Assembly (NCBI RefSeq): GCF_018863395.1
Contig: NZ_JAHKRR010000004.1
Location: 124,001-188,000, forward strand
DNA: 64,000 nucleotides
Direction of reading: 5' to 3'
From: Sinomicrobium weinanense
GTDB taxonomy: Bacteria; Bacteroidota; Bacteroidia; Flavobacteriales; Flavobacteriaceae
The notes below the pieces were generated by a model, which saw only the letters and a program-made list of their open reading frames with translations, searched no databases and had not been told where the DNA came from. Positions 1 to 64,000 of this stretch are shown piece by piece. Numbering within the stretch: the first letter of the stretch is position 1; each line of letters opens with the position of its first letter. The translations under genes were made by a program, and so were the position numbers.

Positions 1-321
1 GTGATGGAAGTCCGTGATGCCGTAGAAGTGATCCATTGGTACAGCTTTCAGATCCACGTAAAGATTATGAGGGCCCTGCAACACGGAAAGCTGAACCCGG
101 AATGGGAAGATCCCGTTCAGAACGACGTCAACGGATCGGCAAAAGTAGCCCTGATCGGTACCCGCCGTTCCATGGCGGCCTGGAGTGTCCTGCTCTCCCG
201 GTTTGGGACACACGAGGACGAAATACTCGAAATACTGGTATTGCTGGAGAACATCAAAAAAGGGATTCTCGAAGAATTTCCGGATGTAGAGAAATTTCAT
301 CGCCCCGGTTTTGACGACTGA
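1..321 (+). CDS. Conserved hypothetical protein, 3' part only
   Basis: The reading frame is already open at base 1 and runs 106 codons to a stop, so the true start probably lies upstream of the window. The visible part is soluble and mostly helical in character, with no signal peptide, membrane segment or familiar catalytic motif. It ends in the acidic tail FHRPGFDD. I recall similar unnamed proteins just upstream of ileS in flavobacteria, but I cannot assign a function. The 258 bases that follow hold no gene; the sequence TAATTTCG at 542-549 resembles the Bacteroidota -7 element and may belong to the ileS promoter. Confidence 0.6.
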   Translation: MMEVRDAVEVIHWYSFQIHVKIMRALQHGKLNPEWEDPVQNDVNGSAKVALIGTRRSMAAWSVLLSRFGTHEDEILEILVLLENIKKGILEEFPDVEKFHRPGFDD

Positions 322-579
322 TAAAAAAGAGCGAGGGGGCAGCATGGTTCTCAACTAAAAATAATTGGTGTATCCGTGACTCCTTGAAAACAGAGGATTT
401 GAAGGAGGTAACTCAAAATAATCCCCCGGATCAGCATAAAATATCAGTTGTAATTCCGGCCGGATGTTGTATACGGTTTTTCCTGTTGCGCTCTTAACAT
501 CTTTTCCGTTCTTTCCCCCTTTACAATTCATTGAAAATGATTAATTTCGCAGTCTTAAAAGCATAAGGAGAATATACAC

Positions 580-3500
580 ATGAAATTTACCGAGTATAAA
601 GGACTTGAGCTGCCCAAAGTGGCGGAAGAAACCCTCAACTATTGGGAAGAGAATACCATATTCGAAAAAAGTGTATCCACGCGCGAAGGCCGTGAACCTT
701 ACGTGTTCTACGAAGGCCCGCCCTCTGCGAACGGATTGCCGGGAATACACCACGTGATGGCCCGTGCCATTAAGGATATTTTTTGCCGGTATAAAACGCA
801 GAAAGGATACCAGGTGAAACGTAAGGCCGGATGGGACACCCATGGGCTCCCCGTAGAACTCGGTGTAGAGAAAGAACTCGGTATCACCAAAGAAGACATC
901 GGAAAGAAAATATCGGTAGAAGAGTACAACCGCGCCTGTAAAGAAGCCGTTATGCGCTATACCGACATCTGGAACGACCTTACCCGTAAAATGGGCTATT
1001 GGGTAGATATGGATAACCCCTACATCACCTATAAGTCCAAATATATGGAAAGTGTATGGTGGTTGCTAAAACAAATATACAACAAGGGGCTGATATACAA
1101 AGGTTATACTATACAACCCTATTCTCCCAAGGCCGGGACAGGCTTGAGTTCGCACGAGCTCAACCAGCCGGGGTGCTACCGTGACGTTACGGATACGACG
1201 ATTATCGCCCAGTTCAGGGCTAAAACGGAAACCCTTCCGGAAATGCTTCGCGGACATGGAGATATTCACCTGCTGGCCTGGACCACCACACCGTGGACAT
1301 TACCGTCCAACACCGCCCTGACCGTAGGCCCGAAGATCGAATATGTACTGGTAAAGACATTCAATCAATATACCTTTGAGCCCATCCATGTGATGCTGGC
1401 CAAAAACCTGGTGGGCAATCTCTTTGCCGGCAAGTATTATCAGGCGGAAGGAGAAGAGGATTTTGAACAGTACACACCCGACAAGAAAAAAATACCTTAC
1501 CAGGTGCTGACAGAATGCAGGGGAACAGACCTGGTAGGCATAGTGTACGAACAGCTGTTGCCCTATGCGCTTCCGTATCAACATCCCGAAAACGCCTTCA
1601 GGGTGATCTCAGGAGATTTTGTGACTACCGAAGACGGTACGGGAATAGTACACACCGCCCCTACCTTTGGTGCGGACGATGCCAGGGTGGCCAAAGAAGC
1701 TACCCCGGAAGTACCACCTATGCTGATACTGGACGAAAACAACAATCCCGTGCCCCTCGTGGACCTGCAGGGACGTTTTCGCAAAGAATTGTCCGAAATA
1801 GGCGGTAAATATGTAAAGAACGAATACTATGACGACGGCGAAGCCCCGGAAAAATCGGTAGATGTAGAGATCGCTATAAAGCTGAAGGAAGAGAACAAGG
1901 CTTTTAAGGTAGAAAAATACGTGCACAGTTATCCGCACTGTTGGAGGACAGATAAGCCCGTATTGTACTACCCGCTCGATTCGTGGTTCATAAAGATCAC
2001 CGAAGTAAAGGAAAGGATGTTCGACCTGAACACCACCATTAACTGGAAACCGAAAGCCACTGGCGAAGGGCGTTTCGGCAACTGGCTGCAGAACGCCAAC
2101 GACTGGAACCTGTCGCGTTCCCGTTTCTGGGGAATACCCCTGCCCATATGGCGTACCGAAGATGGCAAAGAAGAGATCATCATCGGTTCTGTCGAAGAGT
2201 TGAAAATTGAAATGGCAAAGGCCGTAGCCACCGGGGTGATGGAGAAAGATATCTTTGCCGATTTTGTGGTTGACGATATGAGCGAGGAAAATTACGATAA
2301 GATCGACCTGCATAAGAATGTGGTAGATGGTATTGTCCTCGTATCACCTTCAGGTAAGCCCATGAAGCGCGAGGCCGATCTCATAGACGTTTGGTTCGAC
2401 AGTGGTTCCATGCCGTACGCCCAATGGCACTACCCGTTTGAGAACAAAGAAAAAATAGACGGGGGAGAAGCCTTCCCCGCAGACTATATCGCAGAAGGAG
2501 TAGACCAGACCAGGGGGTGGTTCTATACCCTGCACGCTATCGGAACTACGGTTTTCGATTCCGTGGCCTATAAGAACGTCGTGTCTAACGGACTGGTACT
2601 GGACAAGAACGGCCAGAAGATGTCCAAACGACTGGGGAACGCGGTAGACCCGTTCACCACGCTGAAGGAATACGGGCCTGATGCCACCCGGTGGTATATG
2701 ATCAGCAATGCCAACCCGTGGGACAACCTGAAATTCGATATAGAAGGCATAGCTGAGGTGCGCCGTAAGTTTTTCGGTACGCTCTACAATACCTATTCGT
2801 TTTTTAGCCTCTATGCCAATATCGATAATTTTACCTATGCCGAGGCCGATATACCACTGGAAGAACGGCCGGAAATAGACCGTTGGATCCTTTCGGAACT
2901 GCATACCCTGATCCGCAAGGTGGATAATTTTTATGCCGATTACGAGCCAACCAGGGCTGCCAGGGCTATTTCCAACTTTGTACAGGAATACCTGAGCAAC
3001 TGGTTCGTACGCCTGAGCAGAAGGCGTTTCTGGAAAGGAGATTACGGCAAGGACAAGATTTCCGCGTATCAGACGTTATACACTTGCCTGGAAGTCGTTT
3101 CCTGTCTCGGGGCGCCCATAGCGCCTTTCTATATGGACAGGCTATACAGGGACCTGACCGCGGTAACCGGCAAAAGCGATGCAGAGAGCGTACACCTGGC
3201 AGATTTCCCGGTGTATGACGGGAACTATGTGGATAAGATGCTGGAACACAAGATGGAAAATGCACAGACCATATCTTCCCTGGTGTTGTCACTGCGGAAA
3301 AAAGAAGGAATACGGGTGCGCCAGCCATTGCAAAAGATAATGATTCCGGTGCTGGACGACCAGGCCAAAGAAGAAATAGAGGCTGTGGCCGGCCTTATCA
3401 AGTCGGAAGTGAACGTGAAGGAAGTGGAACTCCTGGATGATGCCTCCGGAGTGCTGGTGAAGCAGATAAAGCCGAATTTCAAGAAATTAGGGCCCCGTTT

Positions 3501-3978
3501 TGGTAAGGATATGAGGTTGGTTTCCAGTAAGATAAATGATTTTACACAGGAGGATATCAAAAAAATAGAGCAAAATGGCGCTATTGAAGTGGAAATTAAC
3601 GGAAAAAACATTACTTTAGTTAGCGACGAAGTGGAGATCTCTTCACAAGACATTGAAGGATGGTTGGTAGCTGTTTCGGAAGGATTGACCGTAGCCCTGG
3701 ATGTTACCATTACCGAAGACCTCCGAAGGGAAGGTGTGGCAAGAGAGCTGGTGAACAGGATCCAGAACCTTCGAAAGGACTCCGGTTTTGATGTAACAGA
3801 CAAGATAGATGTGAAACTTCAGAAGGACGGTTTTGTAGAACAAGCTGTAACGAGTAACCTGGATTACATCAAGACAGAAACCCTCACGGCAAAGCTCGAT
3901 TTTGAAGAACACGTGGAAAACGGTACGGAAGTTGCTTTTGATGATGTGAATACCAAATTGTTTATTCAAAAACATTAA
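580..3978 (+). CDS. ileS: Isoleucyl-tRNA synthetase, long IleRS2-like type
   Basis: This cytoplasmic class I enzyme charges tRNA-Ile with isoleucine. At 1132 residues it has the length of the eukaryote-like IleRS2 branch common in Bacteroidota, against about 930 for IleRS1. The first signature motif, normally HxGH, reads GIHH at residues 55-58 within NGLPGIHHVM, so its first and third positions are exchanged. The KMSKR loop is at about residues 680-684 and is followed by LGNAVDPF. The editing domain lies between the two motifs and a long tRNA-binding C-terminus follows. The start is set by AAGGAG nine bases upstream of the ATG, one of the few clear Shine-Dalgarno sites in the window. Only four bases separate it from the DksA-like gene, so the two are probably cotranscribed. 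Confidence 0.97.
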   Translation: MKFTEYKGLELPKVAEETLNYWEENTIFEKSVSTREGREPYVFYEGPPSANGLPGIHHVMARAIKDIFCRYKTQKGYQVKRKAGWDTHGLPVELGVEKELGITKEDIGKKISVEEYNRACKEAVMRYTDIWNDLTRKMGYWVDMDNPYITYKSKYMESVWWLLKQIYNKGLIYKGYTIQPYSPKAGTGLSSHELNQPGCYRDVTDTTIIAQFRAKTETLPEMLRGHGDIHLLAWTTTPWTLPSNTALTVGPKIEYVLVKTFNQYTFEPIHVMLAKNLVGNLFAGKYYQAEGEEDFEQYTPDKKKIPYQVLTECRGTDLVGIVYEQLLPYALPYQHPENAFRVISGDFVTTEDGTGIVHTAPTFGADDARVAKEATPEVPPMLILDENNNPVPLVDLQGRFRKELSEIGGKYVKNEYYDDGEAPEKSVDVEIAIKLKEENKAFKVEKYVHSYPHCWRTDKPVLYYPLDSWFIKITEVKERMFDLNTTINWKPKATGEGRFGNWLQNANDWNLSRSRFWGIPLPIWRTEDGKEEIIIGSVEELKIEMAKAVATGVMEKDIFADFVVDDMSEENYDKIDLHKNVVDGIVLVSPSGKPMKREADLIDVWFDSGSMPYAQWHYPFENKEKIDGGEAFPADYIAEGVDQTRGWFYTLHAIGTTVFDSVAYKNVVSNGLVLDKNGQKMSKRLGNAVDPFTTLKEYGPDATRWYMISNANPWDNLKFDIEGIAEVRRKFFGTLYNTYSFFSLYANIDNFTYAEADIPLEERPEIDRWILSELHTLIRKVDNFYADYEPTRAARAISNFVQEYLSNWFVRLSRRRFWKGDYGKDKISAYQTLYTCLEVVSCLGAPIAPFYMDRLYRDLTAVTGKSDAESVHLADFPVYDGNYVDKMLEHKMENAQTISSLVLSLRKKEGIRVRQPLQKIMIPVLDDQAKEEIEAVAGLIKSEVNVKEVELLDDASGVLVKQIKPNFKKLGPRFGKDMRLVSSKINDFTQEDIKKIEQNGAIEVEINGKNITLVSDEVEISSQDIEGWLVAVSEGLTVALDVTITEDLRREGVARELVNRIQNLRKDSGFDVTDKIDVKLQKDGFVEQAVTSNLDYIKTETLTAKLDFEEHVENGTEVAFDDVNTKLFIQKH

Positions 3979-3982
3979 TGCT

Positions 3983-4369
3983 ATGAATACAGATGTAAAA
4001 GTAAGATATTCCGATAAAGAACTCGAAGAGTTCAGGGTGCTTATCGAAGCAAAGATAGATAAAGCACAAAAAGACCTCGACCTGATAAAAAGTGCGTATA
4101 TGAATGACGGCAATAATGGTACGGACGATACCTCGCCGACATTCAAGGCCTTTGAAGAAGGTTCCGAGACCATGAGCAAAGAGGCTAATACGCAGCTCGC
4201 CATCAGGCAGGAAAAGTTTATCAGGGACCTGAAAAATGCCCTGGTACGCATAGAAAACAAAACCTATGGTGTTTGCCGGGTTACCGGTAAGCTCATCAGT
4301 AAGGAGCGGTTAAAACTCGTTCCCCATGCCACCCTGAGCATTGAAGCCAAGAACATGCAAAAAAGCTGA
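3983..4369 (+). CDS. TraR/DksA family protein with degenerate zinc finger
   Basis: The 128-residue protein has the DksA/TraR plan: a long charged helical hairpin (about residues 8-95) followed by the C-terminal finger region beginning YGVCRVTGKLI. Classical DksA binds zinc with four cysteines and works with ppGpp at the RNA polymerase secondary channel. Here only one cysteine (about residue 98) is left; the other positions hold Thr, His and Leu, so zinc binding is unlikely. I recall the same substitution in flavobacterial relatives, so this is probably a lineage trait and not damage. The gene sits four bases after ileS and before lspA, and ends at a strong terminator. Its regulatory role is inferred from family only. 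Confidence 0.85.
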   Translation: MNTDVKVRYSDKELEEFRVLIEAKIDKAQKDLDLIKSAYMNDGNNGTDDTSPTFKAFEEGSETMSKEANTQLAIRQEKFIRDLKNALVRIENKTYGVCRVTGKLISKERLKLVPHATLSIEAKNMQKS

Positions 4370-4450
4370 TATATCATTCGGCTGATGCGGAATATGTACT
4401 TGAGCCCGGACCTTTTCCGGGGCACTGTATGGCAAGATAAAATACAGAGA

Positions 4451-4487
4451 CCTGCCGGTATTTCCGTATGCCCGGCGGGTTTTTCTT
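4451..4487 (+). terminator. Rho-independent terminator after ileS and the DksA-like gene
   Basis: CCTGCCGG at 4451-4458 pairs with CCGGCGGG at 4472-4479 and is followed directly by TTTTTCTTT. It would end the ileS/DksA transcript and separate it from lspA. Confidence 0.8.
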
Positions 4488-4533
4488 TGACTATTAAAAT
4501 CCGCTGTGTGCGGATATATTCGTAAAAAGGATC

Positions 4534-5175
4534 ATGTCTTTAAAAAAAGCATCATTAATCATCTTCCTGGTAGTCCTGATAGACCAGATAAGCAAAATTT
4601 ATATAAAGACCCATTTTGTCCTGGGCGAGTCGGTGACTGTGTTTAACTGGTTTAAAATATTGTTCATTGAGAATGAAGGGGCGGCCTGGGGCACCAAGCT
4701 GAGCGATATTATTCCTTTTATTTCCGATGAGACAGGGAAGATAACCCTGACGATCTTCCGGCTTTTTGCCATTTGCGGTATCGGGTACTGGCTCTATGAT
4801 GCGGTGAAGAAGAACAGTCCCCGCGTGCTTATTGTATCTATTGCCCTTATCTTTGCCGGTGCATTCGGGAATATCGTGGATTCCGTTTTTTACGGGCTTA
4901 TCTTTACCGACAGCTATAACCAGGTAGCCATGATGTTCCCGGAAGAGGCCTACGGAAGCCTTTTTCACGGTAAAGTGGTAGACATGCTGTATTTTCCACT
5001 TATAGACACTACCTGGCCCGAATGGGTACCGGGACTGGGCGGCAGGAGTTTTCGTTTCTTCGAGCCTGTGTTTAACCTGGCAGACTCGGCCATAAGCATC
5101 GGGGTGGCTATCCTGTTGCTGTTTCACAAAAAAGCATTCCCCAAGCAGGAGAAAGAGACTCAGGAGAAAGAATAG
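4534..5175 (+). CDS. lspA: Lipoprotein signal peptidase (signal peptidase II)
   Basis: This inner-membrane aspartyl protease removes the signal peptide from prolipoproteins after lipidation of the +1 cysteine. Several hydrophobic segments are visible. Conserved motifs are NEGAAWG (47-53), GNIVDSVFYG with catalytic Asp116, and FNLADSAISIG with the second catalytic Asp184. Its 213 residues make it longer than the roughly 160-residue E. coli enzyme because of an insertion between the two aspartates, which I believe is usual in Bacteroidota. The last 16 bases overlap the end of the convergent cyclo-ligase gene. Many lipoproteins in this window are expected substrates. Confidence 0.95.
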   Translation: MSLKKASLIIFLVVLIDQISKIYIKTHFVLGESVTVFNWFKILFIENEGAAWGTKLSDIIPFISDETGKITLTIFRLFAICGIGYWLYDAVKKNSPRVLIVSIALIFAGAFGNIVDSVFYGLIFTDSYNQVAMMFPEEAYGSLFHGKVVDMLYFPLIDTTWPEWVPGLGGRSFRFFEPVFNLADSAISIGVAILLLFHKKAFPKQEKETQEKE

Positions 5176-5726
5176 ACCTCAGCCGGGGTAATGCAATAAT
5201 CCAGTTTTATATCGCTTTCCAGCAGCCTTTCTATATGTTCTTCGGCTTCAAAGAAGGATAAGCCTATCTTTATCACATCTTTTCGGCATAGTGCCAGAAA
5301 ACGATCGTAAAAACCCTTGCCGTAGCCCACGCGGTTACCCTGCCGGTCAAAAGCCAGGAGAGGGACAAAAACAACATCGATTTTCTCCTCGGGAACTTCC
5401 AGTCCGCCGACGGGTTCGGGAATGTTGTAGATATTTTTCCGGATCACCGTATTGTCGGTAAGGAGATAGTGGGCGAGGGAACCGTCTTTAAAATTACTTT
5501 TAGACAGTACTACCTCTTTGTCTTTCCCCTGGAGAATGCTCAATAGAAAAGTAGTGTCGATTTCTCTCTGCTCTGCAATGGACAGGAAAAGGTGATAATA
5601 TTGCCCGTTCCAGACAGGCAGGGTGAGCGCCTTGTTGGCTATGGCAAGGCTTTTTTCTTCTATATCTTCCTGCGATAGCTCATTTCGAAGGGCTTTGTAT
5701 TTTTTTCGGAGTTCCTTTTTGTCCAT
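5160..5726 (-). CDS. 5-formyltetrahydrofolate cyclo-ligase
   Basis: This is a 188-residue cytoplasmic enzyme (MTHFS family) that converts 5-formyl-THF to 5,10-methenyl-THF with ATP, returning a storage folate to one-carbon metabolism. The N-terminus MDKKELRKKYKALRNEL is the usual basic nucleotide-binding helix, and the family signature GYGKGFYDR follows VPLLAFDRQGNRV near residue 130. Length is normal. The gene is convergent with lspA and their 3' ends overlap by 16 bases, so neither has its own terminator in the overlap. The E. coli equivalent is ygfA, also called fau. Confidence 0.93.
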   Translation of the reverse strand: MDKKELRKKYKALRNELSQEDIEEKSLAIANKALTLPVWNGQYYHLFLSIAEQREIDTTFLLSILQGKDKEVVLSKSNFKDGSLAHYLLTDNTVIRKNIYNIPEPVGGLEVPEEKIDVVFVPLLAFDRQGNRVGYGKGFYDRFLALCRKDVIKIGLSFFEAEEHIERLLESDIKLDYCITPAEVYSFS

Positions 5727-5750
5727 GGTCTGGTAATGAGGTTATTCTAC

Positions 5751-5795
5751 AAAAAAAAGGCCTGGCCGAAAGGGGTAGTGATACCCGTTTCGGCC
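5751..5795 (-). terminator. Rho-independent terminator, minus strand
   Basis: A long stem pairs GGCCGAAA (from 5764) with TTTCGGCC (to 5795), and the stem continues inward. On the minus strand it is followed by a run of eight T (complement of 5751-5758). It would end the transcript of the small lipoprotein gene before the cyclo-ligase gene starts. Confidence 0.75.
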
Positions 5796-5906
5796 GACCT
5801 GTAAGATTGAAAAAGATTGATTTTAAATATTTCAATCTCCTGTCAATCTTTTAACCTTTGTCTTTGTCAGTACGAAAAAGACGAAGGATAAAGCTCAGGA
5901 AGTTTG

Positions 5907-6101
5907 TTAATATCCGCGTTTTTTTCGTTGTCCCGGAGCGTGATGTTTGGCACTTTTTTCACCGGTTATCTTTTTCATCTGCCCCGGAGGGATCTCTCCT
6001 TTGCCATTGGTATGTACCCTGTGTCCCCTGTGCACCACACCGCACGATGTAACAAAGGCAGCCATCAGGAACATAACGAAAATAAACTTTAAATTTCTCA
6101 T
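5907..6101 (-). CDS. Small basic lipoprotein, quinol oxidase subunit 4-like annotation
   Basis: A 64-residue protein is predicted from the ATG at 6101, giving a typical lipoprotein signal: MRNLKFIF, a hydrophobic core and the lipobox FVTSC. An upstream in-frame ATG would spoil the signal peptide, so this start is preferred. The mature part is short, His/Lys-rich and contains PPGQMKKITG and HHAPGQRKK. I recall such short lipoproteins with repeated PGQxKK motifs in Bacteroidota, often labelled quinol oxidase subunit 4 on weak grounds. The real function is unknown. It is expected to be anchored in a membrane facing the periplasm, and is followed by the strong terminator at 5751-5795. Confidence 0.75.
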   Translation of the reverse strand: MRNLKFIFVMFLMAAFVTSCGVVHRGHRVHTNGKGEIPPGQMKKITGEKSAKHHAPGQRKKRGY

Positions 6102-6165
6102 AATCAAATTTTTAAATGTGTATAGTCTCAGTAAAATCGCTCTCAAGCTGTTTTATCGATGTTTT

Positions 6166-6465
6166 TTATATTTTTAGTTTTTTGGGGTCTTGTCGGTTTG
6201 AGAAAAAAGACAAAATTTCAACTCCACTTTAATTTTCACGATAATAAAGAGTGTTGAATTTTTTGACTACAACTTTTCTTATCCTTGCTTGTTTGGAGAG
6301 AGAGAATAACTTTGGATTATTGGCTATTAAGTTTAGGGTGCGTTCAATTTCAGTGGATAACAGCCGTAGTTCTTTTTCGGTAAAGTTTTTTTCTAAATAT
6401 TCATAAGTGGCCGATAACTCGTCTAAGGCATGGTCTGTCCATAGAATCCTATAACCACTTCCCAT
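6166..6465 (-). pseudogene. RelE/ParE-family toxin interrupted by an in-frame stop
   Basis: The frame opens with MGSGYRILWTDHALDEL and runs through KFNTLYYREN, the usual core of a RelE/ParE-superfamily toxin, but a TAA (6229-6231) stops it after 78 residues. Reading on in the same frame gives SGVEILSFFSNRQDPKKLKI and then a second TAA at 6166-6168. This is the expected C-terminal strand and tail of the family, without any frameshift. One base change (for example AAA to TAA) would explain it. The missing tail normally completes the active fold, so the truncated product is probably inactive. It overlaps the antitoxin gene by 17 bases. A sequencing error or stop readthrough cannot be excluded. 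Confidence 0.85.
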
Positions 6466-6682
6466 AGATCTTTTTTGCCTCAGCCTGTGGTTTTAGATTT
6501 CCTTTATCAGCATCGGCAATTCCCGATTCAATTGATTTTTTCTCTGCATCCGAAACTTCATCCCACCAATCGTTGGGCTCCCTGTTCCGCAAATCCATAA
6601 TCTTTTGGATCAAAGAACGATCTTCCAATGTTGTCAACCATTGAATTAATTCGATCTTGGCATTTTGAATATTTATTTCCAT
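6449..6682 (-). CDS. Antitoxin of a RelE/ParE-type toxin-antitoxin module
   Basis: This 77-residue acidic protein (MEINIQNAKIELIQWL at its start, QAEAKKIYGKWL at its end) has the size and position of antitoxins that precede RelE/ParE toxins in Bacteroidota. The helical N-terminal half probably carries dimerisation and DNA contact, and the extended C-terminal half would wrap the toxin; both are inferences. It is the first gene of the module and overlaps the toxin by 17 bases, so translation is likely coupled. Its promoter ends only four bases before the ATG, suggesting a leaderless mRNA. It appears intact although the partner toxin carries a nonsense codon. Confidence 0.8.
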   Translation of the reverse strand: MEINIQNAKIELIQWLTTLEDRSLIQKIMDLRNREPNDWWDEVSDAEKKSIESGIADADKGNLKPQAEAKKIYGKWL

Positions 6683-6686
6683 AATT

Positions 6687-6718
6687 CAAAGTTAATACAT
6701 TCATCCTTAGTTTTCAAA
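6687..6718 (-). promoter_or_regulatory. Bacteroidota-type promoter of the toxin-antitoxin module
   Basis: On the minus strand TTTG (6718-6715) is followed after exactly 20 bases by TAACTTTG (6694-6687), matching the Bacteroidota TTTG / TAnnTTTG consensus. The antitoxin ATG begins five bases later, so transcription should start at or next to the start codon. Confidence 0.7.
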
Positions 6719-6756
6719 TACAGTCTAACTGCATAAGATACAGTAAAAACCGTGCC

Positions 6757-6872
6757 ATACTCCCTCGGCTTCGCTCGGGAACCGGGGCAAAAGCATCTAT
6801 ATTCAACTTTAAAGTTTAATCACTCTTCGGTTCCCGAGCCCTTCAACTGCACTCAGGATAAACTAAAGTCGA
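6757..6872. repeat. Remnant dispersed repeat upstream of uvrC
   Basis: The intergenic stretch contains GGCTTCGCTCGGGAACCGG (from 6767) and, downstream, CGGTTCCCGAGCCC, an inverted pair, then CTTCAACTGCACTCAGG and GTCGAGGG. These words resemble the extragenic repeat at 40430-40477 and the fragment near 60450. Confidence 0.45.
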
Positions 6873-6896
6873 GGGAAAAATTAGTAATTTCGCTAC

Positions 6897-8684
6897 ATGA
6901 GCACTACTTCTGTGGAAATACTACTTCAAACCCTGCCCGATAGCCCCGGTGTCTATCAGTTTTACGACAAAGAAGGTAAAATATTGTATGTAGGTAAGGC
7001 AAAAAACCTGAAAAAAAGAGTCTCTTCTTATTTTCACAAGCATCACGAGTACGGGAAAACACGCGTGCTGGTTAAAAAAATCGTTGATATAAAGCACATT
7101 GTGGTGCCAACGGAGACGGATGCACTGCTGCTGGAAAACAATCTGATCAAGAAATATCAACCCCGGTATAATGTGTTGCTCAAAGACGACAAGTCCTACC
7201 CGTGGATCTGTATAAAGAACGAGCGCTTTCCCCGGATCTTTTCTACGCGAAGGGTGATCAAAGACGGTTCGGAATACTTTGGCCCGTATACAAGCATGAA
7301 GACCATTCGCACCCTGCTCGAGCTTATCAAAGGGCTTTATCCCCTCCGGACATGTAATTACGACCTTTCCGCTGAGAAGATAAATGCAGGGAAATACAAA
7401 GTGTGCCTGGAGTATCACCTGGGGAACTGTAAGGGACCCTGCGAAGGCTTGCAACCGATAGGAGAATATGAAGCCCAGGTCAGGGCTATACGGGAGATCA
7501 TTAAAGGGAATTTTAAAGACTCCCTCCAACACTTTAAGGCCCAGATGAAGGTGTATGCCGATGAAATGAAGTTCGAAGAGGCCCAGAAAATCAAGGAAAA
7601 GATCGAAGTGCTGGAAAACTATCAGGCTAAATCTACCATAGTAAACCCGAAGATCAGTAATGTGGATGTTTTTTCTGTGGTTTCTGACGAGGCTTACGGC
7701 TATGTCAATTTTTTACAGTTATCATATGGCTCCATCATCCGTGCCCATACGATAGAAATGAAAAAGAAATTACAGGAAACCGACGAAGAACTGCTGGAGC
7801 TGGCCATTACAGAACTCCGCCAGCGTTTTCATTCGCAATCCCGGGAGATCTATGTTCCGTTTCCCGTGGAAGTTTCGGGAGATGTTAAGGTTACGATACC
7901 CAAACTGGGCGATAAACGGCGATTGGTGGAATTGTCTGAACGAAATGCCAGATTCTATCGCCAGGAGCGCTTTAAGCAGGTGAAGATCACCGATCCGGAC
8001 AGGCATGTAAAGCGGATCATGACACAAATGAAACAAGACCTGAGGCTCAAAGAAGAACCCCGCCATATTGAGTGTTTTGACAACTCCAACATACAAGGCA
8101 CCAATCCCGTTGCAGCCTGTGTGGTTTTTAAGGACGGAAAGCCCAGTAAAAAAGATTATCGTCATTTCAATATAAAAACTGTCGAAGGTCCGGATGATTT
8201 TGCGTCGATGGAAGAAGTGGTGTTCCGGAGATATAAGAGACTTGTGGAAGAAGGGCAATCCCTGCCGCAACTTATCGTTATAGATGGAGGGAAAGGGCAG
8301 TTGTCCTCGGCACTAAAAAGCCTGGACGTATTGGGTTTGAGGGGAAAGATCGCCATCGTTGGTATTGCCAAGCGCCTCGAAGAAATATACTATCCCGGGG
8401 ATTCTGTTCCGCTATACCTGGACAAGAAATCCGAGACGCTGAAGATCATTCAGCATTTGAGGAACGAAGCCCACCGTTTCGGGATCACTTTTCACAGGAA
8501 CAAGCGTAGTAATGCTGCCATAGACAGCGAGCTCACCAATATCGAAGGTGTAGGACAAAAGACGGCAGAAGAGCTCTTAAAGGAATTCCGTTCGGTAAAA
8601 CGTATCCGGGAAGCCGGCCTGGAAGATATATCGAAAGTAATAGGAGATGCAAAGGCCAGGAAAGTTTATGATTATTTTCACTGA
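6897..8684 (+). CDS. uvrC: Excinuclease ABC subunit C
   Basis: This is a 595-residue nucleotide-excision-repair nuclease that makes both incisions around a lesion after loading by UvrA and UvrB. The N-terminal GIY-YIG domain (about residues 12-95) includes PGVYQFYDKEGKILYVGKA. A UvrB-binding UVR motif lies near residues 205-240 (EEAQKIKEKIEVLE). The C-terminal RNase H-like nuclease contains HIECFDNSNIQGTNPVA and LIVIDGGKGQL, and helix-hairpin-helix motifs end the protein (LTNIEGVGQKTAEELL). Length is normal. TAATTTCG at 6885-6892, five bases before the ATG, may be a promoter element giving a near-leaderless transcript. Confidence 0.97.
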   Translation: MSTTSVEILLQTLPDSPGVYQFYDKEGKILYVGKAKNLKKRVSSYFHKHHEYGKTRVLVKKIVDIKHIVVPTETDALLLENNLIKKYQPRYNVLLKDDKSYPWICIKNERFPRIFSTRRVIKDGSEYFGPYTSMKTIRTLLELIKGLYPLRTCNYDLSAEKINAGKYKVCLEYHLGNCKGPCEGLQPIGEYEAQVRAIREIIKGNFKDSLQHFKAQMKVYADEMKFEEAQKIKEKIEVLENYQAKSTIVNPKISNVDVFSVVSDEAYGYVNFLQLSYGSIIRAHTIEMKKKLQETDEELLELAITELRQRFHSQSREIYVPFPVEVSGDVKVTIPKLGDKRRLVELSERNARFYRQERFKQVKITDPDRHVKRIMTQMKQDLRLKEEPRHIECFDNSNIQGTNPVAACVVFKDGKPSKKDYRHFNIKTVEGPDDFASMEEVVFRRYKRLVEEGQSLPQLIVIDGGKGQLSSALKSLDVLGLRGKIAIVGIAKRLEEIYYPGDSVPLYLDKKSETLKIIQHLRNEAHRFGITFHRNKRSNAAIDSELTNIEGVGQKTAEELLKEFRSVKRIREAGLEDISKVIGDAKARKVYDYFH

Positions 8685-8737
8685 TGAATGTCAGTGACTG
8701 GGTTTTTTGCGTATATTATAAAGTGAATGAGGAAGGT

Positions 8738-8809
8738 GGTGATCGGTATTCGGTGACCGGTAAACAGTAATCGGTGTTGAATACCGATCACCGAATACTG
8801 ATTACCGAA
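8738..8809. repeat. Palindromic CGGTAATCGG-type dispersed repeat
   Basis: GGTGATCGGTATT (8738-8750) is repeated as its exact reverse complement at 8780-8792, and further words of the type CAGTAATCGGT and ACTGATTACCG lie between and after them. A related non-palindromic run is at about 15402-15441 near the Fur gene. It looks like a small dispersed intergenic element. Confidence 0.6.
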
Positions 8810-8839
8810 AAAAAGGTTTAGGTTTAAAAATTTATAAAA

Positions 8840-11068
8840 ATGAAAAAGCATGTACTCCTCTTCCTGCTGTGTATGACTGCCATATGGGGAAATGCACAGG
8901 AAAACAGTCCGGAAGACGTTAAGGTTGGACTGGTATTAAGCGGTGGCGGTGCCAAAGGCCTGGCCCATATCGGGGCGCTTAAGGTTATCGAGGAAGCCGG
9001 AGTGCGTATAGATTATGTAGGGGGAACCAGTATGGGAGCGATCATCGGGGCGCTGTATGCCTCGGGATATACGGCAAACCAGCTCGATTCCATTTTTCGC
9101 GTAGTGGACTTTAGCGAACTCATCCAGGACAATGTTCCTCGGTCCGCCCGGACCTTTTACGAAAAGAAAAATTCCGAACGTTATGCACTTACACTGCCGT
9201 TTGACAGGTTTAAGATATCCTTTCCGCGGGCCTTGTCAAAAGGGCAGAATATCTATAACCTGCTGGTAAAATTGTTGTATCATGTTAATGATGTAAATGA
9301 TTTTAACCAATTGCCCACCCCGTTTTTTTGTATTGCTACTAATGTAGAAACCGGAGAACCGGTCATGCTAGATAAGGGATATCTGCCCGAAGCCATTCTG
9401 GCCAGCGGTTCATTTCCGTCCTTGTTCAACCCGGTTGAGATAGGGGGCGAGGTGCTTATAGACGGAGGGGTGGTGAACAATTATCCCATCGATGAACTCA
9501 AGGCTCTCGGGGCACAGGTAGTGGTGGGTGTTGATGTACAGGATGCCCTGGCCGACAGGGATGAATTAAATTCTGCTGCCGATATTCTGTTGCAGATCAG
9601 TAACTATCGTACGGTGAATGACATGAAGAAAAAATCCAGACAGACGGATATTTATATAAAACCCGATATCAAGGATTTTTCGGTGGTGTCCTTTGATAAA
9701 GGAACACAGATCATTACCAATGGGGAAAAAGCCGCGAAGAAGCATGTGGAAGAACTCAGGGAACTTGCTTCCCGACAGAGCGCTGCACCGCCTCCTGTAC
9801 ACATTCCCCCACAGGATAGTGTGGATATCCGCGGGCTTACCCTGGAAGGGAATGACAAATATTCCAGGGCCTATATCAAGGGAAAACTGCGATTTACTAC
9901 ATCGGGAAAGGTGTCCTTTACAAAACTGGACCAGGGGATGGCCAATTTATCGGCTACAAACAACTTTGAAAGCATCAGGTACAGGTTTGTGGAGAACAAA
10001 GAAGGTGAAGGGAATGATATGTTTATGAAACTCCAGGAGAACAAAAGGACCATGCTGCTCCGCTTCGGGTTGCATTATGATGCCCTGTACAAAAGTGCCG
10101 CACTGATAAATATTACCAAAAAACAGTTCCTGTTCGACGATGATGTATTGTCCCTCGACCTTATACTGGGAGATAATCTGAGGTATAACCTGGATTATTT
10201 CCTGGACAAAGGATTTTACTGGAGTTTTGGTCTGCGGTCCTCATACAACAGGTTTACCACGGATGTCGATGTGGGATTTCTGGAAGAAACAGGGCAGCCA
10301 CCGGTGGACGGCCTTAATTCCATAGGGGCCAAAGTGTCTGACCTGACCAACCAGGCCTATCTGCAAACCGTGTTTAAAGAAGAGTTTTCCGTTGGTGCAG
10401 GACTGGAACACAAACGCCTGAAGATAGAATCCGAGACCATATCCCAGGGCGACAACAGAAGGGCCGTATTTGAAAACAGTGATTTTTACAGTGCATACGG
10501 TTTTATGAAGCTGGATACTTACGATAACCGTTATTTCCCCCGTAAAGGGCTTTATTTCGACGGGGATTTTCACTTCTATTATGCTTCTTCCGATTATAAC
10601 AATAATTTCAGTGAATTCTCCATCGCCAAGGCAAAAATGGGTTTTGCGGCCCCCCTGTTCAGAAAGGTTGCTTTTAATCTTACGACAGAAGGAGGATTTA
10701 AAATGGGAAACAGTGATGTGGAGACCCTGGGCTTTTTGCTGGGAGGGTATGGCAATGACCTGATCAATAATTTTACGCCCTTTCTCGGATATGATTTTGT
10801 CAGTTTCGGGGGGGACAGTTATGTAAAGGCCACCGCCACGGTAGATTATGAGTTTATGCGGAAGAACCACCTGAATTTCACGGCCAATGTGGCCAATGCC
10901 GGGAATGGTATTTTCAAAGACGGCGAGTGGGTTACGGCGCCAACCTATACGGGCTATGCCGTGGGCTACGGGCTGGAGACCTTTATCGGCCCTATTGAGC
11001 TGAAGTATTCCTGGTCGCCCGAAAGGGGAAAAGGCCTTTGGTTCTTTAACCTCGGTTTCTGGTTTTAG
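8840..11068 (+). CDS. Patatin-like phospholipase fused to an Omp85-type barrel
   Basis: The 742-residue protein begins with a signal peptide ending near AIWGNAQEN. The patatin domain follows at about residues 27-230: SGGGAKGLAHIGAL forms the oxyanion hole, GGTSMGAIIGAL carries the nucleophile Ser of GxSxG, and DGGVVNNYPID carries the catalytic Asp. Next comes a POTRA-like segment (VDIRGLTLEGNDKYS, about 335-410) and a long beta-rich C-terminus ending in the aromatic tail FNLGFWF, as in outer-membrane barrels. This order matches the PlpD-like (type Vd) architecture, in which the lipase may stay tethered or be surface-exposed. The substrate is unknown; phospholipid or lipid-ester hydrolysis is inferred from the family. 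Confidence 0.9.
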   Translation: MKKHVLLFLLCMTAIWGNAQENSPEDVKVGLVLSGGGAKGLAHIGALKVIEEAGVRIDYVGGTSMGAIIGALYASGYTANQLDSIFRVVDFSELIQDNVPRSARTFYEKKNSERYALTLPFDRFKISFPRALSKGQNIYNLLVKLLYHVNDVNDFNQLPTPFFCIATNVETGEPVMLDKGYLPEAILASGSFPSLFNPVEIGGEVLIDGGVVNNYPIDELKALGAQVVVGVDVQDALADRDELNSAADILLQISNYRTVNDMKKKSRQTDIYIKPDIKDFSVVSFDKGTQIITNGEKAAKKHVEELRELASRQSAAPPPVHIPPQDSVDIRGLTLEGNDKYSRAYIKGKLRFTTSGKVSFTKLDQGMANLSATNNFESIRYRFVENKEGEGNDMFMKLQENKRTMLLRFGLHYDALYKSAALINITKKQFLFDDDVLSLDLILGDNLRYNLDYFLDKGFYWSFGLRSSYNRFTTDVDVGFLEETGQPPVDGLNSIGAKVSDLTNQAYLQTVFKEEFSVGAGLEHKRLKIESETISQGDNRRAVFENSDFYSAYGFMKLDTYDNRYFPRKGLYFDGDFHFYYASSDYNNNFSEFSIAKAKMGFAAPLFRKVAFNLTTEGGFKMGNSDVETLGFLLGGYGNDLINNFTPFLGYDFVSFGGDSYVKATATVDYEFMRKNHLNFTANVANAGNGIFKDGEWVTAPTYTGYAVGYGLETFIGPIELKYSWSPERGKGLWFFNLGFWF

Positions 11069-11086
11069 CCCGAAACATTCGGAATG

Positions 11087-11773
11087 TCAGAGGTTGATAT
11101 TTAACAGCCCGTATAATTTCGATTGTCCTTCGGAAGTGATAATGACTTCCCTCGACCCTTGTTTTTTTCTCAGCCATTGCCGTGCCGCCATACTATCGAG
11201 AAGGGCAGCGCCAAGGGCCCCGGCAAGATGGTGTTTTCTTTCGCTCCAGTCCAGGCAGGGCCTTGCAAACGATCGTTTTTTTCTGCGAAGTACTTCTACA
11301 TCGATATCCAGCCCGGAAAACCATTGTTTCCCCACTTCAGAAACGGCAAAAACCTCATTTTCAGGGATCAGTATTTCTTTTTTTACCAGGGCCTCCGTTA
11401 GCAGTACCCCCGCTTTTCCCGCCAGGTGGTCATAACAGGTCCTGGCATATTTATGTCCGGTAACCGGAAGCTGCTCTTTCCGGCTTTTTTTCTCTTCCGG
11501 AGGGATGAGGTTGGCAATGGATTCCACTACGTAGGCCACTTCGGGCGAAGCGAGGCGATAATAACGATGCCTTCCCTGCTTTTCCACGACCAGGAGTTCG
11601 GCAGACAAGAGTTTCTGAAGGTGATTGCTTGCCGATTGCGGTGTGGTATCGGCACAAATGGCCAGTTCGCCTGCGGTATAGGCCCTTCCATCCAGCAGGT
11701 GCCAGAGCATCATGGCGCGGACAGGCTCTCCCAGCAAGGCAGCTATTTTTTTATAACGATTTTCGAAGGTCAT
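11087..11773 (-). CDS. ArsR-type winged-helix transcriptional regulator
   Basis: The N-terminal 95 residues form a winged helix typical of ArsR-like repressors: KIAALLGEPVRAMMLWHL, then TTPQSASNHLQKLLSAELL as recognition helix and RHRYYRLASPEVAYVV as wing. The 228-residue length is about twice that of metal sensors such as SmtB, and the C-terminal extension (about residues 110-228) resembles the second domain of larger ArsR-like regulators. No obvious metal-binding cysteine cluster is visible. It diverges from the P450 gene with 117 bases between the starts, so autoregulation and control of the P450/ABM pair is the simplest reading. The ligand is unknown. Confidence 0.85.
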   Translation of the reverse strand: MTFENRYKKIAALLGEPVRAMMLWHLLDGRAYTAGELAICADTTPQSASNHLQKLLSAELLVVEKQGRHRYYRLASPEVAYVVESIANLIPPEEKKSRKEQLPVTGHKYARTCYDHLAGKAGVLLTEALVKKEILIPENEVFAVSEVGKQWFSGLDIDVEVLRRKKRSFARPCLDWSERKHHLAGALGAALLDSMAARQWLRKKQGSREVIITSEGQSKLYGLLNINL

Positions 11774-11890
11774 GTTCTTTTTTATGCAAAGCTATGGCAG
11801 TAGTATATTTTATATTTCATTCCAGGATGAACTATTATATATTATAAAGGGTTAATCTTGCACGGTAATCATCTCAAAGCTAAGAAAAAT

Positions 11891-13003
11891 ATGAACACTG
11901 TTTTTTCGCCCTCGGAAATAACCGATCCTTTCCGGGTATATGCCGCGATGCGGGAAGAATGCCCCATATACCGCGATACGGAAAACAACATATGGGCTGT
12001 ATACGGTTACCGGGATTGTGAATTTTTCCTGAAGAACGAACTGGCTGAGATACCGGGAACGCATGCAGAACCGGAAGTCCCGCTAAATAAATACACCCGG
12101 ATCATTAGGGAAAACCTGGTCCGCAGGAGCAACCCGCCGGAACAAAGGGAGTTAAAAGAATCTGCCATGCAGCTTGTAAGAATGATGCAACCGGTAAAAG
12201 TATCCGGGATCCTGGACGAATTGCTAAAGGAAGCCGGAATAAAAAGGCTTGATTGGACGGAGACGGTTGCTAAAGTCCTGCCGGTAACCGTGTTGTTAAA
12301 AAGCCTGCTGTTCCGGGAAGATGATATTGCCTTTATCCTGTTGCACATACCCCTTATTAAGATGTATATGGGCAACCCTCAGGGGCAAGAAGAGGTTAAG
12401 CGGCTCAATGCTTTTTCCGAAAAAGTATACCCATTGGTAAAAGCTCATTTTCGGCGTGTTTTTCCCGCTATGTTTTTCGGGGAAGCCCATGTTTCCAACC
12501 TTATTGGCCTGTGTATCCAGAGTTACGATGCTATGCGGGGGCTTTTGGGCAATTCGCTGTTGCAGTACCTGTACAGAAAGAATGCTATACAGGAAAAACA
12601 AGGCGACTATTTCCGGAAACTGGTGATAGAAACGTTGCGGTTCGACCCGGTTTTTCACAATACCCGCAGAATACTAACGGAAGATGTGGAGCGGGGAGGA
12701 CGTTGTTTGAAAAAGGGAGAAGAACTTTTGCTGGTCCTGGCCTCGGCCAACAGGGATGCTTCGGTTTTTGACCGTGCGGATACATTCGATATCAACCGGG
12801 AAAATAACGGGGAATACCTGTCTTTCAGCTCCGGGATGCATCGTTGTCCTGCGGATCACTTCTCCATAAACCTTGCTAAAGATACCCTGGAATATATAGC
12901 CTCGAGATATAAGAATATAAAATTGTTGAAGCAAAGGATAACCTATGCTTCTATGACCAATGCGAAGATACCCGAAAATATCATCCTGAAATTATCTGAA
13001 TAA
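11891..13003 (+). CDS. Cytochrome P450 with atypical helix I
   Basis: The 370-residue protein carries the haem-ligand loop FSSGMHRCPADH with Cys319, and the ExxR motif as ETLR. The helix I oxygen-activation motif, usually (A/G)Gx(D/E)T, is replaced by QSYDAMRG (210-217), so the acid-alcohol pair is absent. P450s without it often use peroxide or have unusual chemistry, as in CYP152 peroxygenases, but the reaction here is unknown. The start at 11891 is preferred to an in-frame ATG 33 bases earlier because the protein then begins MNTVFSPSEITDPF, as soluble bacterial P450s do. No redox partner is adjacent. An ABM-family gene follows after 20 bases, probably in one operon under the divergent ArsR-like regulator. 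Confidence 0.9.
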   Translation: MNTVFSPSEITDPFRVYAAMREECPIYRDTENNIWAVYGYRDCEFFLKNELAEIPGTHAEPEVPLNKYTRIIRENLVRRSNPPEQRELKESAMQLVRMMQPVKVSGILDELLKEAGIKRLDWTETVAKVLPVTVLLKSLLFREDDIAFILLHIPLIKMYMGNPQGQEEVKRLNAFSEKVYPLVKAHFRRVFPAMFFGEAHVSNLIGLCIQSYDAMRGLLGNSLLQYLYRKNAIQEKQGDYFRKLVIETLRFDPVFHNTRRILTEDVERGGRCLKKGEELLLVLASANRDASVFDRADTFDINRENNGEYLSFSSGMHRCPADHFSINLAKDTLEYIASRYKNIKLLKQRITYASMTNAKIPENIILKLSE

Positions 13004-13023
13004 TCCTTTTACACCGAAATATT

Positions 13024-13365
13024 ATGATAGCTGTAATTTTTGAAGTGGAACTACATCCCGAAAATAAACAAGACTACCTGGATATCGCAGCCTACCTGAA
13101 AGGGGAGCTGGAAAAAACAGAAGGGTTTATCTCTGTTGAGCGGTTCCAGAGTCTTACACAGCCCGAAAAACTGCTTTCCCTTTCTTTCTGGAAAGACGAA
13201 GAAGCAGTAAAATCCTGGCGTACGCTACAAATACACAGGGAGGCGCAAACAAAGGGGCGGGCCTATGTATTTAAAGACTATCGGCTCCGGGTAGCCGACG
13301 TAAACCGGGATTACGGCATGTCTTCGCGCCAGCAGGCCCCCGAAGACAGTAAAAAAGTGCATTAA
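13024..13365 (+). CDS. ABM-family (antibiotic biosynthesis monooxygenase) protein
   Basis: This 113-residue single-domain protein has a ferredoxin-like fold signature: MIAVIFEVELHPENKQDYL, then FISVERFQSL and LLSLSFWKDEEAVKSW. The ABM superfamily includes quinol-forming monooxygenases, haem-degrading enzymes and non-catalytic members, so the reaction cannot be assigned. Being 20 bases downstream of the P450 suggests they act on the same compound. The 3' end overlaps the convergent ATPase gene by four bases. No cofactor motif is expected in this family. Confidence 0.85.
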   Translation: MIAVIFEVELHPENKQDYLDIAAYLKGELEKTEGFISVERFQSLTQPEKLLSLSFWKDEEAVKSWRTLQIHREAQTKGRAYVFKDYRLRVADVNRDYGMSSRQQAPEDSKKVH

Positions 13366-15344
13366 CGTTTATATGCCAGCAATCTCAGGGCGTTGAAGAC
13401 CACGATAAGCGTAGACCCTTCGTGAATGGCCACGGTGGGGCCTATTCCGGTAAATCCGATGATAGCCGAAGGAATGAGGAACAAAACAATGCCGAGGCTG
13501 ATCCAGAGGTTCTGGCGGATGATGTTCCTGGATCTCCGGCTGAGCCCGATGACGAAGGGCAGTTTTTCCAGCTTGTCATCCATAAGGGCAATATCTGCGG
13601 TTTCGAGGGCCACATCCGAGCCGGCTGCGCCCATGGCAATACCAACGGTACTGTTGGCCATGGCAGGGGCATCGTTAACCCCATCCCCGACCATGGCGAT
13701 CTGTTTTTCCTGTTGCCTGAGCTTGCGGATGGCATTGACCTTGTCTTCGGGCAGCAGGTCGCCGTAGGCATCGGTGAGGCCTGTTTGCCGGGCAATGGAA
13801 TCGGCCACTTTCTGATGGTCTCCCGTAAGCATCACCATTTTCCGGATACCTGTGTTCCGCAACGCTTCCAGGGTAGATCTTGCCGCTTCCCTGGGAGTGT
13901 CCATCAAGGTAAGTATGCCCAGGAAGATATCTCCTTTTTTGACGAGCATGGTTGTATGCCCTTCTTCCTGAAACCCTGATATTGTATTGCGGATGGAGTC
14001 GGGCAGAGAGTCCCCGAGGTCTTCTTCAAAGAGTGCCGGGTTTCCGATATACACGGTTTCTTCTGAGTATCTCGCTTTAACACCTTTTCCCTGGAGGGCC
14101 TCGAGATCCGTGGCTTCCGGAGTGCCGTTAGGAGGAGTGTTCCCGGGCATTTTCAGAATATCTTTGGTTATGGCTTTGGCCAGCGGGTGGTCACTGAGGC
14201 GTTCTACGGCCAGTACACAGTCGAGAAATTCTTCTTTAGAGGTTCCGTTAAGCGGCACAATATTGGTGAGCCTGGGTTCGCCTTTGGTCAGTGTCCCGGT
14301 TTTGTCAAAAGCAATGGCAGAGAGAGACCCGAGGTTCTCCAGGGCCTTACCCCCTTTGATCAGCACCCCGGCCTGTGCAGCCCGGGCTACACCACTCAAT
14401 ACGGCACTTGGTGTGGAAATGGCCAGGGCACAGGGGCTGGCAGCGACCAGTACGGTCATGGCACGGTAGAAACTGACAGAGAAAGGTTCATCGATAATAA
14501 GGTAGGCAAAGCAAAGGGCAATGACCAGGACGATTACAGCCGGGACAAAGATCCTTTCGAACTTTTTGGTGAACTGTTGGGTGGGCGATTGTTTTGCTTC
14601 TGCCTGGCTTACCAGTGCTACAAGCCTGGAAAGGGTGGAATCTTCAGACAGTTTAAGCACTTTGACTTCCAGGCTGCTGTTGCCGTTTATCGTACCCGTA
14701 AAGGCCTTGTGTTCGTCCGGTACAGAGGCAAAATCTGTTATTTCATTGGCTTCTGCTGCTGCGTGTTTGTCTACGGGAATGCTTTCCCCGGTAATGGGAG
14801 CCTGGTTGATACTGCTCTGCCCCCGGACGATGATCCCATCCGCTGCAATCTTGCTACCGGGTTTTATGAGAATAATATCACCGAGTTGTAAATTTTCCAC
14901 CGGGATATCTTCAGTGGTTCCGTTTCGTTTTATCAATGCGGTTTTGGGGCTGAGGTTGCCCAGGGCCTTAATGGAGTTGCGGGCCTTGTTCATAGCGTAG
15001 TGTTCCAGGGCATGCCCGAGGCTGAACAGCAAAAGTAACAAAGCGCCTTCCGTCCATTTGCCCAGAACAGCAGCCCCTATGGCAGCTACTATCATGAGAA
15101 AATCGATCTCAAACCCGCCTTCCCGGATCTTTTCCCAGGCTTCTTTGGTGGCAAAATACCCACCGAAGAAATAGGCGGTAATATAAAGATAGAGCGGGAA
15201 ATTGTTCCCTTCGTAGAGCTTATCCGTAAGGAAGCCCGTGAGCAGAAATACTCCGCAAAGCAGCGAAAATATAAGTTCCGTGTTTTTTCCGAAAATGCCC
15301 CCGTGGTCGTGGTTGCATCCCGTATCGTGGGTATGTGGTTTCAT
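13362..15344 (-). CDS. P1B-4-type heavy-metal-transporting ATPase
   Basis: This inner-membrane pump of 660 residues has a short His/Cys-rich N-terminus (HTHDTGCNHDHGG) and no ferredoxin-like metal-binding domain. The membrane metal motif is SPC (SPCALAI, about residue 301), the phosphorylated Asp lies in DKTGTLTKGEP (about 346), the hinge is GDGVNDAPA, and the last membrane helix holds HEGST (about 641). SPC together with HEG(G/S)T defines subgroup P1B-4, whose characterised members export cobalt, zinc or ferrous iron. The Fur-family gene directly upstream on the same strand supports control by metal or peroxide. Specificity for one metal cannot be read from sequence. Confidence 0.93.
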   Translation of the reverse strand: MKPHTHDTGCNHDHGGIFGKNTELIFSLLCGVFLLTGFLTDKLYEGNNFPLYLYITAYFFGGYFATKEAWEKIREGGFEIDFLMIVAAIGAAVLGKWTEGALLLLLFSLGHALEHYAMNKARNSIKALGNLSPKTALIKRNGTTEDIPVENLQLGDIILIKPGSKIAADGIIVRGQSSINQAPITGESIPVDKHAAAEANEITDFASVPDEHKAFTGTINGNSSLEVKVLKLSEDSTLSRLVALVSQAEAKQSPTQQFTKKFERIFVPAVIVLVIALCFAYLIIDEPFSVSFYRAMTVLVAASPCALAISTPSAVLSGVARAAQAGVLIKGGKALENLGSLSAIAFDKTGTLTKGEPRLTNIVPLNGTSKEEFLDCVLAVERLSDHPLAKAITKDILKMPGNTPPNGTPEATDLEALQGKGVKARYSEETVYIGNPALFEEDLGDSLPDSIRNTISGFQEEGHTTMLVKKGDIFLGILTLMDTPREAARSTLEALRNTGIRKMVMLTGDHQKVADSIARQTGLTDAYGDLLPEDKVNAIRKLRQQEKQIAMVGDGVNDAPAMANSTVGIAMGAAGSDVALETADIALMDDKLEKLPFVIGLSRRSRNIIRQNLWISLGIVLFLIPSAIIGFTGIGPTVAIHEGSTLIVVFNALRLLAYKR

Positions 15345-15401
15345 ACGATTTGTTTTACAGGATAAAATTAGACCTTAAGTTGTGTAACCCGGTTGCAAAG
15401 T

Positions 15402-15441
15402 TGGTATTCGGTAATCGGAAGTCAGTAATCGGCGATCGGTA
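15402..15441. repeat. CGGTAATCGG-type repeat upstream of the P-type ATPase
   Basis: The words TATTCGGTAATCGG, CAGTAATCGG and GATCGGTAT occur in a row. They match the palindromic element at 8738-8809 and lie between the ATPase and Fur genes. The remaining bases to 15545 show nothing clear. Confidence 0.5.
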
Positions 15442-15545
15442 TGGTCGGCAGGTGTGATTATTGCGGCTTTTCTGGATATTGATAGCTACAGGTTACTGCA
15501 AATCACAATAAGTTACCGGCAGCTGCTATTGATCTATGCCACCGA

Positions 15546-15971
15546 TTACCGACCACCGGTTTTACAGGAAGGGCAAAGCCCCTTAACGATCACGGCGATG
15601 TTGTCTATGGAATGGTCGGACGGAAGGTTGTCCAGGGATACCCTGGTTTTGTCCAGGCAATGGGTGATACCACATTTTTCACAGACAAAATGCGGATGGG
15701 TATGCCGGTGTTCTTCTGCGCGGCAAAGCGGGCTGCACAAAGCGTATTTCACGGCATCCCCGTCGGTGTCTATGGCGTGGAGGATGCCGTGTTTTTCAAA
15801 AGTTTTCAGGGTGCGGTATATGGTGGCCTTGTCTACGGTGTCCAGTAATATTTGTAGTTCGACCAGGCTTTTGGCATTGGCATCCTTATAAAATTGTTCC
15901 AGGGTGAGTATCCTCACCGGGGTGGCTCTTACACCCTTGTCTTCTATAAAGGATATCAATGTGTTCAGCAT
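15546..15971 (-). CDS. Fur-family metalloregulator
   Basis: The 141-residue protein has the Fur plan: an N-terminal winged helix (RATPVRILTLEQF, then DKATIYRTLKTFEKHGIL) and a C-terminal metal-sensing domain with HTHPHFVCEKCGITHC and a second pair CPSC near the end, which together form the structural zinc site. Fur, Zur and PerR are hard to separate by eye. Linkage to a P1B-4 efflux ATPase favours a sensor of zinc or of iron/peroxide. It lies 27 bases after the 4-TM gene on the same strand, so it is probably cotranscribed from the promoter at 16458-16465. Confidence 0.93.
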   Translation of the reverse strand: MLNTLISFIEDKGVRATPVRILTLEQFYKDANAKSLVELQILLDTVDKATIYRTLKTFEKHGILHAIDTDGDAVKYALCSPLCRAEEHRHTHPHFVCEKCGITHCLDKTRVSLDNLPSDHSIDNIAVIVKGLCPSCKTGGR

Positions 15972-15998
15972 ATGGTTTCCGGGTATGCGAGTTGCAGC

Positions 15999-16436
15999 TT
16001 ACATCCACTGCCCCCAGGGAATACGGCTGAGCAACAAAATAAGTCCCAGCGTATAGAAAAAGGCGATCTTTCCGAATTTTCCCTTGGCACTTTCCACTTT
16101 TTTGTGTTTGGACCAGCCGATGGTAATGAGTATAATGGCCAGTATATTGGTAATCGGGTGTTCTACGAGCAGTAACCGTACCATGTCGCTTTTCATAACG
16201 CCTCCCACGCCCAGTTCTCCCCAGAGGGAAAAGCGCTCGGATACGAAATAGAGAATAATACCCAAAAGCAGCTGTATGTGCGTAAAAATAAGGGCAAACA
16301 GGCTGATACGAAGGTCTTTGCCTATAATAAAGGGTTTGCTGCTAAAATAGCCGATAATGGCATTGATCACAGCGATAATCAGCATGAGCAGGGTTAAATA
16401 GGCCCAGTACGAGTGTAAGGTTTGAATGATCCCCAT
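15999..16436 (-). CDS. Four-helix membrane protein, often annotated cytochrome B-like
   Basis: This 145-residue protein has four clear hydrophobic segments (about residues 10-30, 43-66, 92-106 and 124-140) and few loops. His residues in HSYWAYLTLL, FTHIQLLLGI and EHPITNILAI fall in or next to the helices and could bind haem, but no established haem motif is visible. I recall homologues in flavobacteria carrying labels such as cytochrome B and, wrongly, ribosomal protein L27. The function is unknown. It is first in a probable operon with the Fur-family gene, and its promoter overlaps a 22-base perfect inverted repeat. Confidence 0.75.
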   Translation of the reverse strand: MGIIQTLHSYWAYLTLLMLIIAVINAIIGYFSSKPFIIGKDLRISLFALIFTHIQLLLGIILYFVSERFSLWGELGVGGVMKSDMVRLLLVEHPITNILAIILITIGWSKHKKVESAKGKFGKIAFFYTLGLILLLSRIPWGQWM

Positions 16437-16457
16437 GTTTTAGTTTTTAAGTTTTAC

Positions 16458-16465
16458 CAAAAGTA
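16458..16465 (-). promoter_or_regulatory. -7 promoter element of the 4-TM/Fur operon
   Basis: TACTTTTG on the minus strand matches TAnnTTTG and ends 21 bases before the ATG at 16436. It lies at the outer end of the left arm of the 22-base inverted repeat, so a protein bound there could block it. No TTTG is found at the ideal spacing. Confidence 0.5.
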
Positions 16466-16524
16466 CATAAAATTATTTCATTGAAAATTACACAAAAGTT
16501 CGATGAAATAATTTTATGTACTTT
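16460..16524. repeat. Perfect 22-base inverted repeat overlapping a promoter
   Basis: Positions 16460-16481 and 16503-16524 are exact reverse complements, separated by 21 bases. Each arm begins at its outer end with a TACTTT word, one being part of the promoter TACTTTTG. This could be a two-sided operator, a hairpin or an element end. Confidence 0.85.
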
Positions 16525-16533
16525 CCCGAAGTG

Positions 16534-16571
16534 AAACAAAAATTTGTATTTTCTGTTACAAATTTTTGTTT
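16534..16571. repeat. Second perfect inverted repeat, 15-base arms
   Basis: AAACAAAAATTTGTA (16534-16548) and its exact reverse complement (16557-16571) flank an eight-base loop, ten bases after the 22-base repeat. It is AT-rich and followed on the plus strand by TTTACAGAG, so it is at best a weak terminator. Confidence 0.8.
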
Positions 16572-16810
16572 TTTACAGAGAAAAAGTAGTGAATTTTGGG
16601 GATAATGGAGCAGTTTGGTACCTGTGAAGCGGGGGCTTTTAACAGGAATTAAGAAATTGAGGAGAAAGGGAATTGATATATTTGCTTTTTGTAATAATAA
16701 CGGGCAATTGAAAAACTCCCTTGCTTTTAACATCATTTCGACAAGCTCAATGCATCGCATGTTTTATTTAATTTTTATAAAATGTTGCCCTGACATATGG
16801 GAATCATTAT

Positions 16811-16907
16811 TTTTGAGTATAGAATCCGGATTGAGTTGTGGTATCTGGGTGAAAAATCATCATTCTGTTGGTGACAGCATAACTCAATCCGCGTTCTGTA
16901 TCCAAAA
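16811..16907. repeat. 97-base element with 27-base imperfect inverted ends
   Basis: Positions 16811-16837 and 16881-16907 match as inverted repeats at 22 of 27 bases; the shared core CGGATTGAGTT is exact. The 43-base interior has no coding potential. The size and terminal inverted repeats resemble a miniature transposable element or a long hairpin. It ends 15 bases before the sulfite oxidase ATG. Confidence 0.55.
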
Positions 16908-16922
16908 TAACTACTGTAAATT

Positions 16923-18143
16923 ATGAAGCGACGCCATTTTGTGAAAAAAGGGACTCTTATTTCCCTTTCTGCCTTATTGGGTACAGACATTGTATTCGGT
17001 ACTACCTTACCCGAAGGATATGAACTTCTGGGGCTGCAAGACCCTGACCCTTTTAAGATGTTTGAAAAGGACAGGGAAATGGAAGTACTGAACGATAAAC
17101 CCTGGAACATAGAATCGAAAGCGCACTTAATTGACGATGCTGTTACGCCTAATAAGTATATGTTTGTCCGTAACAATGGGATTATCCCGGAAAATATCGA
17201 TGAAGAGACGTGGTCGGTTAGTTTTGACGGGGAGTCCGTAGTGAACGCAAAAACCTATACGCTCCGGGAATTAAAATCAAAGTTCAGGCATTATACCTAC
17301 CAGTTAGTACTGGAATGCGGAGGAAACGGCCGTAATGAATTTGACCCTCCGGCCAAAGGAAATCAATGGAAGGTAGGCGCAGTATCGTGCGCAAGGTGGA
17401 CAGGCGTCCGTATGAAAGACATCCTTGAAGATGTAGGTGTTAAAGACAATGCCGTTTATATCGGCTATCATTCGGCAGACACCCATTTAAGCGGGGATCC
17501 GGACAAAGAACCCATTTCCCGCGGAATGCCCATACAAAAGGCTTACCAGGAAGAAACCCTGCTGGCCTTTAAAATGAACGGAGAAGATATTCCCCTGGTA
17601 CATGGTTTTCCGTTACGGCTGATAGCAGGGGGGTGGCCCGCTTCCGTTTCGGGAAAATGGATCCGGAGGATAAGTATCCGCGACAAGGTACACGACGGGG
17701 CAAAAATGACGGGGGATGCCTACCGGGTACCCTGCAGGCCTGTGGAGCCTGGAGCTAAAGTAAGGGAGGAAGATATGTGTATCATAGAATCCATGCCGGT
17801 GAAGTCATTGATCACTTACCCGAGATCGGGAGCCATCCTGGAACAGGGAAGGCCATTACAGATCCGGGGACATGCCTGGGCCGGGGAACTTGAGGTCGTT
17901 GACATGGAATATTCCATTGATTTCGGGGCCACATGGAAAAAGGCAAAGCTCCAAAAACCCGTCAATCGTTTGGCATGGCAACAGTTTTCTGCAAGTATTG
18001 ATTTTCCCAAAACCGGATATTACGAAGTGTGGGCAAAAGCTACGGATGCTCTCGGGCAGAGCCAGCCTATGGTCGTACCGGGGTGGAACCCAAAAGGATA
18101 CCTGAACAATGCCTGTCATCGCATCGCTGTAAAAATTGTCTGA
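16923..18143 (+). CDS. Sulfite oxidase family molybdoenzyme (SorA-like)
   Basis: This 406-residue protein starts with a twin-arginine signal (MKRRHFVKKG plus a hydrophobic stretch), so it is exported folded to the periplasm. The molybdopterin domain (about 60-270) contains LVLECGGNGRNEF with the molybdenum-ligand Cys132, and VSCARWTGVRMKDIL. The C-terminal part (about 290-406) is the dimerisation domain of sulfite oxidases, with MEYSIDFGATWKKA. It probably oxidises sulfite, or a related substrate, to sulfate and passes electrons to the monohaem cytochrome encoded 114 bases downstream, as in SorAB systems. Molybdenum-cofactor synthesis genes are not in the window. Confidence 0.9.
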   Translation: MKRRHFVKKGTLISLSALLGTDIVFGTTLPEGYELLGLQDPDPFKMFEKDREMEVLNDKPWNIESKAHLIDDAVTPNKYMFVRNNGIIPENIDEETWSVSFDGESVVNAKTYTLRELKSKFRHYTYQLVLECGGNGRNEFDPPAKGNQWKVGAVSCARWTGVRMKDILEDVGVKDNAVYIGYHSADTHLSGDPDKEPISRGMPIQKAYQEETLLAFKMNGEDIPLVHGFPLRLIAGGWPASVSGKWIRRISIRDKVHDGAKMTGDAYRVPCRPVEPGAKVREEDMCIIESMPVKSLITYPRSGAILEQGRPLQIRGHAWAGELEVVDMEYSIDFGATWKKAKLQKPVNRLAWQQFSASIDFPKTGYYEVWAKATDALGQSQPMVVPGWNPKGYLNNACHRIAVKIV

Positions 18144-18257
18144 TGAAATGCCTATTAACAAAATTTTCAAACCAATCGAAAAATGCTCTTCGGATATTCC
18201 ATCCCGACATTGGTCGGACAGGGGTACTGACCTATGAAAAATGAATAAAAAGAACAG

Positions 18258-18743
18258 ATGAATAAGCAGGATAAGTTCAGAGAAGAGGTAAAGAAGGTCA
18301 GAAGGCTCGTATGCATTGTGTTTGTCAGTATGATGAGTGTGGCCGGTGTTTTGGTTTATGTTATGATAGATCCGGAACTTTCCTTTTTCAGGGTATTCAT
18401 ACCCCGGGAAAAGGTTTATGAGACGAATGCTACTGTTCAGGAAGATGATTACGATAAGATAGAAAACGGTATTCATGTGCGTACCGGCCTTGTCGAGGCT
18501 GAGGGCCTTATGACGGTGGTTAATAACTGTACCAACTGCCATTCCGCCAAACTGATCACTCAAAACAGGATGACCAAAGAACGATGGGTTACAACCATTC
18601 GATGGATGCAGGAAACCCAAAACCTTTGGGATCTCGGGGCGAATGAAGACATCATAATAGATTACCTGGTTCAAAACTACCCGCCCCGGAAAAAGGGGCG
18701 TCGCCAGGGGCTTGGCAATATTAATTGGTATAAGCTCAAATAA
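18258..18743 (+). CDS. Membrane-anchored monohaem cytochrome c (SorB-like)
   Basis: The 161-residue protein has an uncleaved-looking N-terminal membrane segment (about 18-38) and a periplasmic domain with a single haem c site, CTNCH at 91-95. Met105 or Met118 could be the distal ligand. The family resemblance and position directly after the sulfite oxidase indicate the electron acceptor subunit, passing electrons towards the respiratory chain. The N-terminal anchor differs from the soluble SorB of proteobacteria. The gene is the last on the plus strand before the convergent 18.8-24.5 kb cluster. Confidence 0.88.
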   Translation: MNKQDKFREEVKKVRRLVCIVFVSMMSVAGVLVYVMIDPELSFFRVFIPREKVYETNATVQEDDYDKIENGIHVRTGLVEAEGLMTVVNNCTNCHSAKLITQNRMTKERWVTTIRWMQETQNLWDLGANEDIIIDYLVQNYPPRKKGRRQGLGNINWYKLK

Positions 18744-18787
18744 GAGGAAGCCCGGCGATAGGATGAGATACTGAGACCGTTTCTTAT

Positions 18788-19105
18788 TTATAATTCCGGC
18801 CAGGTCAAATGGTTGTGAAGCCGGGTGCCGTTTTTTATTTCAATAATATCATTACCCATACCCATAAGCCGGAACACATAGGTTTGTTTGCCCAATGTTT
18901 TATCTTTATGACGGAAACAAGCAAAATCTCCACGGTTAAAATTCACCAGGTTGGAGACTGCGATTATCGAATTTACTCTTAGATTGGGTTCGTTTCCCGT
19001 TGTGGGGATCGTATAAATTCTTAAAATACCTGTTTGCCCGATGAAGTAACCGGTTAAAAAAACGATTCCCGCAAATAGTAGTATGATGAGTATTACTTTT
19101 TTCAA
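18788..19105 (-). CDS. Signal peptidase I-like (S26) protein lacking the catalytic dyad
   Basis: The 105-residue protein has one N-terminal membrane helix (about 3-24) followed by IPTTGNEPNLRVNSII, which aligns with the signal peptidase motif of the type PTGSMEPT but has Gly in place of the nucleophile Ser. The strand usually holding the general-base Lys reads YVFRLMGMGNDIIEIKNG, with Phe in its place. The protein then stops, well short of normal S26 enzymes. It is probably a degenerate or non-catalytic relative. It lies 90 bases after the aldo/keto reductase and may be the last gene of the NRPS-oxoamine synthase transcript. The family call is moderately secure, the lack of activity less so. 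Confidence 0.6.
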   Translation of the reverse strand: MKKVILIILLFAGIVFLTGYFIGQTGILRIYTIPTTGNEPNLRVNSIIAVSNLVNFNRGDFACFRHKDKTLGKQTYVFRLMGMGNDIIEIKNGTRLHNHLTWPEL

Positions 19106-19195
19106 ACTAGGCTGTTCATTTGTAGTTTATTGGCTCTGGATCCGAATAATACCGTCGTCTGTGGATCGGTCAGTTTTTACCAGAAACAAAGGGGT

Positions 19196-20215
19196 CTATT
19201 TTAAAACCGTTTCGATCTCTTCCAGTTCGGCAGCTGTAAAATCCAGGTTGTCCAGTGCCGCAACATTGTCTCTCAATTGTGTTGCTTTGCTTACACCGAT
19301 CAACACGCTGGTTACACGCTTATCTTTCAATAACCAGGCAATGGCCATCTGTGCCAGGGACTGGTCCCGGCGTTGCGCCATGGCATTCAGTTTTGTCACC
19401 CTGGCTATGACCTCATCTGTAATCTGGCCGGCCTGTAAATACCTGCCGTCTTTTTTTGCCCGGGAATCTTCCGGAATACCCTTTAGATATTTATCCGTTA
19501 AAATCCCCTGCCCCAAAGGAGAAAAAACAATAGACCCTACACCTGCTGTTTCCAGGGTATCTAACAGCCCGTCCTTTTCCACCCACCGGTCGAGCATATT
19601 GTACCTTGGCTGATGGATCAGGAAAGGGGTACCCAGCTCCTTCAGTATCGCGGCGGCCCTGGCCGTATCTTCCGCATTGTATTGGGAAACCCCTACATAC
19701 AGTGCTTTCCCCTGGCGCACCAGTTGGTCCAAAGCACCCATGGTTTCTTCCAGGGGCGTTTCGGGATCGGGACGGTGGTGGTAGAAAATATCCACATAAT
19801 CCAGTCCCATTCGCTTTAAACTCTGGTCACAGCTTGCTATGAGGTATTTCCTGGAACCGAAATTGCCATAAGGCCCCGGCCACATATCCCAGCCTGCTTT
19901 ACTGGAGATTAAAAGTTCATCCCTGTAAGGCGCAAAATCCTTTTTAAAAATGCGCCCGAAGTTCGTTTCGGCAGCGCCATAGGGCGGGCCATAATTGTTG
20001 GCCAGGTCGAAATGGCAAATCCCCAGGTCGAAAGCTGTTCTTAAAATGGTCCGGGCTTTCGTAAGATCGTTGACATCGCCGAAGTTATGCCATAGCCCCA
20101 GGGAAAGCAACGGCAACCGAATACCACTTTGCCCGCATCGGCGGTATTGCATCGTATCGTAACGTTTTTCACTGGCAGTATAAAGAGGTAAAGATTGGGT
20201 GTCGTTTATATGCAT
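19196..20215 (-). CDS. Aldo/keto reductase, YghZ-like
   Basis: The 339-residue NADPH-dependent reductase has the AKR catalytic set: Asp and Tyr in HFDLANNYGPPYG, Lys in LLISSKAGWD and His in IFYHHRPDPETPL. The start MHINDTQSLPLY at 20215 is preferred to the in-frame ATG six codons upstream. The closest named relatives are YghZ-type enzymes, which reduce L-glyceraldehyde 3-phosphate and other small carbonyls and are usually stand-alone. Here it follows the NRPS-oxoamine synthase and the EthD-like lipoprotein on the same strand with a 75-base gap. It could reduce the predicted aminoketone to an amino alcohol; that link is inference. Confidence 0.88.
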   Translation of the reverse strand: MHINDTQSLPLYTASEKRYDTMQYRRCGQSGIRLPLLSLGLWHNFGDVNDLTKARTILRTAFDLGICHFDLANNYGPPYGAAETNFGRIFKKDFAPYRDELLISSKAGWDMWPGPYGNFGSRKYLIASCDQSLKRMGLDYVDIFYHHRPDPETPLEETMGALDQLVRQGKALYVGVSQYNAEDTARAAAILKELGTPFLIHQPRYNMLDRWVEKDGLLDTLETAGVGSIVFSPLGQGILTDKYLKGIPEDSRAKKDGRYLQAGQITDEVIARVTKLNAMAQRRDQSLAQMAIAWLLKDKRVTSVLIGVSKATQLRDNVAALDNLDFTAAELEEIETVLK

Positions 20216-20290
20216 CGTGTATATTTTTATCAAAAATTAATGTTTTTTCATTAGACAGGATTTTCAAACATATGCTTTTCAGGAGGGCTC

Positions 20291-20725
20291 TTATTTTATA
20301 TGATTGGACTTCCATTGTTTGATTTCGCTTATTTGTATTATCGGCTGAATATTTGTGTATTTCGGTATATCGTTGCGAACGGTATCAATATTTTGGGCAA
20401 TCACTCTATTGTATTCATCAACATCGTTGATGTAAAAATAACCCATAGCTACAAAACTCACTTTATCACTATCTGTCCTGCCTGCTATCCCCTTGTCAAT
20501 TTCATAAAACTTTAAATTATCACCTAAAAGTCCGGCCATCATAGGCATATGCTTCTTTTCGTAATAATTCATGTCAAATGTTTTGTTCTCTCCGTTTGGA
20601 TATAGAATGGCTACTTTATATGTTCCGATTTCCGGGTTGGCCGAATGTTTGACTTCATTCGTTCCACAGCCTATTAAAACCGTAAAAGATAAGATGAGCA
20701 GGAGGAATTTAATTTTTGTTTTCAT
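20291..20725 (-). CDS. EthD-like lipoprotein
   Basis: This 144-residue protein has a lipoprotein signal (MKTKIKFLLLILSF, lipobox LIGC) and one EthD-type domain of the dimeric alpha/beta barrel superfamily: YKVAILYPNGENKTFDMNYY, then KKHMPMMAGLLGDNLKFYEI. EthD-like proteins are known from ether-degradation operons but have no settled catalytic role. A lipid-anchored form is unusual in combination with an NRPS. It lies 86 bases after the NRPS-oxoamine synthase and before the reductase, so it might bind or modify the product outside the cytoplasm; this is speculative. Confidence 0.8.
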   Translation of the reverse strand: MKTKIKFLLLILSFTVLIGCGTNEVKHSANPEIGTYKVAILYPNGENKTFDMNYYEKKHMPMMAGLLGDNLKFYEIDKGIAGRTDSDKVSFVAMGYFYINDVDEYNRVIAQNIDTVRNDIPKYTNIQPIIQISEIKQWKSNHIK

Positions 20726-20811
20726 AATGAATCTGGTTTTGATTGTTGGTGTATGAATATATATAATTAACGAGAGTTATAAAAAAAGTGGCTGCTCATT
20801 ACTTCATCCGG

Positions 20812-23800
20812 TTAAGAGCATTTTTCCACAACAGCTTGTTGTTTTTCAACGATTCGGGCAATGAGCCAGATAAATGGCTCTACCTGACCGTTTAACACGC
20901 AAGTACCCTTGCTGATGCAATGAAGCAACTCCTGAACGTTTGATGTAAGCAAAGCAGAGGCCGCCCGGTTATTTTTAAGAAACAGGGTACACATGGGAAG
21001 ATCAGGTATCTCTTCTGTACCTGGTGTAACATCCCGTTCATTGATTACTATGGTCATCGGCTTTTCACGATCGGGAATACGGATGGCGACGACAAGGTTC
21101 GGAGTCTGGTGAGGGGCTTTTTCAGCTATCGGTCCTTTCAGGTAATCAGTGAAGTCATTCATCCACTTCTCCATGTTAGACTGCATAATAGCCAGCTCTC
21201 TTGAGTCATCGGTTTGAGAACCTGCTAAATGCTCACCCCCATCGACTTCACGTTCTGCTGCGATAAGAGCATCGAGCGTCCTGTCGACATCTTCCTGCGT
21301 ATGAGCAGATGAGCATATAAGCCTGAGACGACCTCTTCCGCTTTCCACAATAGGATAGGTAACCGCTGATGTTTGAACACCGCGTTTGTACATGCCCTGC
21401 ACTATGGCATATAACTTATCCTTATCACTAAAATGCGGCGTAATGATAGGACCGTCCCCCGTACCCAGGTCATAACCTGCTTCGATGAATCGCCGGCGCA
21501 TGTATCGGGTTGTATCCCAAAGTCGCTCCCGCAGCTTGTCGTCTGAACGTAACCGGCGCAAAGCGGTAAGTGCTGCAGCCATATCTGCAGGACTAACGGA
21601 AGCCTGAAAAATATAGGCTCTTGAAGATGATTTCAAAAGATCTATATGCTCCTCCCGGGCAGCAACCACACCTCCAAGACTACCAAGCGCTTTACTGAGT
21701 GTGGTCATTAAGAAATCGACCTCTTCAGTGATACCCTGAGCAGCGCAAATACCTGCTCCACGTTCCCCGTAAAAACCGAATGAATGGGCCTCGTCTACCA
21801 GCACAAGCGCATCATATGCTTTTGCGGTGCGCACAATTTCCGCCACCGGTGCGGCGCCCTCCCCCATACTGTAAACACCTTCAAGAACGACCAGTACAGT
21901 ACGGTAAGGGGATACTTCCGACTCAAGAACTGCTTCCAGGTCGGAAGAGCTGTTGTGTTGAAATGTTCTGATCCTAGCCCCGCACAGACGGGCACCGTCA
22001 ACGATGGATGCGTGGCAGAGCTGGTCAATAACGACTACATCATTTTTACCCAGAAGTCCCGCCACAGCGCCAACATTGGCAGTATAGCCCGTAGGGAATA
22101 GGCAGGCGCCGGGCTTTCCTACCAGCTCGGCAAACTCTTTTTCGAACTGTAAATGGAGATCTGTCATCCCGGAAGCAGCTGCGGATGTCCCCATTCCGCT
22201 CCCGAATTGTTGCAGGGCTTTAGAGGCTTCTTCGATCACTTCTTTATCCCGGTTCAAACCAAGGTACAGGTTGGTCGTCCATATAATGGCTTCCTGTTCT
22301 TCATCATGGTACGCATCGGTTACAGTACCTTTGGTAGCGCTTCCTGTACGGAGTACCTTACTGTACGGATTTCTATCGAGGCTGTTCACCATACGCAGCA
22401 CTTCCTGAACAAGTTTACTCTTGTCATCAGCGGACCAGGAAGATGCTTTTGCAGCCTGAAACGTGGGGTGGCTGGACCGGATACGTTCCTGAAAAGTCCT
22501 AAGCGTGTCCGAGGCTACTGTACATGTATGCCCCCCTGGTGCATTACCTGTGCCACTGTCCGTCAGTTCCAGAATATGATGGGTAAGGGCTATAGGGCTG
22601 GAATACTCCATGGCAACGGTTCCGGAAAGCCTTAGCCCAAATATTTTTGAAAGCCGGACACTTAATTCCAGGCTGGACAGTGAGTCAAGCCCCAGGCTAT
22701 CGAATGAATCGTCCGGCAGTATTTGTATGGAATCATTAAGATTCAGAAGAGCGAAAACCTCTTTCTGAATTACCGACAGTATGGCTGCCGGCCGGCCGGT
22801 GCCGTGACCTTCCAGGTTTTGTGCCTGTCCGTTCGTATGGAGTTCGGGCCCGGGGTTTACATCAGTCGCCTGTTGCTCCTGTTCGGACTGACCGGGCCCT
22901 TTCAGGTACTTTAGCTTATTACGGTCGAGCTTTCCGTTGGGTAAAAGAGGCAGTTCCTTAAGGGGAATTACGACTTGAGGAACCATATACTTTGGCAATC
23001 TTTGCGCTAAATATGCCTTTGCGTTCTCACCTGTTACAGATTCATGCGGACTCACTACATATGCTACAAGCATTTTCTGTCCTATACCACCATCTACGGC
23101 TGCTGCCGCTGCGGTGGTTATCCCTGGCATGGATTCCAGTGCAGCTTCAATCTCTTCTAATTCGATCCGGAAGCCCCTGACCTTGACCTGTTGGTCTACG
23201 CGTCCTAAAAATTCGATTTCTCCGTTTTCATTCCTTCGGCAAAGATCACCTGTTCTGTACAGCCGCACCTCAGGGATCGCGCTGGTAGGTTTCATCTTTA
23301 TAAATCGCTCTGTGGTACGCACTTCGTCATACAAGTACCCACGCGCGAGCTTATTTCCCGCCAAAAACAGTTCGCCCTCAATACCATCGGAAACCGGGTT
23401 CATATCATCGTCAAGTATATAGGAACGGGAGTTTGCCACAGATTTTCCGATAGTAATGTTTTGCGTGTCGTTAAAGATCTCGACCGCCGTCGAGAAGACA
23501 GTATCTTCGGTAGGGCCATATGCGTTGACCACCCGGGTCCCTGTTTCCAGAGCAAAAAGTTTTTCTACCAGCGGTTGCTTAAGCGCTTCACTACCAAAAA
23601 CGATACAGCGGATGCCATGAGGTACCCATCCCGAAGACAGTAATGCCTGTATCGCAGATGGAACTACAACGCAACTCTTTACAAGATTCGCTGAAGATAA
23701 GGTTGGTAAGTCGAGCATGTTTTTTGCCAGGATTACTGTTCCTCCCAGTGATAAAGTTCCCAGGATTTCCATGACTGAGGGGTCAAAACAGACCGAGGTC

Positions 23801-24465
23801 GCGGCCAACATTCCCTCCAGGTCTTTATCATCCAGTAAATGGCTCATAGCCTGAGTCATCGCAACCACATTTCGATGCTCGATAGCGACCCCTTTTGGTA
23901 GTCCTGTGGAGCCGGAGGTATAGATAACATAAGCGAGATCGTTCGCAGACGGCCCGGCTAATTTGTCTGCTGTTTGTTGCTTCACCTTATTAAGCCATAT
24001 CAGCTCGCGTACTCCTTTACAAAGTTCCGCACAGTTCTCATCGTCCACAATGGCAGCTATCGCCCTGGAATGCTCCAGCATGTAGCGTACCCGTTCCTGT
24101 GGATAAGCGGGATCGAGTGGTACATAGGCACAGCCTGCCCGTAATACACCCAGCAAAGTCGCAACCAGTTCCCAGCTGCGGCTCATACACACGCCGACCA
24201 GGGATCCCTGTGGGACGCCACGGGTCACAAGCTCTCCCGCGACTGCATTCGCCCGGTCCATCAGATGCCTGAAGTTTATCGTAATCTTTCCATCAATAAT
24301 CGCCGCCCGCTCCGGATGCACCTGCGCTTTCTGTGCGATCAGCCCGCAGATTGTTTCCGTTGGGGTATAGTGCTGTTGTTCGCTTGGCAATCCTTCCGTC
24401 CGCATTTGCGTTTGTGTATTTTGTCGATCGCTGCTGCCGGTATTTTCATTACATTTTTTTTCCAT
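20812..24465 (-). CDS. NRPS adenylation-carrier-oxoamine synthase fusion with SCP2-like tail
   Basis: Four parts are visible in 1217 residues. (1) Adenylation domain, about 35-520: [32 protein letters not shown] and [11 protein letters not shown]. The Asp in FDPSV corresponds to the residue that holds the alpha-amine of amino-acid substrates. (2) Carrier domain, about 560-630, with the phosphopantetheine Ser in [11 protein letters not shown]. (3) Alpha-oxoamine synthase (PLP, BioF/KBL-like), about 690-1075, with [13 protein letters not shown] and the PLP Lys in [11 protein letters not shown] near 923. (4) A C-terminal region, about 1090-1217, resembling a sterol-carrier-protein-2 fold. There is no condensation or thioesterase domain, so release would occur by decarboxylative condensation of the carrier-bound acyl group with a second amino acid, giving an alpha-aminoketone. 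The product is unknown and no phosphopantetheinyl transferase lies in the window. Confidence 0.92.
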
Positions 24466-24668
24466 CAGTAGGTATAAGTCTTTAAAAAACGGGGTTAACT
24501 TACTTTATATATTTTTCCTTTTGTGTCGTAAATGCAAGGTAGTTAATTTTTTCTACCCTGTGCTAAAAGGTTGTTCTGGGCTCGTTTATATTTTCCGGTA
24601 CAAACTTTTCCACCAGGCTGATGAGGTATTTTCAATCAGCAAGTATTCAAAAAATTATCGGTGGGATG

Positions 24669-24705
24669 AAAAAAACAAAACCCCACTTGTAAAGGTGAGG
24701 TTTTG
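24669..24705 (-). terminator. Terminator of the TonB-dependent receptor gene
   Basis: CAAAACCCCAC (24676-24686) pairs with GTGAGGTTTTG (24695-24705), with one mismatch, around an eight-base loop; on the minus strand it is followed by seven T. The rest of the gap to 24466 shows no clear signal. Confidence 0.75.
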
Positions 24706-24729
24706 TATTGTTGTTTATAGACGGGATAT

Positions 24730-27300
24730 CTAGAAATTATACCGTACTGATAAATTCCAGGTTCTGCCAAATCCGAAATATGCCTGATTACTTACAGCAA
24801 TGCCTTCATAAGTCTCTTCGCCCGGTTCGGCAAAGTTTGCTGTTCTTAACTCGGAGAGATACATTTTATGGAGAACGTTATTTATATTGAGCCTAAAATT
24901 CAGTGATTGATTTTTTTGCGTGCCCAAGGGCAGGCTATAAGAAACACCTGCATCCATGATACCAAAGTCCGGAAGTTCCACATTCTCTTTCACTGCACCG
25001 GCGTTAGCATAGAGTTTGTCATAATATCGGTAATCAGCATCTACTGATAATCCTTCTATAATATCATAAACAAATCCGAGGCCGGCAGTTAATTGAGCTG
25101 CATTACCAACTTTACCACCGTCTACGTCTTCTACTTCAAAACTTAATTCATTCCGGTCTTCATCCCTGACCGTAGTTCTGGAATCACCTACGTATTCCCA
25201 ATCACCTATGGAAAGGTATCCTTTAAGTCTGAGCTGGTCTGTGGGATAAGCCATAAAATCCAATTCTATACCCTGGTGGCGTTGTTCAACGCCTTCATTG
25301 GTTGTGTAGATCAGCCGATCGGTTTCTTCATCAGTATAGGAGGATGTAGTAACTCGGTCTTTCCAGGTAGTCCTGTAAAGGTTAAGATTGGCTGAGAATC
25401 CGTTGGTCTTAAAGGAATATCCTGCTTCTAAGCCGAATATCTTTTCGTTCTCGGTTAACGGATTCACTTCATTTCTAAAATTCAGGTATATATTATCATG
25501 GTAAGGTTGACGGGAATAATACCCCGCATTTACATAAACTGAATTTTGGTCATTGATATTAAAGCTACCACCACCTTTGACGTTAAAACCAAAATTGGTT
25601 ACTTTATTGGCTTTTTCATTTTCCTCGGTGTATTGATACCTGTCCCATCGAACGTGTGACTGATCTGAGACAGAACCCTGAACGAATACGGAAAATTGCT
25701 CCGTAGCGTACTCCAATTGGGTGAAGAAACCACCGTAGTTTATTCTTTCGTCATAATCCCAGGCATATCTTTCTTTTTCATCAGCATAATCAAAAAGAGC
25801 TTTCCAGGGATTATTGGGGTACGTAGCGTATATTTTATTGTCAGGATATCTTACATTATCAGTATCGAGATAGTAATCGGCACCTAGTAAATTGTAAATC
25901 TGCCTGAAGTGATTTCCTTTATACGTCCTGAGGTCAAAACCGGCATTCCAGTTCAGGTTTTCTGTGATCTTATAATTGAAGTTGGTCACGAGCCCATACC
26001 AGGCATGATTGTTTACAGAATTTCTCAAGGCATATGTAGATGAACCGTCTGCACTGTTAATGTTGTTTTGATAAATTGCATCCCAGTCAATCATTCCGTC
26101 TTCTGTTCTTTCCCTGCTTCCCACAGAGCCTCTGGAACCTCCACGTCCCCAGGAAGCATATAATACTGTAGACAACTGTTTGGACTCGTCGATATTCCAG
26201 TCCCAGTTGAGGTTAGCCACGGGTTTGTGGTAATAATTCCCTACTTCGGACTTATATTCTCCGTTAAAATAACCATAGTTGTTGTTGTATTTTTTTCCGT
26301 GTTCCAGGTAAGAAGAGATCGGCTTTGCAAAATTTTGATCATGCCACTGCGGAGCACCGGTAATCAGGAAATTGAAATTGTGATTTTCGTTGAGTTTGTA
26401 TCCGAGTGAAATAAAGTAATTTTGTCCTGCTCCATAGGTGCCGTCCATATATGTTTTCCCCTGCCAGTGGCTCAACATTACACTAGCTCCGAATCCTTTT
26501 TCTCCTATTCCGGTATTGTAGGCTACTGTTCCTTTGTAATAGCTGTCATTTGCCATTGCGCCGGAAACAAAACCTCCCTGCTTCTGTTCGGTGGCTTTGG
26601 TGATAAAGTTTACAGTACCTCCCACCGAAGAGATAGCCAGTTTGGAAGAACCCAAACCTCTCTGGATCTGGATACCATTGGCGATATCAGCCATACCGGA
26701 CCAATTGGACCAATACATATTACCATCTTCCATGCCATTGATAGGCTGACCATTCAGAAGGAAAGCAGTATTGTCCTGTTCAAAACCACGTACGGAGATT
26801 TGTGTATCTCCGAAACCACTGGACTGGCTTCTTACGTATACAGAAGGAGTGTTTACCATGGTCATGGTGATATCCTGGGTTCCTACTTTCTGCTGAATTT
26901 CCTTGGCAGGAATAGTGGAAACGGCTATTGGTGTTTGTCTGTCGCGGGCCAGGTCAATAATCCCTGTCCCTATAACAACAACCCCCTCCAACTCCTCAGC
27001 ATCGGCCTGAAGGGTGATGTTCCCGATATCCCCGGCAGAAGAAAACCGGACTTCTTTCTTCACAAACCCGATATAAGAAATAACAAGCGTACCGCTGTTT
27101 TCCGGTACTTCAATCTGAAATTTTCCGTCAAAATCTGTGGATACCCCTGTGGTAGTACCTTTGACCACTACATTGGCTCCCGGTAGCGGTTGGTTCATTT
27201 CAGCATCTATTACGGTTCCCGTAACAGTACCCTGTGCAAAAGCGGCGGTTGCCATGAGGGCAAAGACCACCGTTAAAAACCCATTGTAAATTGTCTTCAT
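24730..27300 (-). CDS. TonB-dependent outer-membrane receptor
   Basis: The 856-residue receptor has a signal peptide ending ATAAFAQG, then an N-terminal carboxypeptidase-regulatory-like beta-sandwich (GTVIDAEMNQPLPGANVVV to about residue 105), a plug domain (TPSVYVRSQSSGFGDTQISVRG, GGTVNFI) and a 22-strand-type barrel ending in WNLSVRYNF. No SusD partner, siderophore gene or peptidase is next to it, so the ligand is unknown. Codon use looks more AT-rich than in the NRPS gene that follows it on the same strand, which suggests separate histories. A strong terminator separates the two. Confidence 0.92.
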   Translation of the reverse strand: MKTIYNGFLTVVFALMATAAFAQGTVTGTVIDAEMNQPLPGANVVVKGTTTGVSTDFDGKFQIEVPENSGTLVISYIGFVKKEVRFSSAGDIGNITLQADAEELEGVVVIGTGIIDLARDRQTPIAVSTIPAKEIQQKVGTQDITMTMVNTPSVYVRSQSSGFGDTQISVRGFEQDNTAFLLNGQPINGMEDGNMYWSNWSGMADIANGIQIQRGLGSSKLAISSVGGTVNFITKATEQKQGGFVSGAMANDSYYKGTVAYNTGIGEKGFGASVMLSHWQGKTYMDGTYGAGQNYFISLGYKLNENHNFNFLITGAPQWHDQNFAKPISSYLEHGKKYNNNYGYFNGEYKSEVGNYYHKPVANLNWDWNIDESKQLSTVLYASWGRGGSRGSVGSRERTEDGMIDWDAIYQNNINSADGSSTYALRNSVNNHAWYGLVTNFNYKITENLNWNAGFDLRTYKGNHFRQIYNLLGADYYLDTDNVRYPDNKIYATYPNNPWKALFDYADEKERYAWDYDERINYGGFFTQLEYATEQFSVFVQGSVSDQSHVRWDRYQYTEENEKANKVTNFGFNVKGGGSFNINDQNSVYVNAGYYSRQPYHDNIYLNFRNEVNPLTENEKIFGLEAGYSFKTNGFSANLNLYRTTWKDRVTTSSYTDEETDRLIYTTNEGVEQRHQGIELDFMAYPTDQLRLKGYLSIGDWEYVGDSRTTVRDEDRNELSFEVEDVDGGKVGNAAQLTAGLGFVYDIIEGLSVDADYRYYDKLYANAGAVKENVELPDFGIMDAGVSYSLPLGTQKNQSLNFRLNINNVLHKMYLSELRTANFAEPGEETYEGIAVSNQAYFGFGRTWNLSVRYNF

Positions 27301-27838
27301 CTGTGTTTATTAAATTTGATTTAGCTATGCAAAATTGACACTTCTGAAACTATCCAACATTAAGCTAATGTTAAATGTTTTAACACGGGGGAGCTTTAAC
27401 GTTTTAAAACAAAAATAGCCATAAAACCTGTCGTATTGGTTTACAGCTGTTTAATTTTTAAACGGATTTATTAACAGTATTTTAGGAAATTAAAGGATGT
27501 TAAGAAATAAAATACCGGATTTCCGGGAGGCAGGAGCTTTAAGAAAATGTCCGTTGGACATTTTTAGCGACTGGCCAGCCTGCCGCGAGGGCAACGATTT
27601 TACAGGTCATAGGAGAACTCAGGGCGAGTTCAATAATCCGGTTTCCGGTGCCTTGAAACTCTTGCTGTCAATGACATGCTTATGCTGTGGTTCTCTGTGG
27701 GGCCTCCGTGCAACTTTGTGTAATAGCAATTTCACAGAGATACACGGAGGTCCCGCAGAGTTTCACAAAGATTTTATAAATGTCATTGCTGGTTTATACG
27801 GTTGCTGAGATGACATTTTTGTTGTTCTGGCCTTCGGT
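27301..27838. other. Intergenic region between pgi and the TonB receptor
   Basis: This 538-base stretch has no supported gene. The part next to the receptor (27301-27500) is AT-rich and probably holds its promoter and leader, although no clear TAnnTTTG was found. The right part contains the inverted repeat described at 27693-27760. Confidence 0.6.
27693..27760. repeat. CTCTGTG/CTCCGTG dispersed inverted repeat
   Basis: CTCTGTGGGGCCTCCGTG (27693-27710) and 27743-27760 are inverted repeats matching at 16 of 18 bases; CTTTGTG and CACAAAG lie beside them. A related fragment (GTCTCTTTGTCCCTG, GGTTCTCTGTGG) lies near 33543-33575. It looks like a dispersed extragenic element. Confidence 0.6.
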
Positions 27839-29482
27839 TTAAGAATTTTTTCTGAAATGCTCGAGCAGCGCCGTTGTAGAACTGTCGTGCCCGGCGACCT
27901 CGGTCTTTTCCATATCTTTGAGTATGGTGCTGGCCAGTTGCTTGCCGAGTTCCACGCCCCATTGGTCATAGCTGAAGATATTCCAGATCACCCCTTGTAC
28001 AAAGATCTTGTGTTCGTACATGGCGATCAAGGCCCCGAGGCTTTCGGGGGTCAGTTTGTCCACGAGGATGGTATTGGTGGGCTTGTTCCCTTCGAATATT
28101 TTAAAGGGGAGTAATTTGTTTATTTCTTCTTCGGAAAGGTTTTTTGTCCGGAGTTCTGTGATAACTTCTTCTTCTGTTTTGCCATTGAGCAGGGCTTCGG
28201 TCTGGGCAAAGAAATTGGCCATGAGTTTGTTGTGATGGTCCTTATCGCCGTGCAGCGATTGGGTAAAGCCTATAAAATCTGCCGGGATGAGTTTGGTGCC
28301 CTGGTGGATCAGCTGGAAGAAGGCGTGCTGCGAATTGGTGCCCGGTTCCCCCCAGATGATGGTGCCTGTCTGGTGATCTACACGGTGGCCCGCGCGGTTC
28401 ACGCTCTTGCCGTTACTTTCCATAATGCCCTGTTGCAGGTAGGCGGAAAAACGACTCAGGTATTGTGTATAAGGTATAATAGCTTCGCTTTCGGCATTGA
28501 AAAAGTTGTTGTACCAGGTGCCGAGCAGGGCCAGGACAACCGGGATATTGTTTTTGAAACCGGCTGTTTTAAAGTGATGGTCCATTTCGCGGGCTCCTTT
28601 CAGCAGCTTTTCGAAATTGTCGTGGCCTACGGCAAGGGCTATGGAGAGGCCCACGGCGCTCCAGAGGGAGAAACGGCCGCCTACCCAGTCCCACATGGGG
28701 AAAACATTTTCATCGGCAATACCGAACTCTGCAATTTTGGGCAGGTTGGTGGATACGGCCACAAAATGTTTGGCCACATCTTCCTGTGAGGCGTGCTTCA
28801 GGAACCAGTTTTTTATGGTGGTGGCATTGCTCAGGGTTTCCTGGGTGGTAAAGGTTTTGGATACCACAACAAACAGGGTGGTTTCCGGGTCCAGGTTTTT
28901 GAGTGTTTCGTGAACGTGGTCGCCGTCAACATTGCTTACAAAATGCACATGGAGGCGGTTCTGGTAAAATTTCAGTGCTTCGGTGACCATGGCCGGGCCC
29001 AGGTCAGATCCTCCGATACCTATATTGACCACATCGGTAAAGGCTTTGCCGGTATACCCTTTTTTTTCACCGGAGATCACGGCTTCTGAAAACTGTTTTA
29101 TCTTTTCCTTTACCGCAAAGACCTCCGGGATAACATTCTCCCCGTTTACGGTGACTTCTGTATCTTTTCCGGCACGCAGCGCAGTGTGAAGCACGGCCCT
29201 TTGTTCGGTTTCGTTGATAAGGTCGCCGGAAAAGTATTTTTCAATGGCATCTTTCAGTTGCATTTCTTCGGCCAGGGCCAGCAAGTGGTCCAGGGTCTCC
29301 TCCGTAATCCGGTTTTTGGAATAATCTACATAGAAATCATTCCACCTTATGGTAAATTTTGCAGCCCTTTCGGGATCGGAATCAAAAAGGTCCTTCATTT
29401 CCCTGCCCCGGGTTTTTTGAAAGTGGTCTGCCAGTGTTTTCCAGGCCTGGGTTTGGGTTGGGTTTGTTTTTTGTAGTGGCAT
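27839..29482 (-). CDS. pgi: Glucose-6-phosphate isomerase
   Basis: This is a 547-residue cytoplasmic enzyme interconverting glucose 6-phosphate and fructose 6-phosphate. Family signatures are visible: [15 protein letters not shown] for sugar-phosphate binding, [12 protein letters not shown], the catalytic Glu region [10 protein letters not shown], and [18 protein letters not shown] near the active site. The length is that of the long bacterial/eukaryotic type. The gene stands alone, with repeat-rich DNA on both sides. Assignment is secure. Confidence 0.97.
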
Positions 29483-29539
29483 TATATTTTGTGTTTATTT
29501 ATTTTGTCAAAAGGGTTCTATTGGAGTGCGGTTTACATC

Positions 29540-29609
29540 TCCCCTGGCCCCTCTTCAAAGAGGGGGACTTTTTTCCCTCCCCTCCAGGGGAGGGCTAGGG
29601 AGGGGTGTC
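29540..29609. repeat. GC-rich palindromes at the 3' end of the DUF559 gene
   Basis: CCCCTCTTCAAAGAGGGG forms one near-perfect hairpin and CCCTCCCCTCCAGGGGAGGG a second, followed by CTAGGGAGGGG. The last words run into the 3' end of the DUF559 gene. Such paired GC-rich hairpins between AT-rich genes look like a dispersed REP-like element. Confidence 0.6.
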
Positions 29610-29978
29610 ATCCGGTGAAGTCGCTTCTTCTACAAATTTTCTTATGGAATTTATAACAGAACTTATATCGGTAAAAACGTCTTTATTAGAAAATCGTAAA
29701 AATTGCACTCCCTGCGCTTCCAGTCTTTTTTGCCTCCACCTGTCTTTTTTAGGACGATAATCATGTATAGGTCCATCAATCTCTATGGCCAGGAATATTT
29801 CGTGACAATAGAAATCTACAATATAATCCAATAACGGAACCTGTCGGTGAAACTCTACCCCAAGGGACTTTTTTCTGATCTTATCCCAAATTTCTTTTTC
29901 TGCCGGGGTCTGATTTTTTCGAAGCTCCCGGGCTTTTTCTTTCAGATCTCTGCGACATGGGATAAGTTTATTGGACAT
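29595..29978 (-). CDS. DUF559 (Vsr-like fold) nuclease-domain protein
   Basis: Reading from MSNKLIPCRRDLKEKARELR at 29978 gives 127 residues; a longer upstream start would overlap the peptidase gene and lacks homology-like features. The core RRDLKEKARELRKNQTPAEKEIW, EFHRQVPLLDYIVDFYC, AIEIDGPIH and GVQFLRFSNKDV matches DUF559, a small PD-(D/E)xK-like family related to very-short-patch-repair endonucleases. Biological role and target are unknown. It begins 13 bases after the M23 peptidase gene. Its C-terminal codons (EEATSPDDTPP) run into a GC-rich palindromic repeat, which may mean it moved with the repeat. Confidence 0.85.
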   Translation of the reverse strand: MSNKLIPCRRDLKEKARELRKNQTPAEKEIWDKIRKKSLGVEFHRQVPLLDYIVDFYCHEIFLAIEIDGPIHDYRPKKDRWRQKRLEAQGVQFLRFSNKDVFTDISSVINSIRKFVEEATSPDDTPP

Positions 29979-29991
29979 AGTAAGGAAGTCA

Positions 29992-31260
29992 TTACTCCCC
30001 CACAGCAGTAATAAACTCCTCCTGTTCATCGTCAAACAGGATATTGTCCAGCCGTAGCTTTAGAGGCTGTATGTAGGCCAGGTAGCCTTCTTTTAATTCT
30101 TCTTCGATCGGTTCTGCCGATGGGAGGTCTTGTTTGTAAGGGTCTACCTGTTTGCCGTTTTTCCAGAAGCGGTAGCATACGTGCGGGCCTGTGGCCAGTC
30201 CGGTGCTTCCCACATAGCCTATAACGTCGCCCTGGTTTACGTGTTGTCCTACCCGGGCTGCGCGTTTGGACATGTGGAGATACTGGGTTTCATAAGTGCT
30301 GTTGTGGCGTATTTTAACGTAATTCCCGTTCCCGGAAGTGTAGCTCGACTTGATCACCGTACCGTTTGCCGTGGCTTTGATGGGGGTACCGTGTGGTGCA
30401 GCGTAATCTGTACCGAGATGGGCTTTCCATCGTTTTTGTACGGGGTGAAAACGCCTCTTGGTATAGCGCGAAGATATTCTGCTGTATTCCAGGGGGGCTT
30501 TCAGGAAGGCCCGGCGAAGGGTGCTGGCCTCTTCGTCGTAGTAATCGCTTATCTGGTTTAGCGAATCGGTCTGGAATTTAAAAGAGTAGAAAGGTTTTTT
30601 ATTGTGTTCGAAATAAGCTGCCTTTATATTGCCTATACCGGCATAGATGGTATCGTCTATATATTTTTCCTCGTAGATGACCTTAAAGCGGTCTCCCTGT
30701 TGCAGGCGGAAGAAATCCACGGTCCAGGCATAGATATTGGAGAGATCATAGGCCACCTGGTAATCCATTTCTTTTTCCATAATAGCCTCGGACAGGGAAC
30801 TGGTAATGATCCCGGAGGCTTCGCGCTCCACGATGGTCACCGGTTTTTTCTCTTTATAGGCCTCAATGGAATCGGCAAACCGTATTACGACATAATCCAC
30901 ACTGTTTGGCTGATAAATAAAGCACTCGGGGGTTTGCAGGGAATCCTTGCTGCACAGCAGGGTATAGGGTTTTCCTACCCTAAGTCCCCTGACAATGTCG
31001 AAAGTATCTTTGGCAGCCTCCGTTATTTTATAGACCTTGGCGTAGTCGATATTGTTCTTGGCCAGGATCTCCCCGAAACTGTCGCCCGACTTTACGGTGT
31101 CCCTGCGCACGACGTAGTTATTGAGGTTAAAGCCGAATTCCTTGATCTCGATAGGCTTCAGTACTTCTCTTTTTGCAGTCTCTGCAGTTTCTTCTTTCTT
31201 TTCTTTTTTGCAGGCCACGGCAGCTATGGCCAATACACATAAGAGTACTTTCTTTAACAT
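29992..31260 (-). CDS. M23-family metallopeptidase lipoprotein
   Basis: The 422-residue protein has a lipoprotein signal (lipobox AVAC) and then a KE-rich linker. A LysM/OapA-like segment (DTVKSGDSFGEILAKNNI) lies near residue 55. The peptidase domain at about 270-385 has HLGTDYAAPHGTPI (HxxxD zinc ligands) and TGPHVCYRFWKNG, where the usual HxH reads HxC. The change removes one standard zinc ligand but leaves Cys, which could bind zinc; whether it cleaves peptidoglycan is uncertain. Its ATG overlaps the stop of the tryptophan dioxygenase gene as TAATG, so translation is coupled. Confidence 0.9.
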   Translation of the reverse strand: MLKKVLLCVLAIAAVACKKEKKEETAETAKREVLKPIEIKEFGFNLNNYVVRRDTVKSGDSFGEILAKNNIDYAKVYKITEAAKDTFDIVRGLRVGKPYTLLCSKDSLQTPECFIYQPNSVDYVVIRFADSIEAYKEKKPVTIVEREASGIITSSLSEAIMEKEMDYQVAYDLSNIYAWTVDFFRLQQGDRFKVIYEEKYIDDTIYAGIGNIKAAYFEHNKKPFYSFKFQTDSLNQISDYYDEEASTLRRAFLKAPLEYSRISSRYTKRRFHPVQKRWKAHLGTDYAAPHGTPIKATANGTVIKSSYTSGNGNYVKIRHNSTYETQYLHMSKRAARVGQHVNQGDVIGYVGSTGLATGPHVCYRFWKNGKQVDPYKQDLPSAEPIEEELKEGYLAYIQPLKLRLDNILFDDEQEEFITAVGE

Positions 31261-32228
31261 TAATTTTCAGTGTTTTCCGGATTAAACATATGTTCTACCC
31301 ATTCTTTTCCCCAGTTGTTTTTTTTCTCTTCGTCCCAAATTTCAGGAAAAAAGATGACTTTTTGAAAACTTGGAGGCAAATAATCTCTCCAATTGGTTCC
31401 GCCCGAGGCATCTATGGTGCTGTTTTCTCTTTTCAGATAGCGGTAAGCAGAACCCAGGTGCATCAATGGCCAGTTGACATTGGCATTGGTGTCCAGGGCT
31501 TTCATGGCCTGTATAAGGATGGGGTTTTTTCTTTCACTGTCTGGCAGTTGCAGGTATTTGTGATAGATGGTAGAGTTTCTGACCTGCTTGGCTATACGCA
31601 TAAACCTTGGCGTATATCTGTATTCGAACTGTTTCAGGGTCAGGGTCTTTTCGCCCGTAGTGGTGTCGGTGGCCCCTTTTTTCCAGTAGATGTTCTCGTA
31701 GAGTTCGTCCAGGGGGGTCTCGGAAGAGCACTCATCCCGTACTGTGTGGTGTACGAGGTTTTCCATCGGGGTGGCATAAAGCTCTATCATTCTGTATTGC
31801 GCCGACTGGAAACCGCTGGCTGGCAGGAGCGACATGCGGAATTGCAGGAACTGTTCGCGTTCCATACCGTGGATCATCACTTCGAAGGAGTTGATGAGTG
31901 CCTTAAAATAGCGGTTGATGCGGTCTATTTTTTGTATGAAGAAGGCTGCGGTCTGCAGTTTGTCGTCGATGAGCTGTTTTTGTTCGTGGATGATGAGTTT
32001 GAAATACAGCTCGGTTATCTGGTGATACATGATAAAGACCTCTTCATCCGGGAAGTGGGTGCGGGGTATCTGAAGACTCAGCAGGGTGTCCAGGTGGATA
32101 TAATCCCAATAAGTGAGATATCGCTGATGCAGGAGGCCGTCGAGATAATCTCCCAGATCCTGGCCGGAATTTCTGTACTTGTCTTCTAGCTGATTGATCC
32201 TATCAGCAATTTCCGGTTTTATGTCCAT
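31260..32228 (-). CDS. kynA: Tryptophan 2,3-dioxygenase family protein
   Basis: The 322-residue haem enzyme family opens the indole ring of tryptophan to N-formylkynurenine. Motifs include FIMYHQITELYFKL in the N-terminal half, LLPASGFQSAQYRMIEL and WPLMHLGSAYRYLKR near the C-terminus. The long C-terminal extension (PPSFQKVIFFPEIWD) is not in the smaller proteobacterial enzymes. No other kynurenine-pathway genes are nearby; instead it lies between DUF3108 and M23 genes, three bases after the former and overlapping the latter by one base. The physiological substrate is therefore less certain than the family. Confidence 0.88.
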   Translation of the reverse strand: MDIKPEIADRINQLEDKYRNSGQDLGDYLDGLLHQRYLTYWDYIHLDTLLSLQIPRTHFPDEEVFIMYHQITELYFKLIIHEQKQLIDDKLQTAAFFIQKIDRINRYFKALINSFEVMIHGMEREQFLQFRMSLLPASGFQSAQYRMIELYATPMENLVHHTVRDECSSETPLDELYENIYWKKGATDTTTGEKTLTLKQFEYRYTPRFMRIAKQVRNSTIYHKYLQLPDSERKNPILIQAMKALDTNANVNWPLMHLGSAYRYLKRENSTIDASGGTNWRDYLPPSFQKVIFFPEIWDEEKKNNWGKEWVEHMFNPENTEN

Positions 32229-32231
32229 GTT

Positions 32232-33026
32232 CTATTTTACTACTACTTTGAACTCGTGTTTGAGCCCTTTGAAGGCTTCCAGGTCAGCTTTTATGGAACC
32301 TACCCGGAGGTCTGCCTTTATCCGGATGGGAAGTTTGTTTTCGTCGTCCGAAACCCAGAGGGTCAAACTGCCTTTTTCCTTAAAAACCCGGCCGGCCTGT
32401 ACATAAGGGCGGAATTTGATACAGGAAATTTTGCCAAATTTAGTCTTTAAAACCTCTTTACCCAAGAACTTAAGTTTAAATTTAAAGGTTTTGTCGTCGT
32501 CGAACAACAAATCGAGCTCGGTCTCGTCTCCAACATTCAGGTTTTCCGTTTTATAATGGTTCCGGAGATGATACACTGCAGACAGCAGGTCCTGTATGTC
32601 CTTATGTATGGGTATGGTGGTGGTCTTTTTGTGCTTTTTGTTGTTGACTACTGCCTGGTTTGTGGCATAATCAAAATTGATCTCCATGTCTTTGGTGTAT
32701 CCGCCTTCGTCGATCTGCCGGATAAATTTATACGGCCTGCCATCGTGTTTGTCAAAATAGGTTTCATAATTGTCGTCTACTTTGAAGAACAACCGGGCAA
32801 GGCCTGTGGTCTTGCCCAGGCCGACCACATGAAATACGGGCTTCCCGTTCAGGGAAGTTTCCCTGACTTCCATGGTGGCGTAACTGGCGTTAAATATACC
32901 GTAATGTACACGAAACTGAAGCCATTCGCCGGGAGCAAAAGCATTTTCGGTAGTCGAACCGTTCTGGGCATAAAGCATGCCGAAAAGGCAAAAAAATATG
33001 GTGGTTAAGACAATTTTTCTCATCAC
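32232..33026 (-). CDS. DUF3108 secreted protein
   Basis: The 264-residue protein begins with a signal peptide (LTTIFFCLFGMLYAQ) and has a beta-rich mature part typical of DUF3108: FAPGEWLQFRVHYGIFNAS, AVYHLRNHYKT and FRPYVQAGRVF followed by LTLWVSDDENKLPIRI. The function of the family is not known; a periplasmic or outer-membrane-associated role is likely. It heads the operon DUF3108-kynA-M23-DUF559, with gaps or overlaps of at most 13 bases. A second ATG directly follows the first, so the start could be 33023. Confidence 0.85.
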   Translation of the reverse strand: MMRKIVLTTIFFCLFGMLYAQNGSTTENAFAPGEWLQFRVHYGIFNASYATMEVRETSLNGKPVFHVVGLGKTTGLARLFFKVDDNYETYFDKHDGRPYKFIRQIDEGGYTKDMEINFDYATNQAVVNNKKHKKTTTIPIHKDIQDLLSAVYHLRNHYKTENLNVGDETELDLLFDDDKTFKFKLKFLGKEVLKTKFGKISCIKFRPYVQAGRVFKEKGSLTLWVSDDENKLPIRIKADLRVGSIKADLEAFKGLKHEFKVVVK

Positions 33027-33123
33027 TGCTTAAAATATACCGTAAAAATAATAAATTGTGATTAGACTGCCGGCAGTTAGTAGTTATTAAACAGTTACCG
33101 TGCCAAAAATATTGTGAAGGAGT

Positions 33124-33229
33124 AAAAAAACAAGAGGCCCGGAAATTTCCGGGCCTCTTAATTAACCAACCAAAACTTTAAATTATGAAAACTTTACTTA
33201 AAGTTACAAAAGGGCACCACCCCTTTTGC
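33124..33229 (-). ncRNA. Candidate small RNA with its own promoter and terminator
   Basis: On the minus strand TATCTTTG (33242-33235) matches TAnnTTTG. About six bases later a transcript could begin and run roughly 105 bases: hairpin one CAAAAGGG-GTGGTG-CCCTTTTG, hairpin two AACTTT-AAGT-AAAGTT, an AT-rich linker, and a 28-base perfect palindrome (33159-33132) followed by G and seven T (33130-33124), a strong terminator. No minus-strand gene upstream explains the terminator. No -33 element was seen at the ideal spacing. It resembles an independent sRNA but I cannot name a family. Confidence 0.55.
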
Positions 33230-33234
33230 TGATA

Positions 33235-33242
33235 CAAAGATA
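33235..33242 (-). promoter_or_regulatory. -7 promoter element of the candidate small RNA
   Basis: TATCTTTG on the minus strand fits the Bacteroidota -7 consensus TAnnTTTG and is correctly placed upstream of the two hairpins and terminator. Confidence 0.5.
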
Positions 33243-33632
33243 TGGCAGAAATCCGCATTTGAGAATGCTTTTAAGAAACTTTAACGCAAAGTGGGGGAAA
33301 ACAATATTTTTTGTTAAGGAACTTTGTCTACTTCGCAATGAAAATCAATACGCGTTAAAGGGTTGATAACCCTTGTGAACGCTTGTATTCCAGGAGTTGA
33401 GACTACGAAAACGTTGTAGTGTGTTCCCGGATGTTCATTTTTTGTGTACGTACTCATTTTTGAGGTGAGGACTGCTCCACAAAAATAAGATAAATGCGGA
33501 AAAGTCTATCGGGTTATACTTTTATTTCTATATAATTTTCTGTGTCTCTTTGTCCCTGTTTTGCGGTTCTCTGTGGTAAATAAAGCCCATGCCACGGAAA
33601 AATACAAAGTGCAATGCTATACAGGTTTTTTT

Positions 33633-33640
33633 TACCTTTG
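33633..33640 (+). promoter_or_regulatory. -7 promoter element of bioF
   Basis: TACCTTTG matches TAnnTTTG and ends six bases before the ATG at 33647, predicting a transcript that starts at or just before the start codon. This supports the 33647 start. Confidence 0.6.
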
Positions 33641-33646
33641 GTCTCT

Positions 33647-34801
33647 ATGGATTTTCCGGAAAAATTAGAAGCCAGACTGCGCGACAGGGAAGATAAGAAT
33701 GCATTGCGGCAACTGCCCGGCAAGGTAATGTATACCGATTTTTCTTCGAATGACTATCTGGGGCTGGCAAGGTCTGCAAAAGTATATCGTCAAACGGAGC
33801 GTATTTTGAAGGAAGGGGGCATCGTGCAGAACGGAGCCACAGGCTCGCGGTTGCTGACAGGAGATCATTCCCTTTATTCAGGGGCAGAAGAGATGCTGGC
33901 CCGGTTTCACAAGGCAGGAGCGGCACTGGTGTTCAACTCGGGCTATGATGCGAATACCGGTTTCTTTTCGAGTGTTCCGCAACGGGGAGATATAGTGCTG
34001 TATGACGAACTGATACACGCCAGTATCCGGGATGGGATACAAACGGGAAATGCCTCAGCTTACAAATTCAGGCACAATGACCCGGAAGACCTGGAGAAAA
34101 AACTTTTAAGAGGGTATGAGAAAGTCAAAGGAAAATATGGGGGAGAGTTCTATGTCGTTACGGAATCTGTTTTTTCCATGGATGGCGATTCTCCCGATCT
34201 TGAGACGATCGTTGTGCTGGCTGAAAAATATAAGGCCCGCCTGGTGGTAGACGAGGCTCATGCTGTTGGTGTTTTTGGCCGGGCAGGAGAGGGCCTGGTG
34301 CAGGAACTGGGACTGCAGGACAGGATGTTTGCGAGGGTCATTACCTTCGGCAAAGCCATGGGATGTCACGGAGCGGCCGTACTAGGGCCGCAAAGGCTTA
34401 AGGATTATCTGGTGAACTTTGCCCGAAGCCTTATCTACACTACCGCTCTTCCTCCGCATTCGCTGGCCACGATGCTGGCGGCCTACCGGGAACTTTCGGG
34501 TATGTCTTTCAGGAGCGCTCTTCAGGAAAATATCGCCTTTTTCAAATCCGAACTGAAAACACAGCGCCTGGATTCCTGTTTTGTGGAAAGCGGTTCTGCC
34601 ATACACTGCTGCATCATTCCGGGTAATGAAAACGTCAGAGGAATAGCGGGGAAACTCCGGGACAACGGTTTTGATGTAAAGGCTATACTGTCTCCCACAG
34701 TCCCCCGCGGACAGGAGCGGTTGCGTTTTTGCCTGCACAGCTATAATACAAAGAAAGAGATCTCGGAGGTTTTGAAGCTGTTGGCTACATTTGTGGAGTG
34801 A
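33647..34801 (+). CDS. bioF: 8-amino-7-oxononanoate synthase
   Basis: This 384-residue PLP enzyme joins pimeloyl thioester and L-alanine to give 8-amino-7-oxononanoate, the first committed biotin step. Motifs include FSSNDYLGLARS, GATGSRLLTGDHSLY, VVDEAHAVGVFG and the PLP Lys236 in TFGKAMGCHG. The start at 33647 is chosen over an in-frame ATG 33 bases upstream because the promoter word TACCTTTG lies between them. It is followed by bioD after 94 bases. It belongs to the same enzyme family as the oxoamine synthase part of the NRPS fusion at 20.8-24.5 kb but is a separate stand-alone enzyme. Confidence 0.95.
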   Translation: MDFPEKLEARLRDREDKNALRQLPGKVMYTDFSSNDYLGLARSAKVYRQTERILKEGGIVQNGATGSRLLTGDHSLYSGAEEMLARFHKAGAALVFNSGYDANTGFFSSVPQRGDIVLYDELIHASIRDGIQTGNASAYKFRHNDPEDLEKKLLRGYEKVKGKYGGEFYVVTESVFSMDGDSPDLETIVVLAEKYKARLVVDEAHAVGVFGRAGEGLVQELGLQDRMFARVITFGKAMGCHGAAVLGPQRLKDYLVNFARSLIYTTALPPHSLATMLAAYRELSGMSFRSALQENIAFFKSELKTQRLDSCFVESGSAIHCCIIPGNENVRGIAGKLRDNGFDVKAILSPTVPRGQERLRFCLHSYNTKKEISEVLKLLATFVE

Positions 34802-34895
34802 TTTGGAAGTTTGAACTTGCCCGGGAGTTTCAGGATCCCATCCCGATAGGCCCGATCCTGCTATAATGATCTTTAAAGAGAATTTTATCAATACC

Positions 34896-35519
34896 ATGAA
34901 AAAGAAATTTTTTATCACCGGCATTTCCACCGAAGTGGGTAAGACCATAGCTTCTGCCATAGTTACGGAGGCCCTGCAGGCCGATTACTGGAAACCGATA
35001 CAATCGGGAGACCTGGACAATTCGGATTCTCATAAGATAAAACGCCTGCTTTCCAGTACAAAAACGAAGATACATGCCAATAGCTATGCATTGAAAACCC
35101 CGATGAGCCCCCATGCCGCAGCGGCTATTGACGGTGTGAAGATAGAAGCGGACAAAGCGGTGGAGCCCGAAACCCCCAATCACCTGGTCATTGAAGGAGC
35201 GGGAGGGGTACTGGTGCCCCTGAATGCCCGGGAGACCATTGCAGACCTGATAAAACCGGACCACAGGGTGTTGATCGTATCACGGCATTATCTGGGGAGC
35301 ATTAACCATACCCTCCTCACCATAGAAGCATTGAAGCGCAGAAACCTGAATATTGCCGGGATCATTGTCAGTGGAGACGAAAATCCGGCGACAGAAAGCG
35401 TAATAGAGCAGATGGGCGGGGTGCCCATAATAGGGAGAATAGCCGAAGAAAAAATGTTCGACCGGGAGGTCGTAAAAAGATATGCGGAGATATTTGCCCC
35501 GATATTGCAGAGGCTCTAG
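34896..35519 (+). CDS. bioD: Dethiobiotin synthetase
   Basis: This 207-residue ATP-dependent enzyme forms the ureido ring of dethiobiotin from 7,8-diaminopelargonate and bicarbonate. The P-loop FITGISTEVGKT is at the N-terminus, and YWKPIQSGD and VIEGAGGVLVPL are family motifs. The start MKKKFF at 34896 is preferred to an ATG ten codons upstream because the P-loop strand then begins at once. It lies downstream of bioF; bioA follows only after an opposite-strand glycosyltransferase. Confidence 0.95.
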   Translation: MKKKFFITGISTEVGKTIASAIVTEALQADYWKPIQSGDLDNSDSHKIKRLLSSTKTKIHANSYALKTPMSPHAAAAIDGVKIEADKAVEPETPNHLVIEGAGGVLVPLNARETIADLIKPDHRVLIVSRHYLGSINHTLLTIEALKRRNLNIAGIIVSGDENPATESVIEQMGGVPIIGRIAEEKMFDREVVKRYAEIFAPILQRL

Positions 35520-35548
35520 GGGGGGATCCTGATAGTCTGTTCATCAAC

Positions 35549-35615
35549 CTGAACTTGTTTCAGGGCCCCATCCCGACCGTCTGATCAATATGATGGGATG
35601 CTGAAACAAGTTCAG
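35549..35615. repeat. Dispersed repeat with CTGAACTTGTTTCAG inverted ends
   Basis: CTGAACTTGTTTCAG (35549-35563) and its exact reverse complement (35601-35615) flank GGGCCCCATCCCGA and GATGGGATG. A related copy lies at 45796-45897 and a decayed one near 34810-34860. Placed between convergent genes, it may also act as a two-way terminator. Confidence 0.75.
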
Positions 35616-35634
35616 CATGACGTAAAGACGGCCT

Positions 35635-37134
35635 CTAGTAAATCCGGCTGTATATCTCGGCTTCTCCTATTCTTTTGATAAAACGATATTGCGTGGCCAG
35701 TATGTTCTTAAAGTATATATTGTCCGGAGAGTCGTCTTTCATAAAAGGTATTTTCCCCTTTTCCGTAACAATGATCTGCGGATTGATCACGGAACAGATA
35801 TACCGTATTTCTTCCACACTGTTTTTCCGGGGATTGTCATAAAAGGGGTAGAGTTGTTCCCGGTCCAGGTTGGAAGGATGGGTTACCGACTTTGTGGGCG
35901 GATCTTCGTTAGTAAGCCAGTATCCGATGTGGTTTTCCAGGAAAAAGACCGATTGCACATTGCCAAAGTGTGTGTTGATATATTTAGGAACCTCGATACC
36001 TTCGCCATTGTAGAGGGATTTTCCATCCAAAGCCCGGTCACCGAGAAAACAGTATTCTCTTATGGGTTCGAACTGAATGAGTAACAACACCACGGCGACA
36101 AAAGGGGTATAGGCTACTTTCAGGGGCCATTTTATATGGCTTACAATGATGGCCAGCGGCAATATCAGGTAGGGGTAAAGCTGAATGAGGTAATGGCTGT
36201 TCATCTCACCCGATTGTATAAAAGAAAACATGGTTCCTGCAAGTGCAAGTAAAATATAGGTGTAGTTCCTGCACCGTTTCGGGAAACACCTTTTTCTGCT
36301 GTTGAGAAAGATCAGGACAGCAGCGATGCCGATAAAGGGCAGCAGATCCACAAAGGCATCGATATTATTGGCCGGGTCCGGAGTGTCGTAATGTAGTGGT
36401 GCCAGTATAACCGATTCCCACCAGACCCATAAAAGGCCGTCTATGTAATAAGGGATGATGGTGAGGAGCACCGGGACCAGAATCCCCGTTCCGTATAAAA
36501 ATCCTTTTTGTATTGAAGTGTAAATACCTTTTTCCCGGTATTCGAAGAACATAAGGCCAAGTCCTATAAAGAGAATGGGATAAGCCAGGTTGAGTTTTGT
36601 CATGGCAGCAATGCCAAAAAGGGCCCCGGCCAGAAAAATATGCCATTTTCGGGAAGCCTTGATCAGGAACCAGAATGCAGGGACGGCGAATAGCATGGAA
36701 AGGTGCTCTGTCATCACGCCCTGCACATTGCCGAACAAGCTGGACAAAAAGATATAGAGCATTCCGCACCAGAACCCTACGGCCCGTTTTCCGGACAAAC
36801 GGTCGCCGATCCTGAACATGTACAGCGATGTAACAGCGATGCCAATAGTACCTGCAAGCCGGATGGCGATAAAACTCTTACCGAAAATTTTAATGATGGC
36901 AGCAAAGAAAAAGAAAGCGAGCGGAGGTTTGAGGTCCCAGAGAGCGGTATATGGCAGGTGCCCTTCCGCCCAGGACTGCCCCATGAGGATAAATGTACTT
37001 TCGTCCCGGTCTATATAGTCCCGGAAAAAGAAAGGGAAGCGGATAAACAGGGCTACTCCCAGAAAGATCAGGAAGATCTGATAGTACTTTAGGGGGGAAT
37101 AATTAATGTTAAACCCCTGTTTTAATAGGTTCAA
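35635..37134 (-). CDS. GT39-like (ArnT/PMT type) glycosyltransferase
   Basis: The 499-residue membrane protein has about ten hydrophobic segments. The first periplasmic loop carries FRDYIDRDESTFILMGQ, with the acidic pair typical of GT-C enzymes that use lipid-linked sugars, followed by LPYTALWDLKPPLAFF. It probably transfers a sugar from a polyprenyl phosphate to a lipid or protein on the periplasmic side; donor and acceptor are unknown. The start codon appears to be TTG, since no ATG or GTG precedes the first helix in frame. It sits in opposite orientation between bioD and bioA. Confidence 0.85.
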   Translation of the reverse strand: MNLLKQGFNINYSPLKYYQIFLIFLGVALFIRFPFFFRDYIDRDESTFILMGQSWAEGHLPYTALWDLKPPLAFFFFAAIIKIFGKSFIAIRLAGTIGIAVTSLYMFRIGDRLSGKRAVGFWCGMLYIFLSSLFGNVQGVMTEHLSMLFAVPAFWFLIKASRKWHIFLAGALFGIAAMTKLNLAYPILFIGLGLMFFEYREKGIYTSIQKGFLYGTGILVPVLLTIIPYYIDGLLWVWWESVILAPLHYDTPDPANNIDAFVDLLPFIGIAAVLIFLNSRKRCFPKRCRNYTYILLALAGTMFSFIQSGEMNSHYLIQLYPYLILPLAIIVSHIKWPLKVAYTPFVAVVLLLIQFEPIREYCFLGDRALDGKSLYNGEGIEVPKYINTHFGNVQSVFFLENHIGYWLTNEDPPTKSVTHPSNLDREQLYPFYDNPRKNSVEEIRYICSVINPQIIVTEKGKIPFMKDDSPDNIYFKNILATQYRFIKRIGEAEIYSRIY

Positions 37135-37194
37135 TGTTAGTCAGGTTTAGCTACAATTCTCATCTTTGCAAGATACTATAAATAACGACCTGTG

Positions 37195-38466
37195 ATGAAA
37201 AATATTTCGGACCGTGATAAAAAACATATCTGGCATCCTTTAACCCAGCATAAGTTACACCCCGATGCCATTGCCATTACCCGGGCAAAAGGGGCGGTAT
37301 TGTACGATGAAGAAAATAAGGAATATATAGATGGGATAGCCTCGTGGTATACATGTATGTATGGGCACTGTAATGATCATATCATCCGGAAGGCCCATGC
37401 CCAGATGCAGCGGCTGGACCATGTGGTGTTCAGCGGGTTTACTCACGATGTGGCCGTGGAGCTTTCGGAAGCGCTTATGGAGATACTGCCCCAAAATCAG
37501 CAAAAACTGTTTTTCTCCGACAACGGTTCTACCGCTTCGGATGTGGCTATAAAAATGGCGCTGCAATACCACTTTAACCGGGGAAAGAAAAAAAATATAC
37601 TGGTTGCTTTTGAAGAAGGTTTCCACGGTGATACCTTCGGGGCGATGTCTGTTTCCGGGTTGTCGGTATACAACGGCCCGTTCGAGGATTTTTTCCTTAC
37701 TGTGGAACGTATACCCGTGCCCACCGGGGAAAATAATGAAGAAGTGCTGGAAAAACTCCGGCGAATAATAAGTGAGGATAACGTAGCCGGATTTATTTAC
37801 GAACCGCTGGTACAGGGGGCGGCTGCGATGAAAATGCACGACAGGGAGGGCCTTAATGCACTGATCGGGCTTTGTAAGGAAAACGATGTTATTACCATAG
37901 CCGATGAGGTGATGACCGGTTTCGGGAAGACCGGTAAGAACTTTGCTTCGGAATACATGGATAACCAGCCGGATATTATCAGTATGTCCAAAGCATTGAC
38001 CGCCGGTATGCTGCCCATGGCCATAACGAGCTGTACCCGGAAGGTATACGATGCCTTTTACAGCGATGATATATCGAAAGGACTGTTTCACGGGCATACC
38101 TATTCGGCCACTCCCTTAGCCTGTTCGGTTGCCCTGGCAGGGATTGAACTTCTGCGGTCGGAAGAAATGCAGCAAAATTTACAGCGGGTCATGGAATCGC
38201 ACCGGGAATTTGACAAAAGGGTCCGGAATCATCATAAAGTAGCTGCTACCCGTCAGCTCGGGGTCATCTACGCTCTCGATCTTAATATACAGATGGAACG
38301 TTACGGAAACCTCCGGGACAAGCTGTTCCGTTTCTTTATGGACAACGGTGTGTTCCTGCGGCCGTTGGGTAATACGATCTATATTCTCCCGCCTTATGTG
38401 GTTACCGGTGAACAACTGCAAAAAATATACGACAGTATTGAACGGGCATTGGATGAGGTAGTGTAG
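37195..38466 (+). CDS. bioA: Adenosylmethionine-8-amino-7-oxononanoate aminotransferase
   Basis: This 423-residue PLP aminotransferase makes 7,8-diaminopelargonate from the BioF product, normally with S-adenosylmethionine as amino donor. Motifs: HIWHPLTQH at the N-terminus, ASWYTCMYGHCN, FSDNGSTASDVAIKMA, FEEGFHGDT, IADEVMTGFGKTG and the PLP Lys266 in SMSKALTAG. A GTG precedes the chosen ATG at 37195 by one codon. A SET-domain gene follows after 137 bases and then a ketoacyl synthase, all on the plus strand. Confidence 0.95.
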   Translation: MKNISDRDKKHIWHPLTQHKLHPDAIAITRAKGAVLYDEENKEYIDGIASWYTCMYGHCNDHIIRKAHAQMQRLDHVVFSGFTHDVAVELSEALMEILPQNQQKLFFSDNGSTASDVAIKMALQYHFNRGKKKNILVAFEEGFHGDTFGAMSVSGLSVYNGPFEDFFLTVERIPVPTGENNEEVLEKLRRIISEDNVAGFIYEPLVQGAAAMKMHDREGLNALIGLCKENDVITIADEVMTGFGKTGKNFASEYMDNQPDIISMSKALTAGMLPMAITSCTRKVYDAFYSDDISKGLFHGHTYSATPLACSVALAGIELLRSEEMQQNLQRVMESHREFDKRVRNHHKVAATRQLGVIYALDLNIQMERYGNLRDKLFRFFMDNGVFLRPLGNTIYILPPYVVTGEQLQKIYDSIERALDEVV

Positions 38467-38603
38467 GTAAACTGAATACCAATGCCTTACTATAATTCAG
38501 GACCGCTCGGGATACGGGTGGCAGATGTATGGAAATTTTTGTGGGTACCCGATCGGCGAATCGAAAAATGTGCTACATTCGTAGTATGATTTTTATAACA
38601 TAG

Positions 38604-39197
38604 ATGATCCATCCGCATACCGAGCTGCAATTCATTTCCGATGAAATGGGTTACGGCGTTGTGGCTACACAACTCATTCCCAAGGGAACGATTACCTGGG
38701 TCCAGGACAAGCTGGATATTGTGCTTACCTCCGGTCAGATCGAAGAAATGAGCGATTTTTACAAGGACATTCTCGATATTTACACTTTCCGGAACAACAA
38801 AGGCGACTATGTGCTCTGCTGGGACCACGCCAAGTATGTAAACCACAGTTTTAAAAGTAATTGTCTCACAACTCCTTATGATTTTGAGATTGCCATAAGG
38901 GACATTTACCCCCGGGAGCAATTGACCGATGACTATGGGTATCTCAACGTGTCCAGGCCTTTTCGGGCAGTTTACGAGGGGACGAGGCGCAGGGTGGTAT
39001 ACCCGGACGATCTGCTCAGGTATCACAAGAAATGGGACCATTTCATTTCTGAAGCATTTGCCCGTATTCCGGACGTGGAACAACCGCTGGAGGAGATACT
39101 GCCGGAAGAGACCCTGAAGAAAATACGAAATATTCATAAAGGAAAGGAGAAACTGGAGTCCATATTGTCCTGTTACTTTCCGGCAGCGGGAAAATAA
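38604..39197 (+). CDS. SET-domain protein, probable lysine methyltransferase
   Basis: The 197-residue cytoplasmic protein carries the SET core: GYGVVATQLIPKGTITWV (SAM-binding strand), KYVNHSFKSNC (the NHS motif) and REQLTDDYGYLN, equivalent to the ELTxDYG active-site motif. The post-SET region holds one Cys near the C-terminus and no clear zinc cluster. Bacterial SET proteins methylate lysines of specific proteins, but no target can be named. It is the only non-biotin gene on this strand between bioA and the ketoacyl synthase and might modify a biotin-pathway or carrier protein; this is conjecture. Confidence 0.85.
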   Translation: MIHPHTELQFISDEMGYGVVATQLIPKGTITWVQDKLDIVLTSGQIEEMSDFYKDILDIYTFRNNKGDYVLCWDHAKYVNHSFKSNCLTTPYDFEIAIRDIYPREQLTDDYGYLNVSRPFRAVYEGTRRRVVYPDDLLRYHKKWDHFISEAFARIPDVEQPLEEILPEETLKKIRNIHKGKEKLESILSCYFPAAGK

Positions 39198-39202
39198 ATG
39201 TT

Positions 39203-39210
39203 TACCTTTG
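39203..39210 (+). promoter_or_regulatory. -7 promoter element of the ketoacyl synthase gene
   Basis: TACCTTTG matches TAnnTTTG. It overlaps a GGAGG word (39210-39214) placed nine bases before the GTG start, so the leader would be very short. This is the same octamer as in front of bioF, which suggests shared promoter strength or control. Confidence 0.5.
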
Positions 39211-39223
39211 GAGGCAAAAAGCT

Positions 39224-40384
39224 GTGCAAAAAACTATTTCCATTACGGCGATATCTTCCGTTTCATCACTGGGTATTCATGCAGGTTCCGTATGGGAGAA
39301 CTACCTCCGTCCCGGTCACCTCATTTCTGAAAGGGACTTCGGGACAGACCGCGCTTATGTATCCGGACTGATTTCCGAAGGGGAAGAAGAAATAAAGATG
39401 CTCCGGGAATCCGATCCCAAATACAAAAGCCTGGACAATTCGGTGTTATACGCGATTTACACTTCGAGAAATGCGGTAAAACAAGCAGGTTGGGGAAAAG
39501 GAACCTCTTTCGGGATCAATATAGGTTCTTCCCGGGGGGCTACGGGGCTTTTTGAGGAATATCACCGGGAGTACCTGGAACGGGGAAAGGTGGGAACACT
39601 GGCTTCACCAACAACCACGCTCGGAAACATATCTTCCTGGGTAGGACACGACCTGCAGACCAATGGCCCGCAGATATCCCATTCCATTACCTGTTCTACG
39701 GCCTTACATGCCTTACTGAACGGAATGGCATGGATACAGGCGGGAATGGCAGACCGTTTCCTCGTTGGAGGAAGCGAAGCACCGCTGACGCCGTTTACCA
39801 TAGCTCAAATGAAAGCCCTGAAGGTATATGCCAGGGAAGAAGAGGAGGGCTTCCCCTGCAAGGCATTAGATATGGAAAAAAGTTCCAATACCATGGTGCT
39901 CGGTGAAGGAGCAGCGGTAGTCTGCCTGGAAAAAGGGAAAAAAGACAACGCCCTGGCCTGCGTGAAAGGGATCGGCTATGCGACGGAAGTATTAAAACAC
40001 AATATTTCCATTTCCACTGAGGCCGATTGTTTTCAACGCTCCATGAAAATGGCACTGGGAGAAATGTCTCCGGAAGAGGTCGATGTCGTTGTTATGCACG
40101 CACCGGGGACCATTAAAGGAGATCTGTCCGAATACAATGCCATCCGGAAAGTGTTTGGCGATCATATGCCCGCGCTTACAACCAATAAATGGAAAATAGG
40201 GCATGGTTTTGGTGCTTCGGGCACACTTAGCCTGGAGCTGGCTGTGCTCATGATGCAATATCAAAAGTTTATACCGGTGCCTTTTGATTTGAAACAAAAA
40301 ACTCCCGAAAAGATCAAAAAGGTGATGGTCAACGCCGTGGGATTTGGCGGAAATGCTGTGAGTATACTGGTGTCGATGGATTGA
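39224..40384 (+). CDS. Beta-ketoacyl synthase in the biotin cluster
   Basis: The 386-residue thiolase-fold enzyme has the KAS I/II triad: Cys in SITCSTALHALL, His in VVMHAPGTIKGD and His in KWKIGHGFGASG. The start is GTG with GGAGG nine bases upstream. FabF-type enzymes extend acyl-ACP with malonyl-ACP. The divergent N-terminus and location after bioA suggest a specialised copy that may build the pimeloyl precursor; I recall similar placements in other flavobacteria. No bioC, bioH or bioG is in the window, so the precursor route is undetermined. Confidence 0.85.
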   Translation: MQKTISITAISSVSSLGIHAGSVWENYLRPGHLISERDFGTDRAYVSGLISEGEEEIKMLRESDPKYKSLDNSVLYAIYTSRNAVKQAGWGKGTSFGINIGSSRGATGLFEEYHREYLERGKVGTLASPTTTLGNISSWVGHDLQTNGPQISHSITCSTALHALLNGMAWIQAGMADRFLVGGSEAPLTPFTIAQMKALKVYAREEEEGFPCKALDMEKSSNTMVLGEGAAVVCLEKGKKDNALACVKGIGYATEVLKHNISISTEADCFQRSMKMALGEMSPEEVDVVVMHAPGTIKGDLSEYNAIRKVFGDHMPALTTNKWKIGHGFGASGTLSLELAVLMMQYQKFIPVPFDLKQKTPEKIKKVMVNAVGFGGNAVSILVSMD

Positions 40385-40429
40385 GAGCGAAGAAGGGGCT
40401 AAAAACTGAGATTAGTCCACTGTCACCCC

Positions 40430-40477
40430 GAGCGTAGTCGAGGGGTTTGGTCAGTTCAAGACATCTCGACTACGCTC
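40430..40477. repeat. Dispersed repeat with GAGCGTAGTCGAG inverted ends
   Basis: GAGCGTAGTCGAG (40430-40442) and its exact reverse complement (40465-40477) lie between the convergent ketoacyl synthase and sdhB genes. Words from the same family (CTTCGACTATGCTCAG) recur near 60455. Confidence 0.7.
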
Positions 40478-40493
40478 GATGTGAGAGATTGAG

Positions 40494-41237
40494 TTATTTT
40501 ACACTGGCCTTCAGGTACTCGCGGTTCATTCTTGCGATGTTCTCGAGGGAAATACCTTTCGGGCATTCTATTTCACATGCACCGGTATTGGTACAGTTCC
40601 CGAAACCTTCCAGGTCCATTTGTTTGACCATGTTCATAACGCGTTCCGTAGCTTCTGTCTCTCCCTGGGGGAGCAGAGCAAATTGAGATACCTTGGCCGA
40701 GGTAAATAGCATGGCACTGGCGTTCTTACAGGCTGCCACACAGGCGCCACACCCGATGCAGGTAGCTGCATCAAAGGCTTTGTCTGCTTTGTGTTTTTCA
40801 ATCGGGATACCATTGGCGTCCTGGGTGTTTCCGGAAGTGTTTACCGAAATATACCCTCCTGCGTGCTGTATACGGTCGAAGGCGCTGCGGTCTACAACGA
40901 GGTCTTTGATCACAGGAAATGCCCTGGCACGGAAAGGTTCTATATAAATGGTGTCCCCGTCCTTGAATTTACGCATGTGCAACTGGCAGGTAGTGATTCC
41001 TCTGCCGGGACCGTGAGGTTCTCCGTTGATCTGCAGGGAACACATACCACAGATCCCTTCACGACAGTCATGGTCAAAGGCTACGGGCTCTTTTCCTTCG
41101 TTGACCAGCTGGTCGTTGAGGATGTCCAGCATCTCGAGGAATGAGCTGTCGGGCGAAATGTTCTCTACCTTGTATGTTTCCATGGCGCCTTTAGTGTTTG
41201 CATTTTTCTGGCGCCATATTTTTAGTGTGAGATTCAT
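40494..41237 (-). CDS. sdhB: Succinate dehydrogenase/fumarate reductase iron-sulfur subunit
   Basis: The 247-residue subunit carries three clusters that relay electrons from the flavoprotein to quinone: CREGICGMC for [2Fe-2S], [11 protein letters not shown] and [12 protein letters not shown] for the [4Fe-4S] and [3Fe-4S] centres. It resembles type B complexes (Bacteroides, Wolinella, Bacillus) more than the four-subunit E. coli complex. It is the last gene of the operon sdhC-sdhA-sdhB, 101 bases after sdhA. It lies on the cytoplasmic face of the inner membrane. Confidence 0.96.
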
Positions 41238-41338
41238 TTGTTATGTCGTTATGCGTTATTATTGTTGTAGGCTTGCAAAACATCACCAAAAGGAGGCGTA
41301 ATACAGCCTGTGTGGGCACAATGCATTGCGCCCTTACA

Positions 41339-43348
41339 TTATTTGTATGAACGGGTTTTCAGTTCCACATTCTTAAATTCGAGATCTTCTTTGTGCATGA
41401 TAGCCTCAGACGGTTTTCCGGTGTATTCCCATGCAGCTACATAGGTGTAATTTTCGTCGTCCCGTTTTGCTTCTCCTTCTTCGGTCTGGTATTCTTCCCT
41501 GTAATGACCTCCGCAGGATTCATTTCTTTCGAGGGCGTCACGGGCAAACAGTTCTCCCAGTTCGAGGAAATCGGCCACACGGCCTGCTTTTTCCAGCTCC
41601 TGGTTAAATTCTTCCGCGGTTCCCGGGACCTTCACCTCTTTCCAGAACTGCTCGCGTAATTCGGAAATTTCATGGATGGCTTCGTTCAAGCCTTTGGCAT
41701 TTCTGGCCATTCCTACCTTGTTCCACATGATAAGGCCGAGCTTTTTGTGGAAGTAGTCCACTGAATGCTTACCATTGTTGTTGATGAGCTGTTGAATTTG
41801 CCCGGTAACGTTTTTCTCTGCTTCATCAAATTCCGGGGTATCTGTCGGTATGGGGCCCGTGCGGATATCATCGGCCAGGTAATCACCGATAGTGTAGGGT
41901 AGAACGAAATACCCGTCGGCCAGCCCCTGCATCAGGGCAGAAGCCCCGAGGCGGTTTGCACCGTGGTCGGAGAAGTTGGCCTCTCCTATGGCGTACAGGC
42001 CGGGAACAGTGGTCATCAGGTTGTAATCTACCCAGATACCTCCCATGGTGTAGTGTACCGCAGGATATATTTTCATCGGGGTTTTATATGGATTGTCATC
42101 GGTGATCTGTCGATACATGTCGAAGAGGTTGCCGTACTTGGAAGCAACGACTTCTTCACCGAGTGCCGTGATCTTTTCTTTAGAAGGGTTGTGGATGCCC
42201 TGGATGTGAGCCTGTTCTTTTCCGTATCTTTCAATGGCGGAGGCAAAATCGAGGAAAACCCCTTCTTTAGTACTGTTGTTCACCACGCCAAAACCGGCAT
42301 CGCAACGTTCCTTGGCTGCCCTGGAGGCTACATCCCGCGGCACGAGGTTACCGAATGACGGGTAACGCCGTTCCAGGTAATAGTCCCTTTCTTCTTCGGG
42401 GATATCAGTGGGCTTCAGTTTCCCTTCGCGTACGGCCTGGGCATCTTCCAGTTTTTTTGGCACCCAGATACGTCCGTCATTACGGAGAGATTCGGACATC
42501 AGGGTGAGCTTGGATTGCTGGTCGCCGTGAACAGGGATACAGGTAGGGTGTATCTGTGTATAGCAAGGATTGGCAAAATAGGCTCCCCGCTTGTGTATTT
42601 TCCATGCGGCCGTGGCATTAGACCCCATCGCATTGGTAGAGAGGAAGAATACATTTCCATATCCTCCGGAAGCGATAACCACGGCATGGGCCGAATGTCT
42701 TTCGATTTCCCCGGTGATAAGGTTCCGGGCAATAATTCCCCGGGCTTTGCCATCGACAACGACTACATCGAGCATTTCGTGGCGGTTATACATGCTGATC
42801 TTCCCCTTGGCGATCTGGCGGTTCATGGCAGAATAGGCTCCCAGGAGCAATTGCTGCCCGGTCTGTCCCTTGGCGTAGAATGTACGGGATACCAGCACCC
42901 CTCCGAAAGAACGGTTGTCGAGGAGCCCGCCGTAATCTCTTGCAAAAGGCACGCCTTGTGCCACACATTGATCTATGATATTGCCGGAAACTTCCGCCAG
43001 GCGATATACATTGCCTTCGCGCGAACGGTAGTCGCCCCCTTTGATGGTGTCGTAAAACAACCGGTAAACGGAGTCACCGTCGCCCTGGTAGTTCTTGGCA
43101 GCGTTGATCCCGCCCTGTGCGGCAATGGAGTGGGCGCGGCGGGGGGAATCCTGGTAGCAAAATGCCTTTACATTATATCCCAATTCGGCCAGGGTGGCTG
43201 CTGCCGACCCTCCGGCAAGCCCGGTTCCCACGACAATAACATCGATCTTACGCTTGTTGGCAGGGTTTACCAGCCGGATATTATTTTTATGATTGGTCCA
43301 CTTGTCTGCTAAAGGGCCTTGTGGTATTTTGGAATCTAAAGTAGCCAT
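41339..43348 (-). CDS. sdhA: Succinate dehydrogenase/fumarate reductase flavoprotein subunit
   Basis: The 669-residue subunit has the FAD-binding Rossmann motif [18 protein letters not shown] and [13 protein letters not shown] with the His expected to carry covalent FAD. Catalytic-domain motifs include [11 protein letters not shown] and [19 protein letters not shown]. It oxidises succinate to fumarate, or the reverse, on the cytoplasmic side. Length and motifs match type B complexes. The gene begins nine bases after sdhC, so the two are cotranscribed. Confidence 0.97.
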
Positions 43349-43357
43349 AATCGCGAA

Positions 43358-44020
43358 TTATAGTGAATTGAAATAGTGAAAAAGGGCGATGAATATGAAC
43401 CCCAGCGGGATCAGTATCGCATATGCTTTTCCAATTTTTTTGACGGCGGGAGTGTATTTGTTGTTAAAGCCCACGGACTGGAATGAGGAACTGAACCCGT
43501 GCAACAGGTGCAGTGCCAGTAAAACGAACGCGATGCAATACAGAGCTACCCTTACCGGGTCATGGAACTTTTCTACCATTTCCCCGAAGTACCTGTTGGG
43601 GTCCTCAGGAAGGAAATGAACGTATTTATGGGCGATCTCCGGAAACCAGAAATCGTAGAAGTGAAGCCCCAGGAAAGCCAGGATCACTATACCGCTGTAT
43701 ATCATGTTCCTGGACATCCAGGAAGAATTGGCATTACCTTTATATTGTACGTATTTGATGTTTCTCGCACTCTTGTTCTTCGCCTCCAGGATAAAACCCA
43801 TGACGAAGTGAAACACAACGCCGAAGATAAGTATGGGTTGCAGGATAAACTGCACTAAGGGGTTGGTACCCATAAAATGGGAAAACTCGTTAAAGAGGTC
43901 GGCGCTGAGTACCGAGGAGAAATTAATAATAAAATGTTGCAGGAGAAACAGTAACAAAAAGATCGCAGAAAGAGCCATGGCGACTTTTCTTGCAATGGAA
44001 GATTTTATGAATCCGCTCAT
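43358..44020 (-). CDS. sdhC: Succinate dehydrogenase cytochrome b subunit (sdhC type B)
   Basis: The 220-residue membrane anchor has five hydrophobic helices with His residues in LLFLLQHFIINF, FGVVFHFVMGF, FLGLHFYDFW and LLALHLLHGF, fitting a single dihaem cytochrome b. That explains why no sdhD is present. It reduces menaquinone. It heads the operon and has a well-matched promoter 25 bases upstream of its ATG. Confidence 0.94.
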   Translation of the reverse strand: MSGFIKSSIARKVAMALSAIFLLLFLLQHFIINFSSVLSADLFNEFSHFMGTNPLVQFILQPILIFGVVFHFVMGFILEAKNKSARNIKYVQYKGNANSSWMSRNMIYSGIVILAFLGLHFYDFWFPEIAHKYVHFLPEDPNRYFGEMVEKFHDPVRVALYCIAFVLLALHLLHGFSSSFQSVGFNNKYTPAVKKIGKAYAILIPLGFIFIALFHYFNSL

Positions 44021-44044
44021 CGGTTTTGTAGTTTTTTAACCTGA

Positions 44045-44076
44045 CAAAAGTACTGCTCAGAAAGATTTTGGACAAA
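44045..44076 (-). promoter_or_regulatory. Promoter of sdhCAB
   Basis: On the minus strand TTTG (44076-44073) is followed after exactly 20 bases by TACTTTTG (44052-44045). This is a full Bacteroidota consensus promoter; the leader to the sdhC ATG would be about 18-20 bases. Confidence 0.75.
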
Positions 44077-44449
44077 CTTTGTCTCTTGTTTTAAAGGCAA
44101 TTTAGAATGAATTTAAAGAAAAAGCGGAGTTCCGTAACAGAATAATGGCTTTTGCAGGAAATGATAACGAAAAAAGTGGATAGACCCACCTTTTCCGCGT
44201 TTGTTACAGTTTAAACTTTAAGAGGATAAAAACACATCATTCGCATGCAAATTTATACTTTTGCTTCACGGCGATAATTCCGTAGAATCTTCAAAAAAAA
44301 TGATTTCTTATGAAATGCCCATAGTACAAAACGGAAATCAACCGATTAATGAGCTTAGGGCATTCCATGCCTGTGCTGAGCACTTCGGTAAACTCAGTAT
44401 ATCACTTGTCGAAGCATGACCTAATTAAAAACAAATAAAAAAGTAACAA
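44077..44449. other. Intergenic region between sdhC and the aminopeptidase
   Basis: It contains TACTTTTG on the plus strand (44256-44263), a possible -7 element for the aminopeptidase. From 44300 to 44419 runs a 39-codon frame (MISYEMPIVQNGNQPINEL at its start) whose end lies in repeat-like DNA (GTGCTGAGCACTTCGG, CTTGTCGAAGCATGAC). I do not recognise the peptide; it may be a remnant. No other gene is supported. Confidence 0.4.
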
Positions 44450-45742
44450 ATGAAATACGATCCTATTGACAGGAATCTGTTTATAAAGAACCGAGCCAAA
44501 TTTACCTCTAAAATGAAACCGAAGAGCGTTGCGGTCTTTAACAGTAATGATATCTATCCCATAGGAGCGGACAGCACCTTGCCTTTTCAGCAATCGCGCG
44601 ACCTTTTTTACCTGAGCGGTGTGGACCAGGAAGAGAGTATCCTGGTGCTTTTTCCGGATGCGATAGACCCCAAGCACCGGGAGATCCTTTTTGTACGGGA
44701 GACCAACGAGCACATTGCCATCTGGGAAGGAGCCAAGCTCACCAAGGAAAAGGCCTTTGAAGTGAGTGGTATAAAGACGGTGTACTGGCTTACGGATTTT
44801 GAGAAGGTGTTTTTCGATATTATGACCGAAGCCGAGAACGTATACTTCAATACCAACGAGCATTATCGCCAGGCCGTGGAAACCGAGACCCGGGAAGATC
44901 GGTTTATCAAATGGTGCAAGGAAAAATTCCCGGCACACAAGTGGGAAAAGAGCAACCCCATACTGCAAAAAATACGGGGCGTAAAAGAGCCCCGGGAAAT
45001 AGAGTTGATCGGGCATGCATGCAGCATTACGGAAAAAGGCTTTAAACGGGTGCTCGGGTTTGTAGAGCCCGGAGTTTGGGAATATGAGATCGAGGCGGAA
45101 TATATGCACGAATTTCTGAGGAACAGGTCGAAAGGATTTGCATATACCCCGATCGTCGGTTCCGGTTTCAATGCCTGTGTGCTTCATTACATTGAAAACA
45201 ACCAACAGTGCAAAGACGGGGATATGCTGTTAATGGATGCAGGGGCCGAATACGCCAATTATTCCAGTGATATGACCCGTACCATACCTGTAAACGGCCG
45301 CTTTACCCCGAGACAGAAGCAGGTGTATAACGCTGTTCTCCGGGTAAAGGACGAAGCTACTAAAATGCTTGTTCCGGGTACTTTATGGGCCGAATACCAC
45401 AGGGAGGTTGGTAAGCTGATGACCTCCGAACTGCTCGGCCTGGGCCTGCTGGATAAAGCCGATGTACAAAATGAAAACCCCGACTGGCCGGCCTATAAAA
45501 AGTATTTTATGCACGGAACTTCCCATCACATAGGTCTGGATACGCACGATTATGGTGCACTGAAAACCCCTATGCAGGCCGATATGGTGTTTACGGTAGA
45601 ACCCGGCATTTATATCCCCGGGGAAAAAATGGGGATACGCCTGGAAGACGATGTAGTGATACAGGAACAGGGAGAACCGGTAAACCTGATGAAGAATATC
45701 CCGATAGAAGTAGAAGAGATCGAGGAATATATGAATAAATAA
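44450..45742 (+). CDS. Xaa-Pro aminopeptidase (M24B, PepP-like)
   Basis: The 430-residue enzyme removes N-terminal residues preceding proline. An N-terminal domain (about 1-170) precedes the creatinase-like pita-bread domain. The five metal ligands are visible: Asp in LLMDAGAEYANYSSDMTRT (two Asp), His in MHGTSHHIGLDTHD, Glu in TVEPGIYIPG and Glu in GIRLEDDVV, fitting a dinuclear manganese or cobalt centre. No signal peptide is present, so it is cytoplasmic. It is a single gene with a repeat after it. Confidence 0.93.
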   Translation: MKYDPIDRNLFIKNRAKFTSKMKPKSVAVFNSNDIYPIGADSTLPFQQSRDLFYLSGVDQEESILVLFPDAIDPKHREILFVRETNEHIAIWEGAKLTKEKAFEVSGIKTVYWLTDFEKVFFDIMTEAENVYFNTNEHYRQAVETETREDRFIKWCKEKFPAHKWEKSNPILQKIRGVKEPREIELIGHACSITEKGFKRVLGFVEPGVWEYEIEAEYMHEFLRNRSKGFAYTPIVGSGFNACVLHYIENNQQCKDGDMLLMDAGAEYANYSSDMTRTIPVNGRFTPRQKQVYNAVLRVKDEATKMLVPGTLWAEYHREVGKLMTSELLGLGLLDKADVQNENPDWPAYKKYFMHGTSHHIGLDTHDYGALKTPMQADMVFTVEPGIYIPGEKMGIRLEDDVVIQEQGEPVNLMKNIPIEVEEIEEYMNK

Positions 45743-45795
45743 CAGGCTGATACCCGTATTTGCCTGAAAGGAATGTCTGAAAAGTCTTCTACATC

Positions 45796-45897
45796 GTCAC
45801 CCTGAACTTGTTTGGCTTCGCCGAATCTTCGATTTCAGGGTCTCATCGTGATTGGTCTGATCAGCATGATGGGGTGCTGAAACAAATCAGCATGACG
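45796..45897. repeat. Dispersed repeat related to 35549-35615
   Basis: GTCACCCTGAACTTGTTT at the left and GGGGTGCTGAAACAAATCAGC at the right enclose AGGGTCTCATC. The left part carries an extra insertion (GGCTTCGCCGAATCTTCG). It lies between the aminopeptidase and the tRNA gene. Confidence 0.65.
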
Positions 45898-46033
45898 TAT
45901 ATGCAATTTTTCAGACATTCCTTTTTTACAATACAGAAAAAGCGATTATTTTTTGCAGTGAAACAAAAAAAATGCGTAATATTGCCCCCTGAAACCAAAA
46001 AGCAGTCAAAGTACGGCTTCCGGTATAAAAAAC

Positions 46034-46107
<74 letters not shown>

Positions 46108-46110
46108 CAG

Positions 46111-46151
46111 AAAACCCTCATAACATCAATGTTTATGAGGGTTTTGTTTTT
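46111..46151 (+). terminator. Terminator downstream of tRNA-Ala
   Basis: AAAACCCTCATA (46111-46122) pairs with TATGAGGGTTTT (46134-46145) and is followed by GTTTTTT. A close copy ends the SusC/SusD operon at 51610-51648. Confidence 0.8.
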
Positions 46152-46165
46152 TAGTTGACAATTTT
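46111..46165. repeat. Left copy of the direct repeat flanking the SusC/SusD pair
   Basis: From AACCCTCATA through TTATGAGGGTTTTG to TAGTTGACA this segment matches 51610-51657 in the same orientation with a few differences, over about 50 bases. The similarity includes sequence beyond the terminator stem. Confidence 0.6.
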
Positions 46166-46648
46166 TTTGACTGTTTCTTTCCCTTATCCCGGCTTTGTGA
46201 ATTTTTACTTTAAGTCTTGTTTTTAGTGTCAATATACTTCGGATAATCCCTGAAAATTGTGAATTATGTAAAAAATTAAGATAATCTAAACAGGGAAATT
46301 ATATAAGAAAAATTTTTATATTTATACTCCGTGTCATCCCCAGACCTTATAATCTGCATAACCTAAATTATGTATTTCTTTTCTTGCCGAATTATATTTT
46401 GAGGATGGAAAAAGGGTGAAAATTTTCCACATTAGGCCATATGTGGAAATAATAATGCCTCGAACGGGACTCAAGTGGAGCTGAAGTATAGTATTCTCTG
46501 AATGGTTTTTAAATAGATTTTACATGCACCACCTTGGGGCAAAAACTCTATGTACTATTCTATTAACCGAAACATAACAATCTCATAATTAAGGTTACAA
46601 TTTCGAAACCCTATTTTTGATTGAAATAAAAAAAGTGTGAAAAAGACA
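46166..46648. other. Long leader/intergenic region upstream of susC
   Basis: There is no supported gene in these 483 AT-rich bases. The segment probably holds the promoter and long 5' leader of the SusC/SusD operon; no clear TAnnTTTG with a spaced TTTG was found. Confidence 0.5.
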
Positions 46649-46672
46649 AAGAGCCTGTGAGAACAGGCTCTT
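46649..46672 (+). promoter_or_regulatory. Ten-base-pair hairpin with GAGA tetraloop in the susC leader
   Basis: AAGAGCCTGT and ACAGGCTCTT pair perfectly around a GNRA-type GAGA loop, ending 47 bases before the susC ATG. Only CTTT follows, so it is a weak terminator at best. It may be an attenuator, an mRNA-stability element or the 3' end of an upstream small RNA. Confidence 0.55.
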
Positions 46673-46719
46673 CTTTAAAAACATCGAAAATTTATCAAAA
46701 ATTCCAACACTCAAAACTT

Positions 46720-49700
46720 ATGTATTGTAAAAAAGGCTTATCTCAAATCGCCTTTGCCACGGCATTATTGATTTCCCTGATGGGTTTCAGTTCCGAAACC
46801 CGTACAAAATCGACAAAGAATATTGAAAAAATCACCAACTTCAAAAAGGATACCCCGGTATTTTTGCAACAAAGCATTTCCGGAACTGTTCTCGACGATA
46901 CCGGAGCTCCGTTACCCGGTGCAAGCGTCGTTGAAAAAGGAACAACAAACGGTGTAACCACCGATTTTGACGGAAATTTTACCATGGATGTCAATACCGA
47001 TGCCATTCTGGAAATTTCCTTTTTGGGATATTCCGTGAAAGAGGTTTCGGTGAACGGGCAATCCAGGATAGAGGTTCAGTTAGAACCGGATGCAACACAA
47101 TTGGACGATGTTGTAGTAGTGGGCTACGGTACCCAGAAAAAATCGGACGTTACCGGGGCTGTGGCTTCTGTTAAAAGCGAGGATTTTAACAAGGGGGTGG
47201 TCACAAACCCGGGCGAACTGCTGCAGGGCAAAATGGCAGGAGTAAATATTGCTCCGAACAGCGGCGAACCCGGTGCTGCTCAAAACGTAATTATCAGGGG
47301 GGTTGGAAGTTTGCGCTCCGGAACACAGCCATTATATGTAGTAGATGGTTTTTTGCTCGACAACTCCTCTACGGGCATTGTTACCAATCCTTTGAACTTC
47401 CTCAATCCCAACGATATTGCAAGTATAGATGTATTAAAAGATGCCAGCGCCACTGCGGTATATGGTTCCAGGGCATCCAACGGGGTTGTTGTAATTACCA
47501 CTAAAAGGGGAAAATCGGGGAAAACCCAAATGAATTTTTCCGTGTCCGCGGCTCTGTCGTCCATGGCACATAAAATAGACGTGTTCAATCCCGATGAGTT
47601 TCGCAGTCAGGTAGCGGCTTCGGGGGGGACCCTTGAAGATTATGGAGGAAGCACGGACTGGCAGGATGAATTAAGTCAGACGGGGATATCAAAAAATATC
47701 GATTTCTCCATGAGCGGAGCCGCCAGTGAAAAGTTTTCCTACTTTGCATCGGTAGGTTATCAGGACCAGGAAGGGATATTGAAGAATAGCGAGCTAAAGC
47801 GCTATTCGGGGAAATTGAACATGAACCAAAAGGCATTCAACGGTAAGTTCAATGTAGATTACAACCTTACGGCCTCTCATACCGAAAATTTACGCCCGAG
47901 TATTACATCGACCATGAGCGATATGCTCAGCCTGAACCCCACCATCCCCGCTTATACAGACGGTGAGCCTACCTTGCTGAACACAAACCAGTTAAACCCG
48001 TTGAAAAGATATGAACTATATAGCGATATGGCCAAAAACAACCGTATTCTGGCAAGCGTTTCCCCATCGGTTGAAATCGTAGAAGGTCTTACCTATAAGC
48101 TGAACCTCGGTGTGGATTATTCCGTTACAAACAGGGACCGGCAATACAAACCTTATCCGTCAGTGATCAATGAGTCCAATATTTCAGACGGGACCCTGGA
48201 TACGGAAATGTTCACCAACACCAACCAACTGGTCGAGAATACATTGACCTATAACTGGAACAAGGATGTACACAACCTTACGCTGCTGGCGGGGCATTCC
48301 TATCAAAAATTCACGACCGAAAGCAGGATTTTCTCCTATAAAGGTTTTGCCAATAACAATGTAGACCCCATATACCAGGACCAGACCAGTACAGACGAGT
48401 ATCCTACTTCGGTAAATTCTTCTGCTGTTAAAAACGAACTGCAATCGTTCTTCGGGAGGGTCAACTACAGTCATAACGATAAATACCTGTTTACCGCTAC
48501 CCTTCGCGCCGACGGGTCCTCAAAGTTTGGCGAAAACAACAAATACGGTTATTTCCCTTCTGTTGCGCTGGGTTGGAATATCAGCAATGAAGATTTTATG
48601 GCCGATTCGGGGTTCAACAACTTAAAGCTGCGTGCAAGCTGGGGAAAAACGGGGAACCAGGAGATCCCAGCCAAGATCACACAGGCCAGTTATTCGGAAG
48701 ACCGGTTGATCACCGGGAGCGGAAGCCTCAATACTTACCCCATTGATACCGATGCCAATTCATTGGACGGCTATCCGTACGGGATCGTTTATTCGCGACT
48801 GGCCAACCCCGACCTGCAATGGGAAGTATCTACCCAGGTAGATGTAGGGATTGATTTTGCCGTTTTTGATTATCGACTGACCGGTACCCTGGATTATTTC
48901 AATAAAGTGTCTTCCAATATTCTGTTGGAGGTTGTACCTGCCGACCCCATTCAGCCCGCGTCCACATACTGGACCAATATCGACGATATGAAAATCCACA
49001 ATAGCGGCCTGGAGCTGGCCCTGGATTACAGCAGCGACACAGCGGGCGATTTCTCATACAACATCGGAGGTAATATCACCTATATTAAAAATAAGGTAGT
49101 AGATTCGCCATATTCGGTGCTGACCACCGGCGCAGCCCAGGGTTCCGGCCAAACGGGTGCTACCATTAACGGTTACATCAACAATGAGCCCATAGGCGCA
49201 TTCTATATGTTTCAGTTCGATGGCATCGGCGACGACGGGCTGAACATATTCAGGGACATCAATGGCGATGGCGAGACCCTGGACAATGACCGCAGCGTTG
49301 TGGGCAGTGCAATCCCAAAATTTATCTATGCCTATTACCTGAACTTTAAGTACAAGGATTTTGACCTGGGCCTGAACTTCAACGGTGTGGCAGGAAACAA
49401 GGTTTACAACCATACGGCCATGACCCTGTTTACCAAGGCGCAATTGTCCAAATCCAACAATACGACGGACTTTGCCACGCAGTACCCCAATGAGTCAACG
49501 ACCAATGCCAATACCGTATCTACCAGGTATTTGGAGGATGGCTCCTTTTTAAGGCTGAACAATGCCACACTCGCTTACAACCTGAGTTCGGATAAGATCG
49601 GGCTGGAGAATGTCTTTCAGAACATCCGTTTTTCGTTAACAGGCCAAAACCTGTTTGTCATTACGGATTACTCGGGATTTGACCCGGAAGTCAATACAGG

Positions 49701-49794
49701 ATCAGCCTCGGGGGGAGTTCAGACCTTTGGGATAGATTACTTTACATATCCTAAGGCAAGAACCTTTTTAATAGGTCTTAATGCATCATTCTAA
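46720..49794 (+). CDS. SusC-family TonB-dependent receptor
   Basis: Reading from MYCKKGLSQIAFATALL at 46720 gives 1024 residues with a plausible signal sequence; a longer in-frame start would place 21 polar residues before it. The order is the carboxypeptidase-like domain (QQSISGTVLDDTGAPLPGAS), the SusC signature VVVGYGTQKKSDVTGAV, the plug (VDVLKDASATAVYGSRASNGVV with one residue variation) and a large barrel ending KARTFLIGLNASF. It imports an oligomer, probably a glycan, in complex with the SusD partner 49 bases downstream. No glycosidase, protease or anti-sigma gene is adjacent, so the substrate is unknown. Confidence 0.94.
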   Translation: MYCKKGLSQIAFATALLISLMGFSSETRTKSTKNIEKITNFKKDTPVFLQQSISGTVLDDTGAPLPGASVVEKGTTNGVTTDFDGNFTMDVNTDAILEISFLGYSVKEVSVNGQSRIEVQLEPDATQLDDVVVVGYGTQKKSDVTGAVASVKSEDFNKGVVTNPGELLQGKMAGVNIAPNSGEPGAAQNVIIRGVGSLRSGTQPLYVVDGFLLDNSSTGIVTNPLNFLNPNDIASIDVLKDASATAVYGSRASNGVVVITTKRGKSGKTQMNFSVSAALSSMAHKIDVFNPDEFRSQVAASGGTLEDYGGSTDWQDELSQTGISKNIDFSMSGAASEKFSYFASVGYQDQEGILKNSELKRYSGKLNMNQKAFNGKFNVDYNLTASHTENLRPSITSTMSDMLSLNPTIPAYTDGEPTLLNTNQLNPLKRYELYSDMAKNNRILASVSPSVEIVEGLTYKLNLGVDYSVTNRDRQYKPYPSVINESNISDGTLDTEMFTNTNQLVENTLTYNWNKDVHNLTLLAGHSYQKFTTESRIFSYKGFANNNVDPIYQDQTSTDEYPTSVNSSAVKNELQSFFGRVNYSHNDKYLFTATLRADGSSKFGENNKYGYFPSVALGWNISNEDFMADSGFNNLKLRASWGKTGNQEIPAKITQASYSEDRLITGSGSLNTYPIDTDANSLDGYPYGIVYSRLANPDLQWEVSTQVDVGIDFAVFDYRLTGTLDYFNKVSSNILLEVVPADPIQPASTYWTNIDDMKIHNSGLELALDYSSDTAGDFSYNIGGNITYIKNKVVDSPYSVLTTGAAQGSGQTGATINGYINNEPIGAFYMFQFDGIGDDGLNIFRDINGDGETLDNDRSVVGSAIPKFIYAYYLNFKYKDFDLGLNFNGVAGNKVYNHTAMTLFTKAQLSKSNNTTDFATQYPNESTTNANTVSTRYLEDGSFLRLNNATLAYNLSSDKIGLENVFQNIRFSLTGQNLFVITDYSGFDPEVNTGSASGGVQTFGIDYFTYPKARTFLIGLNASF

Positions 49795-49843
49795 AAAAGA
49801 AAGCAAACGGTTCTTTTCATATCAAGCAGTAAAACAAAATAAG

Positions 49844-51586
49844 ATGAAATACAGAAGATTAAACAAAGCACTACCGACAGTTATCATTTTATTCATGGTA
49901 TTCGGTTGTACCTCACTGGAGGAAGAAGTTCTCGACGAGTCCCTCACAGGAACAGGCCAGGCCGAAGTGGTCAGCGGGTCGATAGCACCGGTATACGGCC
50001 TTCTTCGCAACGTGTGGATGCATACCATAAATTTCGGGCTTCAGGAAGTGGCCTCTGACGAAGCCATCCTTCCCTATCGCGGGGGGACGGACTGGTATGA
50101 CGGAGGCAAGTTCATAGCGGTTCACCAGCATCTTATGACCCCCAGTAATGGTCTGGTAAAGGATGCCTGGACCAACATAACCTTATGTATATCGAGAGCG
50201 ATATTGGCTATGGAAAGATTAAGGCCCGAATCTGAAAAGGGCAATGCAAAAGCCCAGGATGCCCTCTACGAAATGACAGCCATGAAAGCATACCTCAATA
50301 TGCTGGCACTGGATAACTGGGGGCTTGTTTTTATGAAAGAGAACCGGGACGAAACATCCGTAATTTTAAGGGGGCAGGAAGCCATTGATTATATCGAAGC
50401 CGAACTTTTATCCGTGGTCGATGTTATTAATAACGATAAAGGCCCGGGCAGGTTTACCCAGGATGCCGTAAAGGCTTTGCTGGCACGTTTATACCTGAAT
50501 GCCGCCGTTTATCGCGACCCTTACGGAACGCCGGATTTTAAGCAGGAAGACATGGATAAGGTCATAGCATATACCAGTGATATTATCGAAGGAGCTCACT
50601 CCTTGTCTGCCGAATATTTTGATTTGTTCAGTGATGATAACCATAACAATCCCGAACTTATTTTTGCTCTTGACCAAAGGGGTGTACTTGAAACCGAGCA
50701 TAGCCGATGGGCCTACTGGCCAATATCCGGTGACCTGATCCCAAGACCGGAATTTCCGGATACCCGGGGAACGGATGCCGTGGCAGCAACCTCTGATTTT
50801 TATCAAACCTGGGTAGATGCCTACGGCAATGTAGACCCGGCCGAAGCAGATGCCCGTTTTTTTAAGGAAAATACGATCGTACCGGATGACCTTAAAGACC
50901 TTAGCGGTGTAAACCCGCAAAATGATTCTAACCATTACTATTGTGTGGAAGCTGAGAAGTTTGAGATCGACAGGGGGATACTCCGCGGTGTGATATGGGG
51001 CCCCAGGAAAGACGGAAACGGTAATATCCTGACCTGCAACGATGGGGTAAGAATATATCCTGTGATCAAAACAAAAGACGGGGATGCCAACCAGGTCTAT
51101 GTGGACCATACGCTCAAGGTCGATTTTACGGACCAGGGTAGTTTACATAACACAGGTTACAGGTTTTCCAAATATCAGTTTAGTCATACCGCTACCAACT
51201 GCTGTTATTACAGCAGTGTCGATCTGGTCCTGATCCGTCTGGGAGAGATTTACCTGATGCGTGCCGAAGCTAAATTGAGAAAAGGTGATAATGCCGGGGC
51301 CCTGGCCGATGTCAATACCCTAAGGACTTCGAGAAGTGCCCGCCCGGACCAGACTCCGGAGGCATTGTCTTCCATCGATTTGGATGTGCTCTTCCGTGAA
51401 TCCGGATTTGAGCTGTATTGGGAAGGCCTTAGAAGAAACTATCAAATACGGTTTGGCAAATACGAGGATAGCTGGACGGGAAAGACCGATACCAATGTGA
51501 ACAAAAGATTATTCCCTATCCCTCAACAAGCCATCGACGGAGCTTCCGGTGAAGAAGGATTTTTAGTGCAAAACCAGGGATATTAA
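49844..51586 (+). CDS. SusD/RagB-family nutrient-binding lipoprotein
   Basis: The 580-residue surface lipoprotein starts MKYRRLNKALPTVI with lipobox VFGC and mature N-terminus CTSLEEEVLDESL. An upstream in-frame ATG would overlap the end of susC and bury the signal, so 49844 is preferred. The tetratricopeptide-like helical region includes YEMTAMKAYLNMLALDNWG and KALLARLYLNAAVYRDP, and the C-terminal SusD region includes LIRLGEIYLMRAEA and VLFRESGFELYWEGLRR. It forms the lid of the SusC channel. A terminator follows after 23 bases. Confidence 0.94.
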   Translation: MKYRRLNKALPTVIILFMVFGCTSLEEEVLDESLTGTGQAEVVSGSIAPVYGLLRNVWMHTINFGLQEVASDEAILPYRGGTDWYDGGKFIAVHQHLMTPSNGLVKDAWTNITLCISRAILAMERLRPESEKGNAKAQDALYEMTAMKAYLNMLALDNWGLVFMKENRDETSVILRGQEAIDYIEAELLSVVDVINNDKGPGRFTQDAVKALLARLYLNAAVYRDPYGTPDFKQEDMDKVIAYTSDIIEGAHSLSAEYFDLFSDDNHNNPELIFALDQRGVLETEHSRWAYWPISGDLIPRPEFPDTRGTDAVAATSDFYQTWVDAYGNVDPAEADARFFKENTIVPDDLKDLSGVNPQNDSNHYYCVEAEKFEIDRGILRGVIWGPRKDGNGNILTCNDGVRIYPVIKTKDGDANQVYVDHTLKVDFTDQGSLHNTGYRFSKYQFSHTATNCCYYSSVDLVLIRLGEIYLMRAEAKLRKGDNAGALADVNTLRTSRSARPDQTPEALSSIDLDVLFRESGFELYWEGLRRNYQIRFGKYEDSWTGKTDTNVNKRLFPIPQQAIDGASGEEGFLVQNQGY

Positions 51587-51609
51587 ACTAATATGATACC
51601 AGAAAACAC

Positions 51610-51648
51610 AACCCTCATAGCACCAGTGTTTATGAGGGTTTTGTTTTT
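51610..51648 (+). terminator. Terminator of the SusC/SusD operon
   Basis: AACCCTCATA (51610-51619) pairs with TATGAGGGTT (51631-51640) and is followed by TTGTTTTT. It is a close copy of the tRNA-Ala terminator. Confidence 0.8.
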
Positions 51649-51657
51649 GAGTTGACA
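51610..51657. repeat. Right copy of the direct repeat flanking the SusC/SusD pair
   Basis: It matches 46111-46165 in the same orientation, including the hairpin arms, GTTTATGAGGGTTTTG and the following AGTTGACA. Confidence 0.6.
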
Positions 51658-51824
51658 GTCTCTTTTCTTTAGTTGCAATTAAATATTTACCTGCAACAAT
51701 ATTTAAATCCCCTCTTTTTCTTTTCGGATTTATATTTAATTTCGGACAAAAAAATGTAACTTTATCTGAAAACCAGTCTTTTTCGAACACGGCAATTTTA
51801 CGATAAAACATAAATCGGGCCCCT

Positions 51825-52634
51825 ATGAAATCTATATTAAAACATTGTTTTCTGGTTGTGCTGATCACGCAGATATCGTGTAACTCCAACCAGAAAAAGG
51901 ACAGGGATAATACATCCCCCTCCCCGGAAAAAGAAAAGCAGGCCGAAACTATCCAGGCATCAAATAATACTGGTACACCAGCCCCGGCTTATTTTACGGC
52001 CAGTGGTACAGAACCTTTCTGGAACCTGGAAATATCAGAAAATATGATCAGGCTCAACACTGTTACAGACTCCTTGAAAACCCCTTACACGGAACCTGTT
52101 AAGGCCATGGATGCCAATGTGAAATTGTATAAAGTAGAAACGGAATCCGGTCAGCTTCAAATTGAAATCTCACATAAGGAATGCACTAATGCCATGTCCG
52201 GAATGACTTCCCCTTATACGGTCGCTGTCGGCGTTGAAAAAGGTACGGACGATGCCGCCCGGGAACTCGAAGGTTGCGGACAGTATATAACGGATTATCG
52301 GTTAAACGACCTTTGGGTACTGGAAAAACTGGGGAACCAGAAAATAAACGAACAGGACTTTGACAGGGAGTTGCCTTCCCTGGAAATTAATTCTGGGACT
52401 AATGAGTTTACGGGTTTTTCCGGCTGTAATCGTATAAACGGAGTTTTGTTTTTCGAACAGGGGCTGCTTCGGTTTACCGATATTGTTTCTACCAAAATGA
52501 TGTGCAACAATGCTGATAAGGAAGCAGAGTTCCTGAAAGCGCTCGAAAGCAGTACCAGCTATGAAATAGCAAATAACGGGCTGACCCTATCCAACCCGTC
52601 CGGTGTGCAGGCTGTATTTAAAAAAACGGATTGA
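51825..52634 (+). CDS. META-domain (HslJ-like) lipoprotein
   Basis: The 269-residue lipoprotein has the signal MKSILKHCFLVVL with lipobox QISC, and then a charged linker. The first domain (about 55-150) contains FTASGTEPFWNLEI and GCGQYITDYRL, as in COG3650-type proteins. The second (about 165-265) is a META/HslJ domain with FTGFSGCNRINGVL and TKMMC. Such proteins are often linked to envelope stress or antibiotic tolerance, but no function is established. It stands alone between the SusC/SusD pair and the MFS gene. Confidence 0.85.
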   Translation: MKSILKHCFLVVLITQISCNSNQKKDRDNTSPSPEKEKQAETIQASNNTGTPAPAYFTASGTEPFWNLEISENMIRLNTVTDSLKTPYTEPVKAMDANVKLYKVETESGQLQIEISHKECTNAMSGMTSPYTVAVGVEKGTDDAARELEGCGQYITDYRLNDLWVLEKLGNQKINEQDFDRELPSLEINSGTNEFTGFSGCNRINGVLFFEQGLLRFTDIVSTKMMCNNADKEAEFLKALESSTSYEIANNGLTLSNPSGVQAVFKKTD

Positions 52635-52761
52635 CCGGTTATTTTTTTATACCTGACCATTTTTTCTTTTTTCATTATTCACGTTATTCAAGTTAACCTG
52701 ATTCTATAAGTCTGCTATCCCTTCGGGATTAAAAAAGCCTGAAAGACTTGTAGAAACTTTT

Positions 52762-53961
52762 TCATTTGTTCTTTGTAAAACCGGATTGTTCCGACCACCA
52801 CCACAACAAAAACGCCATGGCCCCTATAACAGCTCCCAGAATACATACGCCATTCCACCCCCAGTGGGCAAAAGTCATTGTAGAAGCAATAGAACCGGTT
52901 GCACTTCCAATAGCATAGAATATCATATAGCCTCCGGTGATCCGGCTCCGGGCTTCGGGATCAATTTTAAGAATAAGGCTTTGGTTGGTTACATGTACGG
53001 CCTGGAGCCCCATATCAAAAATAATGATCCCGAGGATCAATAGCCACAAGGAATGAAACATCAGGGCCATGGGGAGCCAGGATATAAGCATTAACACCAG
53101 GGCAATACCGGAAGCCCACCCGGCATGTCCGCGATCAGACAGGCTACCGGCCTTTGCTGCACCCACTGCTCCTGTGGCCCCGGCAAGGCCTAACATTCCA
53201 ATGGCCGTATGTGATAAGGAAAAAGGAGGCTGGCTCAGGGGCAATACCATAGGCGTCCATAAAACCTGCCCCGCCGCAAATATCAGCATGGCCATGAGGG
53301 AACGCACCAGGAACAAAGGGTTTTTACGGAAAAGGACAAATATCGAACGGAGCAATCGGGGGTAACTTACCGCATTTTTTGGTTTTGAGGAAGCGGGAAG
53401 TGTGCGGAACAATATAATACTCATTGCCATTACCATCATTGCCGATATAAGGTAAACACTTCGCCATCCCGCTAACTGGGTAAGGCCCCCTGCCACGGTT
53501 CGGGCTAATAACAACCCGATAACCACGCCACCGGTCACCGTGCCTACCACACGCCCTCTTGTTCGGTCATTGGCCATATTTGCGGCATAGGCTACCAGGG
53601 CCTGGGTTACTACGGCCATTAACCCCACCAGGAACATTCCGGCAAGCAACATATAGACCGATGTAGCCAATCCGGTAATGAATAAAAATGACCCCAATAA
53701 AAGGAATTGAAACAGGATAAGTTTTCGTCCGTCTACCAGATCGCCAAGAGGGACCAGTAATAAAAGCCCGATACCATAGCCTATCTGTGAGACGGTAACT
53801 ATAATCCCTACCTCGGCATGGTCGATGCGAAACGTTGCTCCCATGGTATCCAGCAACGGTTGTGCATAATAGACATTGGCAACAGCAAGCCCGCAGGCTA
53901 CTGCCAGTAGTATAACATGGGTTGAAGATAATTTGTTGCGGCTTTCCTGTTCTTTTTTCAT
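52762..53961 (-). CDS. MFS transporter, probable efflux pump
   Basis: Starting at MKKEQESRNKLSS (53961) gives 399 residues with twelve hydrophobic helices. Between helices 2 and 3 lies the MFS motif PLGDLVDGRKLILFQF. The family (COG2814, AraJ-like) exports drugs, sugars or small organics. A longer in-frame start exists but begins with residues unlike the family and would lie inside the operator region. The divergent HxlR regulator and the palindromes between them suggest repression relieved by a small electrophile or substrate. Confidence 0.88.
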   Translation of the reverse strand: MKKEQESRNKLSSTHVILLAVACGLAVANVYYAQPLLDTMGATFRIDHAEVGIIVTVSQIGYGIGLLLLVPLGDLVDGRKLILFQFLLLGSFLFITGLATSVYMLLAGMFLVGLMAVVTQALVAYAANMANDRTRGRVVGTVTGGVVIGLLLARTVAGGLTQLAGWRSVYLISAMMVMAMSIILFRTLPASSKPKNAVSYPRLLRSIFVLFRKNPLFLVRSLMAMLIFAAGQVLWTPMVLPLSQPPFSLSHTAIGMLGLAGATGAVGAAKAGSLSDRGHAGWASGIALVLMLISWLPMALMFHSLWLLILGIIIFDMGLQAVHVTNQSLILKIDPEARSRITGGYMIFYAIGSATGSIASTMTFAHWGWNGVCILGAVIGAMAFLLWWWSEQSGFTKNK

Positions 53962-53968
53962 ATTTTTA

Positions 53969-53987
53969 CACTTGCAAAAAACAAGTG
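53969..53987. promoter_or_regulatory. Palindromic operator 1 (CACTTG-N7-CAAGTG)
   Basis: CACTTG (53969-53974) and CAAGTG (53982-53987) are perfect inverted half-sites, just upstream of the MFS ATG. It is probably bound by the HxlR protein. Confidence 0.65.
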
Positions 53988-54003
53988 CAAAGCAAAACAA
54001 TAA

Positions 54004-54020
54004 ACTTGCATTTTGCAAGT
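54004..54020. promoter_or_regulatory. Palindromic operator 2 (ACTTGCA-N3-TGCAAGT)
   Basis: A perfect 17-base palindrome with the same ACTTGC half-site as operator 1, ending 14 bases before the HxlR ATG. It fits autoregulation. Confidence 0.65.
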
Positions 54021-54034
54021 GATAATATTATTTT

Positions 54035-54475
54035 ATGAAAAAATTCACAAACAGGTCCTTATGCCCTATCAGCACGGCATTGGATATATTTGGGGACAAA
54101 TGGACCCTTCTGATTGTCCGGGATATTATTTTTGAAGGCAAGTCGGCCTACAAAGAGTTTATGCAATCCGAAGAAAAAATTGCCACCAATATTTTGGCAA
54201 ACCGGTTAAGTATTCTCGAGGCGCAGGGGTTGGTGATCAAAGAGAAAACCACCGGCAACAGGTCGAGATATCTTTATCACCCCACCCCAAAGGCCATTGC
54301 TTTAATTCCTGTTATCGCAGAACTTATCCTTTGGGGAAACACCTACTATCCGGACACTTATACCCATCCCGAAAGCCTGCTTGCCGGTTTAAAAACGGAT
54401 AAGATGAATACTATACAGGCCTATACGGAAAAATTAACGGCCCGTTTAAATCGCAAAAAAGATAAACTGGATTAA
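54035..54475 (+). CDS. HxlR-family transcriptional regulator
   Basis: The 146-residue winged-helix protein has the family hallmarks: an N-terminal Cys in RSLCPISTALDIFGDKW, then TLLIVRDIIFEGKSAYKEF, the recognition helix ATNILANRLSILEAQGLV and wing RSRYLYHPTPKA. That Cys is redox-active in some relatives such as YodB and HypR. The gene diverges from the MFS pump with two matching palindromes between, so it most likely represses both genes. Confidence 0.92.
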   Translation: MKKFTNRSLCPISTALDIFGDKWTLLIVRDIIFEGKSAYKEFMQSEEKIATNILANRLSILEAQGLVIKEKTTGNRSRYLYHPTPKAIALIPVIAELILWGNTYYPDTYTHPESLLAGLKTDKMNTIQAYTEKLTARLNRKKDKLD

Positions 54476-54502
54476 ATGGCCGTTATAGTATTCAGGAGAT
54501 AG

Positions 54503-55720
54503 TTAATTAATCGTTACTCTTATTACATCAGAAACGGGAGGCAGGTACCCGGCATCCACTTCTGTGATCCCTTTGTCTTCGGTTTCCGGAGTCCCGCCAA
54601 ATGCAGCCTGGTTGTTCCCGGCGCCAGGGTATTGATCTACTCCGGTACCATTGTCGAACAGCCCGGTTTGTGCTGTAATGTCTCCTGTTGTACCTGCGGC
54701 AATTCCTTGGCTATTCGCATAAAACCAGTCATTGGAATAACCGAACATGGTGGCATAAGCTATTTTGGTGTCGGGAGTTGTTTCTATTTGTATACTTATT
54801 TCTTCACCAGGGGGCAGGGGGGCTTCCCCGACTCCGTAAACGGCCTCGATCCCTTCCGCATTCTGCAAGGCTTCCATCAGGCCGGAAATATCTCCTTTCT
54901 GGGCCAGTTCCTTAAGCCCCATGCCATAGTCTTTCTCCCCGGTCCGGAACAGTGGGTTTTCATTGCCCTGGTATACTACAACGATAGCGGGAGAAAGCCC
55001 TGTGATAATACCTGTATTTTCTTCTGTTTTAACCGCCAGGGGTTCGTTGTTCCCCCCTTCTGCGATGGCTGTGATCTCGGGGTTTGAATGTTCTCCTTCA
55101 ACATAAAAGGGCATAGGGTTAAGTAATTCGCCTCCCAAAACATTGGAAACTGCCCAGACCCCGGGTGAAAAAGGTGTTTCATTATCGGTGCCCCCGGAAG
55201 TGTTGGTAAGGGTCAGCGTAAATTCGGAGGCCATCGCATCGTATGCCAGGTCGAGCTTCATCAGGGCAGGGGCATTGACACCGGAAACCATGGCCACCGG
55301 ATTGTTTTCAGGGTCGCCCGTAGAGTCGTCTTTTGTCCCGTTATTCCATAGCCTGATCTTTGAGGAAACATCTCCCGTAATGGCACTTCCGGAATCATCA
55401 TACAATGCTATCCCGGGATTTTCCGGTGCAAAGAACCAATCTTTGGAGCTTCCGTACATGGTGGCAAACATCAGGGCCTGTCCATTTCCCGCATTAAATT
55501 TTAATTGAATGGACTGGCCGGGTAATACAACAGGTGCTTCGACCTCTTCGCTGCCTTCCCCGAAAAAAGCCCCGCTTTGTACAAAATCTCTGGCTTCGAC
55601 TACATTTTCAATGGTCAGTGTACTTTCCTGTGTTTCCGGCATCGCTGTGTTGTCGTCATCATTATTACATGAGGCCAATAACAGCAGGGTCGCTGAAAAT
55701 CCCAATACTACTTTTTTCAT
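54503..55720 (-). CDS. Lipoprotein with two spondin_N-like domains
   Basis: The 405-residue lipoprotein has a signal ending in the lipobox LLASC and an acidic NNDDDN linker typical of surface lipoproteins in Bacteroidota. An internal duplication is visible: FATMYGSSKDWFFAPE near residue 85 and YATMFGYSNDWFYANS near residue 325, each preceded by a beta-rich segment with PGQSIQ or PGEEISIQ. This resembles spondin_N domains, an adhesion module of unknown role in bacteria. It is monocistronic, with 27 bases to the convergent HxlR gene. Confidence 0.85.
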   Translation of the reverse strand: MKKVVLGFSATLLLLASCNNDDDNTAMPETQESTLTIENVVEARDFVQSGAFFGEGSEEVEAPVVLPGQSIQLKFNAGNGQALMFATMYGSSKDWFFAPENPGIALYDDSGSAITGDVSSKIRLWNNGTKDDSTGDPENNPVAMVSGVNAPALMKLDLAYDAMASEFTLTLTNTSGGTDNETPFSPGVWAVSNVLGGELLNPMPFYVEGEHSNPEITAIAEGGNNEPLAVKTEENTGIITGLSPAIVVVYQGNENPLFRTGEKDYGMGLKELAQKGDISGLMEALQNAEGIEAVYGVGEAPLPPGEEISIQIETTPDTKIAYATMFGYSNDWFYANSQGIAAGTTGDITAQTGLFDNGTGVDQYPGAGNNQAAFGGTPETEDKGITEVDAGYLPPVSDVIRVTIN

Positions 55721-55793
55721 AACATTCTGATTAATGATTTACAGATCAAAAGTATATCGGGCGTGGCAAATAAATTGTTAGCTGCCTAACAGT

Positions 55794-56456
55794 TTATTTT
55801 TTTAATAAAACAATCTCCTTCCGGTTAAAATCCAGCATTTTTTCGGCCTTTAATTCATTGAGCAGAATATTGAGTGTGGAACGCGAAGTGCCTATCAGGG
55901 AGGCCATATCTTTTTGCGTGTAGGGATGTTTAATGACCTGGTTTCCTGTTTCGGGACATTCGTAGCCGTAATCATCGCGGAGTTCTTCCAGGAACTCCAG
56001 TAGCCTGGTACGGGTATCCTTAAAAAGGAGGATCTGTAAACGCCGCTCCAGCTTTTGAAATTTCAACCCGATGAATTTGTAGATCTTTACACTAAAGGTC
56101 CTGTTTTCGCGCATCAGATCCTGCAAGGTGTCTACGTTCATCGGGCAGATCGCTGTATTGTTCACTATGGACTGGGCAAATTCGTTCCGGGTATTTTCCC
56201 CCAGCAGTGCCTTTTCACCAAAGAGCTCCCCCTGTTGTAAGATGGCTTTTACGACCTCGTCCCCGTTTTCGTTATAGTAGCCAATTTTTACCTTTCCCTT
56301 TTCTATTAAATAGACTTTGCTTGCAGCATCAGTTTCAAAATAAATATAGTCCTTCTTATTAAAGATCGAAAAGGAATGTGCTTTTTTGTAGGCCTTAAAT
56401 CTATGCGGGCACAGCATTTTGAATACATTGACATCTTCCAGAAACCAAATATCCAT
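55794..56456 (-). CDS. Crp/Fnr-family transcriptional regulator
   Basis: The 220-residue protein has an N-terminal cyclic-nucleotide-binding beta-roll (KKDYIYFETDAASKVYLIEKG, then LQQGELFGEKALLGE) and a C-terminal HTH of Crp type (YTQKDMASLIGTSRSTLNIL). The phosphate-binding Arg of true cAMP receptors is not evident after GE, so the ligand is uncertain. No Cys cluster for an iron-sulfur sensor is present. Targets are unknown; the two-component gene pair starts 147 bases away in the opposite direction. Confidence 0.9.
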   Translation of the reverse strand: MDIWFLEDVNVFKMLCPHRFKAYKKAHSFSIFNKKDYIYFETDAASKVYLIEKGKVKIGYYNENGDEVVKAILQQGELFGEKALLGENTRNEFAQSIVNNTAICPMNVDTLQDLMRENRTFSVKIYKFIGLKFQKLERRLQILLFKDTRTRLLEFLEELRDDYGYECPETGNQVIKHPYTQKDMASLIGTSRSTLNILLNELKAEKMLDFNRKEIVLLKK

Positions 56457-56590
56457 GGCGGTACATTTTTAAAGTAAATTTACACAATGGCATGGAATTC
56501 CGGCCTGAAAAGTTGTATTATCGACAAATGTTATATTGAACCATAGGGAACATTCTGATGGTATTCCCGATTCTTTCCAGATTTTAGGTT

Positions 56591-56598
56591 TAATTTTG
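56591..56598 (+). promoter_or_regulatory. -7 promoter element of the response regulator gene
   Basis: TAATTTTG matches TAnnTTTG and ends five bases before the GTG start at 56604, predicting a leaderless transcript. Confidence 0.55.
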
Positions 56599-56603
56599 TC
56601 CGC

Positions 56604-57281
56604 GTGAAAATACTGGTAATTGAAGACGAACAGAAACTGCTGAACGCAGTTCAGATATCCCTGGAAAAGGAGAATTATATTGTAGAGACCGCCTCTGACT
56701 TCAGGGCGGCGATAGACAAGCTCTTTGTCTATGAATACGACTGTGTTCTGTTAGATATTATGCTTCCGTATGGCAGCGGGCTCGAGTTACTGGATGAACT
56801 GAAAAAGGCCGGAAAAACCGAGAATGTGATCATCATATCTGCCAAGGATTCCTTGGAAGACAAGCTCCGGGGCCTGGAACTGGGCGCTGACGATTACCTT
56901 ACCAAGCCTTTTCACCTGGCCGAACTGACCGCGAGGATAAAAGCTGTCCTCAGAAGAAACAGGCTGGAAGGGAAAAACACCATTGAAATTGCCAATACTG
57001 TTCTGGACCTGGACAATCGCCTGTTATTTGCAGGGGGCCGGGAAGTGACATTGAACCGCAAAGAATTCGATATCCTCAATTATTTTATGCTGAACAAAGA
57101 CCGCCTGGTAAGCCGAACGGCCCTGGCAGAGCATGTCTGGGGCGATAACATCGACCAGGCAGATAACTTTGATTTTATTTATTACCAGATCAAGAACCTG
57201 AGAAAAAAACTTCAGAAGGCCCGGGCAGAGATTGAAATACAGGCTGTTTATGGAGTGGGCTATAAATTAAGGGCACAATAA
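56604..57281 (+). CDS. OmpR-family response regulator
   Basis: The 225-residue protein starts with GTG and has a receiver domain (acidic pocket in VIEDEQ, phospho-acceptor Asp51 in CVLLDIMLPYGSG, Lys101 in DDYLTKPF) and a C-terminal winged helix (LNRKEFDILNYFML, IKNLRKKLQKA, VYGVGYKLRAQ). It is paired with the histidine kinase that begins 10 bases downstream. Likely targets are the PepSY-like and porin genes behind the kinase, as inferred from position. Confidence 0.94.
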   Translation: MKILVIEDEQKLLNAVQISLEKENYIVETASDFRAAIDKLFVYEYDCVLLDIMLPYGSGLELLDELKKAGKTENVIIISAKDSLEDKLRGLELGADDYLTKPFHLAELTARIKAVLRRNRLEGKNTIEIANTVLDLDNRLLFAGGREVTLNRKEFDILNYFMLNKDRLVSRTALAEHVWGDNIDQADNFDFIYYQIKNLRKKLQKARAEIEIQAVYGVGYKLRAQ

Positions 57282-57291
57282 AATTTACAAA

Positions 57292-58557
57292 ATGAAACTG
57301 CTAAACCAGTCACTGAAGTACCTGTCGGTATTTATTTTAGTCATAATAAGTGCCTGGTCGGTTATTTTTTACATCAACATGCTCGATGAGATCTATGACA
57401 GCATCGATGACGGACTGGATAATTATAAATTGCTTATTCTCAAAAAGGCGGAAAAGGACCCCGCCATACTGCACAAAACCGGTTTTGATGAAAGTAACTA
57501 TGCCATAATCCCTATTGACAAAGAGGAGGCCCTCCGCATTCGCGATACCTACAAGGACACCTTGCTCTACATGCCGTATGAAGACGATAAGGAACCGGTT
57601 AGGATGCTGACTTCGGCCTTTGAACATAAAGGGGACTACTACAAACTGGAGGTCATGTCTTCCATGGTGGAAGAAGACGACCTTATGGAAGACCTTTTCT
57701 GGTCTATCGTGTGGCTATACGTAGCGCTGATTGTCAGTGTGCTGATCATCAACAACCTGGTGCTGCGAAAGCTGTGGAGGCCGTTTTACCAGCTCCTGGA
57801 CCATTTAAAGGCCTTCAGGATCAATAAGGCTTTCCCTTTGCCGGAGATTCAAACCGGTACCAAAGAGTTTAAAGAGCTCAAACGCACCTGCGATATGCTT
57901 ATTAAGCATACGATGGAAGCCTATTCCAATCAAAAACAGTTTACCGAAAATGCGGCCCATGAGTTGCAGACCCCCCTGGCCATTATCAGCAACAAGCTCG
58001 AACTGTTGCTGGAGAAGAACAGCATGGAAAGTGCCGATGCCGAAGTGGTGTCGGAAACCCTGCAGATTGTTTCGACCCTTACCCAGCTCAACAGGTCATT
58101 GCTCCTGCTCAGTAAAATAGAGAACAAACAGTTTTTCGACAATAAAGAGATCTCCGTAAACCATTTGGTCCATCAGGTTGTAGAGAACCTGGGAGACTTT
58201 GCCCGGTTCAAGGAAGTGGATATAAATATTGAGGAAAAGGGCCAGGCCTCTCTTTCCATGGACGATACCCTGGCCAATATCCTGATAAGCAACCTGGTCA
58301 AAAACGCCGTTTTTCACAATCTTAAAGGAGGTTATGTAAACATAGAGGTCCGGGAAAACAAACTGGTGGTCCGCAACTCCTCCCCACACGGCAAAATGGA
58401 AGAAAAGGATCTTTTTAAGCGCTTTTTCAGGAAAAATCAAAGCCAGCAAAGTACGGGCCTTGGCCTTGCCATTGTCAAGGCAATATGCAGGTTATACGGG
58501 TTTTCCATTACATATTCATACCGGGAAGAACACTGCTTTACAGTAGAGTTCCATTAA
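57292..58557 (+). CDS. Sensor histidine kinase
   Basis: The 421-residue inner-membrane kinase has two transmembrane helices (about 10-30 and 140-162) around a periplasmic sensor domain of about 110 residues. The HisKA phospho-acceptor is His223 in NAAHELQTPL. The ATPase domain has the N box NLVKNAVFHN and the G2-type box STGLGLAIVKAI. The G1 region is poorly conserved (NSSPHGKMEEKDLF). It forms a two-component system with the upstream regulator. The signal is unknown. Confidence 0.92.
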   Translation: MKLLNQSLKYLSVFILVIISAWSVIFYINMLDEIYDSIDDGLDNYKLLILKKAEKDPAILHKTGFDESNYAIIPIDKEEALRIRDTYKDTLLYMPYEDDKEPVRMLTSAFEHKGDYYKLEVMSSMVEEDDLMEDLFWSIVWLYVALIVSVLIINNLVLRKLWRPFYQLLDHLKAFRINKAFPLPEIQTGTKEFKELKRTCDMLIKHTMEAYSNQKQFTENAAHELQTPLAIISNKLELLLEKNSMESADAEVVSETLQIVSTLTQLNRSLLLLSKIENKQFFDNKEISVNHLVHQVVENLGDFARFKEVDINIEEKGQASLSMDDTLANILISNLVKNAVFHNLKGGYVNIEVRENKLVVRNSSPHGKMEEKDLFKRFFRKNQSQQSTGLGLAIVKAICRLYGFSITYSYREEHCFTVEFH

Positions 58558-58637
58558 AAGATCAAAACGGGATACTTTTCCTAATTCTTTCCAGATTCAC
58601 ATACTTAGTTTGCTGTATAAATTAAAATCTTATACAG

Positions 58638-59087
58638 ATGACGAAGCATATTTTATCAGCTTTTGCCGCTTTTACAGGTATCGCAAACTCAGCCTTCGGG
58701 CAGGATATTCCGCAAAACCAGATCCCTTCGGTTATTTTGAACCGCTTTAAGGTGGATTTCCCCAGGGCAGGGGATGTAGAGTGGGAAATGGAAGGAAACC
58801 GGTATCATGTAGAATTCGAAACCGGGAGAAGTAACGATCACGATATCTGGTATACCGCCTCAGGAGAAGTTGATAAACACATCGAGGAGATCTCCGGAAG
58901 CGACCTGCCCGGGGCCATTCTCAAAAAACTCCGCAAAGACTTCAAAGAATATTCCACAGATGATGTAGAAAAGGTGACGAAGCCGTCTGGTACTGTTTAT
59001 TGCATCGAGCTCGACAGTCATTCCAGGCCGGATTTGAAAGTGACCATGGATCCAGAAGGAAGAATATTAGAACAAACCGAAGACTAG
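58638..59087 (+). CDS. Periplasmic PepSY-like protein
   Basis: The 149-residue secreted protein (signal ending NSAFGQ) has two related repeats: VILNRFKVDFPRAGDVEWEMEGNR (about 32-55 in part) and AILKKLRKDFKEYSTDDVEK, each an alpha-beta unit of the PepSY-like (DUF2874) type. Such proteins often follow two-component systems in Bacteroidota and may modulate the sensor or bind a ligand in the periplasm. It lies 80 bases after the kinase and nine bases before the porin, with which it is probably cotranscribed. Confidence 0.8.
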   Translation: MTKHILSAFAAFTGIANSAFGQDIPQNQIPSVILNRFKVDFPRAGDVEWEMEGNRYHVEFETGRSNDHDIWYTASGEVDKHIEEISGSDLPGAILKKLRKDFKEYSTDDVEKVTKPSGTVYCIELDSHSRPDLKVTMDPEGRILEQTED

Positions 59088-59096
59088 ACATTTCCT

Positions 59097-60275
59097 ATGC
59101 GTTATTTGACAATGATTGCCCTGCTACTGATCTACACCAATACGCAGGCTCAGGAAATTCCCGGCAAAGAAAAAAAATGGTACGATAACATTCATCTCGG
59201 AGGATACTTCCAGGTCCGCTACAACAATTTGTTTGAAACGAACCCGGACCTGGAATGTGAGCAGTGCGACGAGTTCTGGGGAGCCGATGGCGGAGGCTTT
59301 TCACTTCGGAGAATGCGGTTTAAGATCACCGGGCAGATCGGCGAAAGGGTTTTTATGTATTTCCAGCCCGATTTTGCAAAATCCGTGGACGGCTCCATCC
59401 ATGTGGCGCGGATCAAGGATGCCTATATGGACATAGGCCTGGACGACCGCAATGAATACAGGGTCCGGATCGGGCAGAGCAAGGTCCCTTTCGGCTACGA
59501 AAATATGCAGTCCAGCAGTGACAGGCTTCCGCTGGACAGGAATGACGCCATAAACAGCGGAGTCAAGGACGAACGGGATATGGGGGTGTTTTTATACTGG
59601 GCCCCGGAACGGATACGCCACCTGATGAAAGAATTAAAGCCCTATAAACACTCGGGAGACTTCGGGGTCTTTGGGCTCGGGATCTACAACGGCCAGACGG
59701 CCAACCATCCCGATGAGAACAGCGTGTTTCACGTCGCTGCCCGGTTTTCCTATCCCATAAAACTGAAGAAAAACCAGATCATAGAGCCAGGCATACAGGC
59801 GTATTCGGGTAAATATGTTTTGCCGGAGGTCAGCCCCGAAGTGCACACCAATGCAGCTATGGAATACCTGGACCAGAGGATCGCCGCATCCTTTATCTTA
59901 TACCCCAGGCCCTTCGGTATACAGGCCGAATACAATATAGGGAAGGGACCCGAATTTGATAAATCTACCTTGTCCGTTAAGGAAAAGAGCCTGCATGGAG
60001 GATATGCCACTCTATCTTATTTTGTACAAAGGGGGCACCAGCAGATCATTCCGTTTGTGAGGCTGCAATCCTACAACGGAGGAAAAAAACACGAACTCGA
60101 CGCCAGGAGTTACGAGGTCATGGAGAGTGAAGCAGGAATTGAGTACCATCCCTTTAAACACTTCGAACTGGTGGCTGTTTACACGGTCTCCGACAGGCGG
60201 TATGAAGATTACATCAAACAAAACAATCACCAGACAGGCAGTGTAGTGCGGATACAGGCGCAGTTAAGGTTTTAA
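59097..60275 (+). CDS. OprO/OprP-like outer-membrane porin
   Basis: The 392-residue protein has a signal peptide (MRYLTMIALLLIYTNTQAQ) and then a beta-barrel with LGGYFQVRYNNLF, FSLRRMRFKITGQIG, RVRIGQSKVPFGYENM and a C-terminal strand ending VRIQAQLRF. These are features of phosphate-selective porins O and P, which admit phosphate or pyrophosphate, but specificity in Bacteroidota members is often unknown. A paired Cys motif ECEQCDEFW lies in an extracellular or periplasmic loop. It is last in the probable two-component/PepSY/porin unit. Confidence 0.85.
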   Translation: MRYLTMIALLLIYTNTQAQEIPGKEKKWYDNIHLGGYFQVRYNNLFETNPDLECEQCDEFWGADGGGFSLRRMRFKITGQIGERVFMYFQPDFAKSVDGSIHVARIKDAYMDIGLDDRNEYRVRIGQSKVPFGYENMQSSSDRLPLDRNDAINSGVKDERDMGVFLYWAPERIRHLMKELKPYKHSGDFGVFGLGIYNGQTANHPDENSVFHVAARFSYPIKLKKNQIIEPGIQAYSGKYVLPEVSPEVHTNAAMEYLDQRIAASFILYPRPFGIQAEYNIGKGPEFDKSTLSVKEKSLHGGYATLSYFVQRGHQQIIPFVRLQSYNGGKKHELDARSYEVMESEAGIEYHPFKHFELVAVYTVSDRRYEDYIKQNNHQTGSVVRIQAQLRF

Positions 60276-60350
60276 ACAGTAAGGTTGGTTTTGCTTTGGT
60301 TGAAGAAAAGGACCCGGGGTTTTGCCCTTTGTGGTCCTTTTCGGGTTTTT

Positions 60351-60406
60351 CCCGCAGATATCGCAGATTTTTCTTTTGTTCTGCGAAAATCTGCGATATC
60401 TGCGGG
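60351..60406. repeat. Perfect 21-base inverted repeat, dispersed type
   Basis: Positions 60351-60371 and 60386-60406 are exact reverse complements around a 14-base loop; the core is GCAGATATCGCAGA. It is followed by CTTCGACTATGCTCAG near 60457, a word of the 40430 repeat family. The region between the porin and the AraC gene thus holds at least two dispersed repeats and no gene. Confidence 0.8.
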
Positions 60407-60544
60407 CTATTTTTGAAGATAAAAAACTATTGCTTAGTTTTATCCCCTTCGACACTTCGACTATGCTCAGTGCAGGCAGGTTCAGTGCATCGTCTTTGTT
60501 TTGTTTATCTTGTCGGAGATTTATTTTTTCCAAAATCCCGCTCA

Positions 60545-61423
60545 ATGGAGATCTTAAAAAAATTTCATCGCGAAATTACACCCTTGTCCAATGAGGATTG
60601 CTTTCTGGTTTTTGACCGCGTAAAAGATCATTTTGATTTCCCGATCCACTATCATCCCGAATTTGAATTGAATTTTATAAGTAACGGAAAAGGTGTTCGG
60701 CGCGTGGTGGGCGACCATATGGAAGAAATAGAAGATATAGAGCTGGTACTGGTAGGGCCTAACCTCTATCACGGTTGGGAAACACATAACTGTTCGAGCA
60801 AGGACATACACGAGGTCACCATCCAATTCCAGGAAACCCTGTTTAACAAAGAGCTGTTGGGCCGGAGTATCCTGAAGCCCATACGTGTGATGCTGGATCG
60901 GGCAGTACACGGCATTTGTTTTTCCCGGCAAACGGCCGCGACCCTGAAACCCAGGATCATTGAAGTATCCAAACTGGATGGGATGGACTATTTTCTGCAA
61001 TTGATATCCATTTTAAATGACCTGGCCCATTCGCCGGACCAGCGCCTTTTGTCGACAAACAGTTTTCAGGAACAAAATTTTTCCACGAACGACAGCCTTC
61101 AAAAAGTATATACCTACATTCAGGGCAACTATGCCGAAAAAATCACCTTATCGCAAATGGCCAGGCTTATCAACAGGAGTAATGTGTCGTTCAGCCGTTT
61201 TATAAAAAAACACACCGGTAAAACTTTTGTAGAATACCTGAACGATGTGAGGATCGGCTATGCGGCAAGATGGTTAATAGAAAAAGACTACAATATTTCC
61301 GAGATCGCTTATATGTGCGGCTTTAATAATATAGCAAACTTCAACAGGGTGTTCAGAAACGCTAAAAACTGTACGCCGACCCAATACAGGGAAAATTTTT
61401 CCGGTATCAAGAAAGTATTATAA
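60545..61423 (+). CDS. AraC-family transcriptional regulator with cupin sensor
   Basis: The 292-residue protein starts at MEILKKFHREI; upstream in-frame codons run through repeat DNA and are unlikely to be coding. The N-terminal cupin-like domain has HYHPEFELNFISNGKG and GPNLYHGWE, with His residues that may bind a metal or sugar. The C-terminal double HTH has LSQMARLINRSNVSFSRF and ISEIAYMCGFNNIANFNRVF. It precedes a SusC gene by 234 bases on the same strand, so it may activate that locus in response to a sugar. Confidence 0.92.
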   Translation: MEILKKFHREITPLSNEDCFLVFDRVKDHFDFPIHYHPEFELNFISNGKGVRRVVGDHMEEIEDIELVLVGPNLYHGWETHNCSSKDIHEVTIQFQETLFNKELLGRSILKPIRVMLDRAVHGICFSRQTAATLKPRIIEVSKLDGMDYFLQLISILNDLAHSPDQRLLSTNSFQEQNFSTNDSLQKVYTYIQGNYAEKITLSQMARLINRSNVSFSRFIKKHTGKTFVEYLNDVRIGYAARWLIEKDYNISEIAYMCGFNNIANFNRVFRNAKNCTPTQYRENFSGIKKVL

Positions 61424-61657
61424 GGATACTCCAAAGCGGCCTTCTTATTGCTATTTTCGTAATTACTTCCCTTTCTTTACACATAATTGCCAGATAACTT
61501 ATCGATAATATAAGCAAATGATAAAATTTGATTATCCGTAAGATGATAATTGAAGTAGTTTTGGTCCAGTCATAACCCTTTTATACTTAGGGGATAACAA
61601 ATGATCTTTAAAACTTGGACAATCTTTAAGTCAACAATGACTACATAAAACTACGAT

Positions 61658-64000
61658 ATGACACGAAAAAATATGCATCGCAAATCTCATTTTATGCTGG
61701 CCGGGGATCTTAAGTCTTCACGTTCACTTTTAGCGGTTATGATGCTACTGTGCATTTCTTTTCACGCCGTAGCAAAAACATCAGGCAACAATACCGTTAT
61801 TGTACCGGGTGAAGTTCAAAACACCGTAACCGGTACAGTCACCGATAAAAGTGGCACTCCTTTACCCGGAACATCGGTCATGGTCAAAGGTACAACCACG
61901 GGAACAGAGACCGATTTTGATGGGAATTATACCATAGAAGCTCCGTCAGGTGCAACGCTGGTGTTCAGTTACCTGGGGTTCACCACGGTCGAAGAACCCG
62001 TAAACGGAAGGTCTTCCGTAAACATAAGCCTGGAAGAATCGGCCAGCCAATTGGAACAGGTGGTCGTGATCGGGTACGGAAACCAGAAAAAAGGAGCGGT
62101 AACCGGGGCGGTTTCGTCCATATCACCGGAAGAGATCACAGCGCTTCCCGCTCCCAGTTTCACCGAGGCCATGCAGGGACGCATGCCGGGAGTACAGGTC
62201 ACCAATAATGGCGCTCCGGGAACAGATCCCATCGTTCGGATCAGGGGGATCGGTTCTATCAGTTTTGCAGCCAATCCACTATATGTGGTAGACGGTTATC
62301 CCGCAGGGTCATTAAAGGATTTTGACAATAACGATATTGCATCCATCTCCGTCTTAAAAGATGCCAGTGCCGCCGCCATATACGGGTCAAGGGCGGCTAA
62401 CGGGGTGGTCTTAATAACGACCAAGAAAGGGAAATACACCGAAAAACTGGATGTGGAACTCCGCTCCTATGCCGGTTTTTCACGGGTTACCAAAAGGCTG
62501 GACCTGCTGAACAGGGAGCAGTATTTGCAATATGGAAAAATGCTCCTGGGAAATGCCGGTGCACCTTTCCCCGACAGGTGGGATAACATGGACGAACCCA
62601 TCTATCCGGGGGCCGGTCAGACCTACGCCCAGACAGACACCGACTACCAGGACGCACTGTTCCAGGACGGCTTTACGACCAATCACTACCTGAGCCTTAG
62701 AGGAGGCGGGGAGCAATCCAGGTTTTTCTCATCTTTCGGATATTTTAAACAGGAAGGGAGCATTATCGGAACGGGATACGAACGTTATAACGTAAGGATC
62801 AATTCAGACCACGATATCCACGAGAGGGTTCACGTCGGGCAGACCCTTACCATTTCTACGGGCAACAGGGAAAATGAAGCTGATTCGGGGGCCCGCTCCT
62901 TAATTCAGCATACCATTCGGGGGGTTCCCTATATCCCTATCCACGATCCTACGGTAGATGGGGGATACCGGGCGCCGGATGCAGCCGACGGGACCGATCC
63001 GGAGAACCCGGTCCGTGCCGCCCTGATGGACAGCAATACCGATAAGAATGTCAGGATCTTCGGTACGGCCTCGATAGGGGTTGATATTACCGATGACCTG
63101 AAGTACAAGTTTATTGCAGGTGTAGATTGGTCCTACAACAGGAACAGCATTATTCTACCCATTTATTTCGACGGTTTCAGGGGCCGGGAGAAAAAAGAAG
63201 TTACAGATACCAGGAACACGTCAACAGGAACCTATTTTTCCAACCAGTTGAGCTATAAAAAATCTTTCGGGGACCACAATATCGATTTTATTGCCATAGC
63301 CGAAAGGCAGGACAACAAGTACAGCAGTCTTAGCGGTGCCGGCCGCCTCGACGACAACAAACTGGATGTCCTCACCGGTGCCACAGACCCGGTCTTAAAC
63401 AGTTCCAAAGGCTCAAATACCATTTATTCCTATGCCGGCCGTCTCAATTATGACTTTGCCGGGCGTTACCTGCTCAGTGCCTCGATCCGGAGAGATGGTT
63501 CTTCCAAATTTGCCGGGGGCAAAAAATGGCAGTCATTCCCGGGGATCTCCGCAGGTTGGAATATGGCTGAAGAATCGTTTATGGCAAATTCCGGGATCTC
63601 CGAACTAAAGCTCCGCGGAAGCTGGGGTAAAGTGGGCTTTGAAGGGATCGGCGATTATGAAAGCCAGGCCGGTATCCAGAAAAATACCACGGCACTGTTT
63701 GGTGATGAAATACTCCAGGGGGCTTATTTTGACAAACTTGCCAGCGGTGAACTGGAATGGGAGGTCACCACCATGGTCAATGCCGGGGTGGATGTGGGCC
63801 TTTTCAATAACAGGGTGCAATTTTCTGCCGAATGGTACAACAGAAAGACCGATAACTTAATACTGGCCGTCCCCCTTCCTTCTTCTGCCGGATATGCCGG
63901 GAGTACACTGGCCAATATCGGGGGGATGAAAAACTGGGGCCTTGAATTTCAGGGGACCTACTATTCCAACTACGATAATGAATTCAGATGGGATGTGTCA
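61658..64000 (+). CDS. SusC-family TonB-dependent receptor, 3' end beyond window
   Basis: The frame opens at ATG 61658 and stays open to the last base (781 codons). It starts MTRKNMHRKSHFML, has a hydrophobic signal (LLAVMMLLCISFHAVA), then the carboxypeptidase-like domain (VTGTVTDKSGTPLPGTS), the SusC signature VVVIGYGNQKKGAVTGAV, the plug (VLKDASAAAIYGSRAANGVV) and much of the barrel. The start could be shortened to a later Met. It is downstream of the AraC gene. A SusD partner would be expected just beyond the window. Substrate unknown. Confidence 0.92.
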   Translation, partial: MTRKNMHRKSHFMLAGDLKSSRSLLAVMMLLCISFHAVAKTSGNNTVIVPGEVQNTVTGTVTDKSGTPLPGTSVMVKGTTTGTETDFDGNYTIEAPSGATLVFSYLGFTTVEEPVNGRSSVNISLEESASQLEQVVVIGYGNQKKGAVTGAVSSISPEEITALPAPSFTEAMQGRMPGVQVTNNGAPGTDPIVRIRGIGSISFAANPLYVVDGYPAGSLKDFDNNDIASISVLKDASAAAIYGSRAANGVVLITTKKGKYTEKLDVELRSYAGFSRVTKRLDLLNREQYLQYGKMLLGNAGAPFPDRWDNMDEPIYPGAGQTYAQTDTDYQDALFQDGFTTNHYLSLRGGGEQSRFFSSFGYFKQEGSIIGTGYERYNVRINSDHDIHERVHVGQTLTISTGNRENEADSGARSLIQHTIRGVPYIPIHDPTVDGGYRAPDAADGTDPENPVRAALMDSNTDKNVRIFGTASIGVDITDDLKYKFIAGVDWSYNRNSIILPIYFDGFRGREKKEVTDTRNTSTGTYFSNQLSYKKSFGDHNIDFIAIAERQDNKYSSLSGAGRLDDNKLDVLTGATDPVLNSSKGSNTIYSYAGRLNYDFAGRYLLSASIRRDGSSKFAGGKKWQSFPGISAGWNMAEESFMANSGISELKLRGSWGKVGFEGIGDYESQAGIQKNTTALFGDEILQGAYFDKLASGELEWEVTTMVNAGVDVGLFNNRVQFSAEWYNRKTDNLILAVPLPSSAGYAGSTLANIGGMKNWGLEFQGTYYSNYDNEFRWDVS

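Follow-up and report, generated by a model that had tools for sequence, protein, structure and literature searches.

What does a protein make when adenylation, carrier and alpha-oxoamine synthase (AOS) domains lie in one chain, and does it need its neighbors to make it? We addressed this question for a gene of Sinomicrobium weinanense within a 64,000-nucleotide stretch of contig NZ_JAHKRR010000004.1 (hereafter, the window). An earlier note on this DNA had proposed that the chain yields an aminoketone by decarboxylative condensation, that an EthD-like lipoprotein and an aldo/keto reductase (AKR) encoded next to it act as tailoring enzymes, and that the genes form a candidate new pathway. We favor the reading, at a probability of roughly 0.55 on the sequence evidence, that the protein is a self-contained aminoketone synthase, which would by itself turn two amino acids into a 1,3-diamino-ketone or a cyclised form of it. 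The synthase and its domains are as follows.

20812..24465, minus strand: fusion protein of 1217 aa with adenylation (A), carrier (T), AOS and tail domains, from profile matches and 16 full-length orthologues counting the window's own
22930..24333, minus strand: adenylation domain of amino-acid type, residues 45-512, with A3 motif, Asp228 and Lys512 intact
22573..22734, minus strand: carrier (T) domain, residues 578-631, with the GLDSL serine Ser595, from profile and alignment
21244..22302, minus strand: AOS domain, residues ~722-1074, with the PLP lysine Lys925, His818, Asp891, His894 and Arg1048
20815..21183, minus strand: C-terminal tail domain, residues ~1095-1217, with an SCP2-like fold predicted by a structure model

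Pfam profiles matched the synthase as AMP-binding (residues 45-378), AMP-binding_C (438-512), PP-binding (578-631) and Aminotran_1_2 (727-1067). The order AMP-binding, PP-binding, PF00155 is that of the A-CP-PLP2 assemblies described in a 2013 survey (PMC3870968). Just as the earlier note had stated, neither a condensation nor a thioesterase domain matched at E<=0.001; nor did the protein show, at this threshold, the marks of a canonical nonribosomal peptide synthetase (NRPS), namely a condensation domain together with release by a thioesterase or reductase. All catalytic residues that we checked were invariant in an alignment of the 16 orthologues, the window's copy included. Among them are the PLP-site His, Asp, His and Lys and the substrate Arg of A-CP-PLP2 proteins, which we aligned to serine palmitoyltransferase (SPT), taking the roles of SPT His137 and Arg366 from the account in PMC3870968. 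An inactive carrier or PLP site had been named as a finding that would count against the proposal, and both sites are intact in all 16 orthologues.

The A domain scored 378.5 bits against the amino-acid adenylation profile TIGR01733, above its cut-off of 317.4. We take Asp228 and Lys512 to occupy the positions of GrsA D235 and K517 (GrsA numbering), with the acidic Asp228 presumably binding the alpha-amino group of the substrate. The rest of the pocket is non-polar and alike across the 16 orthologues, 5 of which carry the code D-P-M-V-V-G-A-V-F-K and 11 the code D-T-(M/L/F)-V-(V/I)-G-(A/F)-V-(Y/F)-K. These Stachelhaus-type codes were read by motif anchors, and their fourth letter, taken from residue 268, may belong 1-2 residues earlier; the window protein has V throughout 266-268, and some distant orthologues have I or M at 266-267.

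The amino acid used by the AOS domain cannot be read from family membership, because the domain falls below the cut-offs of three SPT models (318.2 of 500, 304 of 640 and 255.8 of 670 bits) and of the NCBIfam equivalog models for glycine C-acetyltransferase (317.1 bits, cut-off 460) and BioF (316.2 bits, cut-off 426.45). We take Ser761 to sit at the position of Thr83 in ALAS, and from this single residue a preference for alanine or serine over glycine would follow. The nearly equal scores (318, 317 and 316 bits) might suggest that the AOS domain duplicates housekeeping work in biotin synthesis or threonine breakdown and that the fusion is decayed or idle, but we find this very improbable: the active sites are intact, dN/dS was 0.10-0.21 in four orthologue pairs, indicating purifying selection, and the window has bioD, bioA and another, bioF-like gene at 33614-38466 (for bioF, 334 bits against a cut-off of 426). 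A biotin role for the synthase was rejected on account of these separate genes.

The earlier description of the region had overlooked the C-terminal domain. The model of this tail (pLDDT 71, built on a shallow alignment of 3 sequences) resembles the SCP2 lipid-carrier fold. When it was searched with Foldseek, the top 18 of 209 matches were UbiJ-SCP2 or SCP2 chains, with TM 0.34-0.59 and rmsd ~8-12 A (TM ~0.5 and rmsd near 9-10 A for the best matches); 8 of these 18 reached E<=0.001, the best at E 6.9e-5. By sequence, a 16-row profile of the tail found 0 matches among PDB sequences up to E 10, and a Pfam search of the 16 orthologues gave no SCP2 match. A joint model of AOS domain plus tail had pLDDT 44 and was set aside.

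A tail modeled on a lipid-binding fold would also suit synthesis of a sphingolipid- or capnine-like lipid, with the A domain loading a fatty acid, the AOS domain adding serine or cysteate and the tail holding the lipid. Among solved structures, SPTs are the closest relatives of the AOS part, and the order of activities matches that described for the AasR-AcpR-SPT system (PMC9386255). However, the A domain scores as an amino-acid-activating enzyme, the acidic Asp228 is kept, and the SPT-model scores lie far under their cut-offs, which together make a lipid product unlikely.

For the aminoketone synthase, we infer loading and condensation from domain content. Using ATP, the A domain would activate an alpha-amino acid, neutral and hydrophobic, and load it onto the phosphopantetheine arm of the T domain. 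In the AOS domain, a second small amino acid, probably alanine or serine, would then form a quinonoid with PLP, and this quinonoid would attack the thioester, with loss of CO2 and release of a 1,3-diamino-2-ketone. Such decarboxylative condensation would allow product release without a thioesterase. The SCP2-like tail may bind the hydrophobic product or a cyclised dihydropyrazine or pyrazine form. The aminoketone chemistry put forward earlier thus stands as the most economical reading of domains whose needed sites are intact, its individual steps being predictions; pyrazine or amino-alcohol products are speculation.

Does the synthase act with the genes around it? Four further features lie next to it or close by.

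20291..20725, minus strand: EthD-family (TIGR02118) protein with a lipoprotein-like signal, close to the synthase in 3/4 genus carriers
19196..20233, minus strand: AKR of the L-glyceraldehyde-3-phosphate reductase type, probably resident and outside the system
24466..24551, minus strand: 5' element, candidate promoter and leader, conserved in Sinomicrobium and Chitinophaga copies
24675..24706, minus strand: terminator-like hairpin and T run between the synthase gene and the upstream TonB receptor gene, from a consensus scan

Both downstream genes are real and lie on the synthase's strand, as previously described. The EthD-family protein scored 62.2 bits (TIGR02118, cut-off 30.5) and contains LIGC at its N-terminus, which we read as a lipobox-like motif; the AKR scored 489.2 bits (NF007388, cut-off 448). 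One strand and gaps of 86 bp and then 57 bp (57 if the AKR starts at TTG) are what a three-gene operon that makes and then reduces an aminoketone would show, and both genes also adjoin the synthase in a second Sinomicrobium genome (G395). There, however, the genes run AKR-EthD-synthase, and the gaps measure 325 and 1190 bp. The AKR is present in 5/6 genus genomes, including G398, in which the synthase had no match, and a different chromosomal neighborhood of the AKR is common to G396, G397 and G398; for these reasons the AKR looks like a resident gene, and we rejected it as a dedicated tailoring enzyme. The EthD gene lies close to the synthase in 3/4 genus carriers, in varying gene order, and had no match in the fourth, G396. 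For the other 13/16 orthologues, tblastn of 5-10 kb per side gave no EthD, and at 14/16 loci it gave no AKR. An operon of this kind is thus quite unlikely, and the proposed tailoring set is mostly unsupported. We downgraded EthD from a core part to, at most, an accessory in one lineage.

Upstream, the terminator scan gave 5 sites in the region against a mean of 7.4 in shuffles, making the hairpin weak evidence alone. A link to the TonB receptor was set aside, as the terminator-like site intervenes; relatives of the receptor, 55-57% identical, occur elsewhere in 2/4 sister genomes (G395 and G397). No Rfam family reached its gathering score in the 5' element, and in the window only tRNA did. On the downstream side, the region as first delimited, from 18788, includes a truncated signal-peptidase-like ORF with no link to the synthase shown. 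A link to the SorA/SorB-like genes at 16923-18743 was also set aside: SorA gave no match at E<=1e-60 in 4 sister genomes, in a search run without a positive control, whose empty result is not evidence by itself.

The survey of homologous neighborhoods proposed earlier found the synthase mostly alone, a distribution that the first description had missed along with the apparent horizontal transfer of the gene. The 16 full-length orthologues occupy several unrelated genomic sites, and at these loci (flanks of 5-10 kb per side) the window's bioF was the sole other ORF to match the synthase at E<=1e-3. With EthD and AKR set apart, the neighbors annotated at the differing sites included no conserved biosynthetic partner (10 proteins of L010 and 7 of L059, each counting the synthase, 10 of L009, 10 of L029 and L031, and 10 of L029 and L030). 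The gene largely stands alone in the genomes examined, and may still depend on unlinked partners.

Such partners could be multimodular NRPSs encoded elsewhere, from which the T domain would receive its substrate or to which the aminoketone would pass, so that the fusion would be a single module within a larger nonribosomal pathway. Several matches of adenylation type lie in long open frames of contig C4 (11-35 kb) in the window's own genome. First-look candidates number 28-68 per carrier in a second genus, compared with 14-20 in each of the four carriers from the window's genus, which hints roughly at numerous NRPS genes in the former. But the 5-10 kb flanks of the 16 loci showed no NRPS adenylation gene, as judged from the lack of synthase-matching ORFs other than bioF there, the synthase has no condensation domain at E<=0.001, and outside the 5' element the DNA flanking the Chitinophaga copy is not shared with the window. 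We consider dependence on a larger NRPS unlikely.

At the DNA level the Chitinophaga copy and the window's gene are 87% identical. Their similarity does not extend past the gene and its 5' edge, and dS between the two is 0.365, compared with 0.290, 0.430 and 1.657 within the genus. The sharp edges of the shared DNA point to horizontal transfer, and the synthase gene has apparently crossed between families or distant bacteria. If a self-contained synthase works alone, it would be transferable as a single gene. It occurs in 10/11 genomes of one low-GC genus, where a pcm-like gene adjoins it in 8 and, in 5 of these 8, a smpB-family gene is also near. Plasmid carriage was rejected, since none of the 360 plasmid records matching at E<=1e-60 had a single place that spanned 80% of the query. 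A contig scan with six short peptide patterns found 9 loci, of which L009 and L010 were full-length orthologues and the other 7 partial. In the family, class and phylum searches, 2 candidates were scored per genome among the matches listed (up to 8 in the genus Chitinophaga), so copies may have been missed.

The presence in 10/11 genomes of the low-GC genus, the recurrent pcm-like and smpB-family neighbors and the apparent transfer between families make it likely that the product is of some ecological use. A tentative extension is a one-gene transferable pathway, in which the A-T-AOS-SCP2-like protein would make, without a dedicated partner gene, a diamino-ketone that cyclises; the resulting pyrazine-type molecule would serve in signaling or defence and be bound by the tail. 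If the main reading is true, an AOS enzyme that uses an aminoacyl thioester would let one protein link two amino acids through carbon-carbon bonds, a useful chemistry.

AOS enzymes usually take acyl-CoA or acyl-carrier substrates. SxtA, PigH and CqsA are AOS enzymes of special metabolism, and SxtA and PigH have carrier domains in the AOS chain; to our knowledge, none of the three has an amino-acid adenylation domain in the same chain. Microscilla, in which the layout of the window protein is on record, belongs to the Bacteroidota. The claim of novelty must be narrowed, as the A-CP-PLP2 layout (A, carrier and AOS of the Aminotran_1_2 group) already appears in the 2013 survey, which lists Microscilla marina A1ZVW4 and Blastopirellula marina A3ZWL3 as members (PMC3870968, Table 2); the survey's entry for the layout gives no product or cluster type, and the synthase would supply its first function. 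Compared by layout, the synthase resembles these proteins in domain order, PLP residues and short assembly. A tail like that of the synthase, which Pfam misses here, would have gone unseen in the survey's Pfam-based layout. Among the matches listed in searches of the open-access literature, we found no characterised A-T-AOS protein.

The nearest parallel in logic is the AasR-AcpR-SPT system of Caulobacter and other Rhodobacteria, as described in PMC9386255: Caulobacter has an AMP-forming enzyme that loads a dedicated carrier, and this carrier, in place of acyl-CoA, feeds an AOS enzyme. Unlike the synthase, that system consists of three separate proteins, uses a fatty acid and makes a sphingolipid. 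ATRed of Xenorhabdus indica, according to the description in PMC7586950, is like the synthase a minimal NRPS and stands behind a pyrazine, but it releases an aldehyde via a reductase, whereas we propose that the synthase releases its product by decarboxylative condensation.

A single ORF of 1217 codons (window 20812-24465, minus strand) encodes the synthase. The earlier note's claim that adenylation (A), carrier (T) and alpha-oxoamine synthase (AOS) domains share one chain was borne out by Pfam and NCBIfam, and, as it also stated, Pfam found no condensation or thioesterase domain in the synthase at E<=0.001.

Pfam domains of the synthase
Residues 45-378, AMP-binding
Residues 438-512, AMP-binding_C
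Residues 578-631, PP-binding
Residues 727-1067, Aminotran_1_2

NCBIfam assigned the A domain to the amino-acid adenylation subfamily (378.5 versus a cut-off of 317.4). The AOS domain scored nearly equally with serine palmitoyltransferase (SPT), glycine C-acetyltransferase and BioF models, under every cut-off, and its closest solved relatives are SPTs. Given these domain matches and nearest solved relatives, the A-carrier-AOS fusion is a sound observation, far beyond chance.

We scored residue conservation over 16 full-length orthologues, including the window protein. The A3 motif, except for its variable seventh position, was invariant in all 16, as were the acidic A-domain residue Asp228, at the GrsA D235 position, and the A10 lysine, Lys512. 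The same held for the carrier serine, Ser595, and for the PLP residues His818, Asp891, His894 and Lys925 together with Arg1048, so that the carrier and PLP sites, whose loss the earlier note had named as an objection to its pathway, are intact throughout. Roles of the AOS residues were assigned by SPT template, as in PMC3870968. The A-domain pocket, read from motif anchors with its fourth letter uncertain, is D-P-M-V-V-G-A-V-F-K in five of the 16 orthologues and D-T-(M/L/F)-V-(V/I)-G-(A/F)-V-(Y/F)-K in 11; these letters suggest a neutral hydrophobic amino acid as substrate, and no more. One AOS loop is TSAAASG or a close variant in the synthase family, a row of small residues, whereas two SPT alignments have GSRFLNG and GSRMLNG there. 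In ALAS this loop is close to the acyl group, which makes plausible both a roomier acyl pocket and the use of Ala or Ser instead of Gly as co-substrate.

Most likely, the A domain would load an amino acid onto T, and the AOS domain would condense it with a second amino acid with loss of CO2, thereby freeing the product, predicted to be a 1,3-diamino-2-ketone prone to pyrazine cyclisation. We infer this scheme from what is established about the chemistry of the two families, and from a precedent in Caulobacter (PMC9386255) where the order of action is loading enzyme, then dedicated carrier, then an SPT.

The C-terminal 145 residues had no Pfam match; none of the 16 orthologues matched SCP2 in Pfam, and a profile search with the tail found no PDB match. 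An AlphaFold2 model of residues 1080-1217, built from three sequences (pLDDT 71), returned UbiJ-SCP2 or sterol carrier protein 2 chains as its first 18 Foldseek PDB matches (best E 6.9e-5), the best with a TM of about 0.5 but an rmsd of 9-10 A over aligned columns. Twelve tail residues are invariant across the 16 orthologues. We propose with moderate confidence that the modelled tail is SCP2-like. At five loci (L031, L061, L062, L063, L066) the synthase terminates in a few extra residues, EAI(A/V) or EVIV, which may serve as a motif for docking or sorting.

The earlier note had also cast an EthD-family (TIGR02118) lipoprotein-like gene (EthD, 20291-20725) and an aldo/keto reductase gene (AKR, 19196-20233) as tailoring partners of the synthase, a claim that found little support. 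EthD was found in three of the six genus genomes, every one a synthase carrier, at most about 1.2 kb from the synthase in each, and in G395 both genes lie beside the synthase, as the note would have it. However, in G395 the genes run AKR-EthD-synthase, separated by 325 and 1190 bp, and thus a conserved synthase-EthD-AKR operon is unlikely. Also against partnership, EthD had no match in the carrier G396, and AKR occurs in five of the six genomes, among them G398, where no match to the synthase was obtained; G396, G397 and G398 share the AKR neighbourhood. In the 5-10 kb flanks examined, tblastn found EthD at none of the rest of the 16 orthologue loci. In Sinomicrobium pectinilyticum (G397), a second, broken EthD copy stands upstream of the synthase (L009:7785-8292), which is thus flanked by EthD sequences there. 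A short signal-peptidase-I-like ORF (18788-19105, minus strand; PF10502, 30 bits) reads TGNEP by eye where signal peptidases usually have the serine motif SMEP, and is therefore probably an inactive fragment.

Carrier counts in our genome samples are lower bounds, as unscored candidates can be missed. The synthase was found in at least four of six genomes of the window's genus, at least 5/397 in the family sample (two from that genus), at least 1/395 in each of the class and phylum samples (the window's own genome in both), at least 1/79 in the genus of Chitinophaga japonensis, and at least 10/11 in a second, low-GC genus. In four pairs of synthase genes dN/dS was 0.10-0.21, showing that the synthase family evolves under purifying selection.

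The window and Chitinophaga synthases share 87% DNA identity over about 3.7 kb, and the similarity stops near the gene's edges, a short 5' element aside. Their dS is 0.365, versus 0.290, 0.430 and 1.657 between the window and three genus members. The Chitinophaga copy falls within the Sinomicrobium clade (five rows, support 100/100) and, with weaker support, is nested inside it (four rows, 81/95). Single-gene transfer between the Sinomicrobium and Chitinophaga lineages would be the simplest account.

Blastp of the synthase against all ORFs at the 16 loci matched only the window bioF at E<=1e-3; the 5-10 kb flanks examined thus showed no second gene of the adenylation or AOS kind. In the second genus, the same pcm-like gene precedes eight of ten copies (one opposite ORF intervenes in L063), and at five of these loci a smpB-family gene occupies the opposite flank; the remaining two copies adjoin a helicase gene. 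One split (100/99; 16 rows) separates the eight pcm-site copies from the other eight rows, and the helicase-site copies and G810 fall with the Sinomicrobium group. Recurrent neighbours in the second genus (pcm, smpB, OmpW, DeoC-like, phosphorylase-like and others), not seen at synthase sites of the window's genus or Chitinophaga, look like fixed chromosomal surroundings. At one shared site there, the L030 and L031 synthases are 63% identical; three neighbours are 91-97% identical and three others 46%, 75% and 88%, which we read as either fast synthase evolution or in-place replacement.

Elsewhere in the window, bioF-like (under cut-off), bioD and bioA genes form one stretch (33614-38466), this bioF being a stand-alone relative of the synthase AOS domain. 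A SorA-like molybdopterin sulfite dehydrogenase and then a SorB-like cytochrome, both under equivalog cut-offs, occupy 16923-18743 (plus strand); SorA had no match in four sister genomes at E<=1e-60. Contig C4 of the window's own genome carries several adenylation-type matches within long open frames at 11-35 kb, likely a multi-module NRPS cluster.

The A-carrier-AOS layout is already known, since PMC3870968 (2013) includes Microscilla marina and Blastopirellula marina proteins among its A-CP-PLP2 entries, with no product given for either. That paper also presents a model of an AMP-binding protein from Synechococcus that belongs to this group. No characterised A-T-AOS protein was among the open-access literature matches listed. 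To this known layout the window adds a putative SCP2-like tail and a lone, apparently transferred gene.
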